In this document: one piece after another, positions 1-64,000 of the stretch | Numbering within the stretch: the first letter of the stretch is position 1 | How the letters are laid out: each line of letters begins with the position of its first letter | Assembly (NCBI RefSeq): GCF_000336755.1 | Contig: NZ_AOLK01000022.1 | Location: forward strand, 320,748 to 384,747 | Direction of reading: 5' to 3' | DNA: 64,000 nucleotides | From: Haloferax elongans ATCC BAA-1513 | Lineage (GTDB): Archaea; Halobacteriota; Halobacteria; Halobacteriales; Haloferacaceae | Program-made: the position numbers and the translations under genes | Notes under the pieces: model-generated | What the model was told of the DNA's origin: nothing | Database searches by the model: none | What the model saw: the letters and a program-made list of their open reading frames with translations, nothing else

Positions 1-893
1 ACGAGCACGTATCCAACCCCCAACACCACGTTCGCGCCCGCAGTCCGGGCACCGAAGGCGTATTTCCCGGCAACCCCGCCGCTGCCGTGGCACATCGGAA
101 GGCCGCCGAAGGGGACCGCGAGGAGGTTCATCACGCCCATGCTGGAGGCGAGTTCGTCGGCCGACACGTCGCGGTCGAAGTAATCCGAGAGGAGGACCGA
201 TGTCGCGAGGGCGGCGTTGCCGACGGTCATCGCCAACTGGGCGGCCGCCGCTTCGAACGCCGGGAGGGTGACAGTCGCGAGCGTGAACGTTGCAGGCGTG
301 AACAGCGCGCTGTCGCCGAGCGACGGAATCGTGAGTCCGAGCGTTCCAACGTCGGACGCTGCAATCCCGGCACCGACCACGAGGACGGCGAGAGCGCTCA
401 GATTCCAGCGCCGGGCGAGAGCCGCGAAGGCGGCGATGCCGACCGCAACACCGGCCAAAAGCGGGTCGCCGACACCCAGTTCGATGCCCGTCGAGAGGAG
501 AACGAGTGCGACGCCGAACTGGACGCCGCGAACGACGGGCGCGCCGATGTAGTGGCTCAGTCGGCCGAGTGAGTTCGTTCGACCGATAGCGAGGAGGGTG
601 ACACCGAGAACGAGACCGGCGACGAGCGCCTCACCAGTGGTGACTGTCTCGGCGAGGAGGAGGGCCGCGAGCGCCTTCATCGGTTCGACCGAAAGCGGGG
701 CCGCGTAGTACAGGCCCCACACGATCTGAAAGACACCGAACCAGACGAGGACGAGCGTCAGCGAGAGGTCGGTCAGCCGTGCGACGGCGACCACGATGGG
801 GAGGACCGTAACCGAATCACCGACCGCACCGGTGAACTCGTTCCACGCGAAATCGACGGCGAGTTCGTCGCGATACGGCAGCGATACGGCCAT
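1..893 (-). CDS. MOT1-type sulfate/molybdate transporter (3' end cut by window)
   Basis: The reading frame starts at the ATG at 893 and runs off the left edge, so only about 297 N-terminal residues are seen. The product is a polytopic membrane protein made almost entirely of hydrophobic helices. It begins MAVSLPYRDELAVDF, followed by an FTGAVGDSVTVLP segment. Near the window edge it carries GVMNLLAVPFGGLPMCHGSGG followed by AGKYAFGARTAG, the signature of the MOT1/SulP-like molybdate or sulfate transporter family (MFS_MOT1). It probably imports sulfate or molybdate across the cytoplasmic membrane. A molybdopterin operon lies about 22 kb away, which fits molybdate but is not proof. The substrate cannot be settled from sequence. 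Confidence 0.8.
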   Translation of the reverse strand, partial: MAVSLPYRDELAVDFAWNEFTGAVGDSVTVLPIVVAVARLTDLSLTLVLVWFGVFQIVWGLYYAAPLSVEPMKALAALLLAETVTTGEALVAGLVLGVTLLAIGRTNSLGRLSHYIGAPVVRGVQFGVALVLLSTGIELGVGDPLLAGVAVGIAAFAALARRWNLSALAVLVVGAGIAASDVGTLGLTIPSLGDSALFTPATFTLATVTLPAFEAAAAQLAMTVGNAALATSVLLSDYFDRDVSADELASSMGVMNLLAVPFGGLPMCHGSGGVAGKYAFGARTAGANVVLGVGYVL

Positions 894-977
894 CCAGACA
901 CAGTACGATGGATTCCTGCAAATATGTTTGCGTAACGATAGGTGTGCGCAGACAGAGTGAATTGAAACTGGATTCAG

Positions 978-1364
978 TTACTCCCACTTCGAGATGTCGA
1001 GGTGGACGCCGCCACGGATGAAGTCGATTCCCATGAAGACCATCATGGGGACGATTGTGACGATGGCCAGCGCGCCGAAGAAGACGTCTCCGCGCGTTCC
1101 ACCGAGCTCTGGCGCAACGTTTGCGACCATCCCGATGCCGAAACAGAGGTATCCGAGGCCTGCGACGACGTGCCAGTCGAGCGATGCTGCTCCGACGCCG
1201 ACCGAGTCGCGCAGTGCGGCGGTAATCAAGAGCAGTCCGGCCATGGCGAACCCGCCCATCCAGACCCATTGGTGGAGGTGTTCGGGCGAGCCAAAGAGTG
1301 CTATCGGGAGGGCGAGAACGACCATGTCGAACACGCCGAGTCCGAAGAGAAACCGTCGTTTCAC
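978..1364 (-). CDS. Small four-helix membrane protein, conserved haloarchaeal type
   Basis: This 128-residue protein starts at GTG (1364), preceded by a GAGGTCAC Shine-Dalgarno-like stretch. It has about four hydrophobic segments (roughly residues 6-24, 34-50, 65-85 and 95-113) separated by short loops. There are no catalytic motifs, so no function can be assigned. It stands alone, 84 bases after the MOT1 gene and in the same orientation, but the spacing argues for its own promoter or for read-through into MOT1. The open frame continues upstream into the isochorismatase gene, but that part is Arg-rich shadow sequence and was excluded. Confidence 0.7.
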   Translation of the reverse strand: MKRRFLFGLGVFDMVVLALPIALFGSPEHLHQWVWMGGFAMAGLLLITAALRDSVGVGAASLDWHVVAGLGYLCFGIGMVANVAPELGGTRGDVFFGALAIVTIVPMMVFMGIDFIRGGVHLDISKWE

Positions 1365-1426
1365 ACGGGTGACCTCACCCAGTGACGGTGTAAATCCACC
1401 GACATTATTGTGGCGCGTAAGTCGGC

Positions 1427-2017
1427 CTACCGCGCCTGCAACACTGCTTCCGTCGGTACTACCGCCGCGAACTCGCCGTTCAAATGCGCCAGCGCGGTTC
1501 GGTGCATCTCGTCGGCCGAGTAGGATTCGCCGTCCGGCCCCTCGCGGTCGAACGTCGCGGTCGCGTCGGACGGGAGATACACCTCGAATCCGAGGTTCTC
1601 GGCCATCCGCGTCGTCGTCGAGACGCAGTGGTCGGTCGTCAGGCCGCAGACGACGAGCGTGTCGTAGTCGCGCTCGCGGAGCCATCCTTCGAGGTCGGTG
1701 CCGATGAACCCGCTGTTGACGTGTTTCGTGAACACCGGTTCGCCCTCGACGGGTTCGGCTTCGGGCTTCCAGTCGAAACCTTCGCCATCGCTGCGGAGCG
1801 GTGAGTCGGGTTCTGTGGACTCATGGCGGACGTGCACCACGGGAGCGTCCACGCCGCGCCATGCCGCCAGCAAGTCGGCGATACGGGTTTCCATTTCGGG
1901 GTTGTTTCTGTCACCCCAGCCCGGCGCGTCGAAGCCGACCTGCATGTCGATGCAGACGAGCACAGCGTCCTCGGGGAGTTCGAGCCCCGGTGTCGGTGTG
2001 GTGTCGTCGTCAGCCAT
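1427..2017 (-). CDS. Isochorismatase-family cysteine hydrolase
   Basis: This 196-residue protein has the isochorismatase-like fold used by nicotinamidases, isochorismatases and related amidases. The catalytic triad is visible: Asp in [10 protein letters not shown] near residue 22, Lys in [10 protein letters not shown] and Cys in [11 protein letters not shown] (the second Cys of this stretch is the usual nucleophile). The start ATG at 2017 shares its A with the TGA stop of the upstream YqcI/YcgG gene, so the pair is translationally coupled. The natural substrate is unknown. The tight link to the YqcI/YcgG protein suggests the two act in one small pathway. Confidence 0.9.
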
Positions 2018-2814
2018 CAGTCGTCCGCCGGTGCCATCGGCACCTTCGGGTGCTCGCGGGTGATTCGAATCGGGCACTCGTCGGGGGCCTGTGACTCGTC
2101 CGAGGAGAACATGTACTGCGGCCACTCACGGTCGCCGTCGACGCCCCAGTCGCCGAGGTCGGCGTGGGGACAGACGCCGTCGTACTCTTCGATGCGGTCC
2201 TGAATGACCGCACGAGCTTTCTGTCCGGCCTCGGTGTCGGCAGTGATGCCATCGAAGAGCGGTCGGGGCTGGAACGTAATTTCGAGGCCCCACGGACAGT
2301 AGCGACTCAGTCGCTCGTCGTAGAACGGCGCGCGCGTCGTCGGGAAGATAGGCTCGCCGCCGAAGCAGAACTCCCACGTCGGGGTGTCGGGGTCGGTGGG
2401 GATGTCTTCCGGCCACGGTTCGGGGTCGTTGACGTGGAGGAACTGCAGGATGTGCCACAGACGCTCGTGATAATCGGCCTCCGTCAGGTCCTCTTCGGGT
2501 GGCTTGAAGAACGTGACGAGCGAGCACGCGTCCGAGTAGTCTCGATACACGTCGAGGTACTCGAGCAGGTTGTCGCGAAGCGCCAGCAGGGCGTCTTTGT
2601 CCGTCGAGGACTCGACGAACGTGTAAAGTGCGTCGCCGTTGCGCTCGGATTCGACCCCGAAGTAACACGGGAATGGTGCACCGTCGCGCTCGCCGAGCAT
2701 CGTCTCGCGGAACGTCTCGTAGTGCTTCACCGCCCACTCGGGGAGGTCGCCATCGTCGATGCGGCGGCGGAGCACGTCCTGTTCCATGAGCACTTGCAGT
2801 CCCGACTCGTTCAT
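2017..2814 (-). CDS. YqcI/YcgG family protein
   Basis: The family is recognised from PFPCYFGVE near the N-terminus, the central block [17 protein letters not shown] and the following [12 protein letters not shown] stretch. It is usually a 230-270 residue cytoplasmic protein of unknown biochemical role. The open frame begins at a GTG at 2868, but I prefer the ATG at 2814 (265 residues). The homologous part begins only around LPEWAVKHY, and a palindrome with a TATA-like element sits at 2848-2862. Two Cys residues (in PFPCYF and EFCFGG) and a late Cys-rich stretch are conserved-looking. It is the first gene of a two-gene unit with the isochorismatase-like hydrolase. Confidence 0.85.
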
Positions 2815-2847
2815 GCGCGGGAGTTGGCGTGTGACGATTTGAGAGTT

Positions 2848-2862
2848 CGGGTTTACTACCCG
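2848..2862. promoter_or_regulatory. Palindrome CGGGT-n5-ACCCG upstream of YqcI gene
   Basis: A perfect 5-base inverted repeat with a 5-base AT-containing centre lies about 35-50 bases before the preferred ATG at 2814. On the minus strand the centre reads AGTAA, weakly TATA-like. It could be an operator or promoter element. If the GTG at 2868 is the true start, it would be coding instead. Confidence 0.3.
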
Positions 2863-2902
2863 AATCACCCCCTCGAAACGACGGGTGTTTGTCGACGTCG
2901 AC

Positions 2903-3376
2903 TCAGAGCTGTCGGTCCATTTTCAGGTACCGCGTCTCGTAGCCCGCTGCTTCGTAACACGCCTGTGCCGTCTCGTTGCGGGTGTGGACAGACAGCTCCG
3001 CGTGTTCACACCCGCGTCTCTCGCCCCACTCGTGTGCCCGTTCGAGAAGTGCCGTCCCCAGACCACTACCACGAGCGTCCGGCTCGACGTACAGTTCAGT
3101 CACCTTCGCCGTCGCCCCGCGGTCGAACACTGGCGGTGACTCCGAGTACGAGACAGTCGTGTACCCCGTCTGCGACCCATCGGTTTCGGCAACGAACGTC
3201 TGTACGTCCTCGTCCGCAAGCTGCGCCTGACGATACGCGAGTGCATTGACTCGGACGTACTCGTCACCGGCGAGGGCGTCGTACTCGTCGAGGTCACCCA
3301 TCTCAGTGGCGAACGGGAGCCAGAGGTCGTCGACGAACGTGGGGACCTCGTCGGGTCGAAGGGGCCGGACGTCCAT
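2903..3376 (-). CDS. GNAT-family N-acetyltransferase
   Basis: This 157-residue protein has the GNAT fold. The acetyl-CoA pyrophosphate-binding motif is ARGSGLGTALLERAHEW (Q/RxxGxG type, around residues 102-118), preceded by the beta-4 strand AKVTELYVEPD and followed by NETAQACYEAAGY. It is cytoplasmic, and the acceptor may be a small amine, an amino acid or a protein N-terminus. It begins at ATG 3376 and stands alone with intergenic DNA on both sides. The substrate is unknown. Confidence 0.9.
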   Translation of the reverse strand: MDVRPLRPDEVPTFVDDLWLPFATEMGDLDEYDALAGDEYVRVNALAYRQAQLADEDVQTFVAETDGSQTGYTTVSYSESPPVFDRGATAKVTELYVEPDARGSGLGTALLERAHEWGERRGCEHAELSVHTRNETAQACYEAAGYETRYLKMDRQL

Positions 3377-3443
3377 TGGTCTTCGACCACTCGACTGTGT
3401 GTCAAAAATCTATTGTTTCTCTCGATGAACGGCGACGGTTCGC

Positions 3444-3728
3444 TTATTCGATTTCGAGACTGCCGGACCCGCCGCCATCGCCGCCGTCTTCGTCCCACTC
3501 CAGTTCGAACTCGATACTCAGTTCGCCCGGACGGCCGGTCGGTCCCTCGCGTTCAGCTTTCACCTCGAAGGTCGGCGAGGTGGGTGGGTCGAGCGTCACG
3601 GACTGGTCGCCAGCGGTCAGCGTAATCGAATCGCCGGCGTCGAGTTTGTCGGCGACGGTTCGGAGGTACGATGCGATGTCCGCGCGCGACTGCTTGCTCT
3701 CGGATTTGAAGAGGACTTCTTCAGGCAT
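3444..3728 (-). CDS. amphi-Trp domain protein
   Basis: This small acidic protein (94 residues) matches the haloarchaeal amphi-Trp domain family: MPEEVLFKSESKQSRADIASYLRTVADKL, then a beta-rich stretch with TLTAGDQSVTLDPP and a final IEFELEWDEDG. It ends in a short Gly/Asp-rich tail. The function is unknown; the domain name comes from a conserved amphipathic, Trp-containing strand. The in-frame extension upstream of ATG 3728 is low quality and was left out. Confidence 0.85.
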   Translation of the reverse strand: MPEEVLFKSESKQSRADIASYLRTVADKLDAGDSITLTAGDQSVTLDPPTSPTFEVKAEREGPTGRPGELSIEFELEWDEDGGDGGGSGSLEIE

Positions 3729-3812
3729 AGAACAACAGACGGCGTCCGAGGAGATTAATCCTCCCCCGCCTCCCAATTCGGAGGAACGCGAGGGTGTTTG
3801 TGGTCGCCGACC

Positions 3813-5312
3813 TCAGTCGGCGCGAATTCCCTCAGAGAACCGCTGTTGGTTCTCTTCGGGGGCAGCGACAGTGAGCACGGAGACGCCGACGGTCAACAGC
3901 GCCGAGAGGAGCATGCCCCAGAGGGCGAAGTCCCACGTGAGGTACGTCGCGCCGAAGAGCGTCACACCGGCAAGGTCTACAGGCGGGACGAACACGTGCG
4001 CGAGGTAGAACGCCTGACTCCCGATGATACCGGCGAACATCCCCGAGCGCGTCGTCTTCGGCCAGTAGAGTGCAACGATAACGGGGAGCGCCATCTGTGC
4101 GAACCCGCCGAATGCAGTGTCACCGACTTCGACGAGCGTTCCGGGGCGGAACAGGCTGGCGACGAAGGTCAGCGTCGCGAACACGGCGACGCCGATGCGG
4201 GCGAGCCACGCTTCGCGGGCGTCGGTCGCACTCGGATTCACGAACGGCCGGTAGAGGTCACGCGTGAAGTACGACGACCCCGAGAGAAGCATCGAATCCG
4301 ACGAGGACATCATCGCCGCCATCGCGCCGGCGACGACGAGCGCAGCGAACCAGACCGGCGTGTACTCGTTGAGCAGGACTGGCAGGACGTTCGCGCCCTC
4401 GGGAACGGAGATACCGAGCCCGGCAGCCCACGTCCCGAGGAGGAACGCTGGCACGAACAGCAAGACGACGAGCACGGGCCACAGCGCGAACGAGCGCTTG
4501 AGAACCTTGCCGGACTTGGCGACGAAGAAACGCTGGTTTATCTGCGGGAACATCGCCACGCCGAAGGCGATAGTGACGGCGGTGGAGATGATGAACTGCG
4601 GCGAGTACAGACCGCCGCCGAGTGCGAGGAATTCGGGTTTGTTGGTCGCGAGCGCGTTCGAGAGCGCGGTTGGCCCGCCAGCCGCGACTGCGACCCACCC
4701 GACGGCGAGCCAGACGACACCGAGCATGAACAGCCCTTGGAGCGTGTCAGTCCACGCGACGCCGCGGAGTCCCGCGATGACGACGTAAGCAATCATGAAC
4801 ACCGTGATTCCGGCGGCACCCGCCCAGTAGGGAATGGCACCGTTCGTGAGGCCGACGATAGCCTCGCCAGCACCCATCTGCTGGAGCATCACGTACGGGA
4901 AGAGCCAAAAGAGGCTGATTCCGGCGACCAAGGCGCGGAGGCGCTTGGACCCGAAGCGGTCGCCGAGCATCTCGCCGAGCGTGACGTAGCCGTGGACCTT
5001 GCCGACGAGCCACTGCTTGTAGCCGACGACGTACCAGAGGATGGCGAAGAGCACACCGTCCATGACGCCCATGACCAGAATCCACTCCGGTCCAGCGCGG
5101 AACGCGAGGTCCGGCCCGCCGAAGAACGTGAAGGCCGAAAGCAGCGTCGCGAACGTCGTGAACAGCAGGACGACGGTGCCGATAGAGCGCCCTGCGAGGT
5201 AGTAATCCTCGGCGTCACTGCTGGTCAGTCGGTAGGCGAGTAGCCCGATAGCGAGCGCGACTACCAGGTACACGCCGACGACGCCGAGTTGGATGCCGAG
5301 CGCGGAGACCAT
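3813..5312 (-). CDS. Sodium:solute symporter (SSS family)
   Basis: This 499-residue membrane protein has about 13 hydrophobic helices and SSS-family landmarks: an AEDYYLAGRSIG stretch after helix 1, the FGGPDLAF and GYKQWLVGKVHGYVTLGE region, and GAMAAMMSSSDSMLLSGSS in the middle, where the sodium-site serines sit. It probably imports a small organic acid or similar solute with sodium; pantothenate and proline carriers are relatives. Its ATG at 5312 shares a base with the stop of the upstream DUF3311 gene, the usual two-gene arrangement for this subgroup. The substrate is not predictable. Confidence 0.93.
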   Translation of the reverse strand: MVSALGIQLGVVGVYLVVALAIGLLAYRLTSSDAEDYYLAGRSIGTVVLLFTTFATLLSAFTFFGGPDLAFRAGPEWILVMGVMDGVLFAILWYVVGYKQWLVGKVHGYVTLGEMLGDRFGSKRLRALVAGISLFWLFPYVMLQQMGAGEAIVGLTNGAIPYWAGAAGITVFMIAYVVIAGLRGVAWTDTLQGLFMLGVVWLAVGWVAVAAGGPTALSNALATNKPEFLALGGGLYSPQFIISTAVTIAFGVAMFPQINQRFFVAKSGKVLKRSFALWPVLVVLLFVPAFLLGTWAAGLGISVPEGANVLPVLLNEYTPVWFAALVVAGAMAAMMSSSDSMLLSGSSYFTRDLYRPFVNPSATDAREAWLARIGVAVFATLTFVASLFRPGTLVEVGDTAFGGFAQMALPVIVALYWPKTTRSGMFAGIIGSQAFYLAHVFVPPVDLAGVTLFGATYLTWDFALWGMLLSALLTVGVSVLTVAAPEENQQRFSEGIRAD

Positions 5313-5527
5313 CAGTTGCTCACCTCGCCCATCCCGCGGTCCCACGCCCGGCGCGTGAACAGGTGGAAGACCGCAGCAGTCAGTAACATCCAGCCGATGT
5401 GCCACCAGAGCCACAGTGGGAGGCCAGCGAACACGCGGCTATCGCCCCAGAGAAACCACGGGACGGCGAGCGCCACGAGGACTGCGAAAGTCGCAATCCA
5501 GAGGTAATCGGTGCGCGTTCTCGTCAT
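5312..5527 (-). CDS. DUF3311 membrane protein, partner of SSS symporter
   Basis: This 71-residue protein has two transmembrane helices (about residues 8-27 and 38-57), separated by WGDSRVFAGLPLWLWWH, and a short cytoplasmic tail. This DUF3311 type is commonly encoded directly before SSS permeases and is presumed to be a small accessory subunit. Here its TGA overlaps the symporter ATG by one base. The role is inferred only from this context. Confidence 0.88.
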   Translation of the reverse strand: MTRTRTDYLWIATFAVLVALAVPWFLWGDSRVFAGLPLWLWWHIGWMLLTAAVFHLFTRRAWDRGMGEVSN

Positions 5528-5684
5528 TACTGGAAACGATAGTTGATAACCGGACGTAAATGTTACTCTATTCTCCTACGTCGGGAGCTACTGAAGAAGA
5601 ATTTTCTTCAATCGTCTACGTCGAACTTCCCTGCTCGTCCAGTGTGGTGGAAACAATTTCCTCGATGCGGGTCGAGGAACCCGT

Positions 5685-6422
5685 ATGGAATTCGGGATTC
5701 AGCTCTATTCACTCCGAAATCTCGGAGAATCGACAGCCCAACTGGTCGAGCGTGCTGCCGACGCCGGGTTCGACGGGGTCGAGTTCGCAGGGCTCGACGA
5801 CACCGATGCGATTCGAGCGAGTCTTTCGGAGACGGGACTCGACGCGCCCGCCGCCCACGTCCCAATCGAGGAGTTGGAGTCCGACCTCGACGCGGTGTGC
5901 GAACAGTACGGGGAACTGGGAGTCGAGACGCTCGTCGTCCCGTATCTTCCACCGGAAGACTTCGCCGACGCCGACTCGGTAGACGAGACAGCACGCCGTC
6001 TCGACGACTTGACTGCCCGGTGTGACGACCGAGGAATCAGGCTCCTCTATCACAACCACGAGCACGAACTCCGGTCAGTCGACGGTGGACCCGCCTTGGA
6101 CCGACTGGCCGACCACTCAGGCATCGGATTCGAACTCGACCTCGCATGGGTTCTGGCCGCTGGCTACGACCCGGTCAGCTATCTGACGACGTATGCCGAC
6201 CGGACGCCGCTTGTCCACCTCAAAGACGTGGTCATCGATTCCGCGGCCGAGCGCGGCGGGCGTCCCGTCCCACTCGGTGAGGGCGAACTGGACATCGACA
6301 ACTGTCTGGCCGCCGCAGCCGACGCCGAGTTCGTCGAGTGGGTCATCGCGGAACACGACGACCCAGACGACCCAGCAGAGTTCTGTCGAGACGCCGGCGA
6401 GACGTTCGCTACCTACCGATAG
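5685..6422 (+). CDS. Sugar phosphate isomerase/epimerase-like TIM-barrel protein
   Basis: This 245-residue protein begins [12 protein letters not shown] and shows the xylose-isomerase-like TIM-barrel pattern: FDGVEFAG after strand 2, [19 protein letters not shown] (metal-site His/Glu region), [16 protein letters not shown] and LVHLKDVV. Metal-dependent epimerases and inosose dehydratases share these features. The enzyme probably isomerises or epimerises a sugar or cyclitol, but the substrate is unknown. It stands alone, upstream of the dnaG promoter. Confidence 0.85.
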
Positions 6423-6489
6423 AGCGCTGTTACGAAGGAAATTACCGAGCCGACACACCAGCCGCGATAGATATTTCCCTGCAGCACAA

Positions 6490-6498
6490 TTTATATAA
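6490..6498 (+). promoter_or_regulatory. TATA box of dnaG
   Basis: The sequence TTTATATAA is a close match to the haloarchaeal TATA consensus. Transcription would begin about 25 bases downstream, near 6520. That leaves an untranslated leader of about 50 bases before the dnaG ATG at 6575. Confidence 0.65.
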
Positions 6499-6526
6499 CG
6501 ACGTTCGCAGGAGCGACCTGCAACAG

Positions 6527-6566
6527 CATCATCACCATCATCATCACACCACCCCCTGCAGGGGGG
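6527..6566 (+). promoter_or_regulatory. dnaG leader: CAT/CAC triplet run and C5-TGCA-G5 hairpin
   Basis: Seven CAT/CAC triplets (6527-6547) are followed by the perfect 14-base palindrome CCCCCTGCAGGGGG at 6552-6565, nine bases before the dnaG ATG. In RNA this would form a short, very GC-rich hairpin next to the start codon. The triplets are in frame with dnaG and would read as seven His, but no ATG, GTG or TTG precedes them within the predicted transcript. They are therefore probably untranslated. Confidence 0.5.
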
Positions 6567-6574
6567 TTTCACCA

Positions 6575-8008
6575 ATGGACGACACCGCAAAATACCTCAT
6601 CCACGCTTCAATCTCCGCCGATGGAGTTGTCGAACGGAGCGACGTGGTCGGCGCCGTCTTCGGGCAGACCGAAGGGTTGCTCGGCGACGAACTCGACCTC
6701 CGTGACCTCCAGCAGTCCTCCAAAGTCGGACGTATAGACGTACAGATAGACTCCGAAAACGGCCACTCGTTCGGCCAGATGACCATCGCGAGCAGTCTCG
6801 ACAAGGTCGAGACAGCCATCCTCGCGGCCTCGCTGGAGACGCTCACCCGCGTCGGCCCCTGTCAGGCGGCCATCGAGGTCACGAGTATCGAAGACGTTCG
6901 CGAGGCGAAACGCCGCAAGGTCGTCGAGCGGGCGAAGGAACTCCTCACCGAATCCTTCGACGACACCGTGATGTCCTCGACCGAAATTCTCGAAGAGGTC
7001 AAAGAGAGTGTCCGCGTCGAAGACATCTCCGAGTACCACGGACTTCCGGCCGGACCACGTGTCACCGACTCCGACGCAATCATCGTGGTCGAAGGCCGTG
7101 CCGACGTGCTGACGCTCCTCCGCTTCGGCATCAAGAACGCCGTCGCGGTCGAGGGGACGAACGTCCCCGACGCAGTCGCATCGCTCACCCAGGACCGGAC
7201 AGTCACCGCCTTCCTCGACGGCGACCGCGGGGGGGAACTCATCCTTCGGGAACTCGCACAGGTCGGCGACGTGGACTACGTCGCGTTCGCACCAGACGGG
7301 CAGTCGGTCGAAGACCTCGACCGGAGCGACGTGCTCCGGTCTCTTCGGAACAAGATTGCCTTCTCGGCACTGCCGGACGACGGCGACTTGCGGGCGGCTG
7401 TCGCAGCCGCTGGCGACGCGTCGGGCGTGCATTCAGACTCACGACCGGAGTCACCAGGTCCTGACGACACGTCGGCCGCCTCAACCTCCGACACATCCGC
7501 CGCCCCGAGTACCGACGCATCCGCTACCTCGACCACCGATGCGACCACCGAGACAGAATCGGATAACAGCGGAACGATAACCGTCGAAACGACGAGCGAG
7601 CCGCCGAACGCCACAGCAGAGGAACCGATTCCGAAACCGGAGGTCCTCGCCGGTGCACCGCCGGAGGCTGCCACCACAGCTGAGACGACCGCCGACGAAC
7701 AGGTTCCGGAATCGAAGTCGCTCGCCGACCACGTGCGCGAAGTCGTCACCGAAGAGAGTGGCCGCGCTCGCTTCCTCGACGACGAACTCGACCTCCTCGA
7801 AGAAGTCGCAGTCGAAGCAGTGTACGACGCGCTCGAAGACATCGAATCGGTGCCGTTGCTCGTGGTCGTCGACGGCGAAACGAGTCAGAAACTCGTCGAT
7901 ATCGCGGCCCAGCGCGGCGTCGAGCACGTCGTCGGGCGTTCTATCGGAGAGTTCGTCAAAAAGCCCGTTAGCGTCCGCGTCAGAACGGCTGACCAGCTGC
8001 TCGCCTGA
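6575..8008 (+). CDS. dnaG: Archaeal DnaG primase-like protein (TOPRIM)
   Basis: This 477-residue protein matches archaeal DnaG. The N-terminal domain begins [20 protein letters not shown]. The TOPRIM domain carries the invariant Glu in VVEGRADV (E173) and the DGDRGG acidic pair (D215, D217). A disordered Thr/Ser/Ala/Glu-rich linker spans roughly residues 285-390, and a conserved C-terminal domain follows. In archaea DnaG has RNA primase activity and also binds the RNA exosome as an adaptor for poly(A)-rich substrates. The ATG at 6575 was chosen because it fits the conserved N-terminus. The long linker is typical of haloarchaea. Confidence 0.96.
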
Positions 8009-8014
8009 GACGAC

Positions 8015-8443
8015 TCATCGCTGGTCGGGCGAGTCGGACACGAGCCGAATCGCGTCGGCGTCCTCGAACGCGTCGGCGACGCGCCCATCGTGGCGAAATC
8101 CGAGAGCCTCGTAACACGCTCGGGCGGCTTCGTTGTCGGGATGCACCAACACGGTGAGCGACGCGTCTCCTCGCCGGGTTCGGAGTGCATCGACCAGCGC
8201 GGTGGCACGCCCCTCGCGTCGTGCATCGGGTGAGACTGTGAGTTCGGCAATGTGGTCGCCGGTGGCGAGAAGATACCCGACCGGGCGGTCAGCAGTATCG
8301 ACAGAGACGAGAACTGTCCCGACCGCTGGCCACGCATCGAGAAGTTCGGGCGACGGCTCAGAGATGAGTCGCTGGAGCGACGAGAGAGCCGAGCGGTCGC
8401 CCGGACGCGCAGGTCTCACAGGCACAGTTACAGCGGAAGCCAC
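8015..8443 (-). CDS. GNAT-family N-acetyltransferase
   Basis: This 142-residue GNAT protein has the acetyl-CoA motif in VSPDARREGRATALVDALRTRR, followed by VHPDNEAARACYEALGF. The first possible start is a GTG at 8443 overlapping the DUF92 gene by 16 bases. Nearer GTGs at 8425 and 8419 would reduce or remove the overlap and fit an N-terminus beginning close to PVRPARPGD. The two genes share a strand and are probably co-transcribed. The substrate is unknown. Confidence 0.85.
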   Translation of the reverse strand: MASAVTVPVRPARPGDRSALSSLQRLISEPSPELLDAWPAVGTVLVSVDTADRPVGYLLATGDHIAELTVSPDARREGRATALVDALRTRRGDASLTVLVHPDNEAARACYEALGFRHDGRVADAFEDADAIRLVSDSPDQR

Positions 8444-9741
8444 GCAACGACGGCTGCCAGCGCCCCGGCGAGGGTCGCGAGGAAGTTGACCGCCTGGTTG
8501 CCGAGGCCGGAGCCTTCGACGGTCGCGCCGAGGAGGCTGTCGACTGTCATGCCCGCAACGCCGCCGACGAGCACCGCGAGTGCAGCAGGCTCAGTCGAAA
8601 GCGGCAACAGGACGTACGCGAGCGCGGCGACGAGTGCCGAACCGACGATACCGGCGACTTCGCCCTGCCACGTGACACCGCCGTCGGTTCCCGGGGGAAC
8701 GGGCTTGAACGTCGTGATGAGCCGCGGGTTATCGAACAGGCCGCCGATTTCGCTGGAGAGCGTGTCACTCATCGCGGCGGCGACGGAGCCGCCGAACGCG
8801 AGGATGAAGAGGTTGCTACCGAGATTGTGCCCCATAGTCTGTGTGGCAGCGTAGCCGACGACCGCGACGAGCGACACCGCAGAGTTGCCGAGGACGTTGC
8901 CCGTCCCGCGAGCCCCTTCGTTCTTCTCTGCGACGCCGCGTTCCGCCTTGTGGTCGTAGCGGAACTTGGTGGCGAGGCCGCCGATAGAGAAGAACGAGAC
9001 GAGGACGATAGCCCAGCCGAACCCGCCGAGACCGATGGCAACCAAGAGGAGAAGGACGCCCGTGAGCATCCCGGCGAGTGACGCGGTTCCGAGCGCGTAG
9101 GCGGCATAACCGAGTGCGACCGTCAGCGCGATGGAGATGCCGGTCTGGGTGGGTGAGACGGGGCCTGCGAGGACTTCGACACCCCACAGGACGAACCCGA
9201 CGGTAATCATGACCAGCGGGTCGTCGCGCTCGTAGAAGGCCGTTCGGAGGAGTGCAGCGACGAGAGCGCCCAGTGCTGCGACGAACGTAAACCGAGCGAG
9301 CGGCGCTGGCGCTCCCGTCACGTTGGCGACGGCCAATTGGCCGACAGTCGCGGCCACGAGTCCCGCGCCGACAAATCCGGCGGTCTGCAAGAACTCGTCG
9401 TCGAGGCGAGCGTCAGCCAGTCGCCCTCCGAGGTTCCCGTAGGCGAGTACCAACACGGCAGCGACGAACGCCGTGAGTGGCATCTTGACCCGGGGGACCG
9501 TCGCGAGAAGTGCCAGTCCGGTCGCGGCGAGCGCGAATCCGGCCAGTCCGTTGAGACGGCCGTCCTCGCGGTCTCCCGGTCGCGCGAACAGCTCGAACAG
9601 CGGCCCGTCGTCGATGACGAAGGCCGCCAAGAGCGCGACTGCGGCGAACGGTGCAAACGCGGCCGAGCCGAGACTGGGGGCCGCGAGGGCCAACGTCCCG
9701 ACAACCGCGAATCCACCCGCTCGCCGTAGTGTGGAAGTCAC
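8428..9741 (-). CDS. DUF92 membrane protein (VTE6/polyprenyl-phosphate kinase-like)
   Basis: This 437-residue polytopic protein starts at GTG 9741. The C-terminal half carries the DUF92 landmarks GGLATKFRYDHKAERGVAEKN, GTGNVLGNSA, AAMSDTLSSEIG, DGGVTWQGEVAGIVGS and DSLLGATVEG. The N-terminal half adds further helices typical of archaeal members. DUF92 includes plant VTE6, a phytyl-phosphate kinase, and is related to CTP-dependent polyprenol and dolichol kinases. The neighbouring cis-prenyltransferase genes suggest a role in making or recycling polyprenyl phosphates for glycan transfer. That role is inference. Confidence 0.85.
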   Translation of the reverse strand: MTSTLRRAGGFAVVGTLALAAPSLGSAAFAPFAAVALLAAFVIDDGPLFELFARPGDREDGRLNGLAGFALAATGLALLATVPRVKMPLTAFVAAVLVLAYGNLGGRLADARLDDEFLQTAGFVGAGLVAATVGQLAVANVTGAPAPLARFTFVAALGALVAALLRTAFYERDDPLVMITVGFVLWGVEVLAGPVSPTQTGISIALTVALGYAAYALGTASLAGMLTGVLLLLVAIGLGGFGWAIVLVSFFSIGGLATKFRYDHKAERGVAEKNEGARGTGNVLGNSAVSLVAVVGYAATQTMGHNLGSNLFILAFGGSVAAAMSDTLSSEIGGLFDNPRLITTFKPVPPGTDGGVTWQGEVAGIVGSALVAALAYVLLPLSTEPAALAVLVGGVAGMTVDSLLGATVEGSGLGNQAVNFLATLAGALAAVVAWLPL

Positions 9742-9852
9742 ATCGTTCGGTTTCCCCGACGCGCACTTAACCCTCCCGACATCGGTGACTTCGGGGACGG
9801 CTCCCACGGCGAACCCGAAGCATTAGGGGCGTCCGCGGCGCGACGACATCGT

Positions 9853-10461
9853 GTGGGACTGTACGACTACTACCTCGCCCTCCGGTTTCGATTCGACAGT
9901 GCCGACACCCCGGACCACGTCGCGGTCGTCATCACCGAACGCGACCTGTTAGAACAGGGTGCCTACGACACGCTCGCCGAGTTCCTCGACTGGGCGTTCG
10001 AGCACGGCACCGAGCGCGTCACCGTCTCCGTGAGCGTCCTCGACGAAGCAGTGATTCCGACTCTCTCGCGCGAACTCCGCGATATCGAGAGTCCCCATCC
10101 CGTCGCAGTCCGCGAACCCGGCGACACCGAACGCGTCGACGAACCCGTACAGGTGAACATCGGCCTCGGTGGCAAACGCGAGTTCGCAAACGTCGTTCGG
10201 TCGTTGGCCGAAGAAGTCGACGACGGCGAGTTGGACCCCGACGACATCGACGCCGAAGAGGTCGAAGAGCGTCTGGTGTTCCCCGACGAACCCGATTTGG
10301 TCGTCAAGACCGGCGCAGAGCGCCTCTCGGACTTCATGATTTGGCAGTCGGTGTATGCAGAACTGTACTTCACAGACGTGAACTGGCGGGACTTCCGAAA
10401 GCGGGACTACCTGCGGGCGTTGCGGGATTATCAGGACAGACAGCGGAGATTTGGGCGGTAG
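9853..10461 (+). CDS. Cis-prenyltransferase-like protein lacking catalytic motif (NgBR/Nus1-like subunit)
   Basis: This 202-residue protein (GTG start) has a clear undecaprenyl diphosphate synthase-type C-terminal half: VVKTGAERLSDFMIWQSVYA, then ELYFTDVNWRDF and a terminal RRFGR containing the RxG motif (R199-F-G201). The N-terminal half is decayed. HVA (22-24) is followed by VVITERDLL instead of the DGNRR catalytic motif, so the catalytic Asp is absent. This matches non-catalytic subunits of heteromeric cis-prenyltransferases such as NgBR/Nus1. The intact cis-prenyltransferase at 13858-14802 lacks an RxG ending, so the two are likely partners. Confidence 0.8.
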   Translation: MGLYDYYLALRFRFDSADTPDHVAVVITERDLLEQGAYDTLAEFLDWAFEHGTERVTVSVSVLDEAVIPTLSRELRDIESPHPVAVREPGDTERVDEPVQVNIGLGGKREFANVVRSLAEEVDDGELDPDDIDAEEVEERLVFPDEPDLVVKTGAERLSDFMIWQSVYAELYFTDVNWRDFRKRDYLRALRDYQDRQRRFGR

Positions 10462-10570
10462 GCCGAACTTCGCGTCGGCTTCGTCGGCGAGGTGAGGTGG
10501 GCGATAGTCGAGATGTCTTCGCAGGGAAACAAAGACACACATATACTTGTTACTACATTGTCTTTTTCGT

Positions 10571-10936
10571 ATGGACGCCCTCCAGACCGAGCACCCGACC
10601 AAGTGGGTGAAAAGAGAGGATAGTATTTTTCCACTCACCTTCCTCTTCGTGCTCTTGCTCGGCCCTCCACTGGAACCGATACAGTGGGAGTGGGTCGTCG
10701 TCGGTGCAATTCTCGTGTTTCCGTGGTTGTACGCCGAATTCCAATTCGATGACTGGCGGTCGTGGCTCCCGTCTGTGGTCTTTTGTGCGACGATACTCTT
10801 GTTCGGCCCGCAATACGAGGGCGTGGCTATCTCGCTATTCGGAGGAGTAAGCGCTGGGATGCTTGGTATGTCTGGCTGGAGAGCCTACAGACGACGGATT
10901 CGCTCTGCGCCGACACAGAGACACCGTCCTCGATAG
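10571..10936 (+). CDS. Hypothetical small membrane protein
   Basis: This 121-residue protein begins MDALQTEHPTKWVKREDSIF. It has about three to four hydrophobic segments (PLTFLFVLLLGPP, WVVVGAILVFPWLY, SVVFCATILLFGP and VAISLFGGVSAGMLG). No family is recognised. It lies between the non-catalytic cis-prenyltransferase and the serpin genes, and its base composition is less GC-rich than the neighbours. It may have arrived with the serpin block. Confidence 0.55.
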   Translation: MDALQTEHPTKWVKREDSIFPLTFLFVLLLGPPLEPIQWEWVVVGAILVFPWLYAEFQFDDWRSWLPSVVFCATILLFGPQYEGVAISLFGGVSAGMLGMSGWRAYRRRIRSAPTQRHRPR

Positions 10937-10967
10937 TCTGCAATCGAATCCTCGAGCGTCTACACTG

Positions 10968-11006
10968 GATAACACAAACGCGCATCTGAGTTTACAGAAA
11001 GCACAT
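10968..11006. repeat. Serpin-1 upstream repeat (copy 1)
   Basis: This 39-base segment (GATAACACAAACGC ... CACAT) matches positions 12405-12443 upstream of the second serpin at 37 of 39 bases. The duplicated unit therefore included the promoter region as well as the gene. It ends 24 bases before the ATG. Confidence 0.8.
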
Positions 11007-11030
11007 CGTTAGGTAGCTGACAGTTGTACT

Positions 11031-12392
11031 ATGAATCGGCGCGAACTACTTGCGCTGTCGGGTGCCCTCGCCGCCGCGACGCTGTCCGGGTGTACCGGCA
11101 GTGGGCAGGCAGACCCGACGACGCAGACCGACGCGGATACCACGACAACACCACCGACAGAGATGACCATGACACCGGCAGACGAACCCCCGGCTGGCGA
11201 GCCGAGTGTAGACGACGAGCGATTGGCCGCGCTCGCGTCCGGGAACGCCGAGTTCGCCCTCGATTTACACGCGCACCTCGCCAGCCAAGACGACGGAAAC
11301 CAGTTCCTCTCACCCTATAGCATCTCGGTCGCGTTGGCGATGACTTACGCTGGCGCTCGGGGTGAGACGCGCAAGCAGATGGAAGAGGTCCTCCACTACA
11401 CCCTCGGCGAGGATATCCATCCGGCGTTTTCTGACCTCCAGAGTGCGCTGGAGAAACGCGAGACTGCCACCGGCCCCGGGAGCGAAGAGGAATTGGATGC
11501 CTTCCAACTGGCCGTGGCGAACGCACTTTGGGGGCAAGAAGCGTACTCCTTCTCCGAGGACTTCCTCGCGTCGCTGGAGGAACACTACGGCGCAGGGTTG
11601 CAGCGAGCGGACTTCGCAAACAACCCTGACGACGAGCGAAAACGTATCAACGACTGGGTTGCTGACCAGACCGAAGATCGAATCGAGAACCTGCTGCCAG
11701 CAGGGTCTATCACCCCGGATACAGCCCTCGTGCTCACCAACGCCATCTATTTCATGGCGAACTGGGAGCACAAGTTCGACCCCAAGAAGACCCAAGACGG
11801 GACGTTCACCGCGCTGGATGGTTCGGAATCGACGGTTCCGATGATGCAACAGGACCTCAGGACGAACTACGCATCGCTCCCCGGCGCAGAGGCCGTTGAG
11901 TTGCCCTACGTGGGTGGAGACGTTTCGATGGTGTTGATTCTCCCCGACGAAGGCACCTTCGAGGAGTTCGAAAGGAACCTCGATGCGAGCCAACTATTCG
12001 GCATCTTCGACGAACTGAGCGACGCGGAGGGGACGCTCGTGTTCCCCAAATTCGAATTCAAGACGAAAGTCCAACTGAAAAAGGCGCTTTCGGACCTCGG
12101 GATGCCCGTCGCGTTCGAGAGGGCTGCCAACTTCAGCGGGATGTCCGCGGACGGCCAGCAAAACCTCAAAATCGACGATGTGCATCACGAGGCGTTCGTC
12201 TCAGTGGACGAAGAGGGGACCGAGGCGGCAGGTGCAACAGCAGCGGTCATCGGGTTTACCTCGCTCCCGCCGTCGTGGGGCGAACTCCGATTCGACCGCC
12301 CGTTCCTCTTTGCGATTCGTGACCGGCTGACCGACGCGGTGCTCTTTCTCGGCCGGGTCGTCGACGCCGGGGCGGCGCAAGGAAGCGAGTAA
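11031..12392 (+). CDS. Serpin, Tat lipoprotein (copy 1)
   Basis: This 453-residue protein starts MNRRELLALSGALAAATLSGC: a twin-arginine signal with lipobox Cys21, so it should be exported folded and anchored by lipid. A Thr/Pro-rich linker (about 22-60) leads to a full serpin domain with NQFLSPYSISVALAMTYAGA, ALVLTNAIYFMANW, ELPYVGGDVSMVLILP and GELRFDRPFLFAIRD. The reactive-centre hinge EEGTEAAGATAA (from 394) has the small residues needed for loop insertion. Aligned to alpha-1-antitrypsin, the scissile bond would be T410-S411. It is a likely suicide inhibitor of serine (or cysteine) proteases at the cell surface. A tandem paralogue follows. Confidence 0.95.
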   Translation: MNRRELLALSGALAAATLSGCTGSGQADPTTQTDADTTTTPPTEMTMTPADEPPAGEPSVDDERLAALASGNAEFALDLHAHLASQDDGNQFLSPYSISVALAMTYAGARGETRKQMEEVLHYTLGEDIHPAFSDLQSALEKRETATGPGSEEELDAFQLAVANALWGQEAYSFSEDFLASLEEHYGAGLQRADFANNPDDERKRINDWVADQTEDRIENLLPAGSITPDTALVLTNAIYFMANWEHKFDPKKTQDGTFTALDGSESTVPMMQQDLRTNYASLPGAEAVELPYVGGDVSMVLILPDEGTFEEFERNLDASQLFGIFDELSDAEGTLVFPKFEFKTKVQLKKALSDLGMPVAFERAANFSGMSADGQQNLKIDDVHHEAFVSVDEEGTEAAGATAAVIGFTSLPPSWGELRFDRPFLFAIRDRLTDAVLFLGRVVDAGAAQGSE

Positions 12393-12404
12393 CGCCAGCG
12401 AAGC

Positions 12405-12443
12405 GATAACACAAACGCCCATCTGAGTTTACAGAAAACACAT
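12405..12443. repeat. Serpin-2 upstream repeat (copy 2)
   Basis: This is the second copy of the 39-base upstream segment, 37 of 39 bases identical to 10968-11006, ending 24 bases before the serpin-2 ATG. The spacing to the start codon is conserved in both copies, so it probably contains promoter sequence. Confidence 0.8.
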
Positions 12444-12467
12444 TGTCGGACGAGTGAAATCACCAGT

Positions 12468-13826
12468 ATGAACCGGCGCGAACTACTTGCGCTGTCGGGT
12501 GCCCTCGCCGCTGCGACGATAGCGGGATGTACCGGTGACGGACAGGGAGGTCCGACGACCCAAACTGACACAGAGACCACGACAGCGCCGCCGACACAGA
12601 CGACCGAAGAACCGACAGGGGAACCGCCCACGGGCGAACCAAGCGTGGACGACGAGCAGTTAGCTGCGCTCGCGTCCGGGAACGCCGCATTCGCCCTCGA
12701 CCTGCACACGCATCTCGCCAGCCAAGATGGCGGCAACCAGTTCCTTTCACCCTACAGCATCTCAGTTGCACTTGCGATGACCTACGCCGGTGCCCGGGGA
12801 GACACCCGCAAGCAGATGGAAGAAGTACTCCACTATACCCTCGGCGAGGATATCCATCCGGCCTTTTCTGACCTGCAGGCCGCGCTGGAGCAGCGACAGA
12901 CTGCGATGGACCCCATCGACGGGTCCGAAGTGGACGCCTTCCAACTGGCCGTGGCAAATGCGCTGTGGGGTCGGGAGGGCTATCCCTTCTCCGAGGACTA
13001 TCTCGCGTTGCTGGAAGAGTACTACGGGGCTGGACTCCGGGAAGCAGACTTCACCGGCGACCCCGACGGCGAACGAAAGCGCATCAACGGCTGGGTCGCT
13101 GATGCAACCGAAGACCGCATCGAAAACCTGCTGCCAGCGGACGCCATCTCGCCGCAGACGGTGCTCGTGCTCACCAATGCTATCTACTTCATGGCCGAGT
13201 GGTTGCACAAGTTCGACCCCGAGAAGACCACCGATGGGACGTTCACCGCGCTGGATGGGTCCGAATCGACCGTCCCGCTCATGCGACAGGAGTTGAAGAC
13301 CCAGTACGCGGACCTTCCCGGTGCGCAGGCCATCGAACTCCCCTACGTCGGCGAGGAGGTGTCGATGGTGCTCATTCTCCCCGACGAAGGAACCTTCGAG
13401 GAGTTCGAAAAGAACCTCGACGCGAGCCAATTGTTCGGCATCTTCGACGAACTGGGCACCAGTATCGGAGAGCTCGTCTTCCCCAAATTCGAGTTCGAGA
13501 CCGAGGTGCAACTCTCGAAGGCGCTTTCGGACCTCGGGATGCCTGCCCCGTTCGGTGCGGGTGCCGACTTCAGCGGAATGGTCGCGGGAGGCGACGCCGG
13601 GCTCCACATCGACGAAGTGTTCCACAAGTCGTTCGTCTCAGTGGACGAGGAAGGAACCGAGGCCGCCGCCGCGACTGCCGTGCTCGTCGAAGAGTCACTG
13701 CCGCCGTCGTGGGGTGAACTCCGATTCGACCGGCCGTTCCTCTTCGCGATTCGCGACCGGCCGACAGACGCGGTGCTCTTCCTCGGTCGGGTCGCCGACG
13801 CTGGAAACGCACAGGGAAGCGAATAA
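12468..13826 (+). CDS. Serpin, Tat lipoprotein (copy 2)
   Basis: This 452-residue tandem paralogue of the preceding serpin has an almost identical signal (MNRRELLALSGALAAATIAGC, lipobox Cys21) and conserved serpin core. The hinge EEGTEAAAATAV is fully inhibitory in type. The reactive loop is one residue shorter than copy 1 and reads VLVEESLPP, so the predicted P1-P1' pair becomes E409-S410 instead of T-S. It therefore probably targets a protease with different specificity. It is likely a surface-anchored protease inhibitor, transcribed from its own duplicated promoter region. Confidence 0.95.
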   Translation: MNRRELLALSGALAAATIAGCTGDGQGGPTTQTDTETTTAPPTQTTEEPTGEPPTGEPSVDDEQLAALASGNAAFALDLHTHLASQDGGNQFLSPYSISVALAMTYAGARGDTRKQMEEVLHYTLGEDIHPAFSDLQAALEQRQTAMDPIDGSEVDAFQLAVANALWGREGYPFSEDYLALLEEYYGAGLREADFTGDPDGERKRINGWVADATEDRIENLLPADAISPQTVLVLTNAIYFMAEWLHKFDPEKTTDGTFTALDGSESTVPLMRQELKTQYADLPGAQAIELPYVGEEVSMVLILPDEGTFEEFEKNLDASQLFGIFDELGTSIGELVFPKFEFETEVQLSKALSDLGMPAPFGAGADFSGMVAGGDAGLHIDEVFHKSFVSVDEEGTEAAAATAVLVEESLPPSWGELRFDRPFLFAIRDRPTDAVLFLGRVADAGNAQGSE

Positions 13827-13857
13827 GCTTCTAGTACCAGTCTCAGCCCAGGAATCC

Positions 13858-14802
13858 TCAGTCAGCAGACTTCTCGGTTCGAGACTCTTGTGTCCGCCGC
13901 TCCAACTCGGCGGAGACCTCGTCTGCCCCCGAGGAGGGGAGTTGCCCGCGTAGCCGCCCGGAGACGGCACGCGCGTCTGCTAACTCCACTTCGGCGACGG
14001 CGCGAACCAGCGCCACGGCGCGCTCGGTCCGGGTTCGCTGCCACGACTTCTCCCGCGACTCGTAGGTTCGAATCCCGCGGAGGAAGTCGATTTTCGAGAA
14101 CTCCGGCCAGAAGGGCGCACAGAAGTAGACGGCCGCCTCGTTCCCGTTGGCGTGCCACGGCAGGAAGTTCGAGGTCCGTTCGTCGCCGCCAGTGCGGATG
14201 ATGAGGTCCACGTCTCGAACCGTTTTCCGAGAGAGGCGCTCGTCGACTGCCTCTACGTCGACGTCCGCCGGGTCGATGGTCCCGGACTCGACTGCGCGAC
14301 ACACGTCTCGCGCCGCGCTGAGGAGTTCGGCTCGGCCGCCGTAGGCGAGTGCGATGTTGAGCGTGAAGCCGTCGTAGGCGGCGGTTCGCGACTCGGCGTA
14401 CTCGACGGCGTCTCGGACGCGGTCGGGCAGCATGTGGACCTCGCCAATCGCGCGGACCGAGACTTCGCGCTCGTGGACGCGGTCCGCGTCGGCGAAGTCG
14501 TACAACTTCTGTTCGATGAGGTCGAAGAGCGCTTCCTGCTGTTCGGGCGGTCGGTCGAAGTTCTCGGTCGAAAAGGTATAGAGCGTGAGTTCTTCGATAC
14601 CGAGTTCTTCACACCATTCGAGCACCTGCTCTGTCGTCTCAGCCCCCGCCCGGTGACCGTCTGAGGCGTCGTCGCCGTGCTTTCTGGCGTAGCGACGATT
14701 TCCGTCCTGAATTATCGCGACGTGGGTCGGTCCGTCTCCGATTTCACGCCGGAGAACGCGCTCGTACGCGCGCCGAAAACCACGTCGAACCCACCCAAGC
14801 AT
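13858..14802 (-). CDS. uppS: Cis-prenyltransferase (UPP synthase family), catalytic
   Basis: This 314-residue protein carries the catalytic HVAIIQDGNRRYA motif (Asp33), TLYTFSTENFDRP, ALAYGGRAEL and the LIIRTGGDERTSNF motif. It should condense isopentenyl diphosphate onto an allylic primer to build the long-chain polyprenyl diphosphate that becomes the dolichol-type glycan carrier. The C-terminal part (RTYESREKSWQRTRTERA and about 50 further residues) lacks the RxG motif that single-subunit enzymes carry at this place. The complementary motif is present in the protein at 9853-10461. The gene is convergent with serpin 2. Confidence 0.9.
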   Translation of the reverse strand: MLGWVRRGFRRAYERVLRREIGDGPTHVAIIQDGNRRYARKHGDDASDGHRAGAETTEQVLEWCEELGIEELTLYTFSTENFDRPPEQQEALFDLIEQKLYDFADADRVHEREVSVRAIGEVHMLPDRVRDAVEYAESRTAAYDGFTLNIALAYGGRAELLSAARDVCRAVESGTIDPADVDVEAVDERLSRKTVRDVDLIIRTGGDERTSNFLPWHANGNEAAVYFCAPFWPEFSKIDFLRGIRTYESREKSWQRTRTERAVALVRAVAEVELADARAVSGRLRGQLPSSGADEVSAELERRTQESRTEKSAD

Positions 14803-14903
14803 ATTCGATGAGTAACCTGCGTGACGTATGTTTCTTGTGGGTTCGAACGCACCCGTGTCCTGCCCGACAGATTCTTGTCCAAATTCGTGAATATACAGAC
14901 GTT

Positions 14904-15842
14904 ATGGCGGACACCACGCTCGCCCAGTTCGAGGCGACAGTGGCAGGCCCATCGTTCGAGCGTGCACAATCGGCGGTCGTCACGCTCACGCCCGATGCGC
15001 TCGTTGTGAAGTCACCCGACGGGCAGAGCGTGTCGATTCCGCTGTCGGTCGTATTCGACTTCGTCGTTCGCATCCCCGACGACGGCGAGACAGAGCGTGA
15101 ACTCGTCGTCGGAACGACCCAAAACGACCAGCAGAAAATCGTCTCAATCGGCGGTGACGAGGACACTATCGGCCGGTTCCGAGTGCTCTTCGTCAAGGCA
15201 CTGCTCGCGGATGCCTCGTGTGTCGTTACGGTCGACGAGACCTGCAAATCTGGGTCGCTGGCAGTTACGCGAGAGGGCGTCGCGGTCGACTGCGATGGTC
15301 GGACTGCCCGCCTCCGGTACGAGAGTATCACCCGAATTAGCCGCGAAGAGCAGGCGGTCGTGCTCGGTGCTGACTCGGGGTCGATAGCGGTCGCATTCGA
15401 GCAGGCTCGACACCGAAACCTGTTCATCAGGCACCTCCAGACGACGCCGTCTGTGGAACTCGAATCGACGCACAGACCGACTGTCGTCGTCGTCGACGAC
15501 GAACCGAACCTCGCGGAGTTGGTCTGCCATCGTCTCTCAGCGCTCGCCGACGGATACGACTACGTCGCGTACGACGACCCGAACGAGGCGCTCGAAGCGG
15601 TCCAACACGACGACGTGGACTGCTTCGTCAGCGACTACTCGATGCCCAAAATGAACGGGTTGGAGTTGCTTCGCCGCGTTCGCGACCGCGATGCCAGCCT
15701 CCCGTTTATCCTCTACACCGGTCGTGGGAGCGAGACTATCGCGGCAGACGCTATCGGAGCGGGCGTGACAGATTACGTCCCCAAGTCGATGGGCGACGAA
15801 GGCTACGCGCGCCTCGCACGGCGAATCGAGACAGTCGTCTAA
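14904..15842 (+). CDS. Response regulator with N-terminal CheF/PH-like domain
   Basis: This 312-residue protein (ATG 14904) has two parts. The N-terminal ~195 residues contain two beta-rich repeats resembling the PH-like domains of archaeal CheF. The first repeat has VVTLTPDALVVKSPDGQSVSIPLS and the second has GSLAVTREGVAVDCDGRTARLRYESI. The C-terminal receiver domain has VVVVDDEPNLAEL, the phospho-acceptor Asp in CFVSDYSMPKMNG, FILYTGRGS and a conserved Lys in DYVPKS. It has no DNA-binding domain. It may link phosphorylation signals to the chemotaxis or archaellum machinery. The CheF link is from pattern recognition only. Confidence 0.8.
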   Translation: MADTTLAQFEATVAGPSFERAQSAVVTLTPDALVVKSPDGQSVSIPLSVVFDFVVRIPDDGETERELVVGTTQNDQQKIVSIGGDEDTIGRFRVLFVKALLADASCVVTVDETCKSGSLAVTREGVAVDCDGRTARLRYESITRISREEQAVVLGADSGSIAVAFEQARHRNLFIRHLQTTPSVELESTHRPTVVVVDDEPNLAELVCHRLSALADGYDYVAYDDPNEALEAVQHDDVDCFVSDYSMPKMNGLELLRRVRDRDASLPFILYTGRGSETIAADAIGAGVTDYVPKSMGDEGYARLARRIETVV

Positions 15843-15890
15843 ATCGGGGCGAATCGCCACCCGTTTGTACCTCCCCGAGAAGAGTCAATC

Positions 15891-16289
15891 ATGAGTGAGA
15901 CCATCGACGAGGACCTCTACAAGCGCACGCTCGCGCTCATCGAACCGGGCGACATCGAACTCGTGGGAGCTATCATCCACACCGACCTCTCCGGGCAGGA
16001 AGACCTCGAAATGCAGGAGTTGACCGTCTCGATTAACGAGATTATCTCCGGACACGCTGACAAAGGTGAGGCGTGGATTTACGCCGGAAACGACGACACG
16101 GACTTCTCGTCGAACCAGTTCCAGGGCCTCTCGGTCGACGACGACGAGTTCGTTTGGGAGTGCCAGCAACTCCTCCGCAACGGGACCTTCGACCTCGTGT
16201 TCTACTACGAGGCGACCGCCGACCACGACGCCATCGTCGAGGACCTCGCCGACCTCGACCACGTCGACCGCGTCACGCCCGTTCCCTGA
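15891..16289 (+). CDS. DUF5778 family protein
   Basis: This 132-residue acidic cytoplasmic protein begins MSETIDEDLYKRTLALIEPGDIELVG and contains HTDLSGQEDLEMQELTV and LLRNGTFDLVFYYEA. It looks like the haloarchaeal DUF5778 family, whose function is unknown. There are no membrane segments. The gene precedes the sirohaem operon on the same strand but is separated by 93 bases containing a T-rich stretch, so it is probably independent. Confidence 0.75.
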   Translation: MSETIDEDLYKRTLALIEPGDIELVGAIIHTDLSGQEDLEMQELTVSINEIISGHADKGEAWIYAGNDDTDFSSNQFQGLSVDDDEFVWECQQLLRNGTFDLVFYYEATADHDAIVEDLADLDHVDRVTPVP

Positions 16290-16382
16290 GCCGGTTTTTC
16301 GGGACTGTCCGACTCTCGCGGCGGTCTCTCCCTTCTGAGAACAAGCGAGGCGTTTATTCCCCTCGCATCCCGAGACACCTCT

Positions 16383-17444
16383 ATGAAACAGGCGGACGCG
16401 GAACTTTCTCCTCTCGACCGCGCCATCGTCAACGCCTTCCAGGGTGGCTTCCCCGTCGTCGAACGCCCCTTCGAACCCGCCGCCGCAGCGCTTCGCGAGC
16501 GGGGAGTGGACGTGAGTGCAACGGACCTCTGTGAACGCGTTCGAACGCTCGACGAAGACGGAGTCCTCTCGCGGTTCGGAGCACTCGTCAACGCCGAGGA
16601 AATCGGCGGAACGGCGACCCTTGTCGCCATGCACGCACCGCCGGAGCGGTTCGACGAAGTGGCCGAACAGGTAAACGCACACCGCGAAGTCGCGCACAAC
16701 TACGAACGCGAGCACCCGCATCTGAACATGTGGTTCGTCGTCTCCGTCGCCGACGAAGCCCGCGTCGACGAGGTACTGGGCAAAATCGAGGATGAGACCG
16801 GCCAAGAGACCTACAACATGCCGAAGCGCCACGAGTTCCACGTCGGCGCGAAGTTCCTCCTCGATGGTCCCGTCCCCGACGGCGACCTCGACCTCTCGCA
16901 TCTCGGCCCCGACGTGGAACCGACCGACGAACGAACCATCACGCCCGACGAGCGCGACCTTGTCTTAGAGATTCAGGGCGGACTCCCGATTACGGAGACG
17001 CCGTACGCCGACGTCGCCGACGCGCTCGGACAGGACACCGAGTGGGTCGTCGAGACCATCAAGCGCTTCAATCTGGAGGGAAAGGTGCGCCGCGTCGGCG
17101 TCATTCCGAACCACTACGCGCTCGGCTACTCCGAGAACGGCATGACAGTCTGGAACGTTCCCGACGACCTCGTGATGGAGGTCGGCCCCGAAATCGCCGC
17201 CCTCGACTTCGTCACCCACTGTTACCGTCGCCCCCGGCACGAGGGCGTCTGGCCGTACAACTTCTTCGCGATGACCCACGGCCGGTCGGAAGCAGAAAGC
17301 GAGGAACGCATCGAGCGCGTTCGCGAAGTCATGGGCGAGTACTGGGAGGTTGGCGACGACGACTGGGACACCCTCTTTTCGACGCGAATCCTGAAGAAGA
17401 CGGGAATCAGACTGGACGAACGAGCAGCAGCGAACACGGAGTGA
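16383..17444 (+). CDS. Siroheme decarboxylase, fused AhbA/AhbB-like (Lrp/AsnC fold)
   Basis: This 353-residue protein consists of two AsnC-like halves, each an HTH-like segment plus a ferredoxin-like domain. The halves have matching motifs: FQGGFPVVERPFEP and IQGGLPITETPYADVA for the HTH parts, and HLNMWFVV and WPYNFFAMTHG for the effector parts. This is the architecture of fused sirohaem decarboxylases (AhbA-AhbB / NirDL type), which convert sirohaem to didecarboxysirohaem in the alternative haem pathway. The neighbours are a precorrin-2 dehydrogenase (starting 1 base after this stop) and hemA. A second paralogue lies at 57500-58543. Whether this copy corresponds to AhbA or AhbB is not clear. 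Confidence 0.88.
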   Translation: MKQADAELSPLDRAIVNAFQGGFPVVERPFEPAAAALRERGVDVSATDLCERVRTLDEDGVLSRFGALVNAEEIGGTATLVAMHAPPERFDEVAEQVNAHREVAHNYEREHPHLNMWFVVSVADEARVDEVLGKIEDETGQETYNMPKRHEFHVGAKFLLDGPVPDGDLDLSHLGPDVEPTDERTITPDERDLVLEIQGGLPITETPYADVADALGQDTEWVVETIKRFNLEGKVRRVGVIPNHYALGYSENGMTVWNVPDDLVMEVGPEIAALDFVTHCYRRPRHEGVWPYNFFAMTHGRSEAESEERIERVREVMGEYWEVGDDDWDTLFSTRILKKTGIRLDERAAANTE

Positions 17445-17445
17445 G

Positions 17446-18093
17446 ATGATTCCACTGGTGCACGACTTCGGCGGTGAGACCATCCTCGTGTTTGGCGGCG
17501 GCCCGGTCGGTGCCCGCAAGGCCCGTCGGTTCGCCCGCGAAACGCGAACTGTCGTCGTCAGTCCCGACTTCGCCGACCGCGACTTCGGCGACGCAGAACT
17601 CGTCCGGGCGGCACCAGACCCAGACGACGTGACAGACTGGGTCGACCGTTTCGAACCCGCACTGGTCGTCGCCGCGACGAGTGACACCGACGTAAACGAC
17701 GCTATCGTCGCCGCTGCCCGCGACGCAGGGGCACTGGTCAACCGTGCCGACCGGAGCGGTGAGCGAGATGCTGGAAGCGTCGTCGTGCCCGCCACAGTCG
17801 ACGACGGCGACGTGTCGGTTGCGATTACGACGGGCGGGGCGAGTCCGGCGTTGTCGAAGCACCTCCGCGAGCGTATCGAAGCAGAACTCGACGGTGCGGG
17901 CGCGATGGCCGAGTTGACTGCCGAGATTCGGGCCGACCTCAAAGCGTCCGACATGTCACCGACAGAGCGCCGTGATGCGGTTCGCGCCGTGGTTCGGGAC
18001 CCGTCAGTTTGGAAGGCTTTACGTAGTGGGGACGCAAACCCCCGGCGAGAGGCAGCGCGCGTGATTAAGGACACACAGCGAGGTGAGTTATGA
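17446..18093 (+). CDS. Precorrin-2 dehydrogenase / sirohydrochlorin ferrochelatase-like
   Basis: This 215-residue protein begins MIPLVHDFGGETILVFGGGPVGARKA, with an NAD-binding GGGPVGARK motif. It continues with VVAATSDTDVN, LVNRADRSGERD and VSVAITTGGASPALSKHLRERIE, typical of the SirC/Met8 family. It should oxidise precorrin-2 to sirohydrochlorin with NAD. Some relatives also insert iron, but whether this one does is unknown. It sits in a tight operon: its start follows the AhbAB-like stop by one base, and its stop overlaps the hemA ATG (ATGA). Confidence 0.92.
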   Translation: MIPLVHDFGGETILVFGGGPVGARKARRFARETRTVVVSPDFADRDFGDAELVRAAPDPDDVTDWVDRFEPALVVAATSDTDVNDAIVAAARDAGALVNRADRSGERDAGSVVVPATVDDGDVSVAITTGGASPALSKHLRERIEAELDGAGAMAELTAEIRADLKASDMSPTERRDAVRAVVRDPSVWKALRSGDANPRREAARVIKDTQRGEL

Positions 18094-19487
18094 GGAGCGC
18101 GGGTGTCATCTCCGGCGTCAGCGTCGCCCACGACCGGGCGAGCGTCCAGGAGATAGAGTGCGCTTCCGAAGACGACGTACAGACCGTCGTCGATTACCTC
18201 CTCGCACAGGAGGGCGTCACCGAGGCGTTTTCGCTACAGACGTGTAACCGTGCCGAGGCGTACGTCGTCACCGAGGACGCCGCCGACGGCCGCCGCGCGC
18301 TGGACGACTTCGCCCCCGAGGTTCGCGATGGGGGCGTCAGACACATGGACCACGAAGAGAGCCTTCGCCACCTCATGCGCGTCTCGGCGGGGCTCGAATC
18401 GCTGGTCCTCGGTGAGGACCAGATTATCGGGCAGGTGAAAGCCGCCATCGAGGCGTCTCGCGACGTCGGCGGTATCGGTCCGATGCTCGAAGACGCGCTG
18501 CTGAAAGCAGTCCACGTCGGCGAGCGCGCACGTAACGAGACGGCAATCAACGAGGGAGCGGTCTCGCTCGGCAGCGCGGCTGTCCGGCTTGCACGCTCGG
18601 AACTCGACGACCCGATGGAAACGGCTCAGACTCTCGTCGTCGGGGCGGGCGAGATGGGTACCCTCGCGGCACAGGCCCTCGCGTCCGCGGACGTGGCCGA
18701 ATTGGTGGTCGCAAACCGCACGGTCGCCCGCGCCGAGAGTCTCGTCGAAGACCTTCCGGGTTCGACCGAGGCGACGGGCCTCGATACTATCGAGTCGGCT
18801 ATCGCTGCGGCCGACCTCGTCATCACCGCGACCAGCAGCCCTGACTACGTCGTCGAGGCGGCAACGCTCGCCGACGCGGGCGAGACGATGCTCATCGACA
18901 TCGCCCAACCGCGGGACGTCGACCCGGCGGTCGACGACCTCACGGACGTGATCGTCCACGACATCGACGACCTCGAAACCGTGACCGACCAGACCGAGGT
19001 CCAGCGCGAACGCGCTGCACAGCAGGTCGAAGTCATGATAGACGAGGAGTTCGACCGGCTCTTGGCCGCCTACAAGCGAAAGCGGGCCGACGAGGCCATC
19101 AGTTCGATGTACGAGGCGGCCGAGTACGTCAAGCGTCGCGAGGTTTCGACCGCGCTCTCGAAGTTAGAAGCACAGGGCGACCTCAACGACGAGCAACGCG
19201 AGACCGTGGAGTCGCTCGCGGACGCGCTCGTCGGCCAGATTCTTGCTGCCCCGACCAAGAGCCTCCGTGACGCCGCGGGCGACGACGACTGGACGACCAT
19301 CCAGACCGCGATGCGCCTGTTCGACCCGGGATTCGACGACATTCCGACGCGGAGACCCGACGAACAGGGCGAATCGAAACGCCCCTCGTTCGGCGCATCG
19401 GGGTCACGTCCCGACCAGAACAGCGACCGGGCGGAGTCGGACGACGAACTGCCGCGACGCGTCCTCGAACAGCTCTCTGACGACTGA
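18090..19487 (+). CDS. hemA: Glutamyl-tRNA reductase
   Basis: This 465-residue enzyme performs the first committed step of tetrapyrrole synthesis by the C5 route, reducing glutamyl-tRNA to glutamate-1-semialdehyde with NADPH. Visible landmarks are the nucleophile Cys52 in LQTCNRAEAY, the LVLGEDQIIGQVK block, the Rossmann motif VVGAGEMGTLAA and IDIAQPRDVDP, plus the C-terminal dimerisation helix. About 60 extra disordered acidic residues (PDEQGESKRPSF onwards) form a haloarchaeal tail. It overlaps the precorrin-2 dehydrogenase gene by ATGA, linking supply to the sirohaem branch. Confidence 0.96.
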   Translation: MRSAGVISGVSVAHDRASVQEIECASEDDVQTVVDYLLAQEGVTEAFSLQTCNRAEAYVVTEDAADGRRALDDFAPEVRDGGVRHMDHEESLRHLMRVSAGLESLVLGEDQIIGQVKAAIEASRDVGGIGPMLEDALLKAVHVGERARNETAINEGAVSLGSAAVRLARSELDDPMETAQTLVVGAGEMGTLAAQALASADVAELVVANRTVARAESLVEDLPGSTEATGLDTIESAIAAADLVITATSSPDYVVEAATLADAGETMLIDIAQPRDVDPAVDDLTDVIVHDIDDLETVTDQTEVQRERAAQQVEVMIDEEFDRLLAAYKRKRADEAISSMYEAAEYVKRREVSTALSKLEAQGDLNDEQRETVESLADALVGQILAAPTKSLRDAAGDDDWTTIQTAMRLFDPGFDDIPTRRPDEQGESKRPSFGASGSRPDQNSDRAESDDELPRRVLEQLSDD

Positions 19488-19585
19488 AGCGCGAGTGTCC
19501 CCTGACGACTGAGACGCGAGCGCCGGACGTCGCGGTCGGCGTGGCTGCGAACCTTTTTATTCGAATCCGAGTCCAGACCGTCTCG

Positions 19586-20062
19586 ATGTTCGCTTCGTCC
19601 ACAGACAGGTCACCCTTCCAGTACGCTTCGAGTGCTCGCCGCTGCCGATTCGGCCGTAGAATCGCCGCCCATGTCCGCGCGTGGCGTCGTCGCCGACTCG
19701 TCGCCTCGGCACCTCGGCGGCGAGTGGCCGACCTCGACGACGTCGCCCGAGCGACAGTCGTCGGGACGGTTGCCGACGTCGTGGGCACTGGACCGGCACT
19801 CGAAGCGTGGACGGCCGACGCGAACGCCAGACTCGCCGGAGTCGCCAGTGGCCGAGCGACGCGCCCGTTCGTCCTCGAAGACCCCACAGGGGCGGTCCAC
19901 GTTCGAATCCCACCCGCCGGTGCCGTCGTGGGCGAACGCGGTGCGTCAGCCGAGACGACCGTCGAGTGCGGTGACCGACTCTCTGTCACCGGGCAGGTCG
20001 TCCGGCGTCGTGACGGCCGATGGACACTGACTGGCCCGGGATTCGTCCTGCGAAAGCGGTGA
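19586..20062 (+). CDS. Hypothetical protein with beta-rich (OB-like) C-terminal part
   Basis: This 158-residue frame has a T-rich promoter-like stretch (CTTTTTATTC) around 19553-19562. The N-terminal half is Arg-rich (RRCRFGRRIAAHVRAWRRRR). The C-terminal half reads like a compact beta-barrel: ATVVGTVADVV, ATRPFVLEDPTGAVHVRI, GDRLSVTGQVVRRRDG and WTLTGPGFVLRKR, reminiscent of OB-fold proteins. No family is recognised and the start is uncertain. It could also be a longer degraded gene, but the frame stays open and its third codon positions are GC-rich. Confidence 0.5.
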   Translation: MFASSTDRSPFQYASSARRCRFGRRIAAHVRAWRRRRLVASAPRRRVADLDDVARATVVGTVADVVGTGPALEAWTADANARLAGVASGRATRPFVLEDPTGAVHVRIPPAGAVVGERGASAETTVECGDRLSVTGQVVRRRDGRWTLTGPGFVLRKR

Positions 20063-20146
20063 AACCGGAGGTGTTGCCAGCGAAACGACTCCCACGTCCC
20101 CCGGGTCGGCAGAATCCTTATCGGTCTGCCACGCGACATATCCGCT

Positions 20147-20422
20147 ATGGCTGAGGTTCTCTCTCCAGACGAAGTCGACCGCCAACTCGGGGCAGGTTGG
20201 GAACGCGACGACGACGAAATCGTGCGCGTCTACGAGTTCGACGACTACCTCGATGGGGTCGCGTTTGCCGCCAGCGTCGGGGAAGTCGCCGAAGAAGAGT
20301 TCCACCATCCCGAGATTACGATTCGGTACGAAGCGGTCGAAGTCCGCCTCACGAGCCACGAAGAAGGCGGAATCACCGAGAAAGACCTGCGACTCGCCGA
20401 CCTGTTCGACGACGAGTTCTGA
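20147..20422 (+). CDS. Pterin-4a-carbinolamine dehydratase family protein
   Basis: This 91-residue protein matches the PCD/DCoH family: WERDDDEIVRVYEFDDYLDGVAFAASV, then the active-site stretch EFHHPEITIRYEAVEVRLTSHEEGGITEKD with the His-His-Pro and later His. The enzyme dehydrates 4a-hydroxytetrahydropterin. In archaea it may serve pterin or molybdopterin-linked chemistry. It is first in a short run with the LWR-salt protein, 10 bases apart. Confidence 0.92.
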   Translation: MAEVLSPDEVDRQLGAGWERDDDEIVRVYEFDDYLDGVAFAASVGEVAEEEFHHPEITIRYEAVEVRLTSHEEGGITEKDLRLADLFDDEF

Positions 20423-20432
20423 CACTCGGGCG

Positions 20433-20807
20433 ATGACACTCACGTACGTGTTTCGGGTGGAGTTCCGCCTCGAAACGATGCCGACCATCGAGACAGAGCC
20501 GGCGTCGTTCGAGACGACAGTCCGTGTGACCCCGCCACCGCCGGGTGAGGAAGGCTGGATGTTGTTCCGCGACGTGCTCTGGCGCGGCGAGGTCAACGAC
20601 CCCGTCTACGCCCGAAAACTCGCCTCGTCGTGGGTCGATGTCCCCGTCGAGTCGTGTACTTTCGCGGAGTTGCGCACCGACGAAGCGTCGTTGGACGAAC
20701 TCAGGGCTGCCGTCGGCGAACACCTTGACGAGTTCAACGCCGACTCGGTGCGCGACGCGCTGCACAAGTACTTCGGGAGCGCGATTCACGTCGAAGCAGA
20801 CGACTGA
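20433..20807 (+). CDS. LWR-salt protein
   Basis: This 124-residue protein is recognised as the haloarchaeal LWR-salt family from FRDVLWRGEVNDPVYARKLASSW near the middle and a preceding RVTPPPPGEEGW. It is soluble and acidic, with no predicted catalytic motif and unknown function. It begins 10 bases after the dehydratase stop and is probably co-transcribed with it. Confidence 0.8.
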   Translation: MTLTYVFRVEFRLETMPTIETEPASFETTVRVTPPPPGEEGWMLFRDVLWRGEVNDPVYARKLASSWVDVPVESCTFAELRTDEASLDELRAAVGEHLDEFNADSVRDALHKYFGSAIHVEADD

Positions 20808-20885
20808 GTGGCTCAATCGGGGTGACTTGGCTGATGTTCAGCGGCGGAATACCTTTATTTGGACGTGACCTATCTCGTAGTCCGA

Positions 20886-21554
20886 ATGAGTCCCTCCACC
20901 TACGACTTTTGGCTGTTCGACCTCGACGGCACGCTCGTCGACGCCGACTGGGCGTACACGCGTGACGTGTTCGACCGCGTCGGCGACCGCCTCGGCTACG
21001 AGTTCACCAACCGACAAGCGGAAGTTATCTGGCACGGCCTCGGCGGTGCGCGAGACCCGACGCTCCGCGAGTGGGGTATCGACCCCAAGGAGTTCTGGCC
21101 GGCGTTCCACCGCGAAGAAGACCCGATGAAGCGGGCCGAAGCCACGTATCTCCACGAGGACGCGGCCCGAATCATCGACGATATCCACGACGCGGGCCGC
21201 CCCGTGGGAATCGTCACGCACTGCCAGCAGTTCCTCACCGACCCCGTCTTGGACCACCTCGACATCCGCGACTGGTTCGACACGGTAGTTTGCTGTACCG
21301 AAGAAACCGGCTGGAAACCGGACGCAGCCCCGGTGAAACAGGCCGTCTCGCAACTCGGAGTCGACGACGGACTCCGGTCCGACGGCGGGACTGCGGGCGT
21401 CCTCGCTGGCGACGGCGAAAGCGACATCGGCGCGGCGTGGAACGCCTCGTTAGACGGGATTCACATCGAACGCCACGGTCCCGACTTCCGCGGGCGCTGT
21501 GTGCTCGGCGACTACCGAGTGGAGACGTTCGACGAACTCGCGCGGTCCTGGTGA
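20886..21554 (+). CDS. HAD-family hydrolase (phosphoglycolate phosphatase-like)
   Basis: This 222-residue haloacid-dehalogenase-fold phosphatase begins MSPSTYDFWLFDLDGTLVDADW, giving the DxDGT motif with the nucleophile Asp. Motif II is in VGIVTHCQQF, Lys in TGWKPDAAPV and motif IV in GVLAGDGESDIGAAWNA. It probably dephosphorylates a small phosphometabolite. Its last 43 bases overlap the convergent methyltransferase gene. The N-terminal extension in the same frame (from 20859) covers the promoter region and was excluded. Confidence 0.9.
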   Translation: MSPSTYDFWLFDLDGTLVDADWAYTRDVFDRVGDRLGYEFTNRQAEVIWHGLGGARDPTLREWGIDPKEFWPAFHREEDPMKRAEATYLHEDAARIIDDIHDAGRPVGIVTHCQQFLTDPVLDHLDIRDWFDTVVCCTEETGWKPDAAPVKQAVSQLGVDDGLRSDGGTAGVLAGDGESDIGAAWNASLDGIHIERHGPDFRGRCVLGDYRVETFDELARSW

Positions 21555-22234
21555 GAAACCGGTACCGAAGCGCGGAGTGACCGGCCGTCTGCGTCGTGTT
21601 TGGTCGCGACAGCCACGAACAACGTCCCGGCGTTCGCGTCCGTGAACCGAACCGAGTCGAACCGAGCGTCGAGCAGTGAGAGGAGGTCGTGTTCTGGATG
21701 CCAGTTCGTCGCCGCTTTCGAAAGCGGGTTGAAAAGCGGATTGAGAAGCGAAAGCGGGAGTCGCGGGAACGGACGCGTATCGAAGACGACGAACCGACCG
21801 CCGGGAGCGAGCGCGTCGTAGACACTGTCGATGACCTGTGTTGGCTTCGCCATCGCACTCAACGAGAGCGTCGCGTAGGCAGCGTCGAACGACGTACACA
21901 CCGGAAGCCGAGCAGCATCAGCGCGGACGACGTGGACGTTCGCCCAGTCGTCGCGCTCGATTCGCTCTCGTGCGGCGACTGTCATTCCGTCGCTGTAATC
22001 GAGTCCGAGAACCGTTCCTTCGTCGCCGACAGCAGCACGCAGTGCGTCGAAGTTGACGCCGGGGCCGCACCCGACGTCGAGGACGGTGTCTCCCGAATCC
22101 AAATCGAGGGCTGCACGTGCCCGCTCACGAAGGTGTGTTTGTCCCGCGAGAAAGAGCCGAGAGAAGAATCGAAACACGCCCTGGTGGCGACTCCACCAGT
22201 CGTAGAGCCTACGGCCACGGTCGCCGTCAGTCAC
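21512..22234 (-). CDS. SAM-dependent methyltransferase (class I)
   Basis: This 240-residue protein starts at GTG 22234. It shows the class I SAM-binding motif VLDVGCGPGVNFDAL, then GLDYSDGMTVAAR, NVHVVRADAARLPV and ALAPGGRFVVFDTRP. It resembles UbiE/MenG-like small-molecule methyltransferases. The C-terminal 14 residues are encoded in DNA that also encodes the end of the convergent HAD gene. The substrate is unknown. Confidence 0.88.
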   Translation of the reverse strand: MTDGDRGRRLYDWWSRHQGVFRFFSRLFLAGQTHLRERARAALDLDSGDTVLDVGCGPGVNFDALRAAVGDEGTVLGLDYSDGMTVAARERIERDDWANVHVVRADAARLPVCTSFDAAYATLSLSAMAKPTQVIDSVYDALAPGGRFVVFDTRPFPRLPLSLLNPLFNPLSKAATNWHPEHDLLSLLDARFDSVRFTDANAGTLFVAVATKHDADGRSLRASVPVSHQDRASSSNVSTR

Positions 22235-22304
22235 AGTTCGTTGGTCCGCTCCACCGCCGTCTAACTTCCTGCCTCTGTCTCTGCCTCGGAGGGCGGTGCG
22301 GTCG

Positions 22305-23057
22305 TCACGTCGCCTCGTCGAGCGGGCGTGCAAGGATGTCGCCGGAACTCGTCACTGCGAGTTGAAGTTCTCCGTAGGGGAATCGAACTTCGATACCCGG
22401 ACGCTCTGTGTTCTCGACGAGCGGGCGAATCAGCGATTCGAGCGAGTCAGTGTCGATAGACTCGAAAAGCGGGTCTTTGATAGCCGACAGGCCGGCGTAC
22501 GACTCCACTGCCTCGACGATGACCAACCCGAGTTCTTCGTCACCGAGCCACTGACCGATGAGTTCCCAGTCCTCCGCGAGGCCGAGTGTCGCGGTCGAAG
22601 CGGCAGTCTCGTGTTCCGTCAGGGCGGCACCGACCGCCGAAGAGCCCATCTTGAGCGCTGAATCGACGTCGTCGCCGTCCGTTTCGACGATACCCCGTAC
22701 TCGCTGGAGAACCGTCGAGAGGTCGCCCGGTCCCGCTTTCTGAACGTACTCCGTGACGCCCGCAGCGGTCGCGACCTGTTCGACTTCGCCCCAGTCCTTC
22801 GCGGTGAACAGGAAGATAGGCATCTCTTCGTTCTCCTCGCGAACTGCCTCGACGAGTGAGACGCCGTTCGGTAAGACGAGTGAGTCACTCACGACGCAAT
22901 CGACCGGTGTCGAAGGAGACGAAACGATATCGATAGCCTCAGACGCGGATTCGGCGGTGAGTAGGGTGACGGCCTCGACTTCCCGAAATGCCGCCCTCGA
23001 GAGGGCAAGCATCCCCGGGTCGTCGTCTGCGTGAAGGACCGTCAACTGAGATTGCAT
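22305..23057 (-). CDS. Response regulator with HalOD1 output domain
   Basis: This 250-residue protein has an N-terminal receiver domain (LTVLHADDDPGML, with the phospho-Asp in CVVSDSLVLPNG and Lys in FLFTAKDW). After a linker comes a HalOD1 domain: LVIVEAVESYAGLSAIKDPLF, then IDTDSLESLIRPL and VRFPYGELQLAVTSSGDI. HalOD1 is a haloarchaeal output domain of unknown mechanism. The ATG at 23057 follows two TATA-like stretches (about 23076 and 23095), so the transcript is probably leaderless. No partner kinase is adjacent. Confidence 0.88.
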   Translation of the reverse strand: MQSQLTVLHADDDPGMLALSRAAFREVEAVTLLTAESASEAIDIVSSPSTPVDCVVSDSLVLPNGVSLVEAVREENEEMPIFLFTAKDWGEVEQVATAAGVTEYVQKAGPGDLSTVLQRVRGIVETDGDDVDSALKMGSSAVGAALTEHETAASTATLGLAEDWELIGQWLGDEELGLVIVEAVESYAGLSAIKDPLFESIDTDSLESLIRPLVENTERPGIEVRFPYGELQLAVTSSGDILARPLDEAT

Positions 23058-23130
23058 GGTAGTCAATACCATCCGAGAGGATAAAAACGTTACACATTTT
23101 TTATATTTCACAAATGGCAGAATTATTCAG

Positions 23131-23140
23131 TTCCCGGGAA
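23131..23140. promoter_or_regulatory. Palindrome TTCCCGGGAA between moeA and HalOD1 regulator
   Basis: A perfect 10-base palindrome in otherwise AT-rich DNA lies 18 bases beyond the moeA stop and about 35 bases upstream of a TATA-like element serving the regulator gene. It could be an operator for the regulator gene or part of a moeA terminator. The evidence is symmetry and position only. Confidence 0.3.
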
Positions 23141-23158
23141 TTATAGCATTTCTTATGA

Positions 23159-25048
23159 TTATATGCCGGATAACTCGTACCCGTCGAGCGAATCGAGTAC
23201 GTCGGCTCCACCCTTAACGACCCGTTTCAGGTGTTGTACGCTCGGTTTTCTTGCACGGGAGGGGTCGGCGAGGACGCGGACTGGTTGGACGCCGAGCGAG
23301 ACGAAGCCCATCCCGAGTGAGTCGGCGGTCGCCGCGAGTCCGAGACCGACGTCTGCCCGCCCCGACTGCACAGCGCGGGCGGGACTCTCGAACGCTTTCG
23401 TCGCTCGTTCGAATCCGGCGATGGCCCCGACAAGTTCGTGGCGGGTCGTGCCACGTTCGTCCGCGAGGTCGGCTACGGCGTTCCCCAGCGCGGTCCGCAG
23501 CCCGGAGTTCGTATCCCGGTTGACGAACCGAAGGTCCGAATCGACGAGGTCGCCGAGGTCGGACACCTCCTCGGGGTTGCCCGCGGGGACGACGAGGCCC
23601 CACTCGCGCGTCCACGACCCGAGTTCGACAGCATCGACATCACGGTCCGTGTCGCCAGCGACGACCGCCACGTCGGGGACACCGTCTCGGAGTCGGCGCA
23701 GGCCTTCGCGCGAGCCCACAGCGAGATAGCGCGGTGACGGAACACGGTCGAGGAGGCGCGAGAGCGCGGGGTCGTCCTCGCCGACACCGAGAAGTTCAGG
23801 CGGGCGAACGTCCGGCGAGAAGAGTTGGACTTCGACCGACTCGCCCTCGGCGAGATACTCCACGTCCGGCGGGACTTCGACGACGCCGTCGGCTTCGACG
23901 AGGCTCGTCGTCGCCCCGGAGCCTTTGTCCACCGGGTAGACGAGCGTCTCGCCGTCGCCGTCGGTCACGAGGCCGACGGGCATGAGTCGCATCCGGCCTT
24001 CGGCGTAGCGCTCGCGGACGGCCATCGACCCCTCGATAGTCGCAGTCCGTGGTTCTGGGAGTCCGGCAGCGTCGCGGATGGCGGGCGCGACGAAGGTTCG
24101 GAAGATAGTGAGCGCGGAGACAGGGTACCCCGGGAGACCAATGTAGGCGCTTCCCTCGCCGAGCGTGCCGACGAGCATGGGTTTGCCGGGCTTGACCGCG
24201 ACGCCGTGGAGGAGCAAGTCGCCGCGTTCCTCGACGACCCGGTAGATGACGTCTACGGCGCTCGCCGAGGTCGACCCCGACGAGAGGACGAGGTCGCACT
24301 CCTCGGCGGCCTGTCGGAGCAAGCGCTCCATCTCCTCGTAGTCGTCGCCAGCGTGGGGGTAGAACTTTGGGACGCCACCGGCTTCCTCGACGCCCGCGGC
24401 GATAGTGTAGGAGTTTACGTCGTAGATTTCGCCTCGCTCGGAGTGGAGTTCGTCGCCCGGGCGGACGAGTTCGTCGCCGGTCGAGATGATGCCGACGACT
24501 GGCGTGCCGCGAACCGGAATCTCGTCAAGTCCGAGCGCCGAGAGCAGGCCGATTTCGCGGGGCGTGATACGCGTTCCGGGGCCGAGTGCGCGGGCACCGG
24601 CGGCGATGTCCGTCCCGGCGGGCATCACGCTATCCCCGGGCGCGACGGCGGTGTAGGTCACGAGCGTGTCGTCGCGCTCCTCGGTTCGCTCGACGATGAC
24701 GACGGCGTCGGCTCCGGGAGGCATCACCGCCCCGGTCGAAATCTCGACCGCGGTTCCGGGTTCGACTTCCACATCGGGTTCGACGCCAGCGTGGACCTCG
24801 CCGACGAGTTCGAGTTCGACTGGGTCTGCCTCGTCTGCGCCGAAGGTGTCGCGGGCGCGGACGGCGTACCCGTCCATGCTCGCGCGGTCGAATCCGGGGA
24901 CGTCTATCTCGGCGTCGATTCGCTCGGCGAGAACGCGCCCGCGAGCTTCCGCCAGTGGAACCGTCTCCGCGTCGGGCGTCAGTTCGAGCGACGCGATGGT
25001 CTCGCGCGCTTCCTCCGGCGCGGCGAGGTCGCGGAACTGTTTTCTCAT
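23159..25048 (-). CDS. moeA: MoeA-like molybdopterin molybdenumtransferase fused to PBP-like domain
   Basis: This 629-residue protein has an N-terminal MoeA part (about 1-405: VPGFDRASMDGYAVRA, VVGIISTGDELVRPGD, GLPGYPVSAL). A C-terminal periplasmic-binding-like (LysR-substrate type) domain follows (about 425-629: WGLVVPAGNPEEV, RFVNRDTNSGLR, ADVGLGLAATADSLG). MoeA inserts molybdate or tungstate into adenylylated molybdopterin, and the fused domain may sense or deliver the metal. The usual SGGxSxGxxD active-site motif is altered to SSGSTSASAVD. Its ATG overlaps the stop of the upstream moeA paralogue by four bases (ATGA), so both products may be needed together. Confidence 0.93.
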   Translation of the reverse strand: MRKQFRDLAAPEEARETIASLELTPDAETVPLAEARGRVLAERIDAEIDVPGFDRASMDGYAVRARDTFGADEADPVELELVGEVHAGVEPDVEVEPGTAVEISTGAVMPPGADAVVIVERTEERDDTLVTYTAVAPGDSVMPAGTDIAAGARALGPGTRITPREIGLLSALGLDEIPVRGTPVVGIISTGDELVRPGDELHSERGEIYDVNSYTIAAGVEEAGGVPKFYPHAGDDYEEMERLLRQAAEECDLVLSSGSTSASAVDVIYRVVEERGDLLLHGVAVKPGKPMLVGTLGEGSAYIGLPGYPVSALTIFRTFVAPAIRDAAGLPEPRTATIEGSMAVRERYAEGRMRLMPVGLVTDGDGETLVYPVDKGSGATTSLVEADGVVEVPPDVEYLAEGESVEVQLFSPDVRPPELLGVGEDDPALSRLLDRVPSPRYLAVGSREGLRRLRDGVPDVAVVAGDTDRDVDAVELGSWTREWGLVVPAGNPEEVSDLGDLVDSDLRFVNRDTNSGLRTALGNAVADLADERGTTRHELVGAIAGFERATKAFESPARAVQSGRADVGLGLAATADSLGMGFVSLGVQPVRVLADPSRARKPSVQHLKRVVKGGADVLDSLDGYELSGI

Positions 25049-26343
25049 GCGGACCACTCCCATCCCTCGACGGTTACGGTTTCGCCTTCGTCGTACCCCT
25101 CCAACTCCTCGGGGACGACGACCCAGCCATCAGAGCGCGCGACGCTGGAGAGGATTCCCGACCCACTCGTTCGGGTCGGCTCCGCAGTGGGTGTGTCGCT
25201 GGTGGCAGCGTCGTCGTCGTTTCGGGAGTCGTCACCGCCTTCGTAGTCGAGTCGGACCCGTGCGAACGTCCGCGTCCCCGGTGAACTCGGTATCTTCCGA
25301 GTGAGCGTGGCTTCGACGGTCGGGACAGGATGGTCGGTGAGCCTGCCGACGTGTTTCAGCACCGGGCGAAGGAACTGGAAGGCGTTGACGATGCAGGCGA
25401 CCGGGTAGCCCGGAAGCATCACGACGGGCGTGTCCTCGACGACCCCGAGCGCGACGGGATGGCCGGGTTTGAGCGCGACACCGTGGACGAGCACCTCACC
25501 GAGTTCGGCGACCACGTCGGGGACGAGGTCGCGCTCGCCGACAGACGACCCGCCAGTCGTGACGACCACGTCGTGGTCGAGGTCCGACTGGATGGCCTCG
25601 CGCAGGCGGTCGGCGTCGTCGACGACGATGTCTCGATAGGTTGCCTCGCCACCCCAGCGTTCGACCAGTCGTGAGACGGTCAGCCCGTTCGTCTCGATGA
25701 CTTCGCCCGGGTCGGGGTCGGATTCGACGAGTTCCTCGCCGGTCGGGATGACCGAGACGCGCGGGCGTTCGTAGACGGCGACGTCCTCGACGCCGACAGA
25801 CCGAAGCAATCCGAGGTCAGAGGGGCGTAGTTCGTGTCCGGCGTCGAAGAGCGTCTCTCCTTCGCGGACGTCTTCGCCGCGCTCGCCGACGTTCTTCCCC
25901 TCGGCGAGTGCTCGAAAGACCTCCAGTTCGTCGCCGACGCGTTCCGTGTCTTCGACCTTGACGACGGCGTTTGCACCGTCTGGAACGTCGCTTCCGGTGT
26001 GGACCCTAATCGCAGTGCCGGGCGTGACGGTTCGGTCGCTGCCGTCGCTGTCGTCACTGTCGCCGTTGCTGTCGTCGGTGACACGGAGGACAGCCGGGCT
26101 GCGGCTGCTGGCTCCGTAGGTGTCGCTGGCGCGGACGGCGTACCCGTCCATCGCAGCGCGGTCGTATCCGGGAACGTCGGTCGGGGCGACGGCCGGTTCC
26201 GCGAGTGCGCGACCGTCGGCATCGACCAGTTCGACACGTTCTGTCCGCTCGTGTGGCGTGACTGCCGCGAGGAGCGTCTCGCGAGCGTCTGCGAGCCGCG
26301 TTCGCTCCTTGAACCCGGCCGTGCGCCGGTCGTCGTGAACCAT
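25045..26343 (-). CDS. moeA: MoeA-like molybdopterin molybdenumtransferase
   Basis: This 432-residue MoeA without extra domain has VPGYDRAAMDGYAVRASD, VSVIPTGEELVESD, a canonical VVTTGGSSVGERDLV motif and MLPGYPVACIV, followed by a C-terminal beta-barrel domain. A low-complexity Ser/Asp insertion (NGDSDDSDGSDRT) in domain II and another near residue 390 are typical halophile surface loops. It catalyses metal insertion into molybdopterin. It is first in a two-gene operon with the PBP-fused paralogue, so the pair may divide metal specificity (Mo versus W) or form a heteromer. Confidence 0.94.
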   Translation of the reverse strand: MVHDDRRTAGFKERTRLADARETLLAAVTPHERTERVELVDADGRALAEPAVAPTDVPGYDRAAMDGYAVRASDTYGASSRSPAVLRVTDDSNGDSDDSDGSDRTVTPGTAIRVHTGSDVPDGANAVVKVEDTERVGDELEVFRALAEGKNVGERGEDVREGETLFDAGHELRPSDLGLLRSVGVEDVAVYERPRVSVIPTGEELVESDPDPGEVIETNGLTVSRLVERWGGEATYRDIVVDDADRLREAIQSDLDHDVVVTTGGSSVGERDLVPDVVAELGEVLVHGVALKPGHPVALGVVEDTPVVMLPGYPVACIVNAFQFLRPVLKHVGRLTDHPVPTVEATLTRKIPSSPGTRTFARVRLDYEGGDDSRNDDDAATSDTPTAEPTRTSGSGILSSVARSDGWVVVPEELEGYDEGETVTVEGWEWSA

Positions 26344-26418
26344 GGCTCTCCTTCGGTGCCGGAGACAAAAAGCACCGGCCTCGACCCGGTAGTGGCGGTC
26401 GGTTTTGCCGCATCAATT

Positions 26419-26438
26419 CCCCCGCGTGCATGTGGGGG
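26419..26438. promoter_or_regulatory. GC-rich hairpin between divergent moeA and hsp20
   Basis: CCCCCGCG TGCA TGTGGGGG can form an 8-base-pair stem (six G-C pairs and two G-T wobbles) with a TGCA loop. It sits in the divergent promoter region, about 40 bases before the hsp20 ATG. It may be an operator or a leader hairpin. It is very similar in design (C5...TGCA...G5) to the hairpin before dnaG. Confidence 0.4.
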
Positions 26439-26477
26439 ACCGTCGGGTTTTTCGACCCTCCCTCCTAAGAACCGTTC

Positions 26478-26891
26478 ATGTCAACACTGCGCGACGCGCT
26501 GTCCGAACTGCCGGACGCGGTGTTCGCCGACCTGTTGGAGTCCGAAACAGCGTATCTGTTGGTCCTCGACCTCCCCGGTGTGACCGCAGAGACCGCGGAC
26601 CTCCGCGTAGAGAAGGGACGACTGGTCGTCGAAGCGCGACGCGACAAGCACCTCCCATCTGAGTTCGACTACGTCCGCGAGGAGCGCCCGCTGTTCCTCG
26701 ACGCCGAACTCCCGCTGCCGCCGGACGCCGTCGGTGACGACGCCGAGGCGACGATGGAACGCGGCGTCCTCGAAGTTCGCCTCCCGAAGCGGGCGGCCGC
26801 CCCCGAGCGGACCATCCCAATTACCGCCGGCGACGACTCCGAGGAAGCCTCGTCGGCCCACAGGACGCAAACCGGTGACGACGGCGCCTGA
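26478..26891 (+). CDS. Hsp20/alpha-crystallin-type small heat shock protein
   Basis: This 137-residue protein has an alpha-crystallin domain: AYLLVLDLPGVTAETADLRVEKGRLVVEARR, then EAELPLPPDAV-like and GVLEVRLPKR, the latter matching the conserved GxLxIxLPK motif near the end of the domain. It probably prevents aggregation of unfolded proteins. The C-terminal tail is acidic and lacks a clear IxI motif (TIPITAG is the nearest). It is followed 8 bases later by the UbiB-like kinase gene. Confidence 0.9.
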   Translation: MSTLRDALSELPDAVFADLLESETAYLLVLDLPGVTAETADLRVEKGRLVVEARRDKHLPSEFDYVREERPLFLDAELPLPPDAVGDDAEATMERGVLEVRLPKRAAAPERTIPITAGDDSEEASSAHRTQTGDDGA

Positions 26892-26899
26892 CGAGGCGG

Positions 26900-28576
26900 G
26901 TGGTCACGCTGGTTAATCTCCGCGCCTACTGGCGGTTCCTCGTCGTCATCTACCAGTTCTTCCCGCTTATCGTCGCGTACACCCGCGACAGGCGGAAGTA
27001 CGTGTTCTTCGGCGGTAGCAGACGCGTCTCTTCGGAGACGCGACGCGAACGCGCCGAGATACTGCTCGAGTCGCTGCTGACGCTCGGGCCAACGTTCATC
27101 AAACTCGGCCAACTCCTGTCGACGCGCCCCGACATCCTCCCACCAGAGTACATCGACGTTCTCGGGAGTCTGCAAGACGACGTTCCACCGGCACCGTGGT
27201 CCGAATCGAAGGTCGTCCTCGAAGAGGAACTCGGCCCGGTCGACGAGGCGTTCGACTCGTTCGACACCGACCCGATTAGCGGAGCAAGTCTCGGACAGGT
27301 GTACGTCGCGGAGTACGGCGGCGAGAAAGTCGCCGTGAAGATTCGTCGCCCCGGTATCGAGGAGTTGGTCGAAGCCGACCTTCGCGCGATTCGGTGGTTG
27401 CTGCCGCTGCTCATGCGCTTTATCGGGCAGTCTCGCGCGTTCTCGCTGGAGAACCTCGCCGACGAGTTCGCGAAGACCATCCGCGAAGAGATGGACTACG
27501 ACGAGGAAGCGCGGACGCTCCGCGAGATTCAGCAGAACTTCGAAGACGACGACGCAATCGTCATCCCCGAGCCGGTACCCGAGCGCTCCGACGACCGCGT
27601 CCTGACGATGGAGTACCTCCCGGGAACGAAGATAAACGACGTCGCCGCCCTCGACGAACTCGGTATCGACCGGACCGAGTTGGCGACGAACCTCCAGCGG
27701 ACCTACCTCCAGATGATTGTCGAAGACGGCGTCTTCCACGCCGACCCGCACCCGGGGAACCTCTCGGTGACAGACGACGGTCGCATCATCTTCTACGACT
27801 TCGGGATGCACGGCGAGGTCGACCCGTTCATCCAGGAGAAAATCGTCGAGTTCTACATCGCCGTCGCCAATCAGGACGTCGACGCCATCCTCGATACGCT
27901 CATCGAGATGGGGACGCTCAGCCCCAACGTCGACCGGCAGGTGATGGGCGACGTGATGGAACTCGCCATCGCCGACGCCCGCGGCGACGACATCGAGCAG
28001 TACCGGGTGAACCAAATCCTCGAACAGGTCGAATCGACCATCTACGAGTTCCCGCTTCGACTCCCCCGAAACCTCGCGCTCGTACTTCGCGTGGCCGGGG
28101 TCGTCGAAGGCGTCTGTGTCACCCTCGACCCCAATTTCGATTTCATCTCGGTCGCGACGGACTACCTCACCGAACAGGGGTACCGCGAGGAGAGCGTCCA
28201 GAAAATCATCGAAAACGCCGGTCAGCAGGGACAGCAAACCGTCAAGTCGCTGATTCGCGTCCCGCCGAAACTCGAACGCGTCCTCGACAGGGCCGACCGC
28301 GACAACCTGACGGTGAACGTCCGACTCGAAGACAGCCGAGGCGTCCTCGACAAACTCGCAAAACGGCTCGTCTACGGCATCTTCCTGTCGTTCGGCTTCG
28401 TCTCCACGATTATCGTCTACACGTTGGAACCACAGAACTTCGTCGCAGTCGGCGCTGCTGGCCTTCCGACGGCAGCCGTTGCCATCCTCCTGTGGCGCTC
28501 GTTCCGCACTCGTACGGGAATCAAGGCGAAGCCGCAGTTTACTCGGCAAAACCTCAGGGAGCGCCGTGAAGAGTAA
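26900..28576 (+). CDS. ABC1/UbiB family atypical kinase
   Basis: This 558-residue protein (GTG start) has the UbiB family signature FIKLGQLLSTRPDILP (K68-x-x-Q71), the Ala-rich loop equivalent SGASLGQVY, catalytic GEKVAVKIRRPG, HADPHPGNLS and the metal-binding YDFGMHG. Two transmembrane helices lie near the C-terminus (about 492-540). Family members use ATP to support isoprenoid-lipid (quinone) metabolism. Haloarchaea use menaquinone, so a role in quinone homeostasis is plausible. It starts 8 bases after hsp20 and is likely co-transcribed. Confidence 0.93.
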   Translation: MVTLVNLRAYWRFLVVIYQFFPLIVAYTRDRRKYVFFGGSRRVSSETRRERAEILLESLLTLGPTFIKLGQLLSTRPDILPPEYIDVLGSLQDDVPPAPWSESKVVLEEELGPVDEAFDSFDTDPISGASLGQVYVAEYGGEKVAVKIRRPGIEELVEADLRAIRWLLPLLMRFIGQSRAFSLENLADEFAKTIREEMDYDEEARTLREIQQNFEDDDAIVIPEPVPERSDDRVLTMEYLPGTKINDVAALDELGIDRTELATNLQRTYLQMIVEDGVFHADPHPGNLSVTDDGRIIFYDFGMHGEVDPFIQEKIVEFYIAVANQDVDAILDTLIEMGTLSPNVDRQVMGDVMELAIADARGDDIEQYRVNQILEQVESTIYEFPLRLPRNLALVLRVAGVVEGVCVTLDPNFDFISVATDYLTEQGYREESVQKIIENAGQQGQQTVKSLIRVPPKLERVLDRADRDNLTVNVRLEDSRGVLDKLAKRLVYGIFLSFGFVSTIIVYTLEPQNFVAVGAAGLPTAAVAILLWRSFRTRTGIKAKPQFTRQNLRERREE

Positions 28577-28633
28577 TCAGCGGTGAGAATCAGACGCGTA
28601 AATTTATGCGCATCGAGCTAATTACTGACTGCC

Positions 28634-29065
28634 ATGACGGAGTGGCGGCCGGTACTCGGAGGCGTGTGTCTCGCCGCGAGTACCGAGGCCCTCGTCTACG
28701 CGATGACGGGGCAATTTACGCTTGTCGGCGGTATCACGGGGAGTGCACTCGCCGGCTACCTCATCGGCTGTGACCCCGCAGACGGTGCTTGGCACGGGAT
28801 GATGGCAGGCGTCGTCTGGGGCTCGATTCTCATGCCCCTCTCGATTCTCCTCACGTTCCTCAATCAGACACCGATTCTCTTTCCATTCCAGTACATCATG
28901 CCGTTCTTGGAGACATCGGGTGAGCTTACGACTGCGATTATGCTCGCACTCGCCATGCCGAACGTCGTTTCGGGGTCGCTCGGGAGTCTCGCCCGACGCG
29001 ACGCTAAGGGAACGTGGTTCGACCCGGCGATGGCGGAAGTCGAAGCAGTCGAAGACGCACAGTAG
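28634..29065 (+). CDS. DUF5518 membrane protein
   Basis: This 143-residue protein has about four hydrophobic segments with Gly-rich turns (GGITGSALAGYLIG, HGMMAGVVWGSILMPLSILL), matching the haloarchaeal DUF5518 family of glycine-zipper-like membrane proteins. The function is unknown. A TATA-like AAATTTATGC lies near 28601-28610, about 28 bases before the ATG, so it is probably leaderless and independent. Confidence 0.8.
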   Translation: MTEWRPVLGGVCLAASTEALVYAMTGQFTLVGGITGSALAGYLIGCDPADGAWHGMMAGVVWGSILMPLSILLTFLNQTPILFPFQYIMPFLETSGELTTAIMLALAMPNVVSGSLGSLARRDAKGTWFDPAMAEVEAVEDAQ

Positions 29066-29179
29066 TGACGGTGCGGTCGAGGCTTGCAATTCATTCTGCG
29101 CGTACCGCCTGTAATCTGACCCGTCGGCGCGTGTGACTGGCTACGAGAAGGCTTCCCGAGGGAGCGCCGTTCCAAACCG

Positions 29180-29186
29180 TTTATAG
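29180..29186 (+). promoter_or_regulatory. TATA box of eIF5A gene
   Basis: TTTATAG lies about 27 bases before the ATG at 29210. That spacing predicts a leaderless transcript. A GGGAGG stretch (29202-29207) is only two bases from the ATG, too close to act as a normal Shine-Dalgarno site. Confidence 0.55.
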
Positions 29187-29209
29187 CCTCCTTCCGATAA
29201 CGGGAGGAC

Positions 29210-29584
29210 ATGGCGAAAGAGCAGAAGCAGGTGCGCGAGCTCCAAGAAGGAAGCTACGTGATGATGGAAGAAAAGCCGTGCAAAATCTACGCCTACAGTA
29301 CCGCAAAGCCCGGGAAGCACGGCAGCGCGAAGGCACGCGTCGAAGCCCGCGGCGTCTTCGACAACAAGAAGCGCTCGCTCTCCCAGCCCGTCGACGCGAA
29401 GGTTTGGGTTCCCATCATCGAGCGAAAGCAGGGTCAGGTCGTCTCCGTCACCGGTGAGGACGCCCAGATCATGGACCTCGAAACCTACGAGACGTTCACG
29501 ATGCGCATCCCCGAGGACGAGGACCTCAACCCCGAAGACGAAATCGAGTACCTCGAATACGAAGGCCAGCGCAAGGTCGTCTAA
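29210..29584 (+). CDS. eif5A: Translation factor aIF5A (hypusine-containing)
   Basis: This 124-residue protein has the eIF5A two-domain pattern. The modification loop [17 protein letters not shown] carries the Lys (after PG) that becomes deoxyhypusine or hypusine. The C-terminal OB domain contains [22 protein letters not shown]. aIF5A relieves ribosome stalling. It is followed 15 bases later by the agmatinase-like gene, and a deoxyhypusine synthase is encoded about 4 kb downstream. This is a modification locus interrupted by an AT-rich island. Confidence 0.97.
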
Positions 29585-29599
29585 ACGGAGGGTAGAGAG

Positions 29600-30409
29600 A
29601 TGTTCCCCGGGGCGATAGCCGACCGCGACGACGCAGACTACGTCGTGCTCGGCGCTCCGCTCGACATCTCCACCTCGTTCCAACCAGGAACCCGTTTCGG
29701 ACCGAATCGAATCCGTCGGTTCGCCGAGTCGTTCGATGACTACGACCGGCGCACCGACCACTTTTTCACCGACCTGAACGTCCACGACGCGGACGACGTC
29801 CGTGCGTGGGACGACGCACCCGAATACATCGAGTGGCTCACTGGGAGCGTCCGCGATATCGTCTGGGACGACGCCGTCCCGCTGCTCCTCGGCGGCGAAC
29901 ACACCATCACCGCCGCTGGCGTCGGCGGCGTCGAACCCGACGTGTTCGTCTGTCTCGACGCCCATCTCGACCTCCGCCGCGAGTACGACGGCAACGAATG
30001 GAGCCACGCTACTATCACCCGCCGCGTCCTCGACGAACTCGACGTGGATGAGGCTATCATCCTCGGCGCTCGCACCGGGTCGCCCGAGGAGTGGGAGCGC
30101 GCCGAGGCCGACGACGTGACCGTGGTCGAACCTGAGGACGTCCCCGACTGGGAACCAGAGTTCGACGATGACGACGCCGTCTATCTGAGCGTCGACATCG
30201 ACGCCGCCGACCCGGCGTTTGCACCCGGAACCGGCACGAAAGAGCCGTTCGGCCTCACCTCGCGTGAGATGCGCGATGTAGTTCGGTCGGTCGCCCCCTT
30301 CGCTGACGGCTTCGACGTGGTCGAAGTCAACGACCGAGACGACGGGCAATCAGCGTCGCTGGCGGCGAAGTTACTCCGCGAATTTGTCTTCTCGCAGGCA
30401 GACTCATAG
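29600..30409 (+). CDS. speB: Agmatinase/ureohydrolase family protein
   Basis: This 269-residue ureohydrolase has the manganese ligands in the usual motifs: LLGGEHTIT, FVCLDAHLDLR, WSHATI (the usual DxHxDxxxxxxGxxxSHG region, here with Leu replacing the second motif Asp) and YLSVDIDAADPAFAPG. In halophilic archaea an agmatinase-like protein next to eIF5A has been proposed to finish deoxyhypusine formation after an agmatine-type adduct is made. This arrangement fits that model. It could alternatively hydrolyse free agmatine to putrescine. Confidence 0.9.
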   Translation: MFPGAIADRDDADYVVLGAPLDISTSFQPGTRFGPNRIRRFAESFDDYDRRTDHFFTDLNVHDADDVRAWDDAPEYIEWLTGSVRDIVWDDAVPLLLGGEHTITAAGVGGVEPDVFVCLDAHLDLRREYDGNEWSHATITRRVLDELDVDEAIILGARTGSPEEWERAEADDVTVVEPEDVPDWEPEFDDDDAVYLSVDIDAADPAFAPGTGTKEPFGLTSREMRDVVRSVAPFADGFDVVEVNDRDDGQSASLAAKLLREFVFSQADS

Positions 30410-30414
30410 ATAGA

Positions 30415-30500
30415 GCAGTGTCTAAACTCTCTTTGAGCAGGTTTGAGAGTAGCATAGATCACTAGCTCTTCGACCTGCTCGTTCCTTATCTAGACAGTGC
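30415..30500. repeat. Nested inverted repeat at left edge of AT-rich island
   Basis: Two 28-base arms (30415-30442 and 30473-30500) face each other across 30 bases. The outer 10 bases (GCAGTGTCTA against TAGACAGTGC) pair at 9 of 10 positions, and the inner 8 (GAGCAGGT against ACCTGCTC) pair perfectly. The middle 10 bases have diverged. It begins 5 bases after the agmatinase stop, exactly where the base composition falls. It could be a bidirectional terminator or a relic of a mobile-element end. Confidence 0.5.
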
Positions 30501-30838
30501 CATAAATATATTCTAGTTAAAAATTTTGAATATTCTAACCCTGATATTTATTAAATGTTCTAATTTTAAATTAAATTAATTGTATAGAATAAGACAAACA
30601 AATACGAGTTGCCAATTGTGTGATTTATAACCAGATGTATTACTTGAACAAGCTCTCCCGCATCACTGTATGGATTCATTCTGCAATCAAATAAGTAGGT
30701 ACTTGCATACACGAGGACGGGGAGAACAACAACATCTGAACACGTTTCGAAGAATTATACACACTCGTATTATTCCTTCCTTTCTACACCGTGTTTTATC
30801 GTGTTTAGATAAAATGGAAGTCGAGGCTGGCTAGCTAC
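30501..30838. other. AT-rich intergenic DNA without a gene
   Basis: This stretch is extremely AT-rich for the window and holds no supportable reading frame on either strand. Repeated short motifs of the type ATnTTCTAA/G occur near 30510-30560. It separates the agmatinase-like gene from the convergent secreted-protein gene. Confidence 0.6.
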
Positions 30839-31933
30839 CTAACAAATATTAATTGCCATTGTTGCGGTTGCAACGACATGGCTACCAACCATCGCGTTGA
30901 ATTTGGTGTCATTTTTAATTTTCCCGATGGTGGAGTTTTTATAATACTCACTACACTCATTTTTACTTGAATCAATATCCTCAAACCAGCATCTACTCCC
31001 CGTTAGATACTCAAGCCGTTCTCTGAGGTCGTTGGGGTCAAAGTACCACTGTGCGATATCAGTCGTACCATCGCTTGGCTTGTCAGTTTGGTTTTCCATG
31101 TGCACGTCCTGCCGATTGTGGGTGACCTGATATGTTCCGGATGGCCCACCAGAGTAGCCTATTCCGTAAGTATGGCTGACTGTATCGTTTTCTCCGTTTG
31201 AAGGTGCCGTTCGTGAGATACCCGCAGATGTCGGACTAGTGGCAACTGCATCTGCCCACCTCTGTTGGCAAGTTTGAGTAGTTACCCTCTCATGATTGTT
31301 ATTCTCTTTTGCTGTCGAAATGTAATTGCAATTCGCAGCCCATAATTCAGAATTCTGTTTATTTGGATCGTTAATCATAGACATATCATATACGTGAATT
31401 TGCCCATGGCATTCGGATTTGCCATTATCTCCCTCAGCAACTGCACTCGGCGAGCCTTTAGGCATCCAATCACTTCCAATGCTAAGACCGTCAGACTGGA
31501 TTGATGGTTGGCCTCTGGTTTGGTAATCGTGGATAGTATTAGCATCCTCCATACTCGAACGGGCTTTTTCACCGAGGTTCTGGACCGATTCCCCATGATC
31601 TTTTTCACTAATTTCAGCGTAACCGACAAAACTCATTGGTACCCCGTCCGAACCAATTTTTAAAACGTAGGAGGCAGTGTACTGTCCCTGACTAGGTTCT
31701 GGGAGGGCGGTGACTGATTTAGGAACAGACTTTGATGAGTTCTTTAAGTTCTCAACCTTCTTTTGGATATCTTTGGCAGTCACAGGATTATTCTCTGTCC
31801 CCTTTAATTCAATAATCGGATTTTTCTTCGCACTCGTAGTTGCCGGTATTACTGACGCACCGGCACAGGCAGCGGCACTGGTTTTTAACAAATTTCTGCG
31901 ACCAATCACAGGGCGGTTGTCTTTGTTTGACAT
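30839..31933 (-). CDS. Tat-exported secreted protein, six cysteines, unknown family
   Basis: This 364-residue protein starts at ATG 31933, about 30 bases after a TATA-like TTATTAG. It begins MSNKDNRPVIGRRNLLKTSAAAC, a twin-arginine signal with probable cleavage after ATTSA. The mature part is rich in Asn, Ser, Thr and Gly, with at least five N-glycosylation sequons and six Cys (ECHG, NCNY, TCQQ, RCWF, ECSE and terminal NIC). No homologous domain is recognised. It is AT-rich in codon use, unlike all flanking genes, so it was probably acquired. Tat-exported proteins of this size include halocins, but no sequence match to a known halocin is seen. Confidence 0.75.
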   Translation of the reverse strand: MSNKDNRPVIGRRNLLKTSAAACAGASVIPATTSAKKNPIIELKGTENNPVTAKDIQKKVENLKNSSKSVPKSVTALPEPSQGQYTASYVLKIGSDGVPMSFVGYAEISEKDHGESVQNLGEKARSSMEDANTIHDYQTRGQPSIQSDGLSIGSDWMPKGSPSAVAEGDNGKSECHGQIHVYDMSMINDPNKQNSELWAANCNYISTAKENNNHERVTTQTCQQRWADAVATSPTSAGISRTAPSNGENDTVSHTYGIGYSGGPSGTYQVTHNRQDVHMENQTDKPSDGTTDIAQWYFDPNDLRERLEYLTGSRCWFEDIDSSKNECSEYYKNSTIGKIKNDTKFNAMVGSHVVATATMAINIC

Positions 31934-32225
31934 CCAAACAGTCAGTCTCATTCAATTAACTAATAAGTTATCATTCAGACTCAATTACATTAATGCGAGC
32001 TAGTTGAATACACCTACTAATACGGGTTGGGGATATCTATACTCAGCCCAGGTTTCTTAGATAGTTGTTCCCAGTATCTAATTTAGATTCAACAGCTTTA
32101 ATTAAAATCGGAGAGTGTGTCAATTCCTATCATATTTAGGAGCAATAGAAAGAACAGTGCTGTCAACTCCCTTCCTCCAGAAAATCTGCCTTAATTGGGT
32201 TGTATTTGAGATGAGAATATTAAAT
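31934..32225. other. AT-rich intergenic DNA with a 13-base palindrome
   Basis: About 290 bases without a convincing frame. It contains the promoter of the secreted-protein gene (TTATTAG-type TATA near 31964-31972 on the minus strand) and a palindrome ATCTAA-T-TTAGAT at 32076-32088. No RNA gene is recognised. Confidence 0.5.
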
Positions 32226-32513
32226 CTAATTTAAAGAGGTAGCATCCACGACTAATTTAAACAACGAACCAACAAGGCCACCAAACAAGAGTGTTAAACC
32301 AATAATCGCGACAATTAGTCCTAGTATTTTAGGAATTGGATAATACTCAGGAGCTACATTATATCCAAAGAATGCCACTAAACCGATATTGGAAATAAAT
32401 ACTCCTGCAATAAATACAATAATCAGACGTCTCATCTCTCGGTGAAGTGCATATGCCAGTGCAGTTTCAAAACTAATTGGGGGCTTGTTAGTAAGTTTCT
32501 CAGGGGGACTCAT
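32226..32513 (-). CDS. Small two-helix membrane protein, unknown family
   Basis: This 95-residue protein begins MSPPEKLTNKPPISF (ATG 32513; an alternative ATG lies at 32519). It has two transmembrane helices, LIIVFIAGVFISNIGLVAFF and ILGLIVAIIGLTLLFGGLVG, joined by a short exposed loop with YNVAPEYYPIPK. The TATA box TATTTATG at 32535-32543 places the transcription start at the ATG, so it should be leaderless. Base composition is AT-rich like the downstream secreted-protein gene on the same strand, suggesting one imported cassette. A role as an immunity or export helper for that protein is speculation. Confidence 0.65.
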   Translation of the reverse strand: MSPPEKLTNKPPISFETALAYALHREMRRLIIVFIAGVFISNIGLVAFFGYNVAPEYYPIPKILGLIVAIIGLTLLFGGLVGSLFKLVVDATSLN

Positions 32514-32534
32514 ATCCAATACTAATGAACGGTG

Positions 32535-32543
32535 ACATAAATA
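32535..32543 (-). promoter_or_regulatory. TATA box of small membrane protein gene
   Basis: On the minus strand the sequence reads TATTTATG-like, centred about 26 bases before the ATG at 32513. It supports that start and a leaderless transcript. Confidence 0.45.
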
Positions 32544-32766
32544 GTAACTGGCTACTTTTTGATTGCTCCTCTCACTTACATCATTGTACGTGATTTCTCG
32601 ATAATGGTAGTATATATTTTACATAAATTATCCAAATATTCTGACAGCAGGCATATCATATACTCAAGGGCACCATCGGAGTGATTCTGCTCTAGCCGTA
32701 CATGGCTGGTAAGAGTGTGTCTTGCAAATCCTACAAGCAGTACTAAAATAAGAGCGACAGACCACT

Positions 32767-33537
32767 ATGTTGACGATGCACCTCTCCGACATCGTCGCCC
32801 GCTTCGACGAGACACTCGCGACCGACGAGTTCGCCGACGTGGACGCCAGCGCGAACGGCCTCCAAGTCGGCCCCGACGACGCGGAAGTCGAAACGGTGGC
32901 CTTCGCCGTCGATGCCGCAGAAGCGACCATCGAGGCTGCAATCGACGCCGACGCGGACCTGCTCGTTACCCACCACGGCCTCGTCTGGGGTGGCTTCGAC
33001 CGCCTGACCGGCCGCAACTTCGACCGCGTCGAACCGCTAATTCGCGAGGATATCGCACTCTACGTCTCGCACCTCCCGCTCGACGGCCACCAGAAACTCG
33101 GCAACGCCGCCGGGGTAGCGGACCACCTCGACCTCCGGGTTCGGGAGCCGTTCGGCTCCATGGGGCCGGTCCACATCGGTCAGCGCGGCGTGTTCGACTC
33201 GCCCAAGACGACCGAGGAAGTCCGTGAGGCGCTCGACGAACTCGACGGGAGCACAGGGACGCAGGTCATCGACTTCGGTCCCGACGAGATTTCGGACGTC
33301 GCTATCGTCACCGGCTCGGGAGTGGACTGGTTAGACGAAGCAGTCGAGACCGGCGTCGATGCGCTCGTCACTGGTGAAGGCAAGCAGAAAGTGTACCACG
33401 AAGCGCGCGAGGCCGGTCTCACGGTGTTCCTCGCCGGCCACTACGCCACCGAGACGTTCGGCGTTCGGAGCCTCGCCGCGCTCGCCGACGAGATGGGCGT
33501 GGAGACGGAGTACATCAGCCACCCGACCGGGCTGTAG
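32767..33537 (+). CDS. NIF3/DUF34 family metal-binding protein
   Basis: This 256-residue NIF3-like protein (ATG 32767; ATG 32776 also possible) has DASANGLQVGPDDAEVETVAFAVD, the metal-binding LLVTHHGLVWGG with two His, YVSHLPLDGHQKLGN, VFLAGHYATETFGV and a C-terminal EYISHPTGL. The family binds a dinuclear metal centre. It is often annotated as type 2 GTP cyclohydrolase I, but its cellular role is unsettled. It is the first GC-rich gene after the AT-rich island and lies 90 bases before the deoxyhypusine synthase gene. Confidence 0.92.
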   Translation: MLTMHLSDIVARFDETLATDEFADVDASANGLQVGPDDAEVETVAFAVDAAEATIEAAIDADADLLVTHHGLVWGGFDRLTGRNFDRVEPLIREDIALYVSHLPLDGHQKLGNAAGVADHLDLRVREPFGSMGPVHIGQRGVFDSPKTTEEVREALDELDGSTGTQVIDFGPDEISDVAIVTGSGVDWLDEAVETGVDALVTGEGKQKVYHEAREAGLTVFLAGHYATETFGVRSLAALADEMGVETEYISHPTGL

Positions 33538-33629
33538 TCCTCGCTTTCTGGTTTCAGTTCATCTGTCAACCCCCCGCACGGCTTCTCCGGACCGGGGCGT
33601 TCAAACGCTCGGCCGTCGCAGTGGCTTCC

Positions 33630-34781
33630 ATGAGCGACCACGACGACGCCCACGACGGGGGTCACGAGGACGGCAGCCACGCGGACGACGACCACGAGGC
33701 TGACGCCCACGACCACGACGGCGGCTACGAGATGCCCGAGCGCGAGGAGTTCGAACACGACCCACTCGGTCACGCCGAAGTCAGCGCGGGCATGACCGTC
33801 GGCGAACTCGTTGAGCAGTACGGCCACGCCGGAATCGGGGCTGCCGACGTACACGAGGCAGCCGACATCTACGCCGAGATGCTGGCCGACGAGGACTGCA
33901 CCGTCTTCATGTCGCTTGCGGGGGCCATGGTCCCGACTGGAATGCGGAAAATCGTCTCGGACCTCATCCGCGACGGTCACGTGGACGCGCTCGTGACGAC
34001 CGGCGCGAATCTGACCCACGACGCCATCGAAGCCATCGGCGGCAAGCACCACCACGGACGGACCCATCCGGGCCCGTCTAGCTCCCACTCGCACGACTCG
34101 CGGGAACACGGGTCCGAGCACCACTGCGAGAAGACGCCCCGCGAGCACGACGAGACGCTCCGCGACGAGGAAGTCGACCGCATCTACAACGTCTATCTCC
34201 CGCAGGAGCACTTCGCTCTCTTCGAGTCGCACCTCCGCGACGAGGTGTTCCCGCCACTCGAAGAAGAAGGCGCAGTCAGCATCGAGCGACTCTGCCGTGA
34301 ACTCGGACGGGCGAACAGCGAAGTCAACGAACGCGAGGACATCGAGGAAGACGCTGGCGTCGCTGCGGCGGCCTACGAGTCCGACGTTCCCATCTACTGC
34401 CCCGCCGTGCAGGACTCCGTGCTCGGCCTGCAGGCGTGGATGTACTCCCAGACCTCGGCGTTCACGCTGGACGCGCTGGCGGACATGACGCCGCTGACGG
34501 ACCTCGCGTACGACGCCGAGACGGCGGGGTGTCTGCTCGTCGGCGGCGGCGTCCCGAAGAACTTCACCCTCCAGACGATGCTCGTCACGCCGGGGGCGTA
34601 CGACTACGGCGTCCAGATTACGATGGACCCCGAAGCGACCGGTGGGCTATCGGGTGCGACGCTCGACGAAGCGCGTTCCTGGGGCAAACTCGAAAAAGAC
34701 GCCCGCAACGCGACAGTCCTCGGCGACGCGACCATCATGCTCCCGCTGCTCGTCGCGTCAGCCCGCGAGCGACTGGCATAA
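33630..34781 (+). CDS. dys: Deoxyhypusine synthase
   Basis: This 383-residue protein matches deoxyhypusine synthase: VFMSLAGAMVPTGMRKI, DALVTTGANLTHDAIEAIGGKHH, ALADMTPLTDLAYD, the probable catalytic Lys in LLVGGGVPKNFTLQ and VQITMDPEATGGLSGATLDEA. It transfers the aminobutyl (or an agmatine-derived) group onto the aIF5A lysine using NAD. Two His/Asp-rich segments are unusual: the N-terminal 35 residues (HDDAHDGGHEDG...) and an internal insertion around residues 145-175 (HHHGRTHPG, SHSHDSREH). These may bind metal. The ATG at 33630 was preferred to the GTG at 33621. Confidence 0.93.
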   Translation: MSDHDDAHDGGHEDGSHADDDHEADAHDHDGGYEMPEREEFEHDPLGHAEVSAGMTVGELVEQYGHAGIGAADVHEAADIYAEMLADEDCTVFMSLAGAMVPTGMRKIVSDLIRDGHVDALVTTGANLTHDAIEAIGGKHHHGRTHPGPSSSHSHDSREHGSEHHCEKTPREHDETLRDEEVDRIYNVYLPQEHFALFESHLRDEVFPPLEEEGAVSIERLCRELGRANSEVNEREDIEEDAGVAAAAYESDVPIYCPAVQDSVLGLQAWMYSQTSAFTLDALADMTPLTDLAYDAETAGCLLVGGGVPKNFTLQTMLVTPGAYDYGVQITMDPEATGGLSGATLDEARSWGKLEKDARNATVLGDATIMLPLLVASARERLA

Positions 34782-34922
34782 TCAATTCAGCGAATTCAGC
34801 GAACAGACGGTTCCACTCGAGCCGAACCCTGCGTGCGGTCGCTCTCGGTAGTGGGTATCCATTCTCGTTTTCGAAAATCGGGCGCAAACATCTAATCACC
34901 CCGCCGAGACAGTTCGAACGGA

Positions 34923-36017
34923 ATGAAAGAGCCGTCGCTCGTGTCGCTCCTCAACGAGCGCTCCGACGTGGAACTCGCCGCGGTCTTCGAGCGAATCTGG
35001 GAGGCCAGAGGCTACGAGACGCGCGTCCGGTTCAGCGGTCCCGACGTCCATGTCGAAGCCGAGGGCGAGACGCCCGACGGCGCACACCGCGAGGTTCGAA
35101 TCTGGATTACGACGAGTAGGACAATCACCGCCGACATGACGAGCGCGTTCGTCCGCAAGTGCGACCGGGCGGGCGTCGAACCGTACGTCGCCGCAATCGG
35201 GCGTGGAAAGATGAACCCCAACGCACACCGAACCGGTCTCGTCGAACTCGACGCGTCGAGTATTGCAGTCGAGATTCGAGAGGCCGACATCGAACCGTTT
35301 GTCCGCGACCTCGCGGCGAGTGACGAAGACCACGTCAAAACGAATTGGCTGGGTGAGCGCGTCGACGAAGCGGATGGAGAAGGCGACAGCGACGGTGACG
35401 AGGCCGAGGACGACGCCCCCGAGGCGATTTCTCGCCGGGAAGCGCTGAAGAAAGTCGGCGGGTACGTCACCGGCGGACTCGTGACGTATCTCGTCGTCGA
35501 GCGAATCTCCGATATGATTCAGAACTCGCCGAAACTCCGGGCCGCCATCGCCGAGCGCGTCGCGTGGGTCGGGTCGTTCCTCCCGGACGTGTCGCTGCCG
35601 ACGGTCGAGTGGTCGATTCCCTCGCCACAGCCCATTCGGGACGACCCGTCGGTGCCCGACACGAACGCCTCGGCGCAGACGACCCCCTCCAACGCGACGG
35701 CCATCCCGTACGACGACCTCCGAGACGACCCGGAGGGATACGAGGGAACGGCTGTGACCTACTCCGGGATGATTGACGAGACCACCGAACGCGACGACGA
35801 GCGCTTCGCCGTCATCGCCGTCGAGGGCGCAAACGGACTGCCCAAAGGCGACATCGTCGGTCGCTGGCCAGCCGGGCAGTTCTTCGACGACGATATCGGC
35901 TTTCGGTTATTGACCGACGAGCGCGTCACGGTGTGGGGCCGTGTCGCTGGCACCACTTCGATGTTCTTCGGGCGTCCGCTTCCGCTGGTGGACTTGGTGG
36001 CGCTTCAGAAGGCGTGA
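34923..36017 (+). CDS. Hypothetical protein with restriction-endonuclease-like and OB-like parts
   Basis: This 364-residue protein has three regions. Residues 1-125 (VELAAVFERIWEARGYETRVRF, REVRIWITTSRTITADMTSAFV) resemble the restriction-endonuclease-like fold seen in Mrr-type proteins, but a full PD-(D/E)xK motif is not obvious. An acidic linker (about 145-165) precedes SRREALKKVGGYVTGGLVTYLVV, probably a membrane-proximal or transmembrane helix. The C-terminal 120 residues (YEGTAVTYSGMIDETTE, FAVIAVEG, RVTVWGRVAGT) look like an OB-fold. It may be a membrane-anchored nucleic-acid-binding protein; this is inference. Confidence 0.7.
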   Translation: MKEPSLVSLLNERSDVELAAVFERIWEARGYETRVRFSGPDVHVEAEGETPDGAHREVRIWITTSRTITADMTSAFVRKCDRAGVEPYVAAIGRGKMNPNAHRTGLVELDASSIAVEIREADIEPFVRDLAASDEDHVKTNWLGERVDEADGEGDSDGDEAEDDAPEAISRREALKKVGGYVTGGLVTYLVVERISDMIQNSPKLRAAIAERVAWVGSFLPDVSLPTVEWSIPSPQPIRDDPSVPDTNASAQTTPSNATAIPYDDLRDDPEGYEGTAVTYSGMIDETTERDDERFAVIAVEGANGLPKGDIVGRWPAGQFFDDDIGFRLLTDERVTVWGRVAGTTSMFFGRPLPLVDLVALQKA

Positions 36018-36119
36018 GGTGAATCCCTGCGGGTTTTTATCTCGCGTGTGTAGAAACGAGTGGCCGATGACGATGGCACCGCTCTGAGTCGGACTCGGCA
36101 CCCGACGATGAGGAACCCT

Positions 36120-36200
36120 ATGAGTGCCGAGGCCACCGATTACTCTCTAACTCCTCAGCCAGCCGACCAAAACGACTCCACGACTGACCAGAATCACTAA
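36120..36200 (+). CDS. Possible 26-residue small protein upstream of ABC exporter
   Basis: The frame MSAEATDYSLTPQPADQ... ends in DQNH at a TAA (36198-36200) that lies inside the TATA box of the ABC ATPase gene. It lies downstream of a TTTTTATC stretch (36034-36041). The composition is acidic and polar, haloarchaeal in style, but the frame is very short and may be chance. Function is unknown. Confidence 0.2.
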   Translation: MSAEATDYSLTPQPADQNDSTTDQNH

Positions 36201-36205
36201 ATAAC
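36197..36205 (+). promoter_or_regulatory. TATA box of ABC exporter operon
   Basis: CTAAATAAC lies about 25 bases before the ATG at 36226, consistent with a leaderless transcript for the ATPase-permease operon. Confidence 0.5.
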
Positions 36206-36225
36206 ACGTTTGCCATCAGTTCGCA

Positions 36226-37134
36226 ATGGCAGCCGTCGAACTCCACAACGTCTCCAAACGCTACAGCGGAACGACGGCGATTTCGGACCTCTCACTGTCT
36301 GTCGAACGGGGCGAAGTGTTCGGATTTCTGGGGCCGAACGGGGCGGGAAAGTCGACGACCATCGACATCCTCCTCAACTACATCAGGCCCACGTCCGGCT
36401 CAGTCGAGATTCTCGGAAAAGACGTACGACGGAATCCCGTCGTGGTCAAGAAGCGCGTCGGCGTCTTGCCGGACCAGTACGCGGTCTTCGAACGTATGTC
36501 CGGACGCAAGCACGTCGAGTTCGCGATACGGTCCAAAGGGGCCGACGACGACCCGACCGACCTCCTCGAACGCGTCCGTCTCGAATCTGCCGCGGACCGC
36601 CCGGCGACGTCGTATTCGAAGGGGATGAAGCAACGTCTCATGCTGGCGATGGGGCTCGTGGGGTCGCCCGACCTCCTCGTCCTCGACGAGCCGTCGACCG
36701 GGCTGGACCCACTCGGCGTTCGCGTCATGCGGACTATCGTCCGCGAGGAACGCGAGCGCGGGGCGACAGTGTTCTTTTCGAGCCACATCCTCGAACAGGT
36801 CGAAGCCGTCTGCGACCGCGTGGGCATCCTCAACGAAGGGTCGCTCGTCGCACTCGACAGTATGGACGGACTACGGGAGGCAGTCGGCGCATCGTCACAA
36901 CTCACAGTCACCCTCGACCGTGTCACGGACGGCGTCCTCGACGAACTCGACGCGCTCGACGGCGTGACAGCCGTCGATGTCGAGGGAGAGTCACTCGTCG
37001 TCGCCTGTGAAAACACGGCCAAAGCGTCTGTCATCGACGCGGTGCGGGTCGACGGCAACACCGTCCAGAACATCACGACCGACGAACCGTCGCTCGAAGA
37101 CCTGTTCGTCTCCTACACGACGGAGGAACCATGA
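36226..37134 (+). CDS. ABC transporter ATP-binding protein (export type)
   Basis: This 302-residue ATPase has Walker A GPNGAGKST, a Q-loop-like VGVLPDQYAVFE, the degenerate signature SYSKGMKQR, Walker B DLLVLDEPSTGLDP and the H-loop SSHILEQ. A C-terminal ~85-residue regulatory extension typical of CcmA/NatA-type ATPases follows. It powers the ABC-2-type permease encoded by the next gene, with which it overlaps by ATGA. The substrate is unknown. Confidence 0.94.
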   Translation: MAAVELHNVSKRYSGTTAISDLSLSVERGEVFGFLGPNGAGKSTTIDILLNYIRPTSGSVEILGKDVRRNPVVVKKRVGVLPDQYAVFERMSGRKHVEFAIRSKGADDDPTDLLERVRLESAADRPATSYSKGMKQRLMLAMGLVGSPDLLVLDEPSTGLDPLGVRVMRTIVREERERGATVFFSSHILEQVEAVCDRVGILNEGSLVALDSMDGLREAVGASSQLTVTLDRVTDGVLDELDALDGVTAVDVEGESLVVACENTAKASVIDAVRVDGNTVQNITTDEPSLEDLFVSYTTEEP

Positions 37135-37973
37135 GGTGGCTCACCCTCAGCGTCCGAGAGTACGCTGCCGCGGCGCGCGGACGGCTGTTGGTCTCGGCGA
37201 TGGCGTTCTGCCTCGTAGTCGGACTCGGAAACAGCCTCCTCTACGTCAACGCGTACGAGAGAGGACCAGAACTCATCGAAACCGTCGGTATCGCGGGCGC
37301 GATGTTTATGATTCTCAGCGGCGTCGTTCCCGTTCTCGCGGTGGTCGCAAGTAGTGATGCCATCGCACGAAAGCGGAGTCGGGGGACGCTTCGCGTGATG
37401 CTCGGACTGCCCTACAACCGCCTCGATATCGTCGCTGGGACCTTCGTCGGTCGCTACGCGGTCGTTGCGACCGCTGTCACGCTGTACGTGTCTGTGGTCG
37501 CACTCACGTCAGTCGTGATTGGCAGTCCCCTCGGAGTCGAACGACTGGCGACGTTCTTCGCCATCACGTTGCTGTTGGCGATGGTGTTTACTGGCCTCGC
37601 GGTCTGTCTCTCGCTGCAGACTCAGTCAGTGACCCGCGCCTTTGCGGGCTCGTTGGTAGTTCTCGCAGTGTTTCTCTTCCGGCTCTGGGGATTCGTTCCG
37701 ACGGTCGTCGAACTGGTCCGAAACGGGATGGTAACCCCAGAGACGATGCCTGAATGGGGGTTGGTCTTCCAACAACTCAATCCGATTCGGGCCTTCACGT
37801 CCGCGCTAATCGGTCTCTATCCCGAACTAGCGTCCGCGCATTTCCTCGGTGAAGTCGTCGAGCCGCCGGTCCCGTACTATCATCAGCCGTCGTTTGCACT
37901 CGCCGTGCTCGGCGCTTGGGTACTCGTTCCGCTGGTGGTCGCATATCTCCGCTTCCGGACGGCAGATATCTGA
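37131..37973 (+). CDS. ABC-2-type transporter permease
   Basis: This 280-residue protein has six transmembrane segments (around 15-35, 55-75, 100-125, 137-160, 165-185 and 257-274). The loop SSDAIARKRSRGTLRVMLGLPYNRLDIV after helix 2 is typical of NosY/ABC-2 permeases. It should pair with the upstream ATPase as an exporter or membrane-remodelling complex. The cargo is unknown. The extracellular part between helices 5 and 6 is about 75 residues. Confidence 0.9.
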   Translation: MRWLTLSVREYAAAARGRLLVSAMAFCLVVGLGNSLLYVNAYERGPELIETVGIAGAMFMILSGVVPVLAVVASSDAIARKRSRGTLRVMLGLPYNRLDIVAGTFVGRYAVVATAVTLYVSVVALTSVVIGSPLGVERLATFFAITLLLAMVFTGLAVCLSLQTQSVTRAFAGSLVVLAVFLFRLWGFVPTVVELVRNGMVTPETMPEWGLVFQQLNPIRAFTSALIGLYPELASAHFLGEVVEPPVPYYHQPSFALAVLGAWVLVPLVVAYLRFRTADI

Positions 37974-38093
37974 CGTGGCTGTCCGTGGGTGTTACATGCG
38001 ACACTGGGTCGTGATGCAGTCGTGATTGGCCCGAACTGCTGAAACTCACCCGACAGAACAGTTATCGCACGCGACGAAGACGTCTGTCTGTTC

Positions 38094-39167
38094 ATGAACC
38101 GACGAGCGTTCTTGGCAGCATCGGGGCTCGGGCTTCTGGGAGGATGTGCATCCCGTGAGAGCGACACAAACGGCACCGAGACCACAGCAGCGACGGCCGA
38201 GCAGACGGCTGTCGCGACTGACAAGTCGGCGACTGTCGCGACCGACGAATCGACGGCAGCCGAGGCGGGAGGCGAGACACCGTTTCGCGGCGTCTCACTG
38301 TCACCACGAAGCTATTCGGACGACGAGTTCACGGAATTCTTCGAACACGTTCGAGAAACCGACCTCGCGGTTCGCTGGGCTGGAAACTGGCAAGACCTCG
38401 CTGCCGACGAGGGTGCGCCAGCTGTCGTCTGTACGCTCGCAGAGCAGTATGGATACCAGCCGATTATCGAGACAGGCGTCTACTCCGTCGACGCTGGCGA
38501 GCTATTTCAGCCGCTGGACGAAGCGGGGCAAGCCGCGTTCGTCGAGACGGTCAGCGACTTTGCCGCGGAGTGGAAACCACCCTACTTCGGCATCGGCGTC
38601 GAGGTGAATCTCCACGCCGAGGACGAACCGGAGCAGTTCGAGACGTTCGTCTCGCTCTTCGCCGACACCTACGACGCAATCAAGGACGCCTCGCCGTCCA
38701 CGCAGGTGTACACGGGGTTCCAACTCGAATGGATGCGCGGACTTCGCGGTGGTGTGTTCGGGGGCGAAAACGACGCCAGTCAGGCACAGTGGGACCTTCT
38801 CGACCGCTTTCCGAAGGCCGACCTCGTCGCGTTCACGAGCTATCCCGACCTCGTCTTCGAGCGACCGGCGGACATCCCAGACGAGTACTACGTCGAGGCG
38901 GCAGACCGCGTCGAAAAACCGATTGCAATCACCGAAACTGGCTGGGCAGCAACGCCGAGAGACATCGGTTGGGAGCGGACGGAAGCCCAGCAGGTCGCGT
39001 TCGTCGAACGCCTGTCCAACCTCACAAAACCTGTCGACGTCGCGATGCTCGTCTGGCTATGGATGTACGACCAGGGCGGTGACACGGCCGCCTTCGACGA
39101 CATGACCTTGCGACGACCGGACGGGTCTGCGCGTCCCGTTTGGGACGCGTGGACGACAGTCGTGTGA
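38094..39167 (+). CDS. Tat lipoprotein with glycoside-hydrolase-like TIM barrel
   Basis: This 357-residue protein begins MNRRAFLAASGLGLLGGC (twin arginine, lipobox Cys18), followed by a Thr/Ala-rich linker. The rest reads as a clan GH-A-type (beta/alpha)8 barrel: FRGVSLSPRSYSDDEFTEFF, YFGIGVEVNLHAED with a possible acid/base Glu at strand 4, VYTGFQLEWM and PIAITETGWAATP with a possible nucleophile Glu at strand 7. GH53 and GH17 enzymes have this pattern. It is likely a surface-attached glycosidase or sugar-binding relative. The polysaccharide substrate is unknown. Confidence 0.8.
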   Translation: MNRRAFLAASGLGLLGGCASRESDTNGTETTAATAEQTAVATDKSATVATDESTAAEAGGETPFRGVSLSPRSYSDDEFTEFFEHVRETDLAVRWAGNWQDLAADEGAPAVVCTLAEQYGYQPIIETGVYSVDAGELFQPLDEAGQAAFVETVSDFAAEWKPPYFGIGVEVNLHAEDEPEQFETFVSLFADTYDAIKDASPSTQVYTGFQLEWMRGLRGGVFGGENDASQAQWDLLDRFPKADLVAFTSYPDLVFERPADIPDEYYVEAADRVEKPIAITETGWAATPRDIGWERTEAQQVAFVERLSNLTKPVDVAMLVWLWMYDQGGDTAAFDDMTLRRPDGSARPVWDAWTTVV

Positions 39168-39183
39168 CAAACCATCAACGTGA

Positions 39184-39456
39184 CACAGAGCGTATAAGCA
39201 AGCTCTCTTCAGACTGGTCTCGGCCGTACTGACCGGCGACACCGACACGTCTCGTGACTACGAGTACACCGACTGGGACGAGGTCCGGTCGTTCGCACAC
39301 GGGTTCGCCACCTTCGTCGATGTCCGTGTCGCGCTCGGTGTTGGCCTCGCTGCCGCCGCTTCGGGGGTTCTATACTGGCTCGCCACGCGTGAGTCACCCG
39401 CGGACGAAGATGGACGACCCGAACTCGAGGACGCCACTGTCGGACCTCACACGTAG
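39184..39456 (+). pseudogene. Possible gene remnant or start-less small membrane protein
   Basis: An open frame with GC-rich third positions encodes DTSRDYEYTDWDEVRSFAHGF, then one clear helix (VRVALGVGLAAAASGVLYWL) and an acidic tail, ending at TAG 39454-39456. No ATG, GTG or TTG occurs in frame after the preceding stop. It is therefore either a truncated gene, a frameshifted one or one using a rare start. No family is recognised. Confidence 0.35.
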
Positions 39457-39591
39457 CGACACATTCGAGCGACCGTAGAACACCGTTGTACTAGAAAATA
39501 GTTCTCAACGTTCAATACGGCTAGAAATACTCGTTGAGAGAGTCTCAACACCAACGAATTAATTTTGGTCCCCTACAAACCGATGGTGTAT
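39457..39591 (+). promoter_or_regulatory. Promoter region with TCTCAACG-type inverted half-sites
   Basis: Three related half-sites occur: TCTCAACG (39503-39510), CGTTGAGA (39532-39539) and TCTCAAC (39543-39549). The last two form a perfect palindrome GTTGAGA-GAG-TCTCAAC. A TATA-like TTAATTTT (39559-39566) follows, about 29 bases before the ATG at 39592. The arrangement looks like an operator directly upstream of a TATA box. Confidence 0.45.
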
Positions 39592-40422
39592 ATGAGCGAG
39601 CAACGGGGTGAGAGACACCGAAGTCGGTTCAATGGGGATACACGCGTTCTCTATCGGCAGGCAGTTCGGACGCCGTTACCGGATATCGACGCCGAGCGGA
39701 TGTTCTACGAGAACATGATGAACGTCGCAGATGCCCAAGAGCAGAAGGCAGACATGCTCGAGGACCCCGATATCACGTTGCTCGAAGCCTACGAGCGGCA
39801 ACTCGAAGGCATCTCCGAGAGCTACAAACGGCGGCTCGAGAGCATCGCTGGCGACGACTACGAATCGGTCGCGCTCGCTCACTTCAACGGGGACCGAGAC
39901 GACCGCGTGAGTCGGCTGGCGGCGTACTACTACGAGGGGCTGTGGCGGATGCAACAGCGCATCACCGTCGCGGACATGATGTTCTTCCCCATCATCATCC
40001 GCTATCCCGACAGCTTCACCGTGAATATCCGCTTTGCGAGCGGCTACGCGACGACCAAGTCCGTCGTGTACGAGTCGCCCGAGCACTCCGAAGAGGACGT
40101 CGAAGACAAGTACTTCGACCGGTACTACAACGAGAGCCTGTTCGAGCAAAAGGAGGCTGCAGCCAAAATTAGAGCCTGGGCGGACATCATCCGCGAGGAG
40201 TTTCCAGACCCCGACGAATCGTCCTTCGACGAGCGAAAGTTCGGCGGTATCGTTTCGGGCGGCGGCCGAAAGGGGTCGCTCTTCTCGTCGGTCCTCGAAC
40301 GCGTTGAACCAGACCCAGACCGGTTCGACGAACCGGTGGAAGAGCCCATGCTGGTTCCAGAAGGAAAAGAAGCAAAGCGAACCGAGCGCGAGCTGCTCCC
40401 CGAAGGCTCGCTCGTTATCTAA
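39592..40422 (+). CDS. Uncharacterised cytoplasmic protein
   Basis: This 276-residue protein (ATG 39592, preferred because a TATA-like element lies 29 bases upstream) has no recognisable domain. It is helical in the first half (AERMFYENMMNVADAQEQKAD, LLEAYERQLEGISESYKRRLES). A hydrophobic core MMFFPIIIRYPDSFTVNIRF follows, then a charged Asp/Glu-rich C-terminal third. There is no signal peptide and no clear transmembrane helix. The operator-like palindrome upstream suggests specific regulation. Confidence 0.65.
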   Translation: MSEQRGERHRSRFNGDTRVLYRQAVRTPLPDIDAERMFYENMMNVADAQEQKADMLEDPDITLLEAYERQLEGISESYKRRLESIAGDDYESVALAHFNGDRDDRVSRLAAYYYEGLWRMQQRITVADMMFFPIIIRYPDSFTVNIRFASGYATTKSVVYESPEHSEEDVEDKYFDRYYNESLFEQKEAAAKIRAWADIIREEFPDPDESSFDERKFGGIVSGGGRKGSLFSSVLERVEPDPDRFDEPVEEPMLVPEGKEAKRTERELLPEGSLVI

Positions 40423-40460
40423 CCCCGGGCGGCTTGCGTCGGCAGAGTCTGTAGACGTTG

Positions 40461-42902
40461 TTATGTATCGGAGCCAACGCCATCATCGCCACCGTCAGGT
40501 TTCGCGATTGGCTCAGGCTGTGCCGGCGGGCTATTTGGCTGTGAGTCGGGTGCGTCTCTTCCGTGCTCTTGGGTCTCCAGCGACGTCTCCACCTCGTCGG
40601 CCGGGACGAGTGAGTGGGCGTCGGGGGCCTGTGCGTCACCATCTGTATTGGCCTGTGCGTCGCCGTCTGAAGCCACGTCGAACCGGTCGAGTGCGACTCG
40701 AAGGTCGCTGGCACGCGACGACAGGTCGTCGACGCGTTCGGACACTGCGTCGAGCGAGGACGTCTGGGCTTCTGTCGCGGCCGTCACGTCCTGTGCGTTC
40801 TCGCTCGTTCGCTCGCTGATTTCGGAGACATCTTCGACCATCGAGACGACTTCGGTGGTCGCGTGTGCCTGCCGCTCGGTGGCTCGACGAATCTCCTGAA
40901 TCCCGTCGGCTGTCTCCTCCACGTCGTCGACGATGGTGTCGATTGCCTCCATCGCCGCTTCGATGGTCTCGGACCCCTCGCCGACGCGAGTTCGCGTCTG
41001 GCGGATGTCTGTGGCAGTCGCGTCGGTCTGCTCGCGAACGCGGTCGATAGCGGAGTCAATCTTGCCGGTCGCGTCCTGTGTCTCCTCGGCGAGGTCTTTC
41101 ACTTCGTCCGCGACGACCGCGAAGCCTTCGCCCGCCTCACCAGCGCGAGCCGCCTCGATAGACGCGTTGAGCGCGAGGATGTGTGTCTGGCTGGCAATCT
41201 GGTCGATGAAGCCGACGACGGATTCGATTTCCTCGATGACTGATTCGAGTTCCTCGACTTGCTCGACCGTGTTCTCGGTCGCCGATTCGATGGCACGGAG
41301 TTCGGAGATTGCGTCGGATGCGGCGTCGCGGCTGTACTCACCGCGCTCGGATGCCGCCGCCGCGCGCTCGGCGACTTCGGACGCAGACGCGGTCATCTCC
41401 TGAATGGTCGCCGAGAAGTCGTTCATGCGTTCGGTCACGTCGTCGAGGTGGTCGTCCTGTTCGACGATATCGTCGAGAATCGTCGCCATCGACTCGGAGA
41501 CGGTTTCGCTGGTTTCGGTGACGTCGGTGACGCTGGCACTCGTCTCCGCGCTTGCTTCGGCGACAGAGTCACTGAACGCCTGTGCATCCGCGATGACTCC
41601 ACCGAGTTCGTCCATCGTCTCGTTGTACGTCCGCGCGATGTCGGCCATCGCCTCGCTCTCGGAGTCGGGGTCCATTCGACAGGCGATGTCGCCCGCGGCG
41701 CACTGCTCCATGACGCGGCGGTACTCCTCGGCTTTCGTTTCGAGGTGCGTGTTCAGCGCCTCGGTCTCGTCGAGCGTCTCTTTTAGCGAACCACGCATCT
41801 CGTCGAACGAGTCGTAGAGCGTCCCGAACTCGTCGATAGACTCCGTCTCGAGGTCGACATCTAGGTTGCCGTCGGACATCTCCTCTGCACGCCTCGTCAG
41901 TTCGCTGAGTCGGCGTGTCGTACGACGGCCGACGAACACGGCGACGGCACCGAGTGAGCCAATCGCAGCGAGAATCGTCAGCAGTAACCCGCCGCCGACG
42001 CTGTCGCGGACGCTGTACGCGCTCGCTGCCGGGACGGCGGTCGAGAGCGTCCAGTCGACGCCTTCGACCGGCGTGTACGCAACGACGCGGTCGCCCGATT
42101 TATCGAGAATCGTGCCGTTCGTGACCGACTCGGTCGGTCCGGTGATGGTTCCGTTTTCAGCGGTCGAGACGACAGGCGACCCGCTGGCCCCGTAGAGCGT
42201 CGTCTGGCTCCCGGCCATCGTTTGCTCTGTCGCAGCGATTCGCTCGGGGAGGCTCACCGTGACGAGGACTGCCGCTTCGGCGTTTTCGGGCGGCTTGCTC
42301 GCGAGGACGAACGACGCCTCGTCGTTGATGGGAGACGCGAACGTCTTCGACGAGACGTAGACTCTGTCCGGTTCTGGGTTGATGTTCTCCGAGAGGTCAT
42401 CCCACGGCAGTCCGACTTCGGAGACGGTCTTACCCTCTAACGAACTCGCCGTGCTCTCTCGAATCTCGCCGGTGCTGTAGTCGACGTAGTGGATGGCGGT
42501 GATATCTTGCTGGCCGAGTGCCGAACTGCGTTGGAAGAGAAAGCTACTGGCAGCCTGCTCGTTTCCGAGTTGGAACTGCCACGCAGAGGAGATGGATTTC
42601 GTCTCGGTGCGTTTGCTCTCGACCCACGCTTCGATTCCGTCGGCCTGCAGTTCCGCAGTCGAGGTGAGTTGCTGTTCGACCTGGTCGTCGAGCGTCCCCT
42701 GCACCTGCGTGTAGGTGGCGAAGCCAACGCCCGCCATGACGACCATGGCGACGAGCACCGCGGCGAAGAACTTGCGTGCGTACGTCCGGCGGATGACACG
42801 CGGTGCAACCGACGATGGAGTTGCCTGTCTAATCTTCTCTCCGACTGCTCGGATAGAATCGGACATCGGCTCACTCCAGAGACGCGACCAGCGTTCTCGC
42901 AT
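40461..42902 (-). CDS. Methyl-accepting chemotaxis transducer (Htr/MCP)
   Basis: This 813-residue transducer has TM1 (FFAAVLVAMVVMAGVGFATYT, about 47-67) and an extracellular Cache-like sensor domain of about 235 residues. TM2 (LLLTILAAIGSLGAVAVFVG) leads into a HAMP domain (TTRRLSELTRRAEEMSDGN). The long coiled-coil signalling region has the conserved tip VVGFIDQIASQTHILALNASIEAARAGE. A disordered acidic tail ends the protein. It relays a chemical stimulus to CheA/CheW. The ATG at 42902 lies about 29 bases after an AATTTATC element; MSDSIRAVGEK at 42866 is an alternative start. The ligand is unknown. Confidence 0.95.
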   Translation of the reverse strand: MRERWSRLWSEPMSDSIRAVGEKIRQATPSSVAPRVIRRTYARKFFAAVLVAMVVMAGVGFATYTQVQGTLDDQVEQQLTSTAELQADGIEAWVESKRTETKSISSAWQFQLGNEQAASSFLFQRSSALGQQDITAIHYVDYSTGEIRESTASSLEGKTVSEVGLPWDDLSENINPEPDRVYVSSKTFASPINDEASFVLASKPPENAEAAVLVTVSLPERIAATEQTMAGSQTTLYGASGSPVVSTAENGTITGPTESVTNGTILDKSGDRVVAYTPVEGVDWTLSTAVPAASAYSVRDSVGGGLLLTILAAIGSLGAVAVFVGRRTTRRLSELTRRAEEMSDGNLDVDLETESIDEFGTLYDSFDEMRGSLKETLDETEALNTHLETKAEEYRRVMEQCAAGDIACRMDPDSESEAMADIARTYNETMDELGGVIADAQAFSDSVAEASAETSASVTDVTETSETVSESMATILDDIVEQDDHLDDVTERMNDFSATIQEMTASASEVAERAAAASERGEYSRDAASDAISELRAIESATENTVEQVEELESVIEEIESVVGFIDQIASQTHILALNASIEAARAGEAGEGFAVVADEVKDLAEETQDATGKIDSAIDRVREQTDATATDIRQTRTRVGEGSETIEAAMEAIDTIVDDVEETADGIQEIRRATERQAHATTEVVSMVEDVSEISERTSENAQDVTAATEAQTSSLDAVSERVDDLSSRASDLRVALDRFDVASDGDAQANTDGDAQAPDAHSLVPADEVETSLETQEHGRDAPDSQPNSPPAQPEPIAKPDGGDDGVGSDT

Positions 42903-43079
42903 TGAATCGATATTCTGATTTCATCTGTGATAAATTGGGTTGCTATATAGTGTTTTGAGAGTCATAGACGCATGGTGAGGCGCTACTGCAACGAGTTCAA
43001 TATAACGCGCAACCACCACCGATAAATCCCGTATAGTAAGCATAATTGTCTCGCTGAGTGACTTCGAACCCAGACTCAA

Positions 43080-43120
43080 GAGAGTAATCATCGTGAGAAA
43101 ATATCGACAATGATTCTCTC
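43080..43120. repeat. Imperfect inverted repeat GAGAGTAATCAT ... ATGATTCTCTC
   Basis: Arms of 12 and 11 bases pair with one bulged base across an 18-base loop. It lies in the divergent region upstream of the ion-channel gene and is followed by an A/T-rich run. It could be a regulator-binding site or a transcriptional hairpin. Confidence 0.4.
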
Positions 43121-43143
43121 TAAAAATTCTAATCTATATATCC

Positions 43144-43155
43144 ATCAATATTGAT
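43144..43155. promoter_or_regulatory. Perfect palindrome ATCAATATTGAT
   Basis: A 12-base perfect palindrome, about 55 bases upstream of the channel's TATA box. Symmetry and position suggest a dimeric regulator site; no regulator is identified. Confidence 0.35.
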
Positions 43156-43205
43156 ATCAAACTGGACCAAACAGAGCCACACGATAAAACGGACACGGCG
43201 ACGCT

Positions 43206-43210
43206 ATAAG
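43206..43210 (+). promoter_or_regulatory. TATA box of ion-channel gene
   Basis: GCTATAAGT at 43204-43212 is centred about 26 bases before the ATG at 43234. This supports that start over the upstream GTG at 43210, which lies within the TATA region. Confidence 0.5.
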
Positions 43211-43233
43211 TGCGCCAGCGGCTAACGAACAGT

Positions 43234-44076
43234 ATGGAAAGCCACGTTCCGTCCCGCCATGGGGACACCCTCCGGGACGTGATTCGGTTTTATCTTCTGG
43301 ACCACCGGACGGTCGTCGGGAAGGCCATCGACATCGGACTTCTCGGCCTCAACCTCGTGTTCGTGGCGGTGTTCGTACTCGAAACGTACCCACTGTCGTC
43401 GGCCGTCCAAGAGGCGCTCTGGCAATTCGAAGTCGCGATTGCACTCGTCTTCCTCCTCGAATACGTCCTCCGAGTCTATGGCGCACGAAGTCGCGTCGGC
43501 GAACTGACCGACCCGTACACGCTCGTCGACCTGGTAGCAATCGTTCCGACGCTCTCGGTGTGGCTGCTTCCGGTCCCGGCGCTCGCAGCGAACATCGGCT
43601 TTCTTCGTGTAATTCGGGTGGTTCGCGTCCTTCGGTTCTACCGCTTCACCCGCGACGAGGAGTTCTTCTTCGGCACCGTCTCCGTGGGGACGCTTCGAGT
43701 GATGAAGTTGCTGTTGACCGTGCTGACGATTTTCTTCGTCGCCGCGGGGATGTTCTACTCGTTCGAACACGAGATGAACCCGCAAGTGGCGACGTTCGCC
43801 GACGCGTTCTACTTCGTCGTCGTCGCACTCACGACCGTCGGGTTCGGCGACATCATACCCGTCACACAGGCGGGGCGAGCAGTCACCGTCGCCGCGATTC
43901 TCGCAGGCATCATCCTCATCCCGTGGCAGGCGAGTAAAATCGTCAAAGAGTGGGCCCACAGAGACCAAGTCAACGTCGTTTGCGAGAACTGCGGACTCGC
44001 GTACCATGACCGCGACGCCTCCCACTGCAAGTCCTGCGGCCACGTCATCTACCAGGAGTACGATTCACGGGAGTGA
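43234..44076 (+). CDS. Voltage-gated-type potassium channel with C-terminal zinc ribbon
   Basis: This 280-residue channel subunit has six transmembrane helices. Its S4-like segment GFLRVIRVVRVLRFYRFTR has regularly spaced Arg, and the selectivity filter is VALTTVGFGDIIP. The C-terminus carries a zinc-ribbon-like VCENCGLAYHDRDASHCKSCG motif (CxxC ... CxxC), probably a small cytoplasmic metal-binding domain. It should form a tetrameric potassium channel. The ribbon is an unusual appendage that may regulate gating. The ATG at 43234 is supported by the TATA spacing (leaderless). Confidence 0.93.
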   Translation: MESHVPSRHGDTLRDVIRFYLLDHRTVVGKAIDIGLLGLNLVFVAVFVLETYPLSSAVQEALWQFEVAIALVFLLEYVLRVYGARSRVGELTDPYTLVDLVAIVPTLSVWLLPVPALAANIGFLRVIRVVRVLRFYRFTRDEEFFFGTVSVGTLRVMKLLLTVLTIFFVAAGMFYSFEHEMNPQVATFADAFYFVVVALTTVGFGDIIPVTQAGRAVTVAAILAGIILIPWQASKIVKEWAHRDQVNVVCENCGLAYHDRDASHCKSCGHVIYQEYDSRE

Positions 44077-44627
44077 GACGCCAGCCAGTGGCCTCTCCCC
44101 GCGGCTAACGTCGAGGGAATCAGACAGTCCGGCCGTATACAACATGAACATTTATTATAGATTGGCCAGAAGGGCGGAGTACACAATGTCGGTCGTACAC
44201 GTACAGCAGTAACACTCTCGACGCCCAGTATCGCTGTCCGACCGACCCACCATCGAACCCCCAACCGTGAGCACGAACACACGCCGAACATACGAACCGC
44301 AACTGCGAACAAACCGACGCTCGTCGCGCTCGACGCCAGACGCCGACACCGCCGCCACCGACACTGCCGACGCCGACTCGTGGACAGCACAGTGTCAACG
44401 TCAGTTCGAGTCGAATCGAACCGAGCGACTCCACAATCTCGTCGACCGGGAGAATCAGTCGCTACCGCGGATGGACTGAGGTCACCAGCCGTCACAGGGC
44501 TATTCGACCGTCGAATACGGCCAGCGGAATCGCATCTCGTTTCCGTCTTCACACCTCGGTTCTCGCTCAGGCACCCGCTTTGCGGCGACACATCGCTTGA
44601 AGTGACTGGCGCGCCCAGTGGCGGGCG
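44077..44627. other. Region with promoter-like element and an interrupted small frame
   Basis: About 550 bases lie between the channel and the hydrolase. A TTTATTATA element (44151-44159) lies about 30 bases before an ATG at 44186. That ATG opens a frame of only eight codons (MSVVHVQQ) before a TAA. The same frame then stays open from 44213 to a TGA at 44477-44479. No other coding sequence is convincing. Confidence 0.45.
44267..44479 (+). CDS. Possible small hypothetical protein
   Basis: This is a 70-codon frame from GTG 44267: STNTRRTYEPQLRTNRRSSR, then an Asp/Thr/Ala-rich acidic stretch and FESNRTERLHNLVDRENQS. No family is recognised. It lies in the same frame as the eight-codon ORF at 44186, separated by one TAA, so it may be the 3' part of a broken gene. 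Codon use is fairly GC-rich at third positions. Confidence 0.3.
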   Translation: MSTNTRRTYEPQLRTNRRSSRSTPDADTAATDTADADSWTAQCQRQFESNRTERLHNLVDRENQSLPRMD

Positions 44628-45350
44628 ATGCGATTGGCACGGATTCAAACCGACGACGGTGTTGCGACGGGGCGCTATGAGGACGGTCTCGTGACGGTCG
44701 ATGGCGACGAGTTCGAAGTCGGCGTCGATGCCGACCTTCTCGCACCCTGTGAGCCATCGGCGGTCTACTGCGTCGGGCGGAACTACGCGGCCACGGTCGA
44801 CCAGATGGACTACGAAATTCCCGACCAGCCGGACTGGTTCATCAAGCCGCCGACCTCGGTCCTCGACCCCGGGGCACCCATCGTGTATCCCTCGTGGACA
44901 GAAGAACTGACCTACGCGGGCGAGTTGGCGGCCGTTATCGACCGCGAGTGCCACGATATCTCAGAAGCCGAGGTTGCCGACGTGGTGCGCGGCTACACCA
45001 TTCTCAACGACCTCGACGCCCTCGACCAACCCGGCCGGACTGCTCGGAAGGCGTTCGACGGGTCCGGCCCGCTCGGCCCATGGATAGAGACTGACGTCGA
45101 CCCCTCCGACATGGGCATGACGACTCACGTCGGCGGCGAGTTGCGACAGGAGGCGAACACCGACCAGATGCTCTTTTCGCCCGCCGAAGTCGTCTCGTTT
45201 CTCTCGGAGCGCTACACGTTCCGCCCCGGCGACGTGGTCTCCTTCGGAAGCCCGGCAAACCCAGGGCTCGTCGAACCCGGCGACGACGTGGAAATTTGGT
45301 ACGAGGGCGTGGGCACGCTGACGAATACGGTGGTTGCATCGGAGAAATAG
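44628..45350 (+). CDS. Fumarylacetoacetate hydrolase (FAH) family protein
   Basis: This 240-residue protein has the FAH fold: AVYCVGRNYAATVDQM, FIKPPTSVLDPGAPIVYPSW, a metal-site region LTYAGELAAVIDREC, GYTILNDLDALD and FRPGDVVSFGSPANPGLVEPGDDVEIWYEGVGTL. Family members are hydrolases, decarboxylases or isomerases of beta-diketo or acylpyruvate compounds, using a divalent metal. No catabolic neighbours help define the substrate. It is convergent with the small membrane protein gene downstream. Confidence 0.92.
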   Translation: MRLARIQTDDGVATGRYEDGLVTVDGDEFEVGVDADLLAPCEPSAVYCVGRNYAATVDQMDYEIPDQPDWFIKPPTSVLDPGAPIVYPSWTEELTYAGELAAVIDRECHDISEAEVADVVRGYTILNDLDALDQPGRTARKAFDGSGPLGPWIETDVDPSDMGMTTHVGGELRQEANTDQMLFSPAEVVSFLSERYTFRPGDVVSFGSPANPGLVEPGDDVEIWYEGVGTLTNTVVASEK

Positions 45351-45391
45351 CGAAACAGTAGTGGCATCGGGCAATAGCCGCGAAATGAGCG

Positions 45392-45610
45392 TCAGTTGAG
45401 TGTCTCGACCTCGTCTGTGAGGTCAGCCGGTTCGTCGACCGGGCCGTTGATAAACAGGCCGTGGCCCATCAACACGGCGGCGACGGAACTAAACCCGACG
45501 ATGCTCGTCGTCGGGGGAAACGACGTGAACTGGCCGATGAGGACGCCAGCGACGAGGCTCACGAGTATCCCGACGAGGACAAGGTCGTAGTACTGCCACG
45601 TGTAGTCCAT
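45392..45610 (-). CDS. Small two-helix membrane protein
   Basis: This 72-residue protein begins MDYTWQYYDLVLVGILVSLVAGVLIG. It has a second hydrophobic segment (IVGFSSVAAVLMGHGLFI) and an acidic tail, and matches the size and style of conserved small haloarchaeal membrane proteins. The function is unknown. It is convergent with the FAH-family gene and divergent from the aIF2-beta-like gene. Confidence 0.7.
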   Translation of the reverse strand: MDYTWQYYDLVLVGILVSLVAGVLIGQFTSFPPTTSIVGFSSVAAVLMGHGLFINGPVDEPADLTDEVETLN

Positions 45611-45747
45611 GCGAGTACGAACGGGAGCCAGCACTGAAGGAGTACTGGCTAGTTTCGGGGGAGGTGGATGTGAACCAAACACCATCTGGCACGGCATGGG
45701 CAAAGCAGTCACGGAACGTCTATACGTCGCCAGTCACTCCACACCCT

Positions 45748-46356
45748 ATGGAATACCAGACTGCGCTCGACCGAGCGCTCGACATCCTTCCGGAGCGGAA
45801 CGTGGAACAGGAACGCCTGACGATACCGGACCCGTCGGGCGAAACGGACGGTGCATTCACGCGCCTCACCAACCTCGGCGAGATTGCCGACGCGCTCTCG
45901 CGGACGCCGACCCACCTCCACAGCGCCATCCAGCGTACCTTCGGTACGAGCGGCCAACTCGAAGGCGACCGCGCCCGTTACAGCGGGTCGTTCTCCATCA
46001 ACGACTTCGAAGAGGCCATCGACGAATACGTCGAAGAGTACGTCATCTGCTCGGAGTGTGGCCTGCCGGACACGCGCCTCGTGACCGAAGACGGCGTCGA
46101 CATGCTCCGCTGTGAGGCCTGTGGTGCCTTCCGTCCCGTCCAGAAGCGCTCCAGTACGAGCAAGAAGCGCCAGCGCGAGGCCGTGGAAGAAGGCCGCACC
46201 TACGAGGTCGAAATTACCGGAACCGGCCGCAAGGGCGACGGCGTCGCCAAGCGCGGTGACTACACCATCTTCGTTCCCGGCGCGAAGGAAGGCCAGACGG
46301 TCCGCGTCTACATCAAGAACACGAGCGGCTCGCTCGCGTTCGCGCGACTCGCCTGA
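45748..46356 (+). CDS. Translation initiation factor aIF2 beta subunit-like, with TRAM domain
   Basis: This 202-residue protein has the aIF2-beta core (LTNLGEIADALSRTPTHLHSAIQRTFGTSG), then a C4 zinc ribbon VICSECGLPDTRLVTEDGVDMLRCEACGA. After a basic linker a C-terminal TRAM domain follows (GRTYEVEITGTGRKGDGVAKRGDYTIFVPGAKEGQTVRV). aIF2-beta supports initiator tRNA delivery to the ribosome, and the TRAM domain adds RNA-binding capacity. It starts at ATG 45748. Whether it is the main aIF2-beta or a paralogue cannot be decided here. Confidence 0.92.
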   Translation: MEYQTALDRALDILPERNVEQERLTIPDPSGETDGAFTRLTNLGEIADALSRTPTHLHSAIQRTFGTSGQLEGDRARYSGSFSINDFEEAIDEYVEEYVICSECGLPDTRLVTEDGVDMLRCEACGAFRPVQKRSSTSKKRQREAVEEGRTYEVEITGTGRKGDGVAKRGDYTIFVPGAKEGQTVRVYIKNTSGSLAFARLA

Positions 46357-46437
46357 CGTGGCACATTCGGCGGCAGAAACATCAATATATTACCACCTTC
46401 CCGAATACCTATCAAATAGAGCGCCATACCGGGCAAC

Positions 46438-47472
46438 ATGAGTCGAGGGGAAGGGGCAGGGACAGCGCACGCGATTACGACTGGTGAGCGTGAGAATCCG
46501 ATTCGCGTACTCCACGTCGACGACGACGCTTCGTTTGCCGAGCTTACGTCGACACTGTTGGAACGAGAGTCGACTGCAGGACCTCCCCTCGAAGTCCAGA
46601 CCGAGACGGACCCGACTGCCGTCGACCCGCCTCTCGGTACGGTAGATTGCGTCGTCAGCGACTACGATATGCCGGTCGTCGACGGCCTCGAACTGCTGGA
46701 GAAAGTGCGACAGCACCACCCTGGCCTCCCCTTTATTCTCTTTACCGGCCGGGGGTCAGAAGAAATCGCGAGTAAGGCAATCTCAGCCGGCGTCACAGAC
46801 TATCTCCGAAAAGGCGGGCGGAGAGACCGGTTCGGTGTCCTCGCGAATCGAATCCGAAACGTTGTCGCCAAGCGCCGTGCAGAACAGTCCGCACGCCAGA
46901 GCACTCGCCTGCTTCGGAACGTCATCGACCATCTCCCACAGTGCGTGTTCGTCAAGGACATCGAAGGCCAGTATCTCCTCATCAACGAAAACGGAGCCGA
47001 AACGTACGGTGGTTCTCCCGAAGACATCGAAGGCAAGACGGAGTCCGAGGTAAACGACCCCGAGACGGCCGCCCAGTTCCGGGAAGAAGACCGGCAAGTC
47101 ATCGAACAGGGCGTGGCGAGGTACATCAGCGACCAGCACGTGGTCGCCGAAGACGGAGCCGAGCGCGTCGAGCGGGTGATGAAGTTCCCGTTCGATATCG
47201 AGTCGGCTTCGACCCCGGCGGTACTCGGTATCGCCGAGGACGTGACTACGGAGCGACGAAAGACTGCCCAACTCGACGCGGCCGCGACGCTCGTCGAGCG
47301 TCTCCGTTCGCATCTCGAATCGTCCGGAGGCCGTCGAAACGGGGTCGACGAGACGTCAGGACACGTGGTGGATGAAAAACTCGCAACACTCGTAGACGAA
47401 CTCGAAACCGTGATTACCGACCCGCAATCGGTCGACGTGCAGTCGGTCCTGCGGGACGACGACTTGGACTGA
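46438..47472 (+). CDS. REC-PAS sensor/regulator protein without kinase domain
   Basis: This 344-residue protein has a receiver domain (IRVLHVDDDASFAEL, phospho-Asp in CVVSDYDMPVVDG, FILFTGRGS, DYLRKGG) and a PAS domain (VIDHLPQCVFVKDIEGQYLLINENG, then VTTERRKTAQLD). After a short helical linker it ends with no H-box or ATPase domain. Haloarchaeal relatives usually continue into a histidine kinase, so this may be a truncated form or a dedicated PAS-output regulator. A CTATCAAATAG element at 46410-46420 lies about 25 bases before the ATG. Confidence 0.9.
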   Translation: MSRGEGAGTAHAITTGERENPIRVLHVDDDASFAELTSTLLERESTAGPPLEVQTETDPTAVDPPLGTVDCVVSDYDMPVVDGLELLEKVRQHHPGLPFILFTGRGSEEIASKAISAGVTDYLRKGGRRDRFGVLANRIRNVVAKRRAEQSARQSTRLLRNVIDHLPQCVFVKDIEGQYLLINENGAETYGGSPEDIEGKTESEVNDPETAAQFREEDRQVIEQGVARYISDQHVVAEDGAERVERVMKFPFDIESASTPAVLGIAEDVTTERRKTAQLDAAATLVERLRSHLESSGGRRNGVDETSGHVVDEKLATLVDELETVITDPQSVDVQSVLRDDDLD

Positions 47473-47838
47473 GAGGGACGTTCTGGCTACTTCTGACTTA
47501 CTTCAGACTACGTTTCCAGCGACTGCTCCCACGCGACCCCAAGTCAGTGACAAACCTCCGCGGAACCGGCGACAACTGCAGACGTCTCCGAACGACGTGT
47601 TTCAGACTGGAAACGGCGCGCCGAACAACTCACCGCAGAACAGGACGAACGCGAGAGCGCGGCGGAAGCGAGTGAAGAGACAGATGAATCATACGAGAAC
47701 ACAGAACGACAGGCGAGCACGGACGACACAGACAGTGACGAGACGGCGTAGTCGGTCTCTTTCGTTGACGTGATTTTGTTCCCATCGGACGGGAACCGAT
47801 GAACAGGGTGATATCACCACCGGTCTAACCACCCCGTG
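47473..47838. other. Intergenic region with a possible gene remnant
   Basis: No complete gene is visible. The only protein-like stretch is the start-less frame at 47551-47751. The last ~85 bases contain the promoter region of the UspA gene. Confidence 0.5.
47551..47751 (+). pseudogene. Possible C-terminal remnant of a lost gene
   Basis: The frame reads EPATTADVSERRVSDWKRRAEQL, followed by an acidic coiled-coil-like TAEQDERESAAEASEETDE and ends at TAG 47749-47751. It has haloarchaeal composition and GC-rich third positions but no ATG, GTG or TTG in frame after the preceding TGA. It probably represents the tail of a degraded protein. The family is unknown. Confidence 0.35.
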
Positions 47839-48267
47839 ATGTACGACACCATCCTCGTGCCAGTCGACGGGAGCGATTCGATGGCACCAATCGTCGAAGA
47901 CGCCGCAACTCTCGCCGCAGAGCGAGACGCGACCGTCCATCTGCTGTACGTCGTAGACAAACGCGCCTTCTTGACGCTCGCAGACGACCGACGCGACGAA
48001 GTTATCGAGGAACTCGAAGCACAGGGTTCGGCCGCCCTCGAAGTCGCCAGCGCGACGATGAAAGACCACGAGGTAGCCGTCGAAACGCATCTGCACCACG
48101 GCGACCCCGCAGACGAAATTCTCGACCTCGCCACCGAACTCGAGGTCGACCTCATCGCGATGGGGACCCACGCCCGGTTCGAAGACAACATTCTCGGGTC
48201 TGTCTCGCGGACCGTCGTCGTCGAAGCCGACGTCCCGGTTCTCGCAACCCCGCTCACCGAGTCCTGA
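47839..48267 (+). CDS. Universal stress protein (UspA family)
   Basis: This 142-residue UspA-fold protein begins MYDTILVPVDGSDSMAPIVEDA and continues with DATVHLLYVVDKRAFL, the helix DPADEILDLATELEVDLIAMGTHAR and LGSVSRTVVVEADVPVLATP. The nucleotide-binding G-2x-G-9x-G-[S/T] motif is degenerate here (GTHARFEDNILGSVS). The role is general stress response; the ligand may be ATP or none. It ends 18 bases before a convergent small gene. Confidence 0.93.
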   Translation: MYDTILVPVDGSDSMAPIVEDAATLAAERDATVHLLYVVDKRAFLTLADDRRDEVIEELEAQGSAALEVASATMKDHEVAVETHLHHGDPADEILDLATELEVDLIAMGTHARFEDNILGSVSRTVVVEADVPVLATPLTES

Positions 48268-48285
48268 TCCTTCTCCCTGCCGTTC

Positions 48286-48555
48286 TCACACCAACCGCAA
48301 CAGCAACAGCGCAACTCCAAACAGCGTCGACATCGCGCTGATGAGCAAGAGACCGCCGCTGACGACGAGCAGGCGGCCGTCGAGGACAATCATCTCCCCC
48401 GCGGCGATGTTCGTGATAGACAGCCCGGACGAGACGTCGGCGACGGGCCCTAAGAGCGCGATACAGAACGCGATGAGCCCCGCAACGACCAGAACGTACG
48501 GTGTGAGGGAGTTCGTGCTCCGGGGTGGACTGTGAGTCGAGTAGCCGCGAGACAT
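48286..48555 (-). CDS. Small membrane protein, unknown family
   Basis: This 89-residue protein has two strong hydrophobic helices (PYVLVVAGLIAFCIALLGPVAD and LLVVSGGLLLISAMSTLFGVALLLL) separated by ITNIAAGEMIVLDGR. It is of a conserved haloarchaeal type, possibly a DUF family not recalled here. It is convergent with uspA. Function is unknown. Confidence 0.7.
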   Translation of the reverse strand: MSRGYSTHSPPRSTNSLTPYVLVVAGLIAFCIALLGPVADVSSGLSITNIAAGEMIVLDGRLLVVSGGLLLISAMSTLFGVALLLLRLV

Positions 48556-48774
48556 ACCTCACGGTACGACGTGTTTCCATTTTGGTACGAATCGGCTACT
48601 ACGGCGGTTCTCTCGTTAGCGACGTCCTACTCGGGCGAATCTGGCGATTCGGCTCGGGAGTGGAAACGCCGACAGAAATCCGTCGCACACGCTCTGTCTC
48701 ACGGTAGCACCCCACAATCGAAGGAGCAACTAGACGTCCCGGACAAGCCCTCGACCAGCACCACAGGGCGTTAG
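48532..48774 (+). pseudogene. Possible degraded small frame
   Basis: An 80-codon GTG frame overlaps the 5' end of the small membrane protein gene on the opposite strand. The part after 48560 reads YDVFPFWYESATTAVLSLATSY, then SAREWKRRQKSVAHALSHG and a polar tail. It could be a short real protein, the relic of a membrane protein, or chance. No family is seen. Confidence 0.25.
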
Positions 48775-48781
48775 TAGCCGA

Positions 48782-49198
48782 TTACTCCTCGGTGCCGTCG
48801 TCCGATTCGGGGTCGAAGTCGAGTGCAACCGAGTTGATACAGTACCGTTCGCCAGTCGGGTCCGGGCCGTCGTCGAACACGTGACCAAGGTGGCCGTCAC
48901 AGGTGGCACACACCACTTCGGTTCGGTCCATCCCGTGGCTCGTGTCGCGGCGGAGTTCGATGTTCGACTCCTCGGCGGCGTAGAAACTCGGCCATCCACA
49001 GCCGGAGTGGTACTTCGTCTCCGAGGTGAACAACTCGGTTCCACAGCCGACACAACGATAGACTCCGTCTTCTGTCCGGTCGACGTGCTCGCCGGAGAAC
49101 CGGGGTTCGGTCCCCTGTTTTCGGAGTACCTGATACGCATCGGACGACAGGCGCTCTCGCCACTCGGCGTCTGAAAGAGTAAACTCTCCGTCACTCAT
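48782..49198 (-). CDS. msrB: Peptide-methionine (R)-S-oxide reductase MsrB
   Basis: This 138-residue enzyme repairs methionine-R-sulfoxide. It carries the two zinc CxxC motifs ([11 protein letters not shown] and [13 protein letters not shown]), the GCGWPSFY block and the catalytic [11 protein letters not shown] with the active-site Cys. It begins [17 protein letters not shown] at ATG 49198. The protein is cytoplasmic, and a thioredoxin-type donor is expected. No msrA is present in the window. Confidence 0.96.
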
Positions 49199-49236
49199 AC
49201 GAGACTCAAGGGACGCCAGCAAGAAAGCGGCGTCGC

Positions 49237-49653
49237 CTACTCCCGTCGGAGGAACTCGGGAAGGCGGAGTCCGGCGAAGTCGTCAGTCGTCCCGTCGAGG
49301 ACGCCCGCTCGACTCACTGCTTCGGGGACGCCCTGTTTGTCGGTGGGCTTCCGCATCGTCACGTCAGCCCGGCCCGTCGTCGAGGGCGTCGTCTCCTCGT
49401 CGACGAGCGCTTCCCAGACGTCTTGTTTCGTCTCGTACTCGCTTTCGTTGCGCGCGACGCGCTGTTTTCCTTCCTCGAACGCGAGTTGCAAGACGCTCCG
49501 CCCGTAGGCGGTACTCGCCTGCCGCCGGAGGCGCTCGAATTCGCCGCGGTTTGGATGTCCAAGCCCGGTCGACACGCCCAGCGCGTACATGCGTCTGACC
49601 GCCTCTTCGTCCGTGATTGTTCGCCAATCCGTACCGAATACCCGTTCGTACAT
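49237..49653 (-). CDS. Conserved haloarchaeal hypothetical protein
   Basis: This 138-residue soluble protein begins [32 protein letters not shown], with helical segments ([27 protein letters not shown]) and a Thr/Asp-rich C-terminal part ending [13 protein letters not shown]. No domain is recognised. It is separated from the upstream KaiC-like ATPase stop by only 6 bases, so the two are likely one operon and may be functionally linked. Confidence 0.75.
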
Positions 49654-49659
49654 GGTACC

Positions 49660-50364
49660 TCAGATGTCGACCTTTGACCGGGGGTCGACGACGAGTCCGT
49701 CGTCGGTGAAGGTCAAAGACCGAATGTCGCAGTCGATGTTCGTCCCGCGCATCTTGATGACCTGAATACCGCGTGTCATCCCTGTCGCTTCGAGGTAGTT
49801 GTGGAAGAAGATGACACCGTGCGCGAGGAAGTGTTCGTCCGAGTACGACGACGGGTCGGTCATTTCGGAGATGAGAAGCGTCGTCGCGTCACCCTGCTTG
49901 AGCGCCGTCAGGAAGCGTGTCATCTCCTCGGACCCGTTCGCGAAGAACAGCCGAAGGAGCATCGTCGAGTCGATGACGAGCCGGTCTACCTGCCGAGAGT
50001 TGACGAACGCGACGATTTTGTCGGTGAGACTCTGGACGCTCGATGTGCTTCCACCCTTCGAGAACTGGTTCAGCATGTGCTTGCCCTTCGGACTGACCAG
50101 ATTGATAAAGCGGAAGCCGTCGGAGTTCGCCAGCGTCTCGAACCCGAAGTCGAAACTCGACATGTCGTTGATAAGTTCCTCTTCGGTCTCGTGCATGGTG
50201 ATGTACATGCACTGCTCGCCGTTTCGAAGCCCTTCGGCCATAAACTGCGCCGTAAACGTCGTCTTGCCACTCCCTGGCGGGCCGCTCAGTACGTACAGCC
50301 GCCGAGGGAGAAAGCCTCCTTGGATGAGTTGGTCGAACCCGCTTACCCCACTAGGAATCCGCAT
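49660..50364 (-). CDS. KaiC/RAD55-family ATPase
   Basis: This 234-residue single-domain RecA-superfamily ATPase begins MRIPSGVSGFDQLIQGGFLPRRLYVLSGPPGSGKTT (Walker A GPPGSGKT). It has the KaiC-type Glu pair in MHETEEELI, Walker B DRLVIDSTMLL and ILLISEMTD-like sensor strands. Archaeal members act in signal transduction, archaellum assembly or gene regulation. This copy has no second domain. It precedes the hypothetical gene at 49237-49653 by 6 bases. Confidence 0.9.
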   Translation of the reverse strand: MRIPSGVSGFDQLIQGGFLPRRLYVLSGPPGSGKTTFTAQFMAEGLRNGEQCMYITMHETEEELINDMSSFDFGFETLANSDGFRFINLVSPKGKHMLNQFSKGGSTSSVQSLTDKIVAFVNSRQVDRLVIDSTMLLRLFFANGSEEMTRFLTALKQGDATTLLISEMTDPSSYSDEHFLAHGVIFFHNYLEATGMTRGIQVIKMRGTNIDCDIRSLTFTDDGLVVDPRSKVDI

Positions 50365-50451
50365 GTTGGGACACACCGCCCGTCCAATTATAATCGTTCC
50401 GGGATAAGTGACAGAATTGAGACGTTCTGGCCTGTCAGCGGCCTGTAGCGT

Positions 50452-51228
50452 TCATTCTGGGTACAGTTCGACCTCTCTCTCGATGCCGTCGATGGCGGCG
50501 ACGTCCTCGGCGTCGAGTTCGAGGTCGGCAGCACGCAGGTTCGCACGCAGGTGGGTCTCACTCGACGCTTTCGGAATGACACACACGCCTTTTGCGACGA
50601 GCCACGCGATACTCACCGACTCCGGGGTTGTGTCGTGCTTTTCCGCGATATCGACCACTTCGTCCACCTCACGAACTCGGCCACCAGCCAGCGGCGAGTA
50701 CGCCACCACATCGTAGCCGTGGTCGTCGGCGTGGTCGAGGAGGTCGGGGCGCTGGAACAGCGGGTGATACTCGGTTTGGTGTGCAACGAGCGGTGTATCC
50801 AGCAGGTCCAGTGCGTTGTCGAGTTCGGGAACGGTGAAGTTGCTCACGCCGACGCTACGGGCGAGACCGTCGTCGACGAGGTCGTCGAACGCCCGAAGTG
50901 TCTCTGGCGGGTCGTAGGTCTCTCTCGGACGGTGGACGTACAGCAGGTCGACGAAGTCGGTTCCGAGACGGTCGAGGCTCTCACGCGTGGTTCGAATCAC
51001 GTCGTCGTACCCGAGGCTGTCGGCCCAGACTTTGGTGGCGAGAAACACCTCGTCTCGGGCGACGTCGGCGGCGGCGGCGACGGCATCCCCGACGACCGCT
51101 TCGTTCTCGTAAATCTGTGCGGTGTCGACGTGACGGTAGCCCATCTCCAGCGCGGTCGTGACCGCGCTCGCCTCCGCGGGAGTGTTGAGCCCCATCGTCC
51201 CGAGTCCGACGCGAGGGACGTTCGTCAT
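50452..51228 (-). CDS. Aldo/keto reductase
   Basis: This 258-residue AKR has the (beta/alpha)8 barrel with catalytic tetrad positions: Asp and Tyr in YRHVDTAQIYENE, Lys in EVFLATKVW and His in VDLLYVHRP. NADPH-binding is indicated by the C-terminal GVCVIPKASSETHLRANL. It reduces aldehydes or ketones; the substrate is unknown. Its ATG overlaps the stop of the upstream HAD gene (ATGA), so the two are translationally coupled. Confidence 0.95.
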   Translation of the reverse strand: MTNVPRVGLGTMGLNTPAEASAVTTALEMGYRHVDTAQIYENEAVVGDAVAAAADVARDEVFLATKVWADSLGYDDVIRTTRESLDRLGTDFVDLLYVHRPRETYDPPETLRAFDDLVDDGLARSVGVSNFTVPELDNALDLLDTPLVAHQTEYHPLFQRPDLLDHADDHGYDVVAYSPLAGGRVREVDEVVDIAEKHDTTPESVSIAWLVAKGVCVIPKASSETHLRANLRAADLELDAEDVAAIDGIEREVELYPE

Positions 51229-51950
51229 TCAGACGCCCCTCCGTCTGCGGCAGTGGTGTGGTCGTCTCCGACAGTGGCGAAGTCGTCTGCGACCGGAACA
51301 CCGTCGAGCGAGAGCAGGTCGTTGAGTCCCGAGATTTCGTGTGTCGGGTCGGGTGACGGCGTGTGGTCCTTGCGGTGCGGGCGACGGATGAACGCCGAAT
51401 CGACGCCCGCAGCAGCCGCGGCAGCCATGTCGCTGTCACTGTCGCCGACGAACAGCGGCGAGTCGACGCTGAGGTCAGCCATCGCTTGTTCGAGATAGTA
51501 GGTCGCCGGTTTCTTTCGATGGAGGCTCCGAATCGCTGGTTCGCGGCCGTAGGCCGTGCCGAAGAGGTGCTTCGCGTCCAGATGTTCGAGGACGTAGTCT
51601 ATCGTCGCCTGTTGGTTCGACGAGACGATTCCCATGGGCGCGTCGATGTGCTGAATCGCATCGAAGTCGTCGTAGGGGACCTTACGACCGTCGACGAGGG
51701 CTTCGCGTTGGAGCGACGAGGCGATTTCGTCGCGGGTTCGAAACAGCGTCTCAGGGTCGAGGTCGTAGGCTCCGGCGACAGTGTGCACGTCGTCCGGTTG
51801 CACGTGGATGACCATCCGCTCGACGTGGTCCGGGTCGGGGTCCGACACGCCGAGTTCGTCGAAGGTCTCCCACACGGCGTCTTGGAGAACCGAGAGGTCG
51901 ACCAGTGTGGTGAGAACACCGTCGTGGTCGAAGATGACCGAGTCGTACAT
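51225..51950 (-). CDS. HAD-superfamily hydrolase
   Basis: This 241-residue phosphatase begins MYDSVIFDHDGVLTTLVD with the DxDGV nucleophile motif. It has a helical cap domain, MGIVSSNQQATIDYVL (motif II), RKKPATYYLE (Lys) and PLFVGDSDSDMAAAAAAGVDSAFI (motif IV). It probably acts on a small phosphate ester. The C-terminal 25 residues are disordered and acidic. An upstream in-frame ATG (51990, MRKQFTPRPLSAD) is possible but less likely. It forms an operon with the aldo/keto reductase. Confidence 0.92.
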   Translation of the reverse strand: MYDSVIFDHDGVLTTLVDLSVLQDAVWETFDELGVSDPDPDHVERMVIHVQPDDVHTVAGAYDLDPETLFRTRDEIASSLQREALVDGRKVPYDDFDAIQHIDAPMGIVSSNQQATIDYVLEHLDAKHLFGTAYGREPAIRSLHRKKPATYYLEQAMADLSVDSPLFVGDSDSDMAAAAAAGVDSAFIRRPHRKDHTPSPDPTHEISGLNDLLSLDGVPVADDFATVGDDHTTAADGGASE

Positions 51951-52088
51951 ATCTGCAGAGAGGGGCCGAGGGGTGAATTGTTTTCGCATCTTGTAGTAAA
52001 CACCTCGCTCGCCGCGGTACGAGTCTTTTAGCCCCTCGACACCACAGGTGTATTCGATGTTGGCTGGACTCACACGTGGGGGCGAACC

Positions 52089-53123
52089 ATGACCCGCGAC
52101 GTGTGTATCGTCGGCGCAGGTGCCGCCGGGGCTGGTGCCGCATATGCGCTCCGCGACTCGAAGGCGACCGTGACTATTCTCGAAAAGAGCAGGGGCGTGT
52201 GTGGACGCGCAGCGACCCGGCGAAAGAACGGGTGTCTGTACGACCATGGGGCGAACTACGTGAAAGAGTACGACCACCGAACAGAGCGATTGGTTCGAAG
52301 TCTCGGCGAGGAAGGGTTAGTCGACATCGACGAACCTATCTGGACGTTCGACGCCGACGGTGTCGTCTCCGCGGGCGACGACCGAGACCAATACAAGTGG
52401 ACGTGGACCGAGGGAATCACCCAACTCGCAAAGCGACTCCTCGACGAGACTGACGCCACCGTCGAGCGCGAGACGCGAGTGGCCGCAATCGACCACAACC
52501 CGGATACGAAATACTGGTCCGTCGTCGACACCGAGGGTGCCCGACACGGTCCGTACGACGACGTTGTCTTGACACCACCGGCACCGCAGACGGCGTCGCT
52601 CCTCACCGAGATGGGATGGGGCGACCACTGCATGATGTCCCTTCGGGAGGCCATCGGAAGCGTCGAATACCGGACGATTCGGTCGGTGATGCTCCACTAT
52701 CCGTTCGAACTCGACACCCCGTGGTACGCGCTCGTCAACACCGACAAGGAACACGACGTGGGCTGGCTCGCCCGCGAGGAGTGCAAAGACGGCCACGTCC
52801 CGGACGGTGAGAGCCTGCTCGTCGTCCAATTGAGCCCTGAGTGGTCGGCCGCGCACTACGACGACCCGCTGGACGAAGTCGCAGACGTGGTCGCCGACAA
52901 GGTCGCAACGCTGGTCGACGACGAGCGACTTCGAGACCCCGACTGGGTAGACGACCAAGGATGGCGCTACGCACTTCCAGATGGCGTCGCCAACCGGGAG
53001 GTCATCCGGCGCGGAGAACCGGACGGCCTGTACTTCGCCGGCGACTGGACGGTCGGTGAAGGGCGCGTCCACGCGGCCCTCTGGAGCGGTATCGAGGCTG
53101 GCGAGCGCATCAATAGTCGGTAA
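52089..53123 (+). CDS. FAD-dependent amine-oxidase/renalase-like oxidoreductase
   Basis: This 344-residue flavoprotein has an N-terminal dinucleotide-binding motif VCIVGAGAAGAGAAYALR, then EKSRGVCGRAATRR and CLYDHGANYVK. The C-terminal FAD motif is GLYFAGDWTVGEGRVHAALWSG. The pattern is that of renalase-type and FAD-dependent amine-oxidase-like proteins. The substrate is unknown; renalases oxidise off-pathway dihydronicotinamides. It is divergent from the HAD/AKR operon and convergent with the Rieske gene. Confidence 0.9.
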   Translation: MTRDVCIVGAGAAGAGAAYALRDSKATVTILEKSRGVCGRAATRRKNGCLYDHGANYVKEYDHRTERLVRSLGEEGLVDIDEPIWTFDADGVVSAGDDRDQYKWTWTEGITQLAKRLLDETDATVERETRVAAIDHNPDTKYWSVVDTEGARHGPYDDVVLTPPAPQTASLLTEMGWGDHCMMSLREAIGSVEYRTIRSVMLHYPFELDTPWYALVNTDKEHDVGWLAREECKDGHVPDGESLLVVQLSPEWSAAHYDDPLDEVADVVADKVATLVDDERLRDPDWVDDQGWRYALPDGVANREVIRRGEPDGLYFAGDWTVGEGRVHAALWSGIEAGERINSR

Positions 53124-53141
53124 CGCTCGCGGCTCACCTAC

Positions 53142-54872
53142 TCACTCGTGTATCTTTTCGCCGCGCCGGAGACGGGCGGCGATGGTGTACGTCTGTTCTC
53201 GCTCGCGGCGGGTCGGTGCATGTGCAGCGAGATAGCGCGCGACCGCGACGGAGAGCGTCCGCGCCTCTTCCGGCGGCCGCTGTTCTGCTTGCGCGAATCC
53301 TGCTTCGAGCGCCTGATACGTGTGGAATCCAGCATCCTCGCGGAGGAGTGCGGCACCGAGTTCCCGCCTGAGCCGCTCGGGGTCGCCGCCGCCGTCGAGG
53401 AAGTGCGCCGCGGCGCGGCCAGCGTCGTTCACGCGACCCTCCGCGTCCATCGTCTCCGAGAGCGTGTCGAGTTCGACGTCTGGGTTCGCGTCGGCGTTCG
53501 TCTCTGGGAGAGGCGCGGGTGGGGTGTTCAAGAAACGGTCGAGATAGACGTTGACGGCCGTGTCGAACACGCCGCGATAGAGTTCCGTCGCGTCGGTTCG
53601 CTCGGTCAGGCGGTGGACCGCGTTGGCGTAGGTGAAGGTGTGATGGACCGTATTCCAGTCGTTGAACTCGTTCGCGGTCGAAAACTGGGCGACACGGGTC
53701 CCCGCCGCGAGCGCGACGCTGTCGGCGAGTTCCTCGGGCGTCGCACCGGCTCGAATCGCCTCGACCAGCGTCTCCACGATTTGGTGTGGGTCGTCCGAGA
53801 GGAGCGTCTCGACCATATCTTCGGGTCGTGTCCACGACTCCCCGGAACCCGCCTCGACGTGCTGGTCGAGGTTGTCGAACGTGTCGTCGAGGAGGCCCGC
53901 GAGGTCGATTGGCCGCCGCCACGACGAGGTTTCTTCGCTTCGTTCGGCGGTCGTCAGGCCGCGAACGAGACTCGGGAGGACGGTGTCAGCGTGGTCCCAG
54001 CCGACGTGGTCCAGTGCCTCGAACGCTTTGTTGATGTAGTCGAGGACGTGGCCCGTCTGGATGTAGCGGTGGTCGGTCGCGGCCGTCGCGAGCATCCGCG
54101 CGAGGTCGGCGTCGTCGTACCCGGCCTCGATGGCGGTTCGGAGGACGCGTTCGGCCCCGTTGGGGTCGCGGACTTCGACGTTCTCGCGGAACCACGAGAG
54201 CAGACGGTCGAAATCGGTCTCCGTCGCGCCGAGCGTCTGCTGTTCGAACTGCGGCGGTTCACCCGAAACGTCGCTTCCGACCTGTACCAGTCCCTGATAG
54301 AGCGCGCGCTTTCGGTCCTCGGGGTCGAGGTCCGGCACGACGTTCGCCATCGCCGTCAGGATAGTAAGGCCGGGGCCCCACCCGTCCCGTCGGTATCGAC
54401 ACCCGAACTCGATGCCCGTTTCGAGCGGTGTCGTCACGTCCACGTCGGCATCGAGCAGGCCGATGACTGACTTGGCGACGACGAGACGAAGGTTCTGTTC
54501 GAGGCCGTCTTCGAGCCGGGTCGCCCAGTGGACCTCCGGTGGCTCGTCCGGTTCGGGGTGCGGGTCGACGTAGACGGTCCCGTCGCGGACTTCGACGGGA
54601 TACGTGAGCACGTCGTCGGCCCACGGGTCGAACGTGTCGCCGCATTCGAGTTCGAACCGAGCGTGGTGCCAGTGGCACGTCAGGACGCCCTCGTCGACGG
54701 TTCCCTCGATGAGGGGAAAGCCCATGTGCGGACAGGCGTTGTCGACGGCGCGAACGGTTCCTTCGTGGTCGAAGAGGGCGACTGCTCGGCCATCGACCGA
54801 GACGAGTTTTCGGCCCGTCTCGCGGAGGTCGTCGCGCTCGACGGCCGGGACGAAGCGGTCTTGCGAAGACAT
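53142..54872 (-). CDS. Rieske [2Fe-2S] protein with long helical C-terminal region
   Basis: This 576-residue protein has an N-terminal Rieske domain (about 8-105) with cluster ligands C47-x-H49 (in NACPHMGFPL) and C66-x2-H69 (in TCHWHH). The remaining ~460 residues form a mostly alpha-helical region of unknown function, with regular helical repeats (PNGAERVLRTAIEAGYDDADLARML, DHRYIQTGHVLDYINKAFEAL) and a conserved-looking DWNTVHHTFTYANAVHRL. No mononuclear iron site of ring hydroxylases is obvious. It probably feeds electrons to, or senses redox for, the helical domain. Confidence 0.88.
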   Translation of the reverse strand: MSSQDRFVPAVERDDLRETGRKLVSVDGRAVALFDHEGTVRAVDNACPHMGFPLIEGTVDEGVLTCHWHHARFELECGDTFDPWADDVLTYPVEVRDGTVYVDPHPEPDEPPEVHWATRLEDGLEQNLRLVVAKSVIGLLDADVDVTTPLETGIEFGCRYRRDGWGPGLTILTAMANVVPDLDPEDRKRALYQGLVQVGSDVSGEPPQFEQQTLGATETDFDRLLSWFRENVEVRDPNGAERVLRTAIEAGYDDADLARMLATAATDHRYIQTGHVLDYINKAFEALDHVGWDHADTVLPSLVRGLTTAERSEETSSWRRPIDLAGLLDDTFDNLDQHVEAGSGESWTRPEDMVETLLSDDPHQIVETLVEAIRAGATPEELADSVALAAGTRVAQFSTANEFNDWNTVHHTFTYANAVHRLTERTDATELYRGVFDTAVNVYLDRFLNTPPAPLPETNADANPDVELDTLSETMDAEGRVNDAGRAAAHFLDGGGDPERLRRELGAALLREDAGFHTYQALEAGFAQAEQRPPEEARTLSVAVARYLAAHAPTRREREQTYTIAARLRRGEKIHE

Positions 54873-55067
54873 GTGCTAGCGAACGCCATGAGATTTCCTA
54901 AAGCTTCGCTGAACGGAATTTTCGTACATTATTTGTCATTTATCGAGAAGAGACCGAATTCGAGCATTTCTCGGGTCCAACACCCGGAATTCGTCCCTCA
55001 AACGAATCGTCAAGCGCTAGCATGCGTCGGGCATGCATTTTTCGTTCCGTACTTCATAGCTTCTGGT

Positions 55068-55931
55068 GTGTCTTCGCTGACCGTCCGAATTGACCCCCAC
55101 GTCCACTCAGAAGGGTCCTACGACGCCGAGGACCCGGTGGAACTCATCTTAGAGCAGGCCGCGGAAATCGGCCTCGACGCCGTGGTCATCACCGACCACG
55201 ACGTCATCCACGAGTCCATCCGGGCGGCGCAACTCGCGCCGATGTACGGCCTCGTCGGTATCCCCGGCGTCGAGGTTTCGACAGCCGACGGCCACCTTCT
55301 GGCGCTGGGCGTCGAAGAGCTCCCGCCGCGTCGACAGCCCCTCGACGAGACTGCGCAGTGGATTCGCGACCGCGGCGGTGTCGCAATCGTCCCGCACCCC
55401 TTCCAGCGAAGTCGTCACGGCGTCCGTCGCAAGCGACTCGCGCGATACGACGAGAACGCCGACGGCGACGCGTTCGACGCCATCGAGACCTACAACTCGT
55501 GGCTCTTTACGGGGTACAAGAACCGTCGCGGCCGACGGTTCGCGCACGAGCGCAACTATCCCGGTGTCGCCGGCAGCGACGCCCACAAGGTCGGATACGT
55601 CGGCCGCGCATACACCGAGATAGAGATTCCAGACGTGTCGCGCGCGTCGCTCACGGCCGACCACATCCTCGACGCGATTCGCAACGGCTCGACCGCGGTT
55701 CAGGGCCGACGAACGCCGATTCCGACGAGTACGAAACACTACGTCGGTGCGGCGGGCCGGAAGTCTGCGTACTACGCGAAACAGGGGGCACTTGTCAGTG
55801 CGATTCTCGCGAAGAAAGGTGCCTTCAAATCGGGCTACTACGCCAAAATTGGCGCACTCAAGAGCGGCTATCTCGCCAAGCGAGGCGCGCTCGCTGGCGT
55901 CCAGTTATTGTCGCGGTTCTCGTCGCGGTAG
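55068..55931 (+). CDS. PHP-domain phosphoesterase with C-terminal 11-residue repeats
   Basis: This 287-residue protein (GTG 55068) has a PHP metal site: DPHVHSEGSYD, ITDHDVIHES, GVEVSTADGHLLALGVEE, VAIVPHPFQR and VAGSDAHKVG. It is probably a metal-dependent phosphoesterase. Residues 232-275 are four tandem 11-residue repeats: KSAYYAKQGAL, VSAILAKKGAF, KSGYYAKIGAL and KSGYLAKRGAL. Each has a basic face and a hydrophobic face, which would suit an amphipathic, membrane-contacting helix. The frame is open upstream, but the proteins shown there overlap the Rieske gene's 5' end and were excluded. Confidence 0.88.
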   Translation: MSSLTVRIDPHVHSEGSYDAEDPVELILEQAAEIGLDAVVITDHDVIHESIRAAQLAPMYGLVGIPGVEVSTADGHLLALGVEELPPRRQPLDETAQWIRDRGGVAIVPHPFQRSRHGVRRKRLARYDENADGDAFDAIETYNSWLFTGYKNRRGRRFAHERNYPGVAGSDAHKVGYVGRAYTEIEIPDVSRASLTADHILDAIRNGSTAVQGRRTPIPTSTKHYVGAAGRKSAYYAKQGALVSAILAKKGAFKSGYYAKIGALKSGYLAKRGALAGVQLLSRFSSR

Positions 55932-55953
55932 CACGAACCTCTCGCTCGACGGG

Positions 55954-56364
55954 TTACCGATAACTCTGGTACAGCAACACCACGACAGCGACGGCCGCGA
56001 ACAGGTCCGGAAGGAACGTGAACGGGCCGATACTCACGGCCGGGCGGAAGCCGAACACTACTGCCGCAAGCGGATTCGACGTGAGCGCGTACAGGAGCAG
56101 GGCGATGGTGAACACGACGAGGCTCATCGTAAACGGGTTCGGCAAGTCGCGGTAGACGCGGACGTAGTTGTACGCGAGCGCGACGAGCAGTGCGACGTTG
56201 AACGTCGAGACGAGGAGTTTCACCTGCAGGAACAACGCGAGTCGAGGTCGCAAGTCGCGTCCGAGGAACGCGGGCACGCCCAGTGTCACGACGAGGGCCA
56301 CGAGCAGGCCGACGAGCGTCACGAGAAGCGTCCGTGTCGTCGGGTCGGGGTCGCGCTCGCTCAT
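55954..56364 (-). CDS. DUF7521-like membrane protein, partner of HTH regulator
   Basis: This 136-residue protein has four predicted helices (LLVTLVGLLVALVVTLGVPAF, LLVSTFNVALLVALAYNYV, FTMSLVVFTIALLLYAL and FTFLPDLFAAVAVVVLLY). It is of the haloarchaeal membrane-protein type that commonly follows a small winged-helix regulator. The ATG at 56364 overlaps the regulator stop (ATGA). The arrangement suggests a membrane sensor or effector paired with a DNA-binding protein; function is unknown. Confidence 0.8.
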   Translation of the reverse strand: MSERDPDPTTRTLLVTLVGLLVALVVTLGVPAFLGRDLRPRLALFLQVKLLVSTFNVALLVALAYNYVRVYRDLPNPFTMSLVVFTIALLLYALTSNPLAAVVFGFRPAVSIGPFTFLPDLFAAVAVVVLLYQSYR

Positions 56365-56642
56365 TCGAGGTCGGCCTCCGTCGCAATCGTATCGAGCAGG
56401 TCGAGGTTCTGTTCCATCCGGTCTGAGAGGAAGTACGTCTTTCCGTAGCCGTCGCCCATGGTGGTCAGTACACCGTTTTCTTCGAGGAGTTCGAGGTGGT
56501 GTCGCACCGTCTTGTAGTTCAGGTCCAGTTCGTCGGCGAGTTGGTTCGCGTTCATCGGTGTGTCCGAGAGCGTGCGGACGATGCGCAGGCGGTTCTTGCC
56601 GCCACGCGCACCGCCAATGAGCCACCAGAGCACCCGACGCAT
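56361..56642 (-). CDS. Winged-helix (ArsR-type) transcriptional regulator
   Basis: This 93-residue protein has a winged helix-turn-helix: KNRLRIVRTLSDTPMNANQLADELDLNYKTVRHHLELLEENGVLTT, with the recognition helix around LNYKTVRHHLELL. It is likely a repressor or activator of its own operon. The start is ATG 56642. It overlaps the membrane-protein gene by four bases. Confidence 0.92.
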   Translation of the reverse strand: MRRVLWWLIGGARGGKNRLRIVRTLSDTPMNANQLADELDLNYKTVRHHLELLEENGVLTTMGDGYGKTYFLSDRMEQNLDLLDTIATEADLE

Positions 56643-56733
56643 CTATTCGCATCTCTCCGTTCGGGTATAAAAACAGTGCGGGCGGGTGGAGGTTCTGAGC
56701 CGTCAGGGTACCCTCAGGGGCTACGTGCGAGGC

Positions 56734-57363
56734 TTAGCGGTGGCCATGGCCGTGTCCGTGTCCGTGTCCGCGGTGGTGTCGGTGCCAGTGCTTCGCCGAG
56801 TGTTCGTTCCAGCGCTCGCGCAGGTCGCTCACGTCGTACCCGAGTTCTTCGAGCGTGTCGAGGGCGACTTCACGGAGTTCGCCGGGGTTCGAACCGTCGG
56901 CGCGAGCGTCCTCGACGGCGTCGCGGACGGTCTCGACCTCCCTGTCGCTCAGGTTGTAGCGGTTCTGCAGTCGGTCGAGTTTGTTGTCGAGGCGGTGGTC
57001 GAACCGAGCGTCGCGCAGTTCCGTGTCGGTCACACCGAACTGGTGCAGACGGCCGTGAGCGACGAGCCGAATCGCGTGGGCGGAGGCACCGTCAGCGCGC
57101 ATCTCGGTTACCTCGTCTTCGATGGCCGTGCGTTGGTCGTCGGTGAGATTCAGTCGGTCGAGGAATTCCGACAGCGGGGCGTCAGCGGGGGGTTCTGCTG
57201 GTCGGTCGTCGGTCTGGCGGTCAGTCGGTCGCTGGTCGTCAGTCTGTGCAGTGTCCGTTTGCGGCGTGTCCGTCGTCCCCTCTTGTGCCGCGGCGAGACC
57301 GACGACGCCGCCGGTCACCACGAGCAGTGCGAGGAGCGCTCCGAGGAGTGTCTTGCTTCGCAT
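56734..57363 (-). CDS. Secreted helical protein with His-rich C-terminus
   Basis: This 209-residue protein has a Sec-type signal (MRSKTLLGALLALLVVTGGVVGLAAAQ), an Asp/Thr/Gln-rich linker, then a helical region with repeats of the type LTDDQRTAIEDEVTEMRADG and LSDREVETVRDAVEDARADG. It ends in a His-rich stretch KHWHRHHRGHGHGHGHGHR. The His-Gly repeats are likely to bind transition metals outside the cell. It may be a periplasm-like metal chaperone or Spy/CpxP-style protein; this is inferred from composition. Confidence 0.8.
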   Translation of the reverse strand: MRSKTLLGALLALLVVTGGVVGLAAAQEGTTDTPQTDTAQTDDQRPTDRQTDDRPAEPPADAPLSEFLDRLNLTDDQRTAIEDEVTEMRADGASAHAIRLVAHGRLHQFGVTDTELRDARFDHRLDNKLDRLQNRYNLSDREVETVRDAVEDARADGSNPGELREVALDTLEELGYDVSDLRERWNEHSAKHWHRHHRGHGHGHGHGHR

Positions 57364-57499
57364 GGGTGTTTACCCGTCGAACCGGTGGCTGGAGGGCAAT
57401 AAGGAGATTTGCCGAACTCGGGCACGAGACGGCCATCAAACGGGCACGAGTTAGACCCAAATTCCAGTCGAAACGGAGGTCAGCACTCTGTCGCGTCGC

Positions 57500-58543
57500 C
57501 TACTCGTCCGAACTCACGAGTTCTTCGTACTGCGCGCCGGTCTGTTTCAGCGTCTCCGTCGAGTAGAGTCGCTCGTGGTCGAACGGCAGGTAGTCGGCGG
57601 CGAGTTCGTCGATTTTCTCGTCCACGGCGTCGGCCTCGCGGCCGTGAATCATGGTAAAGAGGTTGTACGGCCAGTCCTGTTCGGGTCGTCGCGGGCGGTG
57701 ATAACAGAGCGTGACGTACGGGAGGCTGCCGACCTTCTCGCCGCGGGCGTCGAGTTCGTCGTCCGGCACGTCCCAGACGACCATGCAGTTGTTTCTGAAC
57801 CCGGTGACGACGTGGTTGACGATACAGCCGATGCGTTTGATACAGCCGCCGTCGACGAGGCGTTCGATGGCCGCGACGACATCGTCGGTGTCGGCGTCGA
57901 TGCGTTCGGCGACGTCCGCGTAGGGTGTCTTCGACAGCGGGAAGCCGTCTTGAATCTCCACGAGGAGCCGAGCGTCGAGGTCCGAGAGGTTGCCCGTCGC
58001 GTTCTCCGAGATGCGAGTCGCGCTCACGGCCGTCTGTTCGAGGCTCTCGCGGGCGAAGCGGTCCTCGTTCATGACGGGGAATTCGAGGTCGATGTAGTAG
58101 TCCGTGAGCATCGGGAGGTTGAGAACCTCGCAGCCGGTTCGCTCCTCGATTTCCGAGAGGATGCGGTCGCGCGTCTCCCGCGACCCGGCGGTGACGACGA
58201 ACCACATGTTCCACTCGTGGTCGCGGCGGTAGTTGTGGTTCACTTGTCGATAGCCGTTGATAACCTCGGCGACCTCGTCGAACCTGTCTTCAGGTGCCGA
58301 GACGGCCGCGAGGGTCGAACTCCCGATGACAGGCGGGTTGAGCACGGCACCGAATCGACGGAAGATTCCCTGCTCGCGGAGGCGACGGACGCGGTCGAGA
58401 GCGTCGGCTTCGTCGATGCCGAGGTCCGCGGCGACAGCGCGGAACGGGTGTGCTTCGACCGGGAAGCCACTCTGGTAGTCGTCGATGAGTGCGGCGTCGA
58501 CCTCGTCGAGGTCGGCTCGCCAGTCGTCCGAGAGGGCGCTCAT
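57500..58543 (-). CDS. Siroheme decarboxylase, fused AhbA/AhbB-like, second paralogue
   Basis: This 347-residue two-half AsnC-fold protein is paralogous to 16383-17444. Its HTH parts are DYQSGFPVEAHPFRAVAADLG and EIQDGFPLSKTPYADVAERI. Its effector parts are EWNMWFVV and WPYNLFTMIHGREAD, the latter with the conserved His near the end. It probably acts in the sirohaem-to-didecarboxysirohaem step, perhaps as a partner of the first copy in a heteromer. It is not next to other haem genes here. Confidence 0.88.
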   Translation of the reverse strand: MSALSDDWRADLDEVDAALIDDYQSGFPVEAHPFRAVAADLGIDEADALDRVRRLREQGIFRRFGAVLNPPVIGSSTLAAVSAPEDRFDEVAEVINGYRQVNHNYRRDHEWNMWFVVTAGSRETRDRILSEIEERTGCEVLNLPMLTDYYIDLEFPVMNEDRFARESLEQTAVSATRISENATGNLSDLDARLLVEIQDGFPLSKTPYADVAERIDADTDDVVAAIERLVDGGCIKRIGCIVNHVVTGFRNNCMVVWDVPDDELDARGEKVGSLPYVTLCYHRPRRPEQDWPYNLFTMIHGREADAVDEKIDELAADYLPFDHERLYSTETLKQTGAQYEELVSSDE

Positions 58544-58674
58544 TGCCCGGGGTTAGGAGTCAGGGGGCCTATCGCTTTCGGACGGACGCGACACACCGGG
58601 ACGACGGGGCGGATGGTCCTCGAATGGCGGGACCGAACAGGACGTTTTTTGCGCGTTCGGCCGAACGCTCCACC

Positions 58675-59742
58675 ATGGCAGCAGCCGACACCGAGTTCGG
58701 AGAGTGGCCGCTGAAACGTCTGATGACCGAAGTCGTCGGCACCGGGACCAAATCCGCCGAGGACATGACGCGGGCGCAGGCGATGGAGGCGATGCGCCGC
58801 ATCCTCGCCGACGAACCCGACCACACGACGCTCGGTGCGTTCTGGCTCGCGAACCGCTGGAAACACAACAACGCCGAGGAGCTCGCCGCCTACACCGACG
58901 TGATGGCCGAACACGTCCAGTACGCCGAACCGAAGGTCGACCCCGTCGACTGCGGCGCGAACTACGACGGCAAGGGCAAGACGGCGATTCTCGGCGTCGC
59001 AGCCGGCGTCGCAGCCGCTGCGGCCGGAACGCCGGTCGTCGTCCACTCCGGCGACCGCGTCCCGACGCAGAAGCAGGACGCCTACAAGCACGTCCTCGAC
59101 GAACTCGGCGTCCGCACGGAACTCGACCCCGACGAGTCCGCCGATATGGTGGACGACACCGGATTCGGCTTTTACTACCAGCCAGCGTTCAACCCCGCCA
59201 TCCACGACCTGTGGGAGCGCCGCGACAACATGGGCGTCCGTACCTTCGTCAACACCATCGAAACCATCGCCAACCCGGCGAACGCCTCGACGCACCTCGG
59301 CTCGTTCTACCACCTCGCGTTCGCCAAGAAGATGGTGAACACCTTCGAAGCGAGCGAGCACCACGACCTGCGCCGCGTCGTCATGTTCCAGGGCATGGAA
59401 GGCTACGACGACATCCGCCCCGGATACACGAAGGTCGCAGAGTGGACCAATGGCGAGTTCGACGACTTCGAAATCGAGACCGCCGAGTACGGCATGGACT
59501 TCGAGTACGACGACCTCGGCGTGGACGAAGACGACGTTGCAGGCGACTCAGCGGAGATTACGGAAGCCGTGCTCTCCGGCGAGCGCGACGACCGCTTCGC
59601 CGACGCCGTCGCACTCAACGCCGCACTGCGCATCTACGCCCGCGAAGACGCCGACTCCATCGACGAAGGGCTGGAGATGGCCCGCGAGGCAATCGAGTCG
59701 GGTGCTGCGGCTGACGTGCTCGAAGACCTGCGCGCGTTCTGA
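58675..59742 (+). CDS. Anthranilate phosphoribosyltransferase-like (TrpD-family) protein
   Basis: This 355-residue protein has the TrpD fold: KLMTEVVG-like N-terminus, then RAQAMEAMRRILADEPDHTTLGAFWLANR typical of the helical domain. The phosphoribosyl part reads DCGANYDGKGKTAILGVAAGVAAAAAGTPVVVHSGDRVP. The GTGGDG motif that binds PRPP in true TrpD is replaced by CGANYDG, so it is unlikely to be the tryptophan enzyme. YbiB-type TrpD2 proteins are relatives that bind nucleic acid. The start is ATG 58675. Confidence 0.85.
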   Translation: MAAADTEFGEWPLKRLMTEVVGTGTKSAEDMTRAQAMEAMRRILADEPDHTTLGAFWLANRWKHNNAEELAAYTDVMAEHVQYAEPKVDPVDCGANYDGKGKTAILGVAAGVAAAAAGTPVVVHSGDRVPTQKQDAYKHVLDELGVRTELDPDESADMVDDTGFGFYYQPAFNPAIHDLWERRDNMGVRTFVNTIETIANPANASTHLGSFYHLAFAKKMVNTFEASEHHDLRRVVMFQGMEGYDDIRPGYTKVAEWTNGEFDDFEIETAEYGMDFEYDDLGVDEDDVAGDSAEITEAVLSGERDDRFADAVALNAALRIYAREDADSIDEGLEMAREAIESGAAADVLEDLRAF

Positions 59743-59769
59743 GTTCCGACTTCCCGACACCCCCGTTCG

Positions 59770-60309
59770 TTACCGTTTTTCCACGACGTCGAACAGCGCG
59801 CCGAACGTCTCATCCTTGCCTGCTTCGGCCTGCACGTCGAACGCGGTGAAACAGTAGCGACCCGGTTCGAACGCGATGGACTCGGCAACCCAGTCTGGAG
59901 TGGCGTCTCTATTGGGCGGCGTGTCATCGGGAGTAATCGGGACGTTCCACGGGTGCGTTCCAAACGGTGAAATCGACATTCCGGGGTCGACGACTGACTT
60001 TCGGGGTACCTTCGTCCAGCCACTGTCCGTCTCCCGCCAGAGACGCCAGTAGTCCGGCCCAATCGACAGCGAGGATGGTCGGCGATTCACGAGATGGAAC
60101 GTGGCGGACCCACCCATCTCGACGCGCTCCCGTTTCGGAGCCAGATACACGGCTTCGTCGCCGGTCTCGTGGTAACACCGGTCGACTTCCTCGGGACACG
60201 ATGCGTCCGAATCGAATCGGCTCTGCGGAATCGAATGCCGGGCGGCACATCCAGCGAGCGAACTAACCGCTCCTCCCCCGACCGCAGCGAGAAATGACCG
60301 CCGTTGCAT
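59770..60309 (-). CDS. Tat lipoprotein, beta-rich, unknown function
   Basis: This 179-residue protein starts MQRRSFLAAVGGGAVSSLAGC (twin arginine, lipobox Cys21), followed by a beta-rich domain with VEMGGSATFHLVNRR, SDSGWTKVPRKSV and FEPGRYCFTAFDVQAE. This suggests an immunoglobulin-like fold exposed on the cell surface. The gene is convergent with the TrpD-like gene and upstream of nothing related. Function is unknown. Confidence 0.75.
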   Translation of the reverse strand: MQRRSFLAAVGGGAVSSLAGCAARHSIPQSRFDSDASCPEEVDRCYHETGDEAVYLAPKRERVEMGGSATFHLVNRRPSSLSIGPDYWRLWRETDSGWTKVPRKSVVDPGMSISPFGTHPWNVPITPDDTPPNRDATPDWVAESIAFEPGRYCFTAFDVQAEAGKDETFGALFDVVEKR

Positions 60310-60399
60310 GAGACAACTCGTCCGGCGTCCAATAAATGTTCTTTGAATTACACCAAAGGGCCGATGACAACGCTGCGTCTCCGGCCGACAGGCAGCAGT

Positions 60400-61281
60400 T
60401 CAGTCGCTCGTCGCCCCCGCCGCTCCGTCGATATTCGTGACTTCGAGACCGCCCGAGAGTTCGGTGTTGGGGTACGGCATATCGATTCCCTCGGCGTCGA
60501 AGCGCTCTTTGACCGCCTCGACGAATTTCGCGCGCACCGCGCCGTAACTGCTCGTGTTCGGGTCAATCCAAATTCGCCCCGAGAGGACGACCGCCGAGTC
60601 ACCCAGTTCCGTGACGGGGGCCGTCGGTTCGGGGTCGTCGAGGACGCCCTCGATTTGCGACCCTTCGTCGACGATGGCGTCGCGTGCCTGCCCGATATCG
60701 TCGTCGTATCCGATGCCGAAGCCGACAGACACCCGGCGCTGGTCGTTCGCTACGTTGTTGACAACTGCCGCGTTCGCGAGGTCGCTGTTCGGGACGGTCA
60801 CCAGTTCGTTATCGAACGTATCCAACTTCGTCACCCGCAGTTGAATCTCACGAACCACCCCGCTGTTTCCGTCCCACTCAATCCAGTCGCCGACAGTGAA
60901 CGGTTCGTCTTGGATGATGAACACCCCGGCGACGAAGTTCGCGATGAGGTCCTGTGCGGCGAAGCCGACCGCAAGGGCAAGAGCACCGGCCAACGTCGCG
61001 AACGCCGCGAGCACGACGCCGAAGCCTGCGACTGTCGCGGCCAACGCGACTGCGACGACAGCGGTGACGACCACCGTGGTACTCACTGCGAGTCCGATAA
61101 TCGTCTCGTCGAAGCCGCGGCGTCTGAGACCCTCTTCGACCGCCCGGGTCATGACGGACTTCCCGAGGAGGTAGATAACAGCGAACACGACGATGAACAA
61201 CAGGACCGCCGTGGCTGCACTGACCAGTTGCGGGACGTACTGCTGTGGGTCGAGCGAGACACCCAGTTGAAGTGGTAACAT
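60400..61281 (-). CDS. mscS: Small-conductance mechanosensitive channel MscS
   Basis: This 293-residue MscS has three transmembrane segments (about 22-42, 70-92 and 97-118). TM3 is the Ala/Gly-rich pore helix (LAAFATLAGALALAVGFAAQDLIANFVAGVF), followed by the beta domain (DWIEWDGNSGVVREIQLRVTKL) and the ENELVTVPNSDL-type motif (FDNELVTVPNS). The C-terminal cytoplasmic cage follows. It opens under membrane tension to release solutes during hypo-osmotic shock, which is relevant to a halophile. Confidence 0.95.
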   Translation of the reverse strand: MLPLQLGVSLDPQQYVPQLVSAATAVLLFIVVFAVIYLLGKSVMTRAVEEGLRRRGFDETIIGLAVSTTVVVTAVVAVALAATVAGFGVVLAAFATLAGALALAVGFAAQDLIANFVAGVFIIQDEPFTVGDWIEWDGNSGVVREIQLRVTKLDTFDNELVTVPNSDLANAAVVNNVANDQRRVSVGFGIGYDDDIGQARDAIVDEGSQIEGVLDDPEPTAPVTELGDSAVVLSGRIWIDPNTSSYGAVRAKFVEAVKERFDAEGIDMPYPNTELSGGLEVTNIDGAAGATSD

Positions 61282-61392
61282 GGGACATTGTTAAATGTAG
61301 ACAGAGATATTAACTATTTGCTACGGATTGGCAGAAGATACGAACCGTCGACCGGTGGAGAAAGTGAGAGCCAACGCGAGACGCAGTCGAAA

Positions 61393-62409
61393 CTATATTT
61401 CGAACGCTTCGTCGCCGTCTGCGAAGGGGTCGTCTTCGTCGAGGCCATCGTCAAGCGGGAGCGCGACGCCGACGAGCGTCTTTCCGGCCGTCACGGTCGC
61501 TTCGCGGGTGATAGAGTAGACGACACCGGCACGCTCGGCTTCGACTTCCTGTAGCACGTTGTACGTCGTCGGGTCGTAGACCCAGCCGAGGTGGTCGCCG
61601 GGGCGGACCTCGCGGCCGAGTTGGAGGTCTTCGCGCGCGACGAACAGCCCGGAGGTTTCGGCGGTGACGCGACCGAGGTGATTCCGGTAGGTCTGGCCGT
61701 CCCACGGTTCGACAGCGCCGCCGAGGATGCCCATGTTTCGGGCGACGTTGAGTAAGCCCTCGACGCCCGCGACGATAGCGGGTTCGACGAGTTGCTTGTT
61801 GTGGGCGAGTTCCGGCGTGATAGAGGGGATTCCGGCGTCGGTCGCCGCGACGCGGAGCTTCCCGCCGAAGTTGCGTTCGGACCACTCTTCTTCGGCGTCT
61901 TCACCCGCGGCTTCCGCGAGCAGGAGGTCAACACCGAAGGCCTCGGCGAGTTCTCGTGACTGGTCGTCGTGCTTGCGGTAGACCGTGTGCGTGAGCATGT
62001 CCGGGCTCCCGGTGTGAAGGTCGACGATAGCGTCGGCGCTCCCGGCGAACTCCCAGAGTTTGGCTGCCATGCGTTCGTGGAGCGTACCGTCGGCGTCACC
62101 GGGCCAGACGCGGTTCATGTTCGAGTTGACGGAATCGAGTGCTTCCGGCGTCGCGTACGAGACGCGGTCGAACGTGAGCGGGTCGGCGACTGGGACTGCG
62201 ACGATGCGACCCGTGAGGTCGGCGCGTTCGAGTTGGCTGTGCAGTCGTCGAAGGACCTCGGTCCCGTTTATCTCGCGGCCGTGCTGGGCGGCTTGCACGT
62301 ACAGCGTCGGCCCGTCCGCGCCGTCGGCTGGCTCGTAGGTGTGAACCGTCGTCTGTACCGGGACGCCGGAGGGGAGCCGGGCGAGCGTCACGGTCTCCGC
62401 AGAGTGCAT
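61393..62409 (-). CDS. Succinylglutamate desuccinylase/aspartoacylase family protein
   Basis: This 338-residue zinc carboxypeptidase-like hydrolase has a metal site in VQAAQHGREINGTEVLRR (HxxE) and the third ligand in IVDLHTGSPDM. A possible general base Glu lies in ITPELAHNKQ. The C-terminal ~90 residues (VTAETSGLFVAREDLQLG, VTAGKTLVGVALPL) form the usual beta domain. It deacylates an N-acyl amino acid or related amide. The start MHSAETV at 62409 is preferred to the longer frame at 62460. Confidence 0.92.
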   Translation of the reverse strand: MHSAETVTLARLPSGVPVQTTVHTYEPADGADGPTLYVQAAQHGREINGTEVLRRLHSQLERADLTGRIVAVPVADPLTFDRVSYATPEALDSVNSNMNRVWPGDADGTLHERMAAKLWEFAGSADAIVDLHTGSPDMLTHTVYRKHDDQSRELAEAFGVDLLLAEAAGEDAEEEWSERNFGGKLRVAATDAGIPSITPELAHNKQLVEPAIVAGVEGLLNVARNMGILGGAVEPWDGQTYRNHLGRVTAETSGLFVAREDLQLGREVRPGDHLGWVYDPTTYNVLQEVEAERAGVVYSITREATVTAGKTLVGVALPLDDGLDEDDPFADGDEAFEI

Positions 62410-62481
62410 GTTCGAGGCATCGCAGTGTGTCGTCTTGTAGTTAGGGGGCGACACGACCACAGGTGGTGGGTCTGAAATCCG

Positions 62482-63492
62482 TCAGTCGTCAGCAGGTGCG
62501 GTACCGACGGCAGCGTCCTCGCCGCGGGAGAAGTAACTCGCCAAGAGCGGCCCGGTGATGTTGTGCCAGACGCTGAAGAGTGCGGGCGGAAGTGCCGCCG
62601 CCGGTGAGAAAAACGACAGTGCGAGTGCGGCCGCCAGCCCGCTGTTCTGCAGGCCGACTTCGAACGTCGTCGTCCGAACGCGGTCGGGGGACATCCCGGC
62701 GAGACGACCCGTGCCGTACCCCGTTCCGAGACCGATGGCATTGTGCAGAACGACGGCCGAGACGGCTGCGACACCTGCGCCGAGGATGGTGTCCACGTTG
62801 AGGCCGACGACCGCCGCGACGATGGCGACGATAGTCACGACCGAGACGAGTGGGAACACGTCGAGTCCGACTTCGGCCGCCGAGGGCGCGTATCTATCGA
62901 GCGCGAGGCGGAGCGCGAAACCGAACACGACCGGGATGAAGACGATTTGGAGGATGTTGACGAACAGGTCCATAAATCCGACCTGCAACTGTTCTCCGGC
63001 GAGTACGACGACCCATGCAGGCATGACGAGCGGCGCGGCCAGCGTCGTCACAGTCGTGATAGCCACCGAGAGCGCAACGTCGCCCTTCCCAAGATACGCC
63101 ATGACGTTCGACGCGGTGCCACCGGGTGCCGCACCGACGAGCACGACGCCGATGGCGAGTTCCGGCGGGAGCGAGAGGGCGATAGTGAGCGCATAGGCGG
63201 CCACGGGCATGACGACCCACTGCGCGACGGCACCGATGGCAACGTCGCGAGGACGCTCGGCGAGTCGCCGGAAGTCGCCGGGTTGGAGCGTCAGCCCCAT
63301 GCCGAGCATGATGACGCCGAGGAGCGGCGAGATGTACGGTGCAATCCACGTGTACGCCCCGGGTCGAATCAGTGCGGTCGCCGACGCAACGAGCACGAGG
63401 CCGACGAAGTAGGTGTTTGCGAGGTCCGAGAGCCACCGGAGAGCAGACAGCATCGCGCTGCCCCAAGACATCACAGTTCGTTGATAATCCAT
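62482..63492 (-). CDS. Bile acid:sodium symporter (BASS/SBF) family protein
   Basis: This 336-residue protein has nine to ten transmembrane helices and the BASS motifs [53 protein letters not shown] and [16 protein letters not shown], the last two matching the conserved Gly- and Asn-rich sodium-binding regions. It probably imports an organic acid with sodium. The ATG at 63492 is preferred over a TTG at 63519 and an ATG at 63471. The substrate is unknown. Confidence 0.92.
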
Positions 63493-63590
63493 TCCGTGAT
63501 AGTCGTTGTCGAATGACAATTAGTTCTATCGGTAGCCCGACTGGGGTGCGAGGCGGCACGGTTTTCACCCATCCGCCCGACGGTGGAACC

Positions 63591-64000
63591 ATGAGCGACA
63601 ACCCAACCGCTACGCTTCACACGAACAAGGGCGATATCACGGTCGAACTGTTCGAAGACAAGGTTCCGAACACGGTCGAGAACTTCGTCGGCCTCGCGAC
63701 AGGCGAAAAGACGTGGGTCCACCCCGACACCGACGAGACCAAAGAGGGCGAGCCGCTCTACGAGGACATCCTCTTCCACCGAATCATTGACAACTTCATG
63801 ATTCAGTGTGGAGACCCGACCGGAACCGGCCGCGGCGGCCCCGGCTACACGTTCGACGACGAGTTCCACTCTGACCTCAGCCACGACGGCCCCGGTGTCC
63901 TGTCGATGGCGAACCGCGGCCCCAACACGAACGGCTCGCAGTTCTTCATCACGCTCGACGCCCAGCCGCACCTCGACGGCAAACACGCCGTCTTCGGAAA
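63591..64000 (+). CDS. Cyclophilin-type peptidyl-prolyl isomerase (3' end cut by window)
   Basis: The first 136 residues are visible. The protein begins [39 protein letters not shown] and contains the cyclophilin core [61 protein letters not shown] and LDGKHAVFG. The active-site Arg in FHRII and the FxxQCGDP and SQFFIT stretches are intact. It catalyses proline cis-trans isomerisation during protein folding in the cytoplasm. It is divergent from the BASS transporter. Confidence 0.96.

Follow-up and report, generated by a model that had tools for sequence, protein, structure and literature searches.

Do two neighbouring proteins of the cis-prenyltransferase family, each of which lacks a motif that the other one carries, make up one enzyme? 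The question is raised by a locus of Haloferax elongans ATCC BAA-1513, where a short and a long member of the family are encoded within a window (the whole stretch of DNA analysed) of 64,000 nucleotides. The original prediction had placed two open reading frames here. It had described the short protein as having lost DGNRR while keeping the C-terminal half of the family and a terminal RxG, and the long protein as having DGNRR and RTGGDERTSN with RxG missing. Both reading frames exist at the positions given in Table 1 and the description of their motifs stood, with one correction: the minus strand carries the long gene, so that it and the short gene face each other tail-to-tail. Chance or misannotation as the source of the pattern was ruled out by the family matches and by its recurrence in the short and long open reading frames of relatives. 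From the evidence below, we infer that the two proteins pair and are active together, and that the two genes very probably encode the subunits of one obligate heteromeric cis-prenyltransferase.

Table 1 Features of the locus. Positions are those of the window. Column Basis denotes the family, alignment, model or translation used.
Feature	Position	Strand	Details	Basis
DUF92 integral membrane protein, divergent from short gene	8428..9807	-		PF01940
Putative short cis-prenyltransferase subunit	9853..10461	+	202 aa, GTG start	PF01255, alignment A1
RFGR codons (RxG motif and one residue), before stop	10447..10458	+		translation
Stretch between the subunit genes: 129-aa ORF and two serpin genes	10547..13826	+	not part of the enzyme	
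Two tandem serpin genes, lipoprotein-like N-termini	11031-12392, 12468-13826	+		PF00079, E 1e-108 or better
Putative long cis-prenyltransferase subunit	13858..14802	-	314 aa	PF01255, alignment A2, AlphaFold2 model

The start of the short open reading frame is backed by a conserved MGLYD N-terminus in relatives. In the Pfam search, the short protein matched only positions 117-219 of the PF01255 profile (E 2.5e-25). Its N-terminal half is still recognisable (PDHVAVVITERDL vs PTHVAIIQDGNRR), with TERDL in place of the DGNRR of active enzymes, so that the catalytic DGN has become TER. The protein ends in QRRFGR, which supplies RxG. In an alignment of 51 short proteins (A1), the N-terminal half is kept and the catalytic DGN is gone; no variation is seen at R196, R198, R199 and G201, and a single residue follows the glycine before the chain ends. 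Every haloarchaeal short open reading frame that we extracted ends in R[FY]G and one further residue. The AlphaFold2 model of the short protein, which is of moderate confidence, has the cis-prenyltransferase fold (pLDDT 83, weak at about residues 151-170 and at the tail), and its best fold matches are bacterial UppS, NgBR being matched too. A profile of the short proteins covers human NUS1/NgBR end to end with an E-value of 3e-8, bacterial UppS scoring stronger. These features point to a non-catalytic subunit in a role like that of NgBR or Nus1.

The long protein matched positions 1-217 of the 219 of PF01255 (E 1e-68, Pfam). It carries DGNRR at residues 33-37, together with RTGGDERTSN and R203, R209 and S211, and no RxG was found past its core, where the residues read YESREKSWQR. 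In an alignment of 57 long proteins (A2), D33, G34, N35, R36, R37, E80, N81, R84, R203, R209 and S211 are invariant; they align with D34, G35, N36, R37, R38, E81, N82, R85, R205, R211 and S213 of human DHDDS. Of these DHDDS residues, D34, R37, R38, E81, N82, R85, R205, R211 and S213 are ligands of Mg2+ or of the substrates or are in contact with the tail of NgBR (PMC7573591). DHDDS K84, which is part of the NgBR contact, corresponds to D83 in the long protein here. All extracted long proteins with an intact N-terminus carry DGNRR, and the canonical position of RxG is without this motif in every long protein.

The AlphaFold2 model of the long protein (pLDDT 91) shows a C-terminal helical extension of about residues 237-313, with helices at 237-272 (a long one), 274-287 and 290-313 at or after the end of the core. 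Its top fold matches are human DHDDS chains, with about 300 columns aligned, ahead of bacterial UppS; the rmsd of these matches is high, so the extension is not superposed rigidly. Likewise, human DHDDS ranks first among solved structures with a profile of the long proteins (240 bits vs 233 for UppS). DHDDS and the haloarchaeal long protein share a C-terminal helical extension past the core, and in human DHDDS the C-terminal helix-turn-helix is described as incompatible with the tail-crossing network, the role of which is taken by the NgBR tail (PMC7573591). Since some non-haloarchaeal long proteins (e.g. L348) are without the extension, the constant feature is the loss of RxG and not the extension. 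The long protein would be the catalytic subunit, in a role like that of DHDDS or Rer2.

In order to relate the pair to known systems, we compared its make-up with homodimeric and heteromeric enzymes. Homodimeric UppS of bacteria and archaea is of the same family and fold (PF01255) and carries both DGNRR and RxG on a single polypeptide, whereas in the haloarchaeal pair the two motifs are split over two chains and neither protein has both. What was found is the make-up of a heteromer: a catalytic subunit without RxG and a partner with RxG and without DGN, both present, and no complete single chain. Human DHDDS/NgBR and yeast Rer2/Nus1 show the same division: one subunit carries DGNRR, and its partner ends one residue after a C-terminal RxG. 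NgBR differs in having an N-terminal membrane region and in its much greater divergence. The archaeal short protein is closer to bacterial UppS than to NgBR.

The original prediction had also pointed to a heteromer described in Methanosarcina, which belongs to the same phylum. MM_0618/MM_1083 of M. mazei (Emi et al. 2019, as cited in PMC8131916) is a demonstrated heteromer; its products are C45-C50 chains that probably serve the glycosyl carrier lipid. It has the same two-paralogue make-up as the haloarchaeal pair and, going by the motifs, presumably supplies RxG in trans likewise. A Methanosarcina-like genome in our sample (G234) has one long gene, one short gene and one MM_0014-like copy ending in TLGG. 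The two genes are not neighbours in the Methanosarcina-like family, whereas in haloarchaea they usually are, tail-to-tail.

The heteromer would make polyprenyl diphosphate, the precursor of the dolichyl phosphate glycan carrier, with a product length of probably about C50-C60. In the long subunit, DGNRR would hold Mg2+ and the allylic diphosphate, and R203, R209 and S211 would hold the isopentenyl diphosphate. The short subunit, a dead paralogue, would form a physical pair with the long one through the dimer interface that is usual in cis-prenyltransferases, and would be needed for catalysis. Its C-terminal RFG may thread into the active site of the long subunit and so replace the tail that the long subunit has lost.

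The original prediction had named the short protein in species without the long one as a refuting result, and a survey of genomes put this to the test. In the source genome (99.7% complete), these are the only two PF01255 genes and the search found no complete third enzyme elsewhere, which leaves no complete enzyme for the polyprenyl chain. We surveyed 145 haloarchaeal genomes from 58 genera; all 145 carry the short gene and 144 the long gene. The sole genome with the short gene and no long one (G072) is a draft of 120 contigs, where a direct search was also negative. Among the long proteins of the class, no match reached profile position 219. In four haloarchaeal genomes a single short gene is accompanied by two long ones, so the stoichiometry or the choice of partner may differ between genomes.

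These four genomes would also fit a long protein that works as a homodimer without RxG, with the short protein as a dispensable regulator, and MM_0014 is indeed an active homodimer of this kind, with a TLGG end and C25-C40 chains (PMC8131916). However, the long protein here does not have a TLGG-type tail, the short gene was present in every haloarchaeal genome searched, and the RxG tail of the short protein is invariant phylum-wide (A1), which is not expected of a dispensable protein. We therefore consider such a homodimer very unlikely and retain the obligate heteromer.

In the phylum as a whole, the PF01255 family was found in 117 of 119 Halobacteriota genomes, and no PF01255 gene was found in G151 and G159 (family f17). 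The 95 non-haloarchaeal carriers all have the long type, and the short type was confirmed in 93 among the matches listed. The motif split that the original prediction had likened to the eukaryotic heteromers extends, as complementary loss, throughout Halobacteriota. A full-length profile match (1-219) in G205 was considered as a complete enzyme and rejected, its C-terminus being RKRQEGV, without RxG. As a separate observation, G002 carries an extra diverged cis-prenyltransferase (L109, 1411-3228, minus strand) with DGH for DGN and RxG absent, near which a 233-aa open reading frame (636-1337, minus strand) resembles a PAP2-type phosphatase.

The order of the two genes is also conserved. They lie within 10 kb of each other in 113 of the 145 haloarchaeal genomes and are convergent in all 113; the gap has a median of 561 bp. 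Outside the class, 28 of 28 close pairs are convergent, and several have gaps of only 7-44 bp between the family matches. In L348, the long and short frames, read by eye from the sequence, overlap by 13 bp tail-to-tail (2678-2690), which puts the RxG codons antisense to the end of the long gene. In 32 of the 145 haloarchaeal genomes, and in all genomes of several non-haloarchaeal families, the two genes lie apart. The tail-to-tail order in many families suggests that it is ancestral and would fit an inverted duplication.

On its other side, the short gene has the DUF92 gene as divergent neighbour in 47 of the 53 haloarchaeal loci with enough flank, and DUF92 adjoins it in 8 non-haloarchaeal loci. 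One could take this as a sign that the short protein, as an inactive paralogue, does some other job, such as that of a partner of the adjoining membrane protein. That would leave unexplained both the RxG tail at the exact C-terminus and the complementary loss in the long protein, and the conserved convergent neighbour on the opposite side is the long gene; the chance that the short protein has such a job is slight indeed, and the pairing with the long protein is preferred. A phytyl-phosphate kinase of plants belongs to the DUF92 family. The protein may therefore plausibly act in the phosphorylation of polyprenol, and is possibly an enzyme of the polyprenol- or phytol-kinase type.

In order to see how far the split extends, we searched four other archaeal phyla for PF01255, which was carried by 56 of 59 Asgard, 51 of 51 Thermoproteota, 50 of 50 Methanobacteriota and 50 of 51 Thermoplasmatota genomes. 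Almost always there is one gene spanning profile positions 1-219, i.e. with RxG; the tails were read directly in a sample of C-termini. The split spans Halobacteriota and is missing from the four other phyla sampled, with one possible exception. This is a Bathyarchaeia-like genome of the Thermoproteota sample (G363), in which one copy (L337, 1858-2709, minus strand) has DGNRR and no RxG, and another (L338, 1851-2648, minus strand) has DENLN where DGNRR is expected and the C-terminus RRFGR. In our tree, L338 groups with a single-copy Bathyarchaeota enzyme (support 100/96). This is an apparent separate and younger split, the two copies being on different contigs of an apparent MAG where contamination is possible. 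A few Thermoplasmatota (L339, L341, L342) have a second catalytic copy without RxG beside a complete single-chain enzyme, possibly an early stage of a split. As Asgard archaea carry a single complete enzyme, the eukaryotic split may be independent of that in Halobacteriota.

The tree was estimated from 87 rows including long proteins, short proteins and DHDDS. The short proteins form one clade (100/100) and so do the long proteins (90/59). A clade of the long proteins and DHDDS is absent from the best tree and was not rejected by the AU test (p-AU 0.376); neither was a grouping of the long with the short proteins (p 0.387), nor one of the short proteins with the Bathyarchaeia-like short copy (p 0.354). 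The branch of NgBR (4.75) is too long for its placement in the tree. Because the AU tests reject none of the three groupings, the phylogeny is not decisive on shared eukaryotic ancestry. That Asgard archaea have one complete enzyme speaks for independent splits in eukaryotes and in Halobacteriota, of which the tree gives no proof. We would put at even chances that Halobacteriota acquired the heteromer on their own, in their common ancestor, when a single complete gene underwent tail-to-tail inverted duplication and complementary loss, and that a third and younger split is under way in a Bathyarchaeia-like lineage. On this account one copy would have lost RxG and the other DGNRR, parallel to DHDDS/NgBR, a course of events for and against which we see the balance as level.

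The open-access literature yielded no report of a cis-prenyltransferase heteromer in haloarchaea, most subscription papers being outside this search. The heteromer type itself was already known; what is new is its phylum-wide spread, the fixed convergent order of its genes, its absence from the sampled Asgard archaea and its apparent repeat elsewhere. For haloarchaea, including tractable laboratory species, the enzyme of the polyprenyl chain is assigned to the two-subunit type, which removes the assumption that either gene annotated as 'UppS' acts alone, and a split known from one methanogen is found to be phylum-wide. Since the split is absent from the sampled Asgard archaea, it is improbable that eukaryotes received their heteromer in finished form from an Asgard ancestor. 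With their small and deeply sampled pairs, Halobacteriota lend themselves to asking why a homodimer becomes a heteromer in which one subunit is dead, which is of interest for human DHDDS and NUS1 disease as well.
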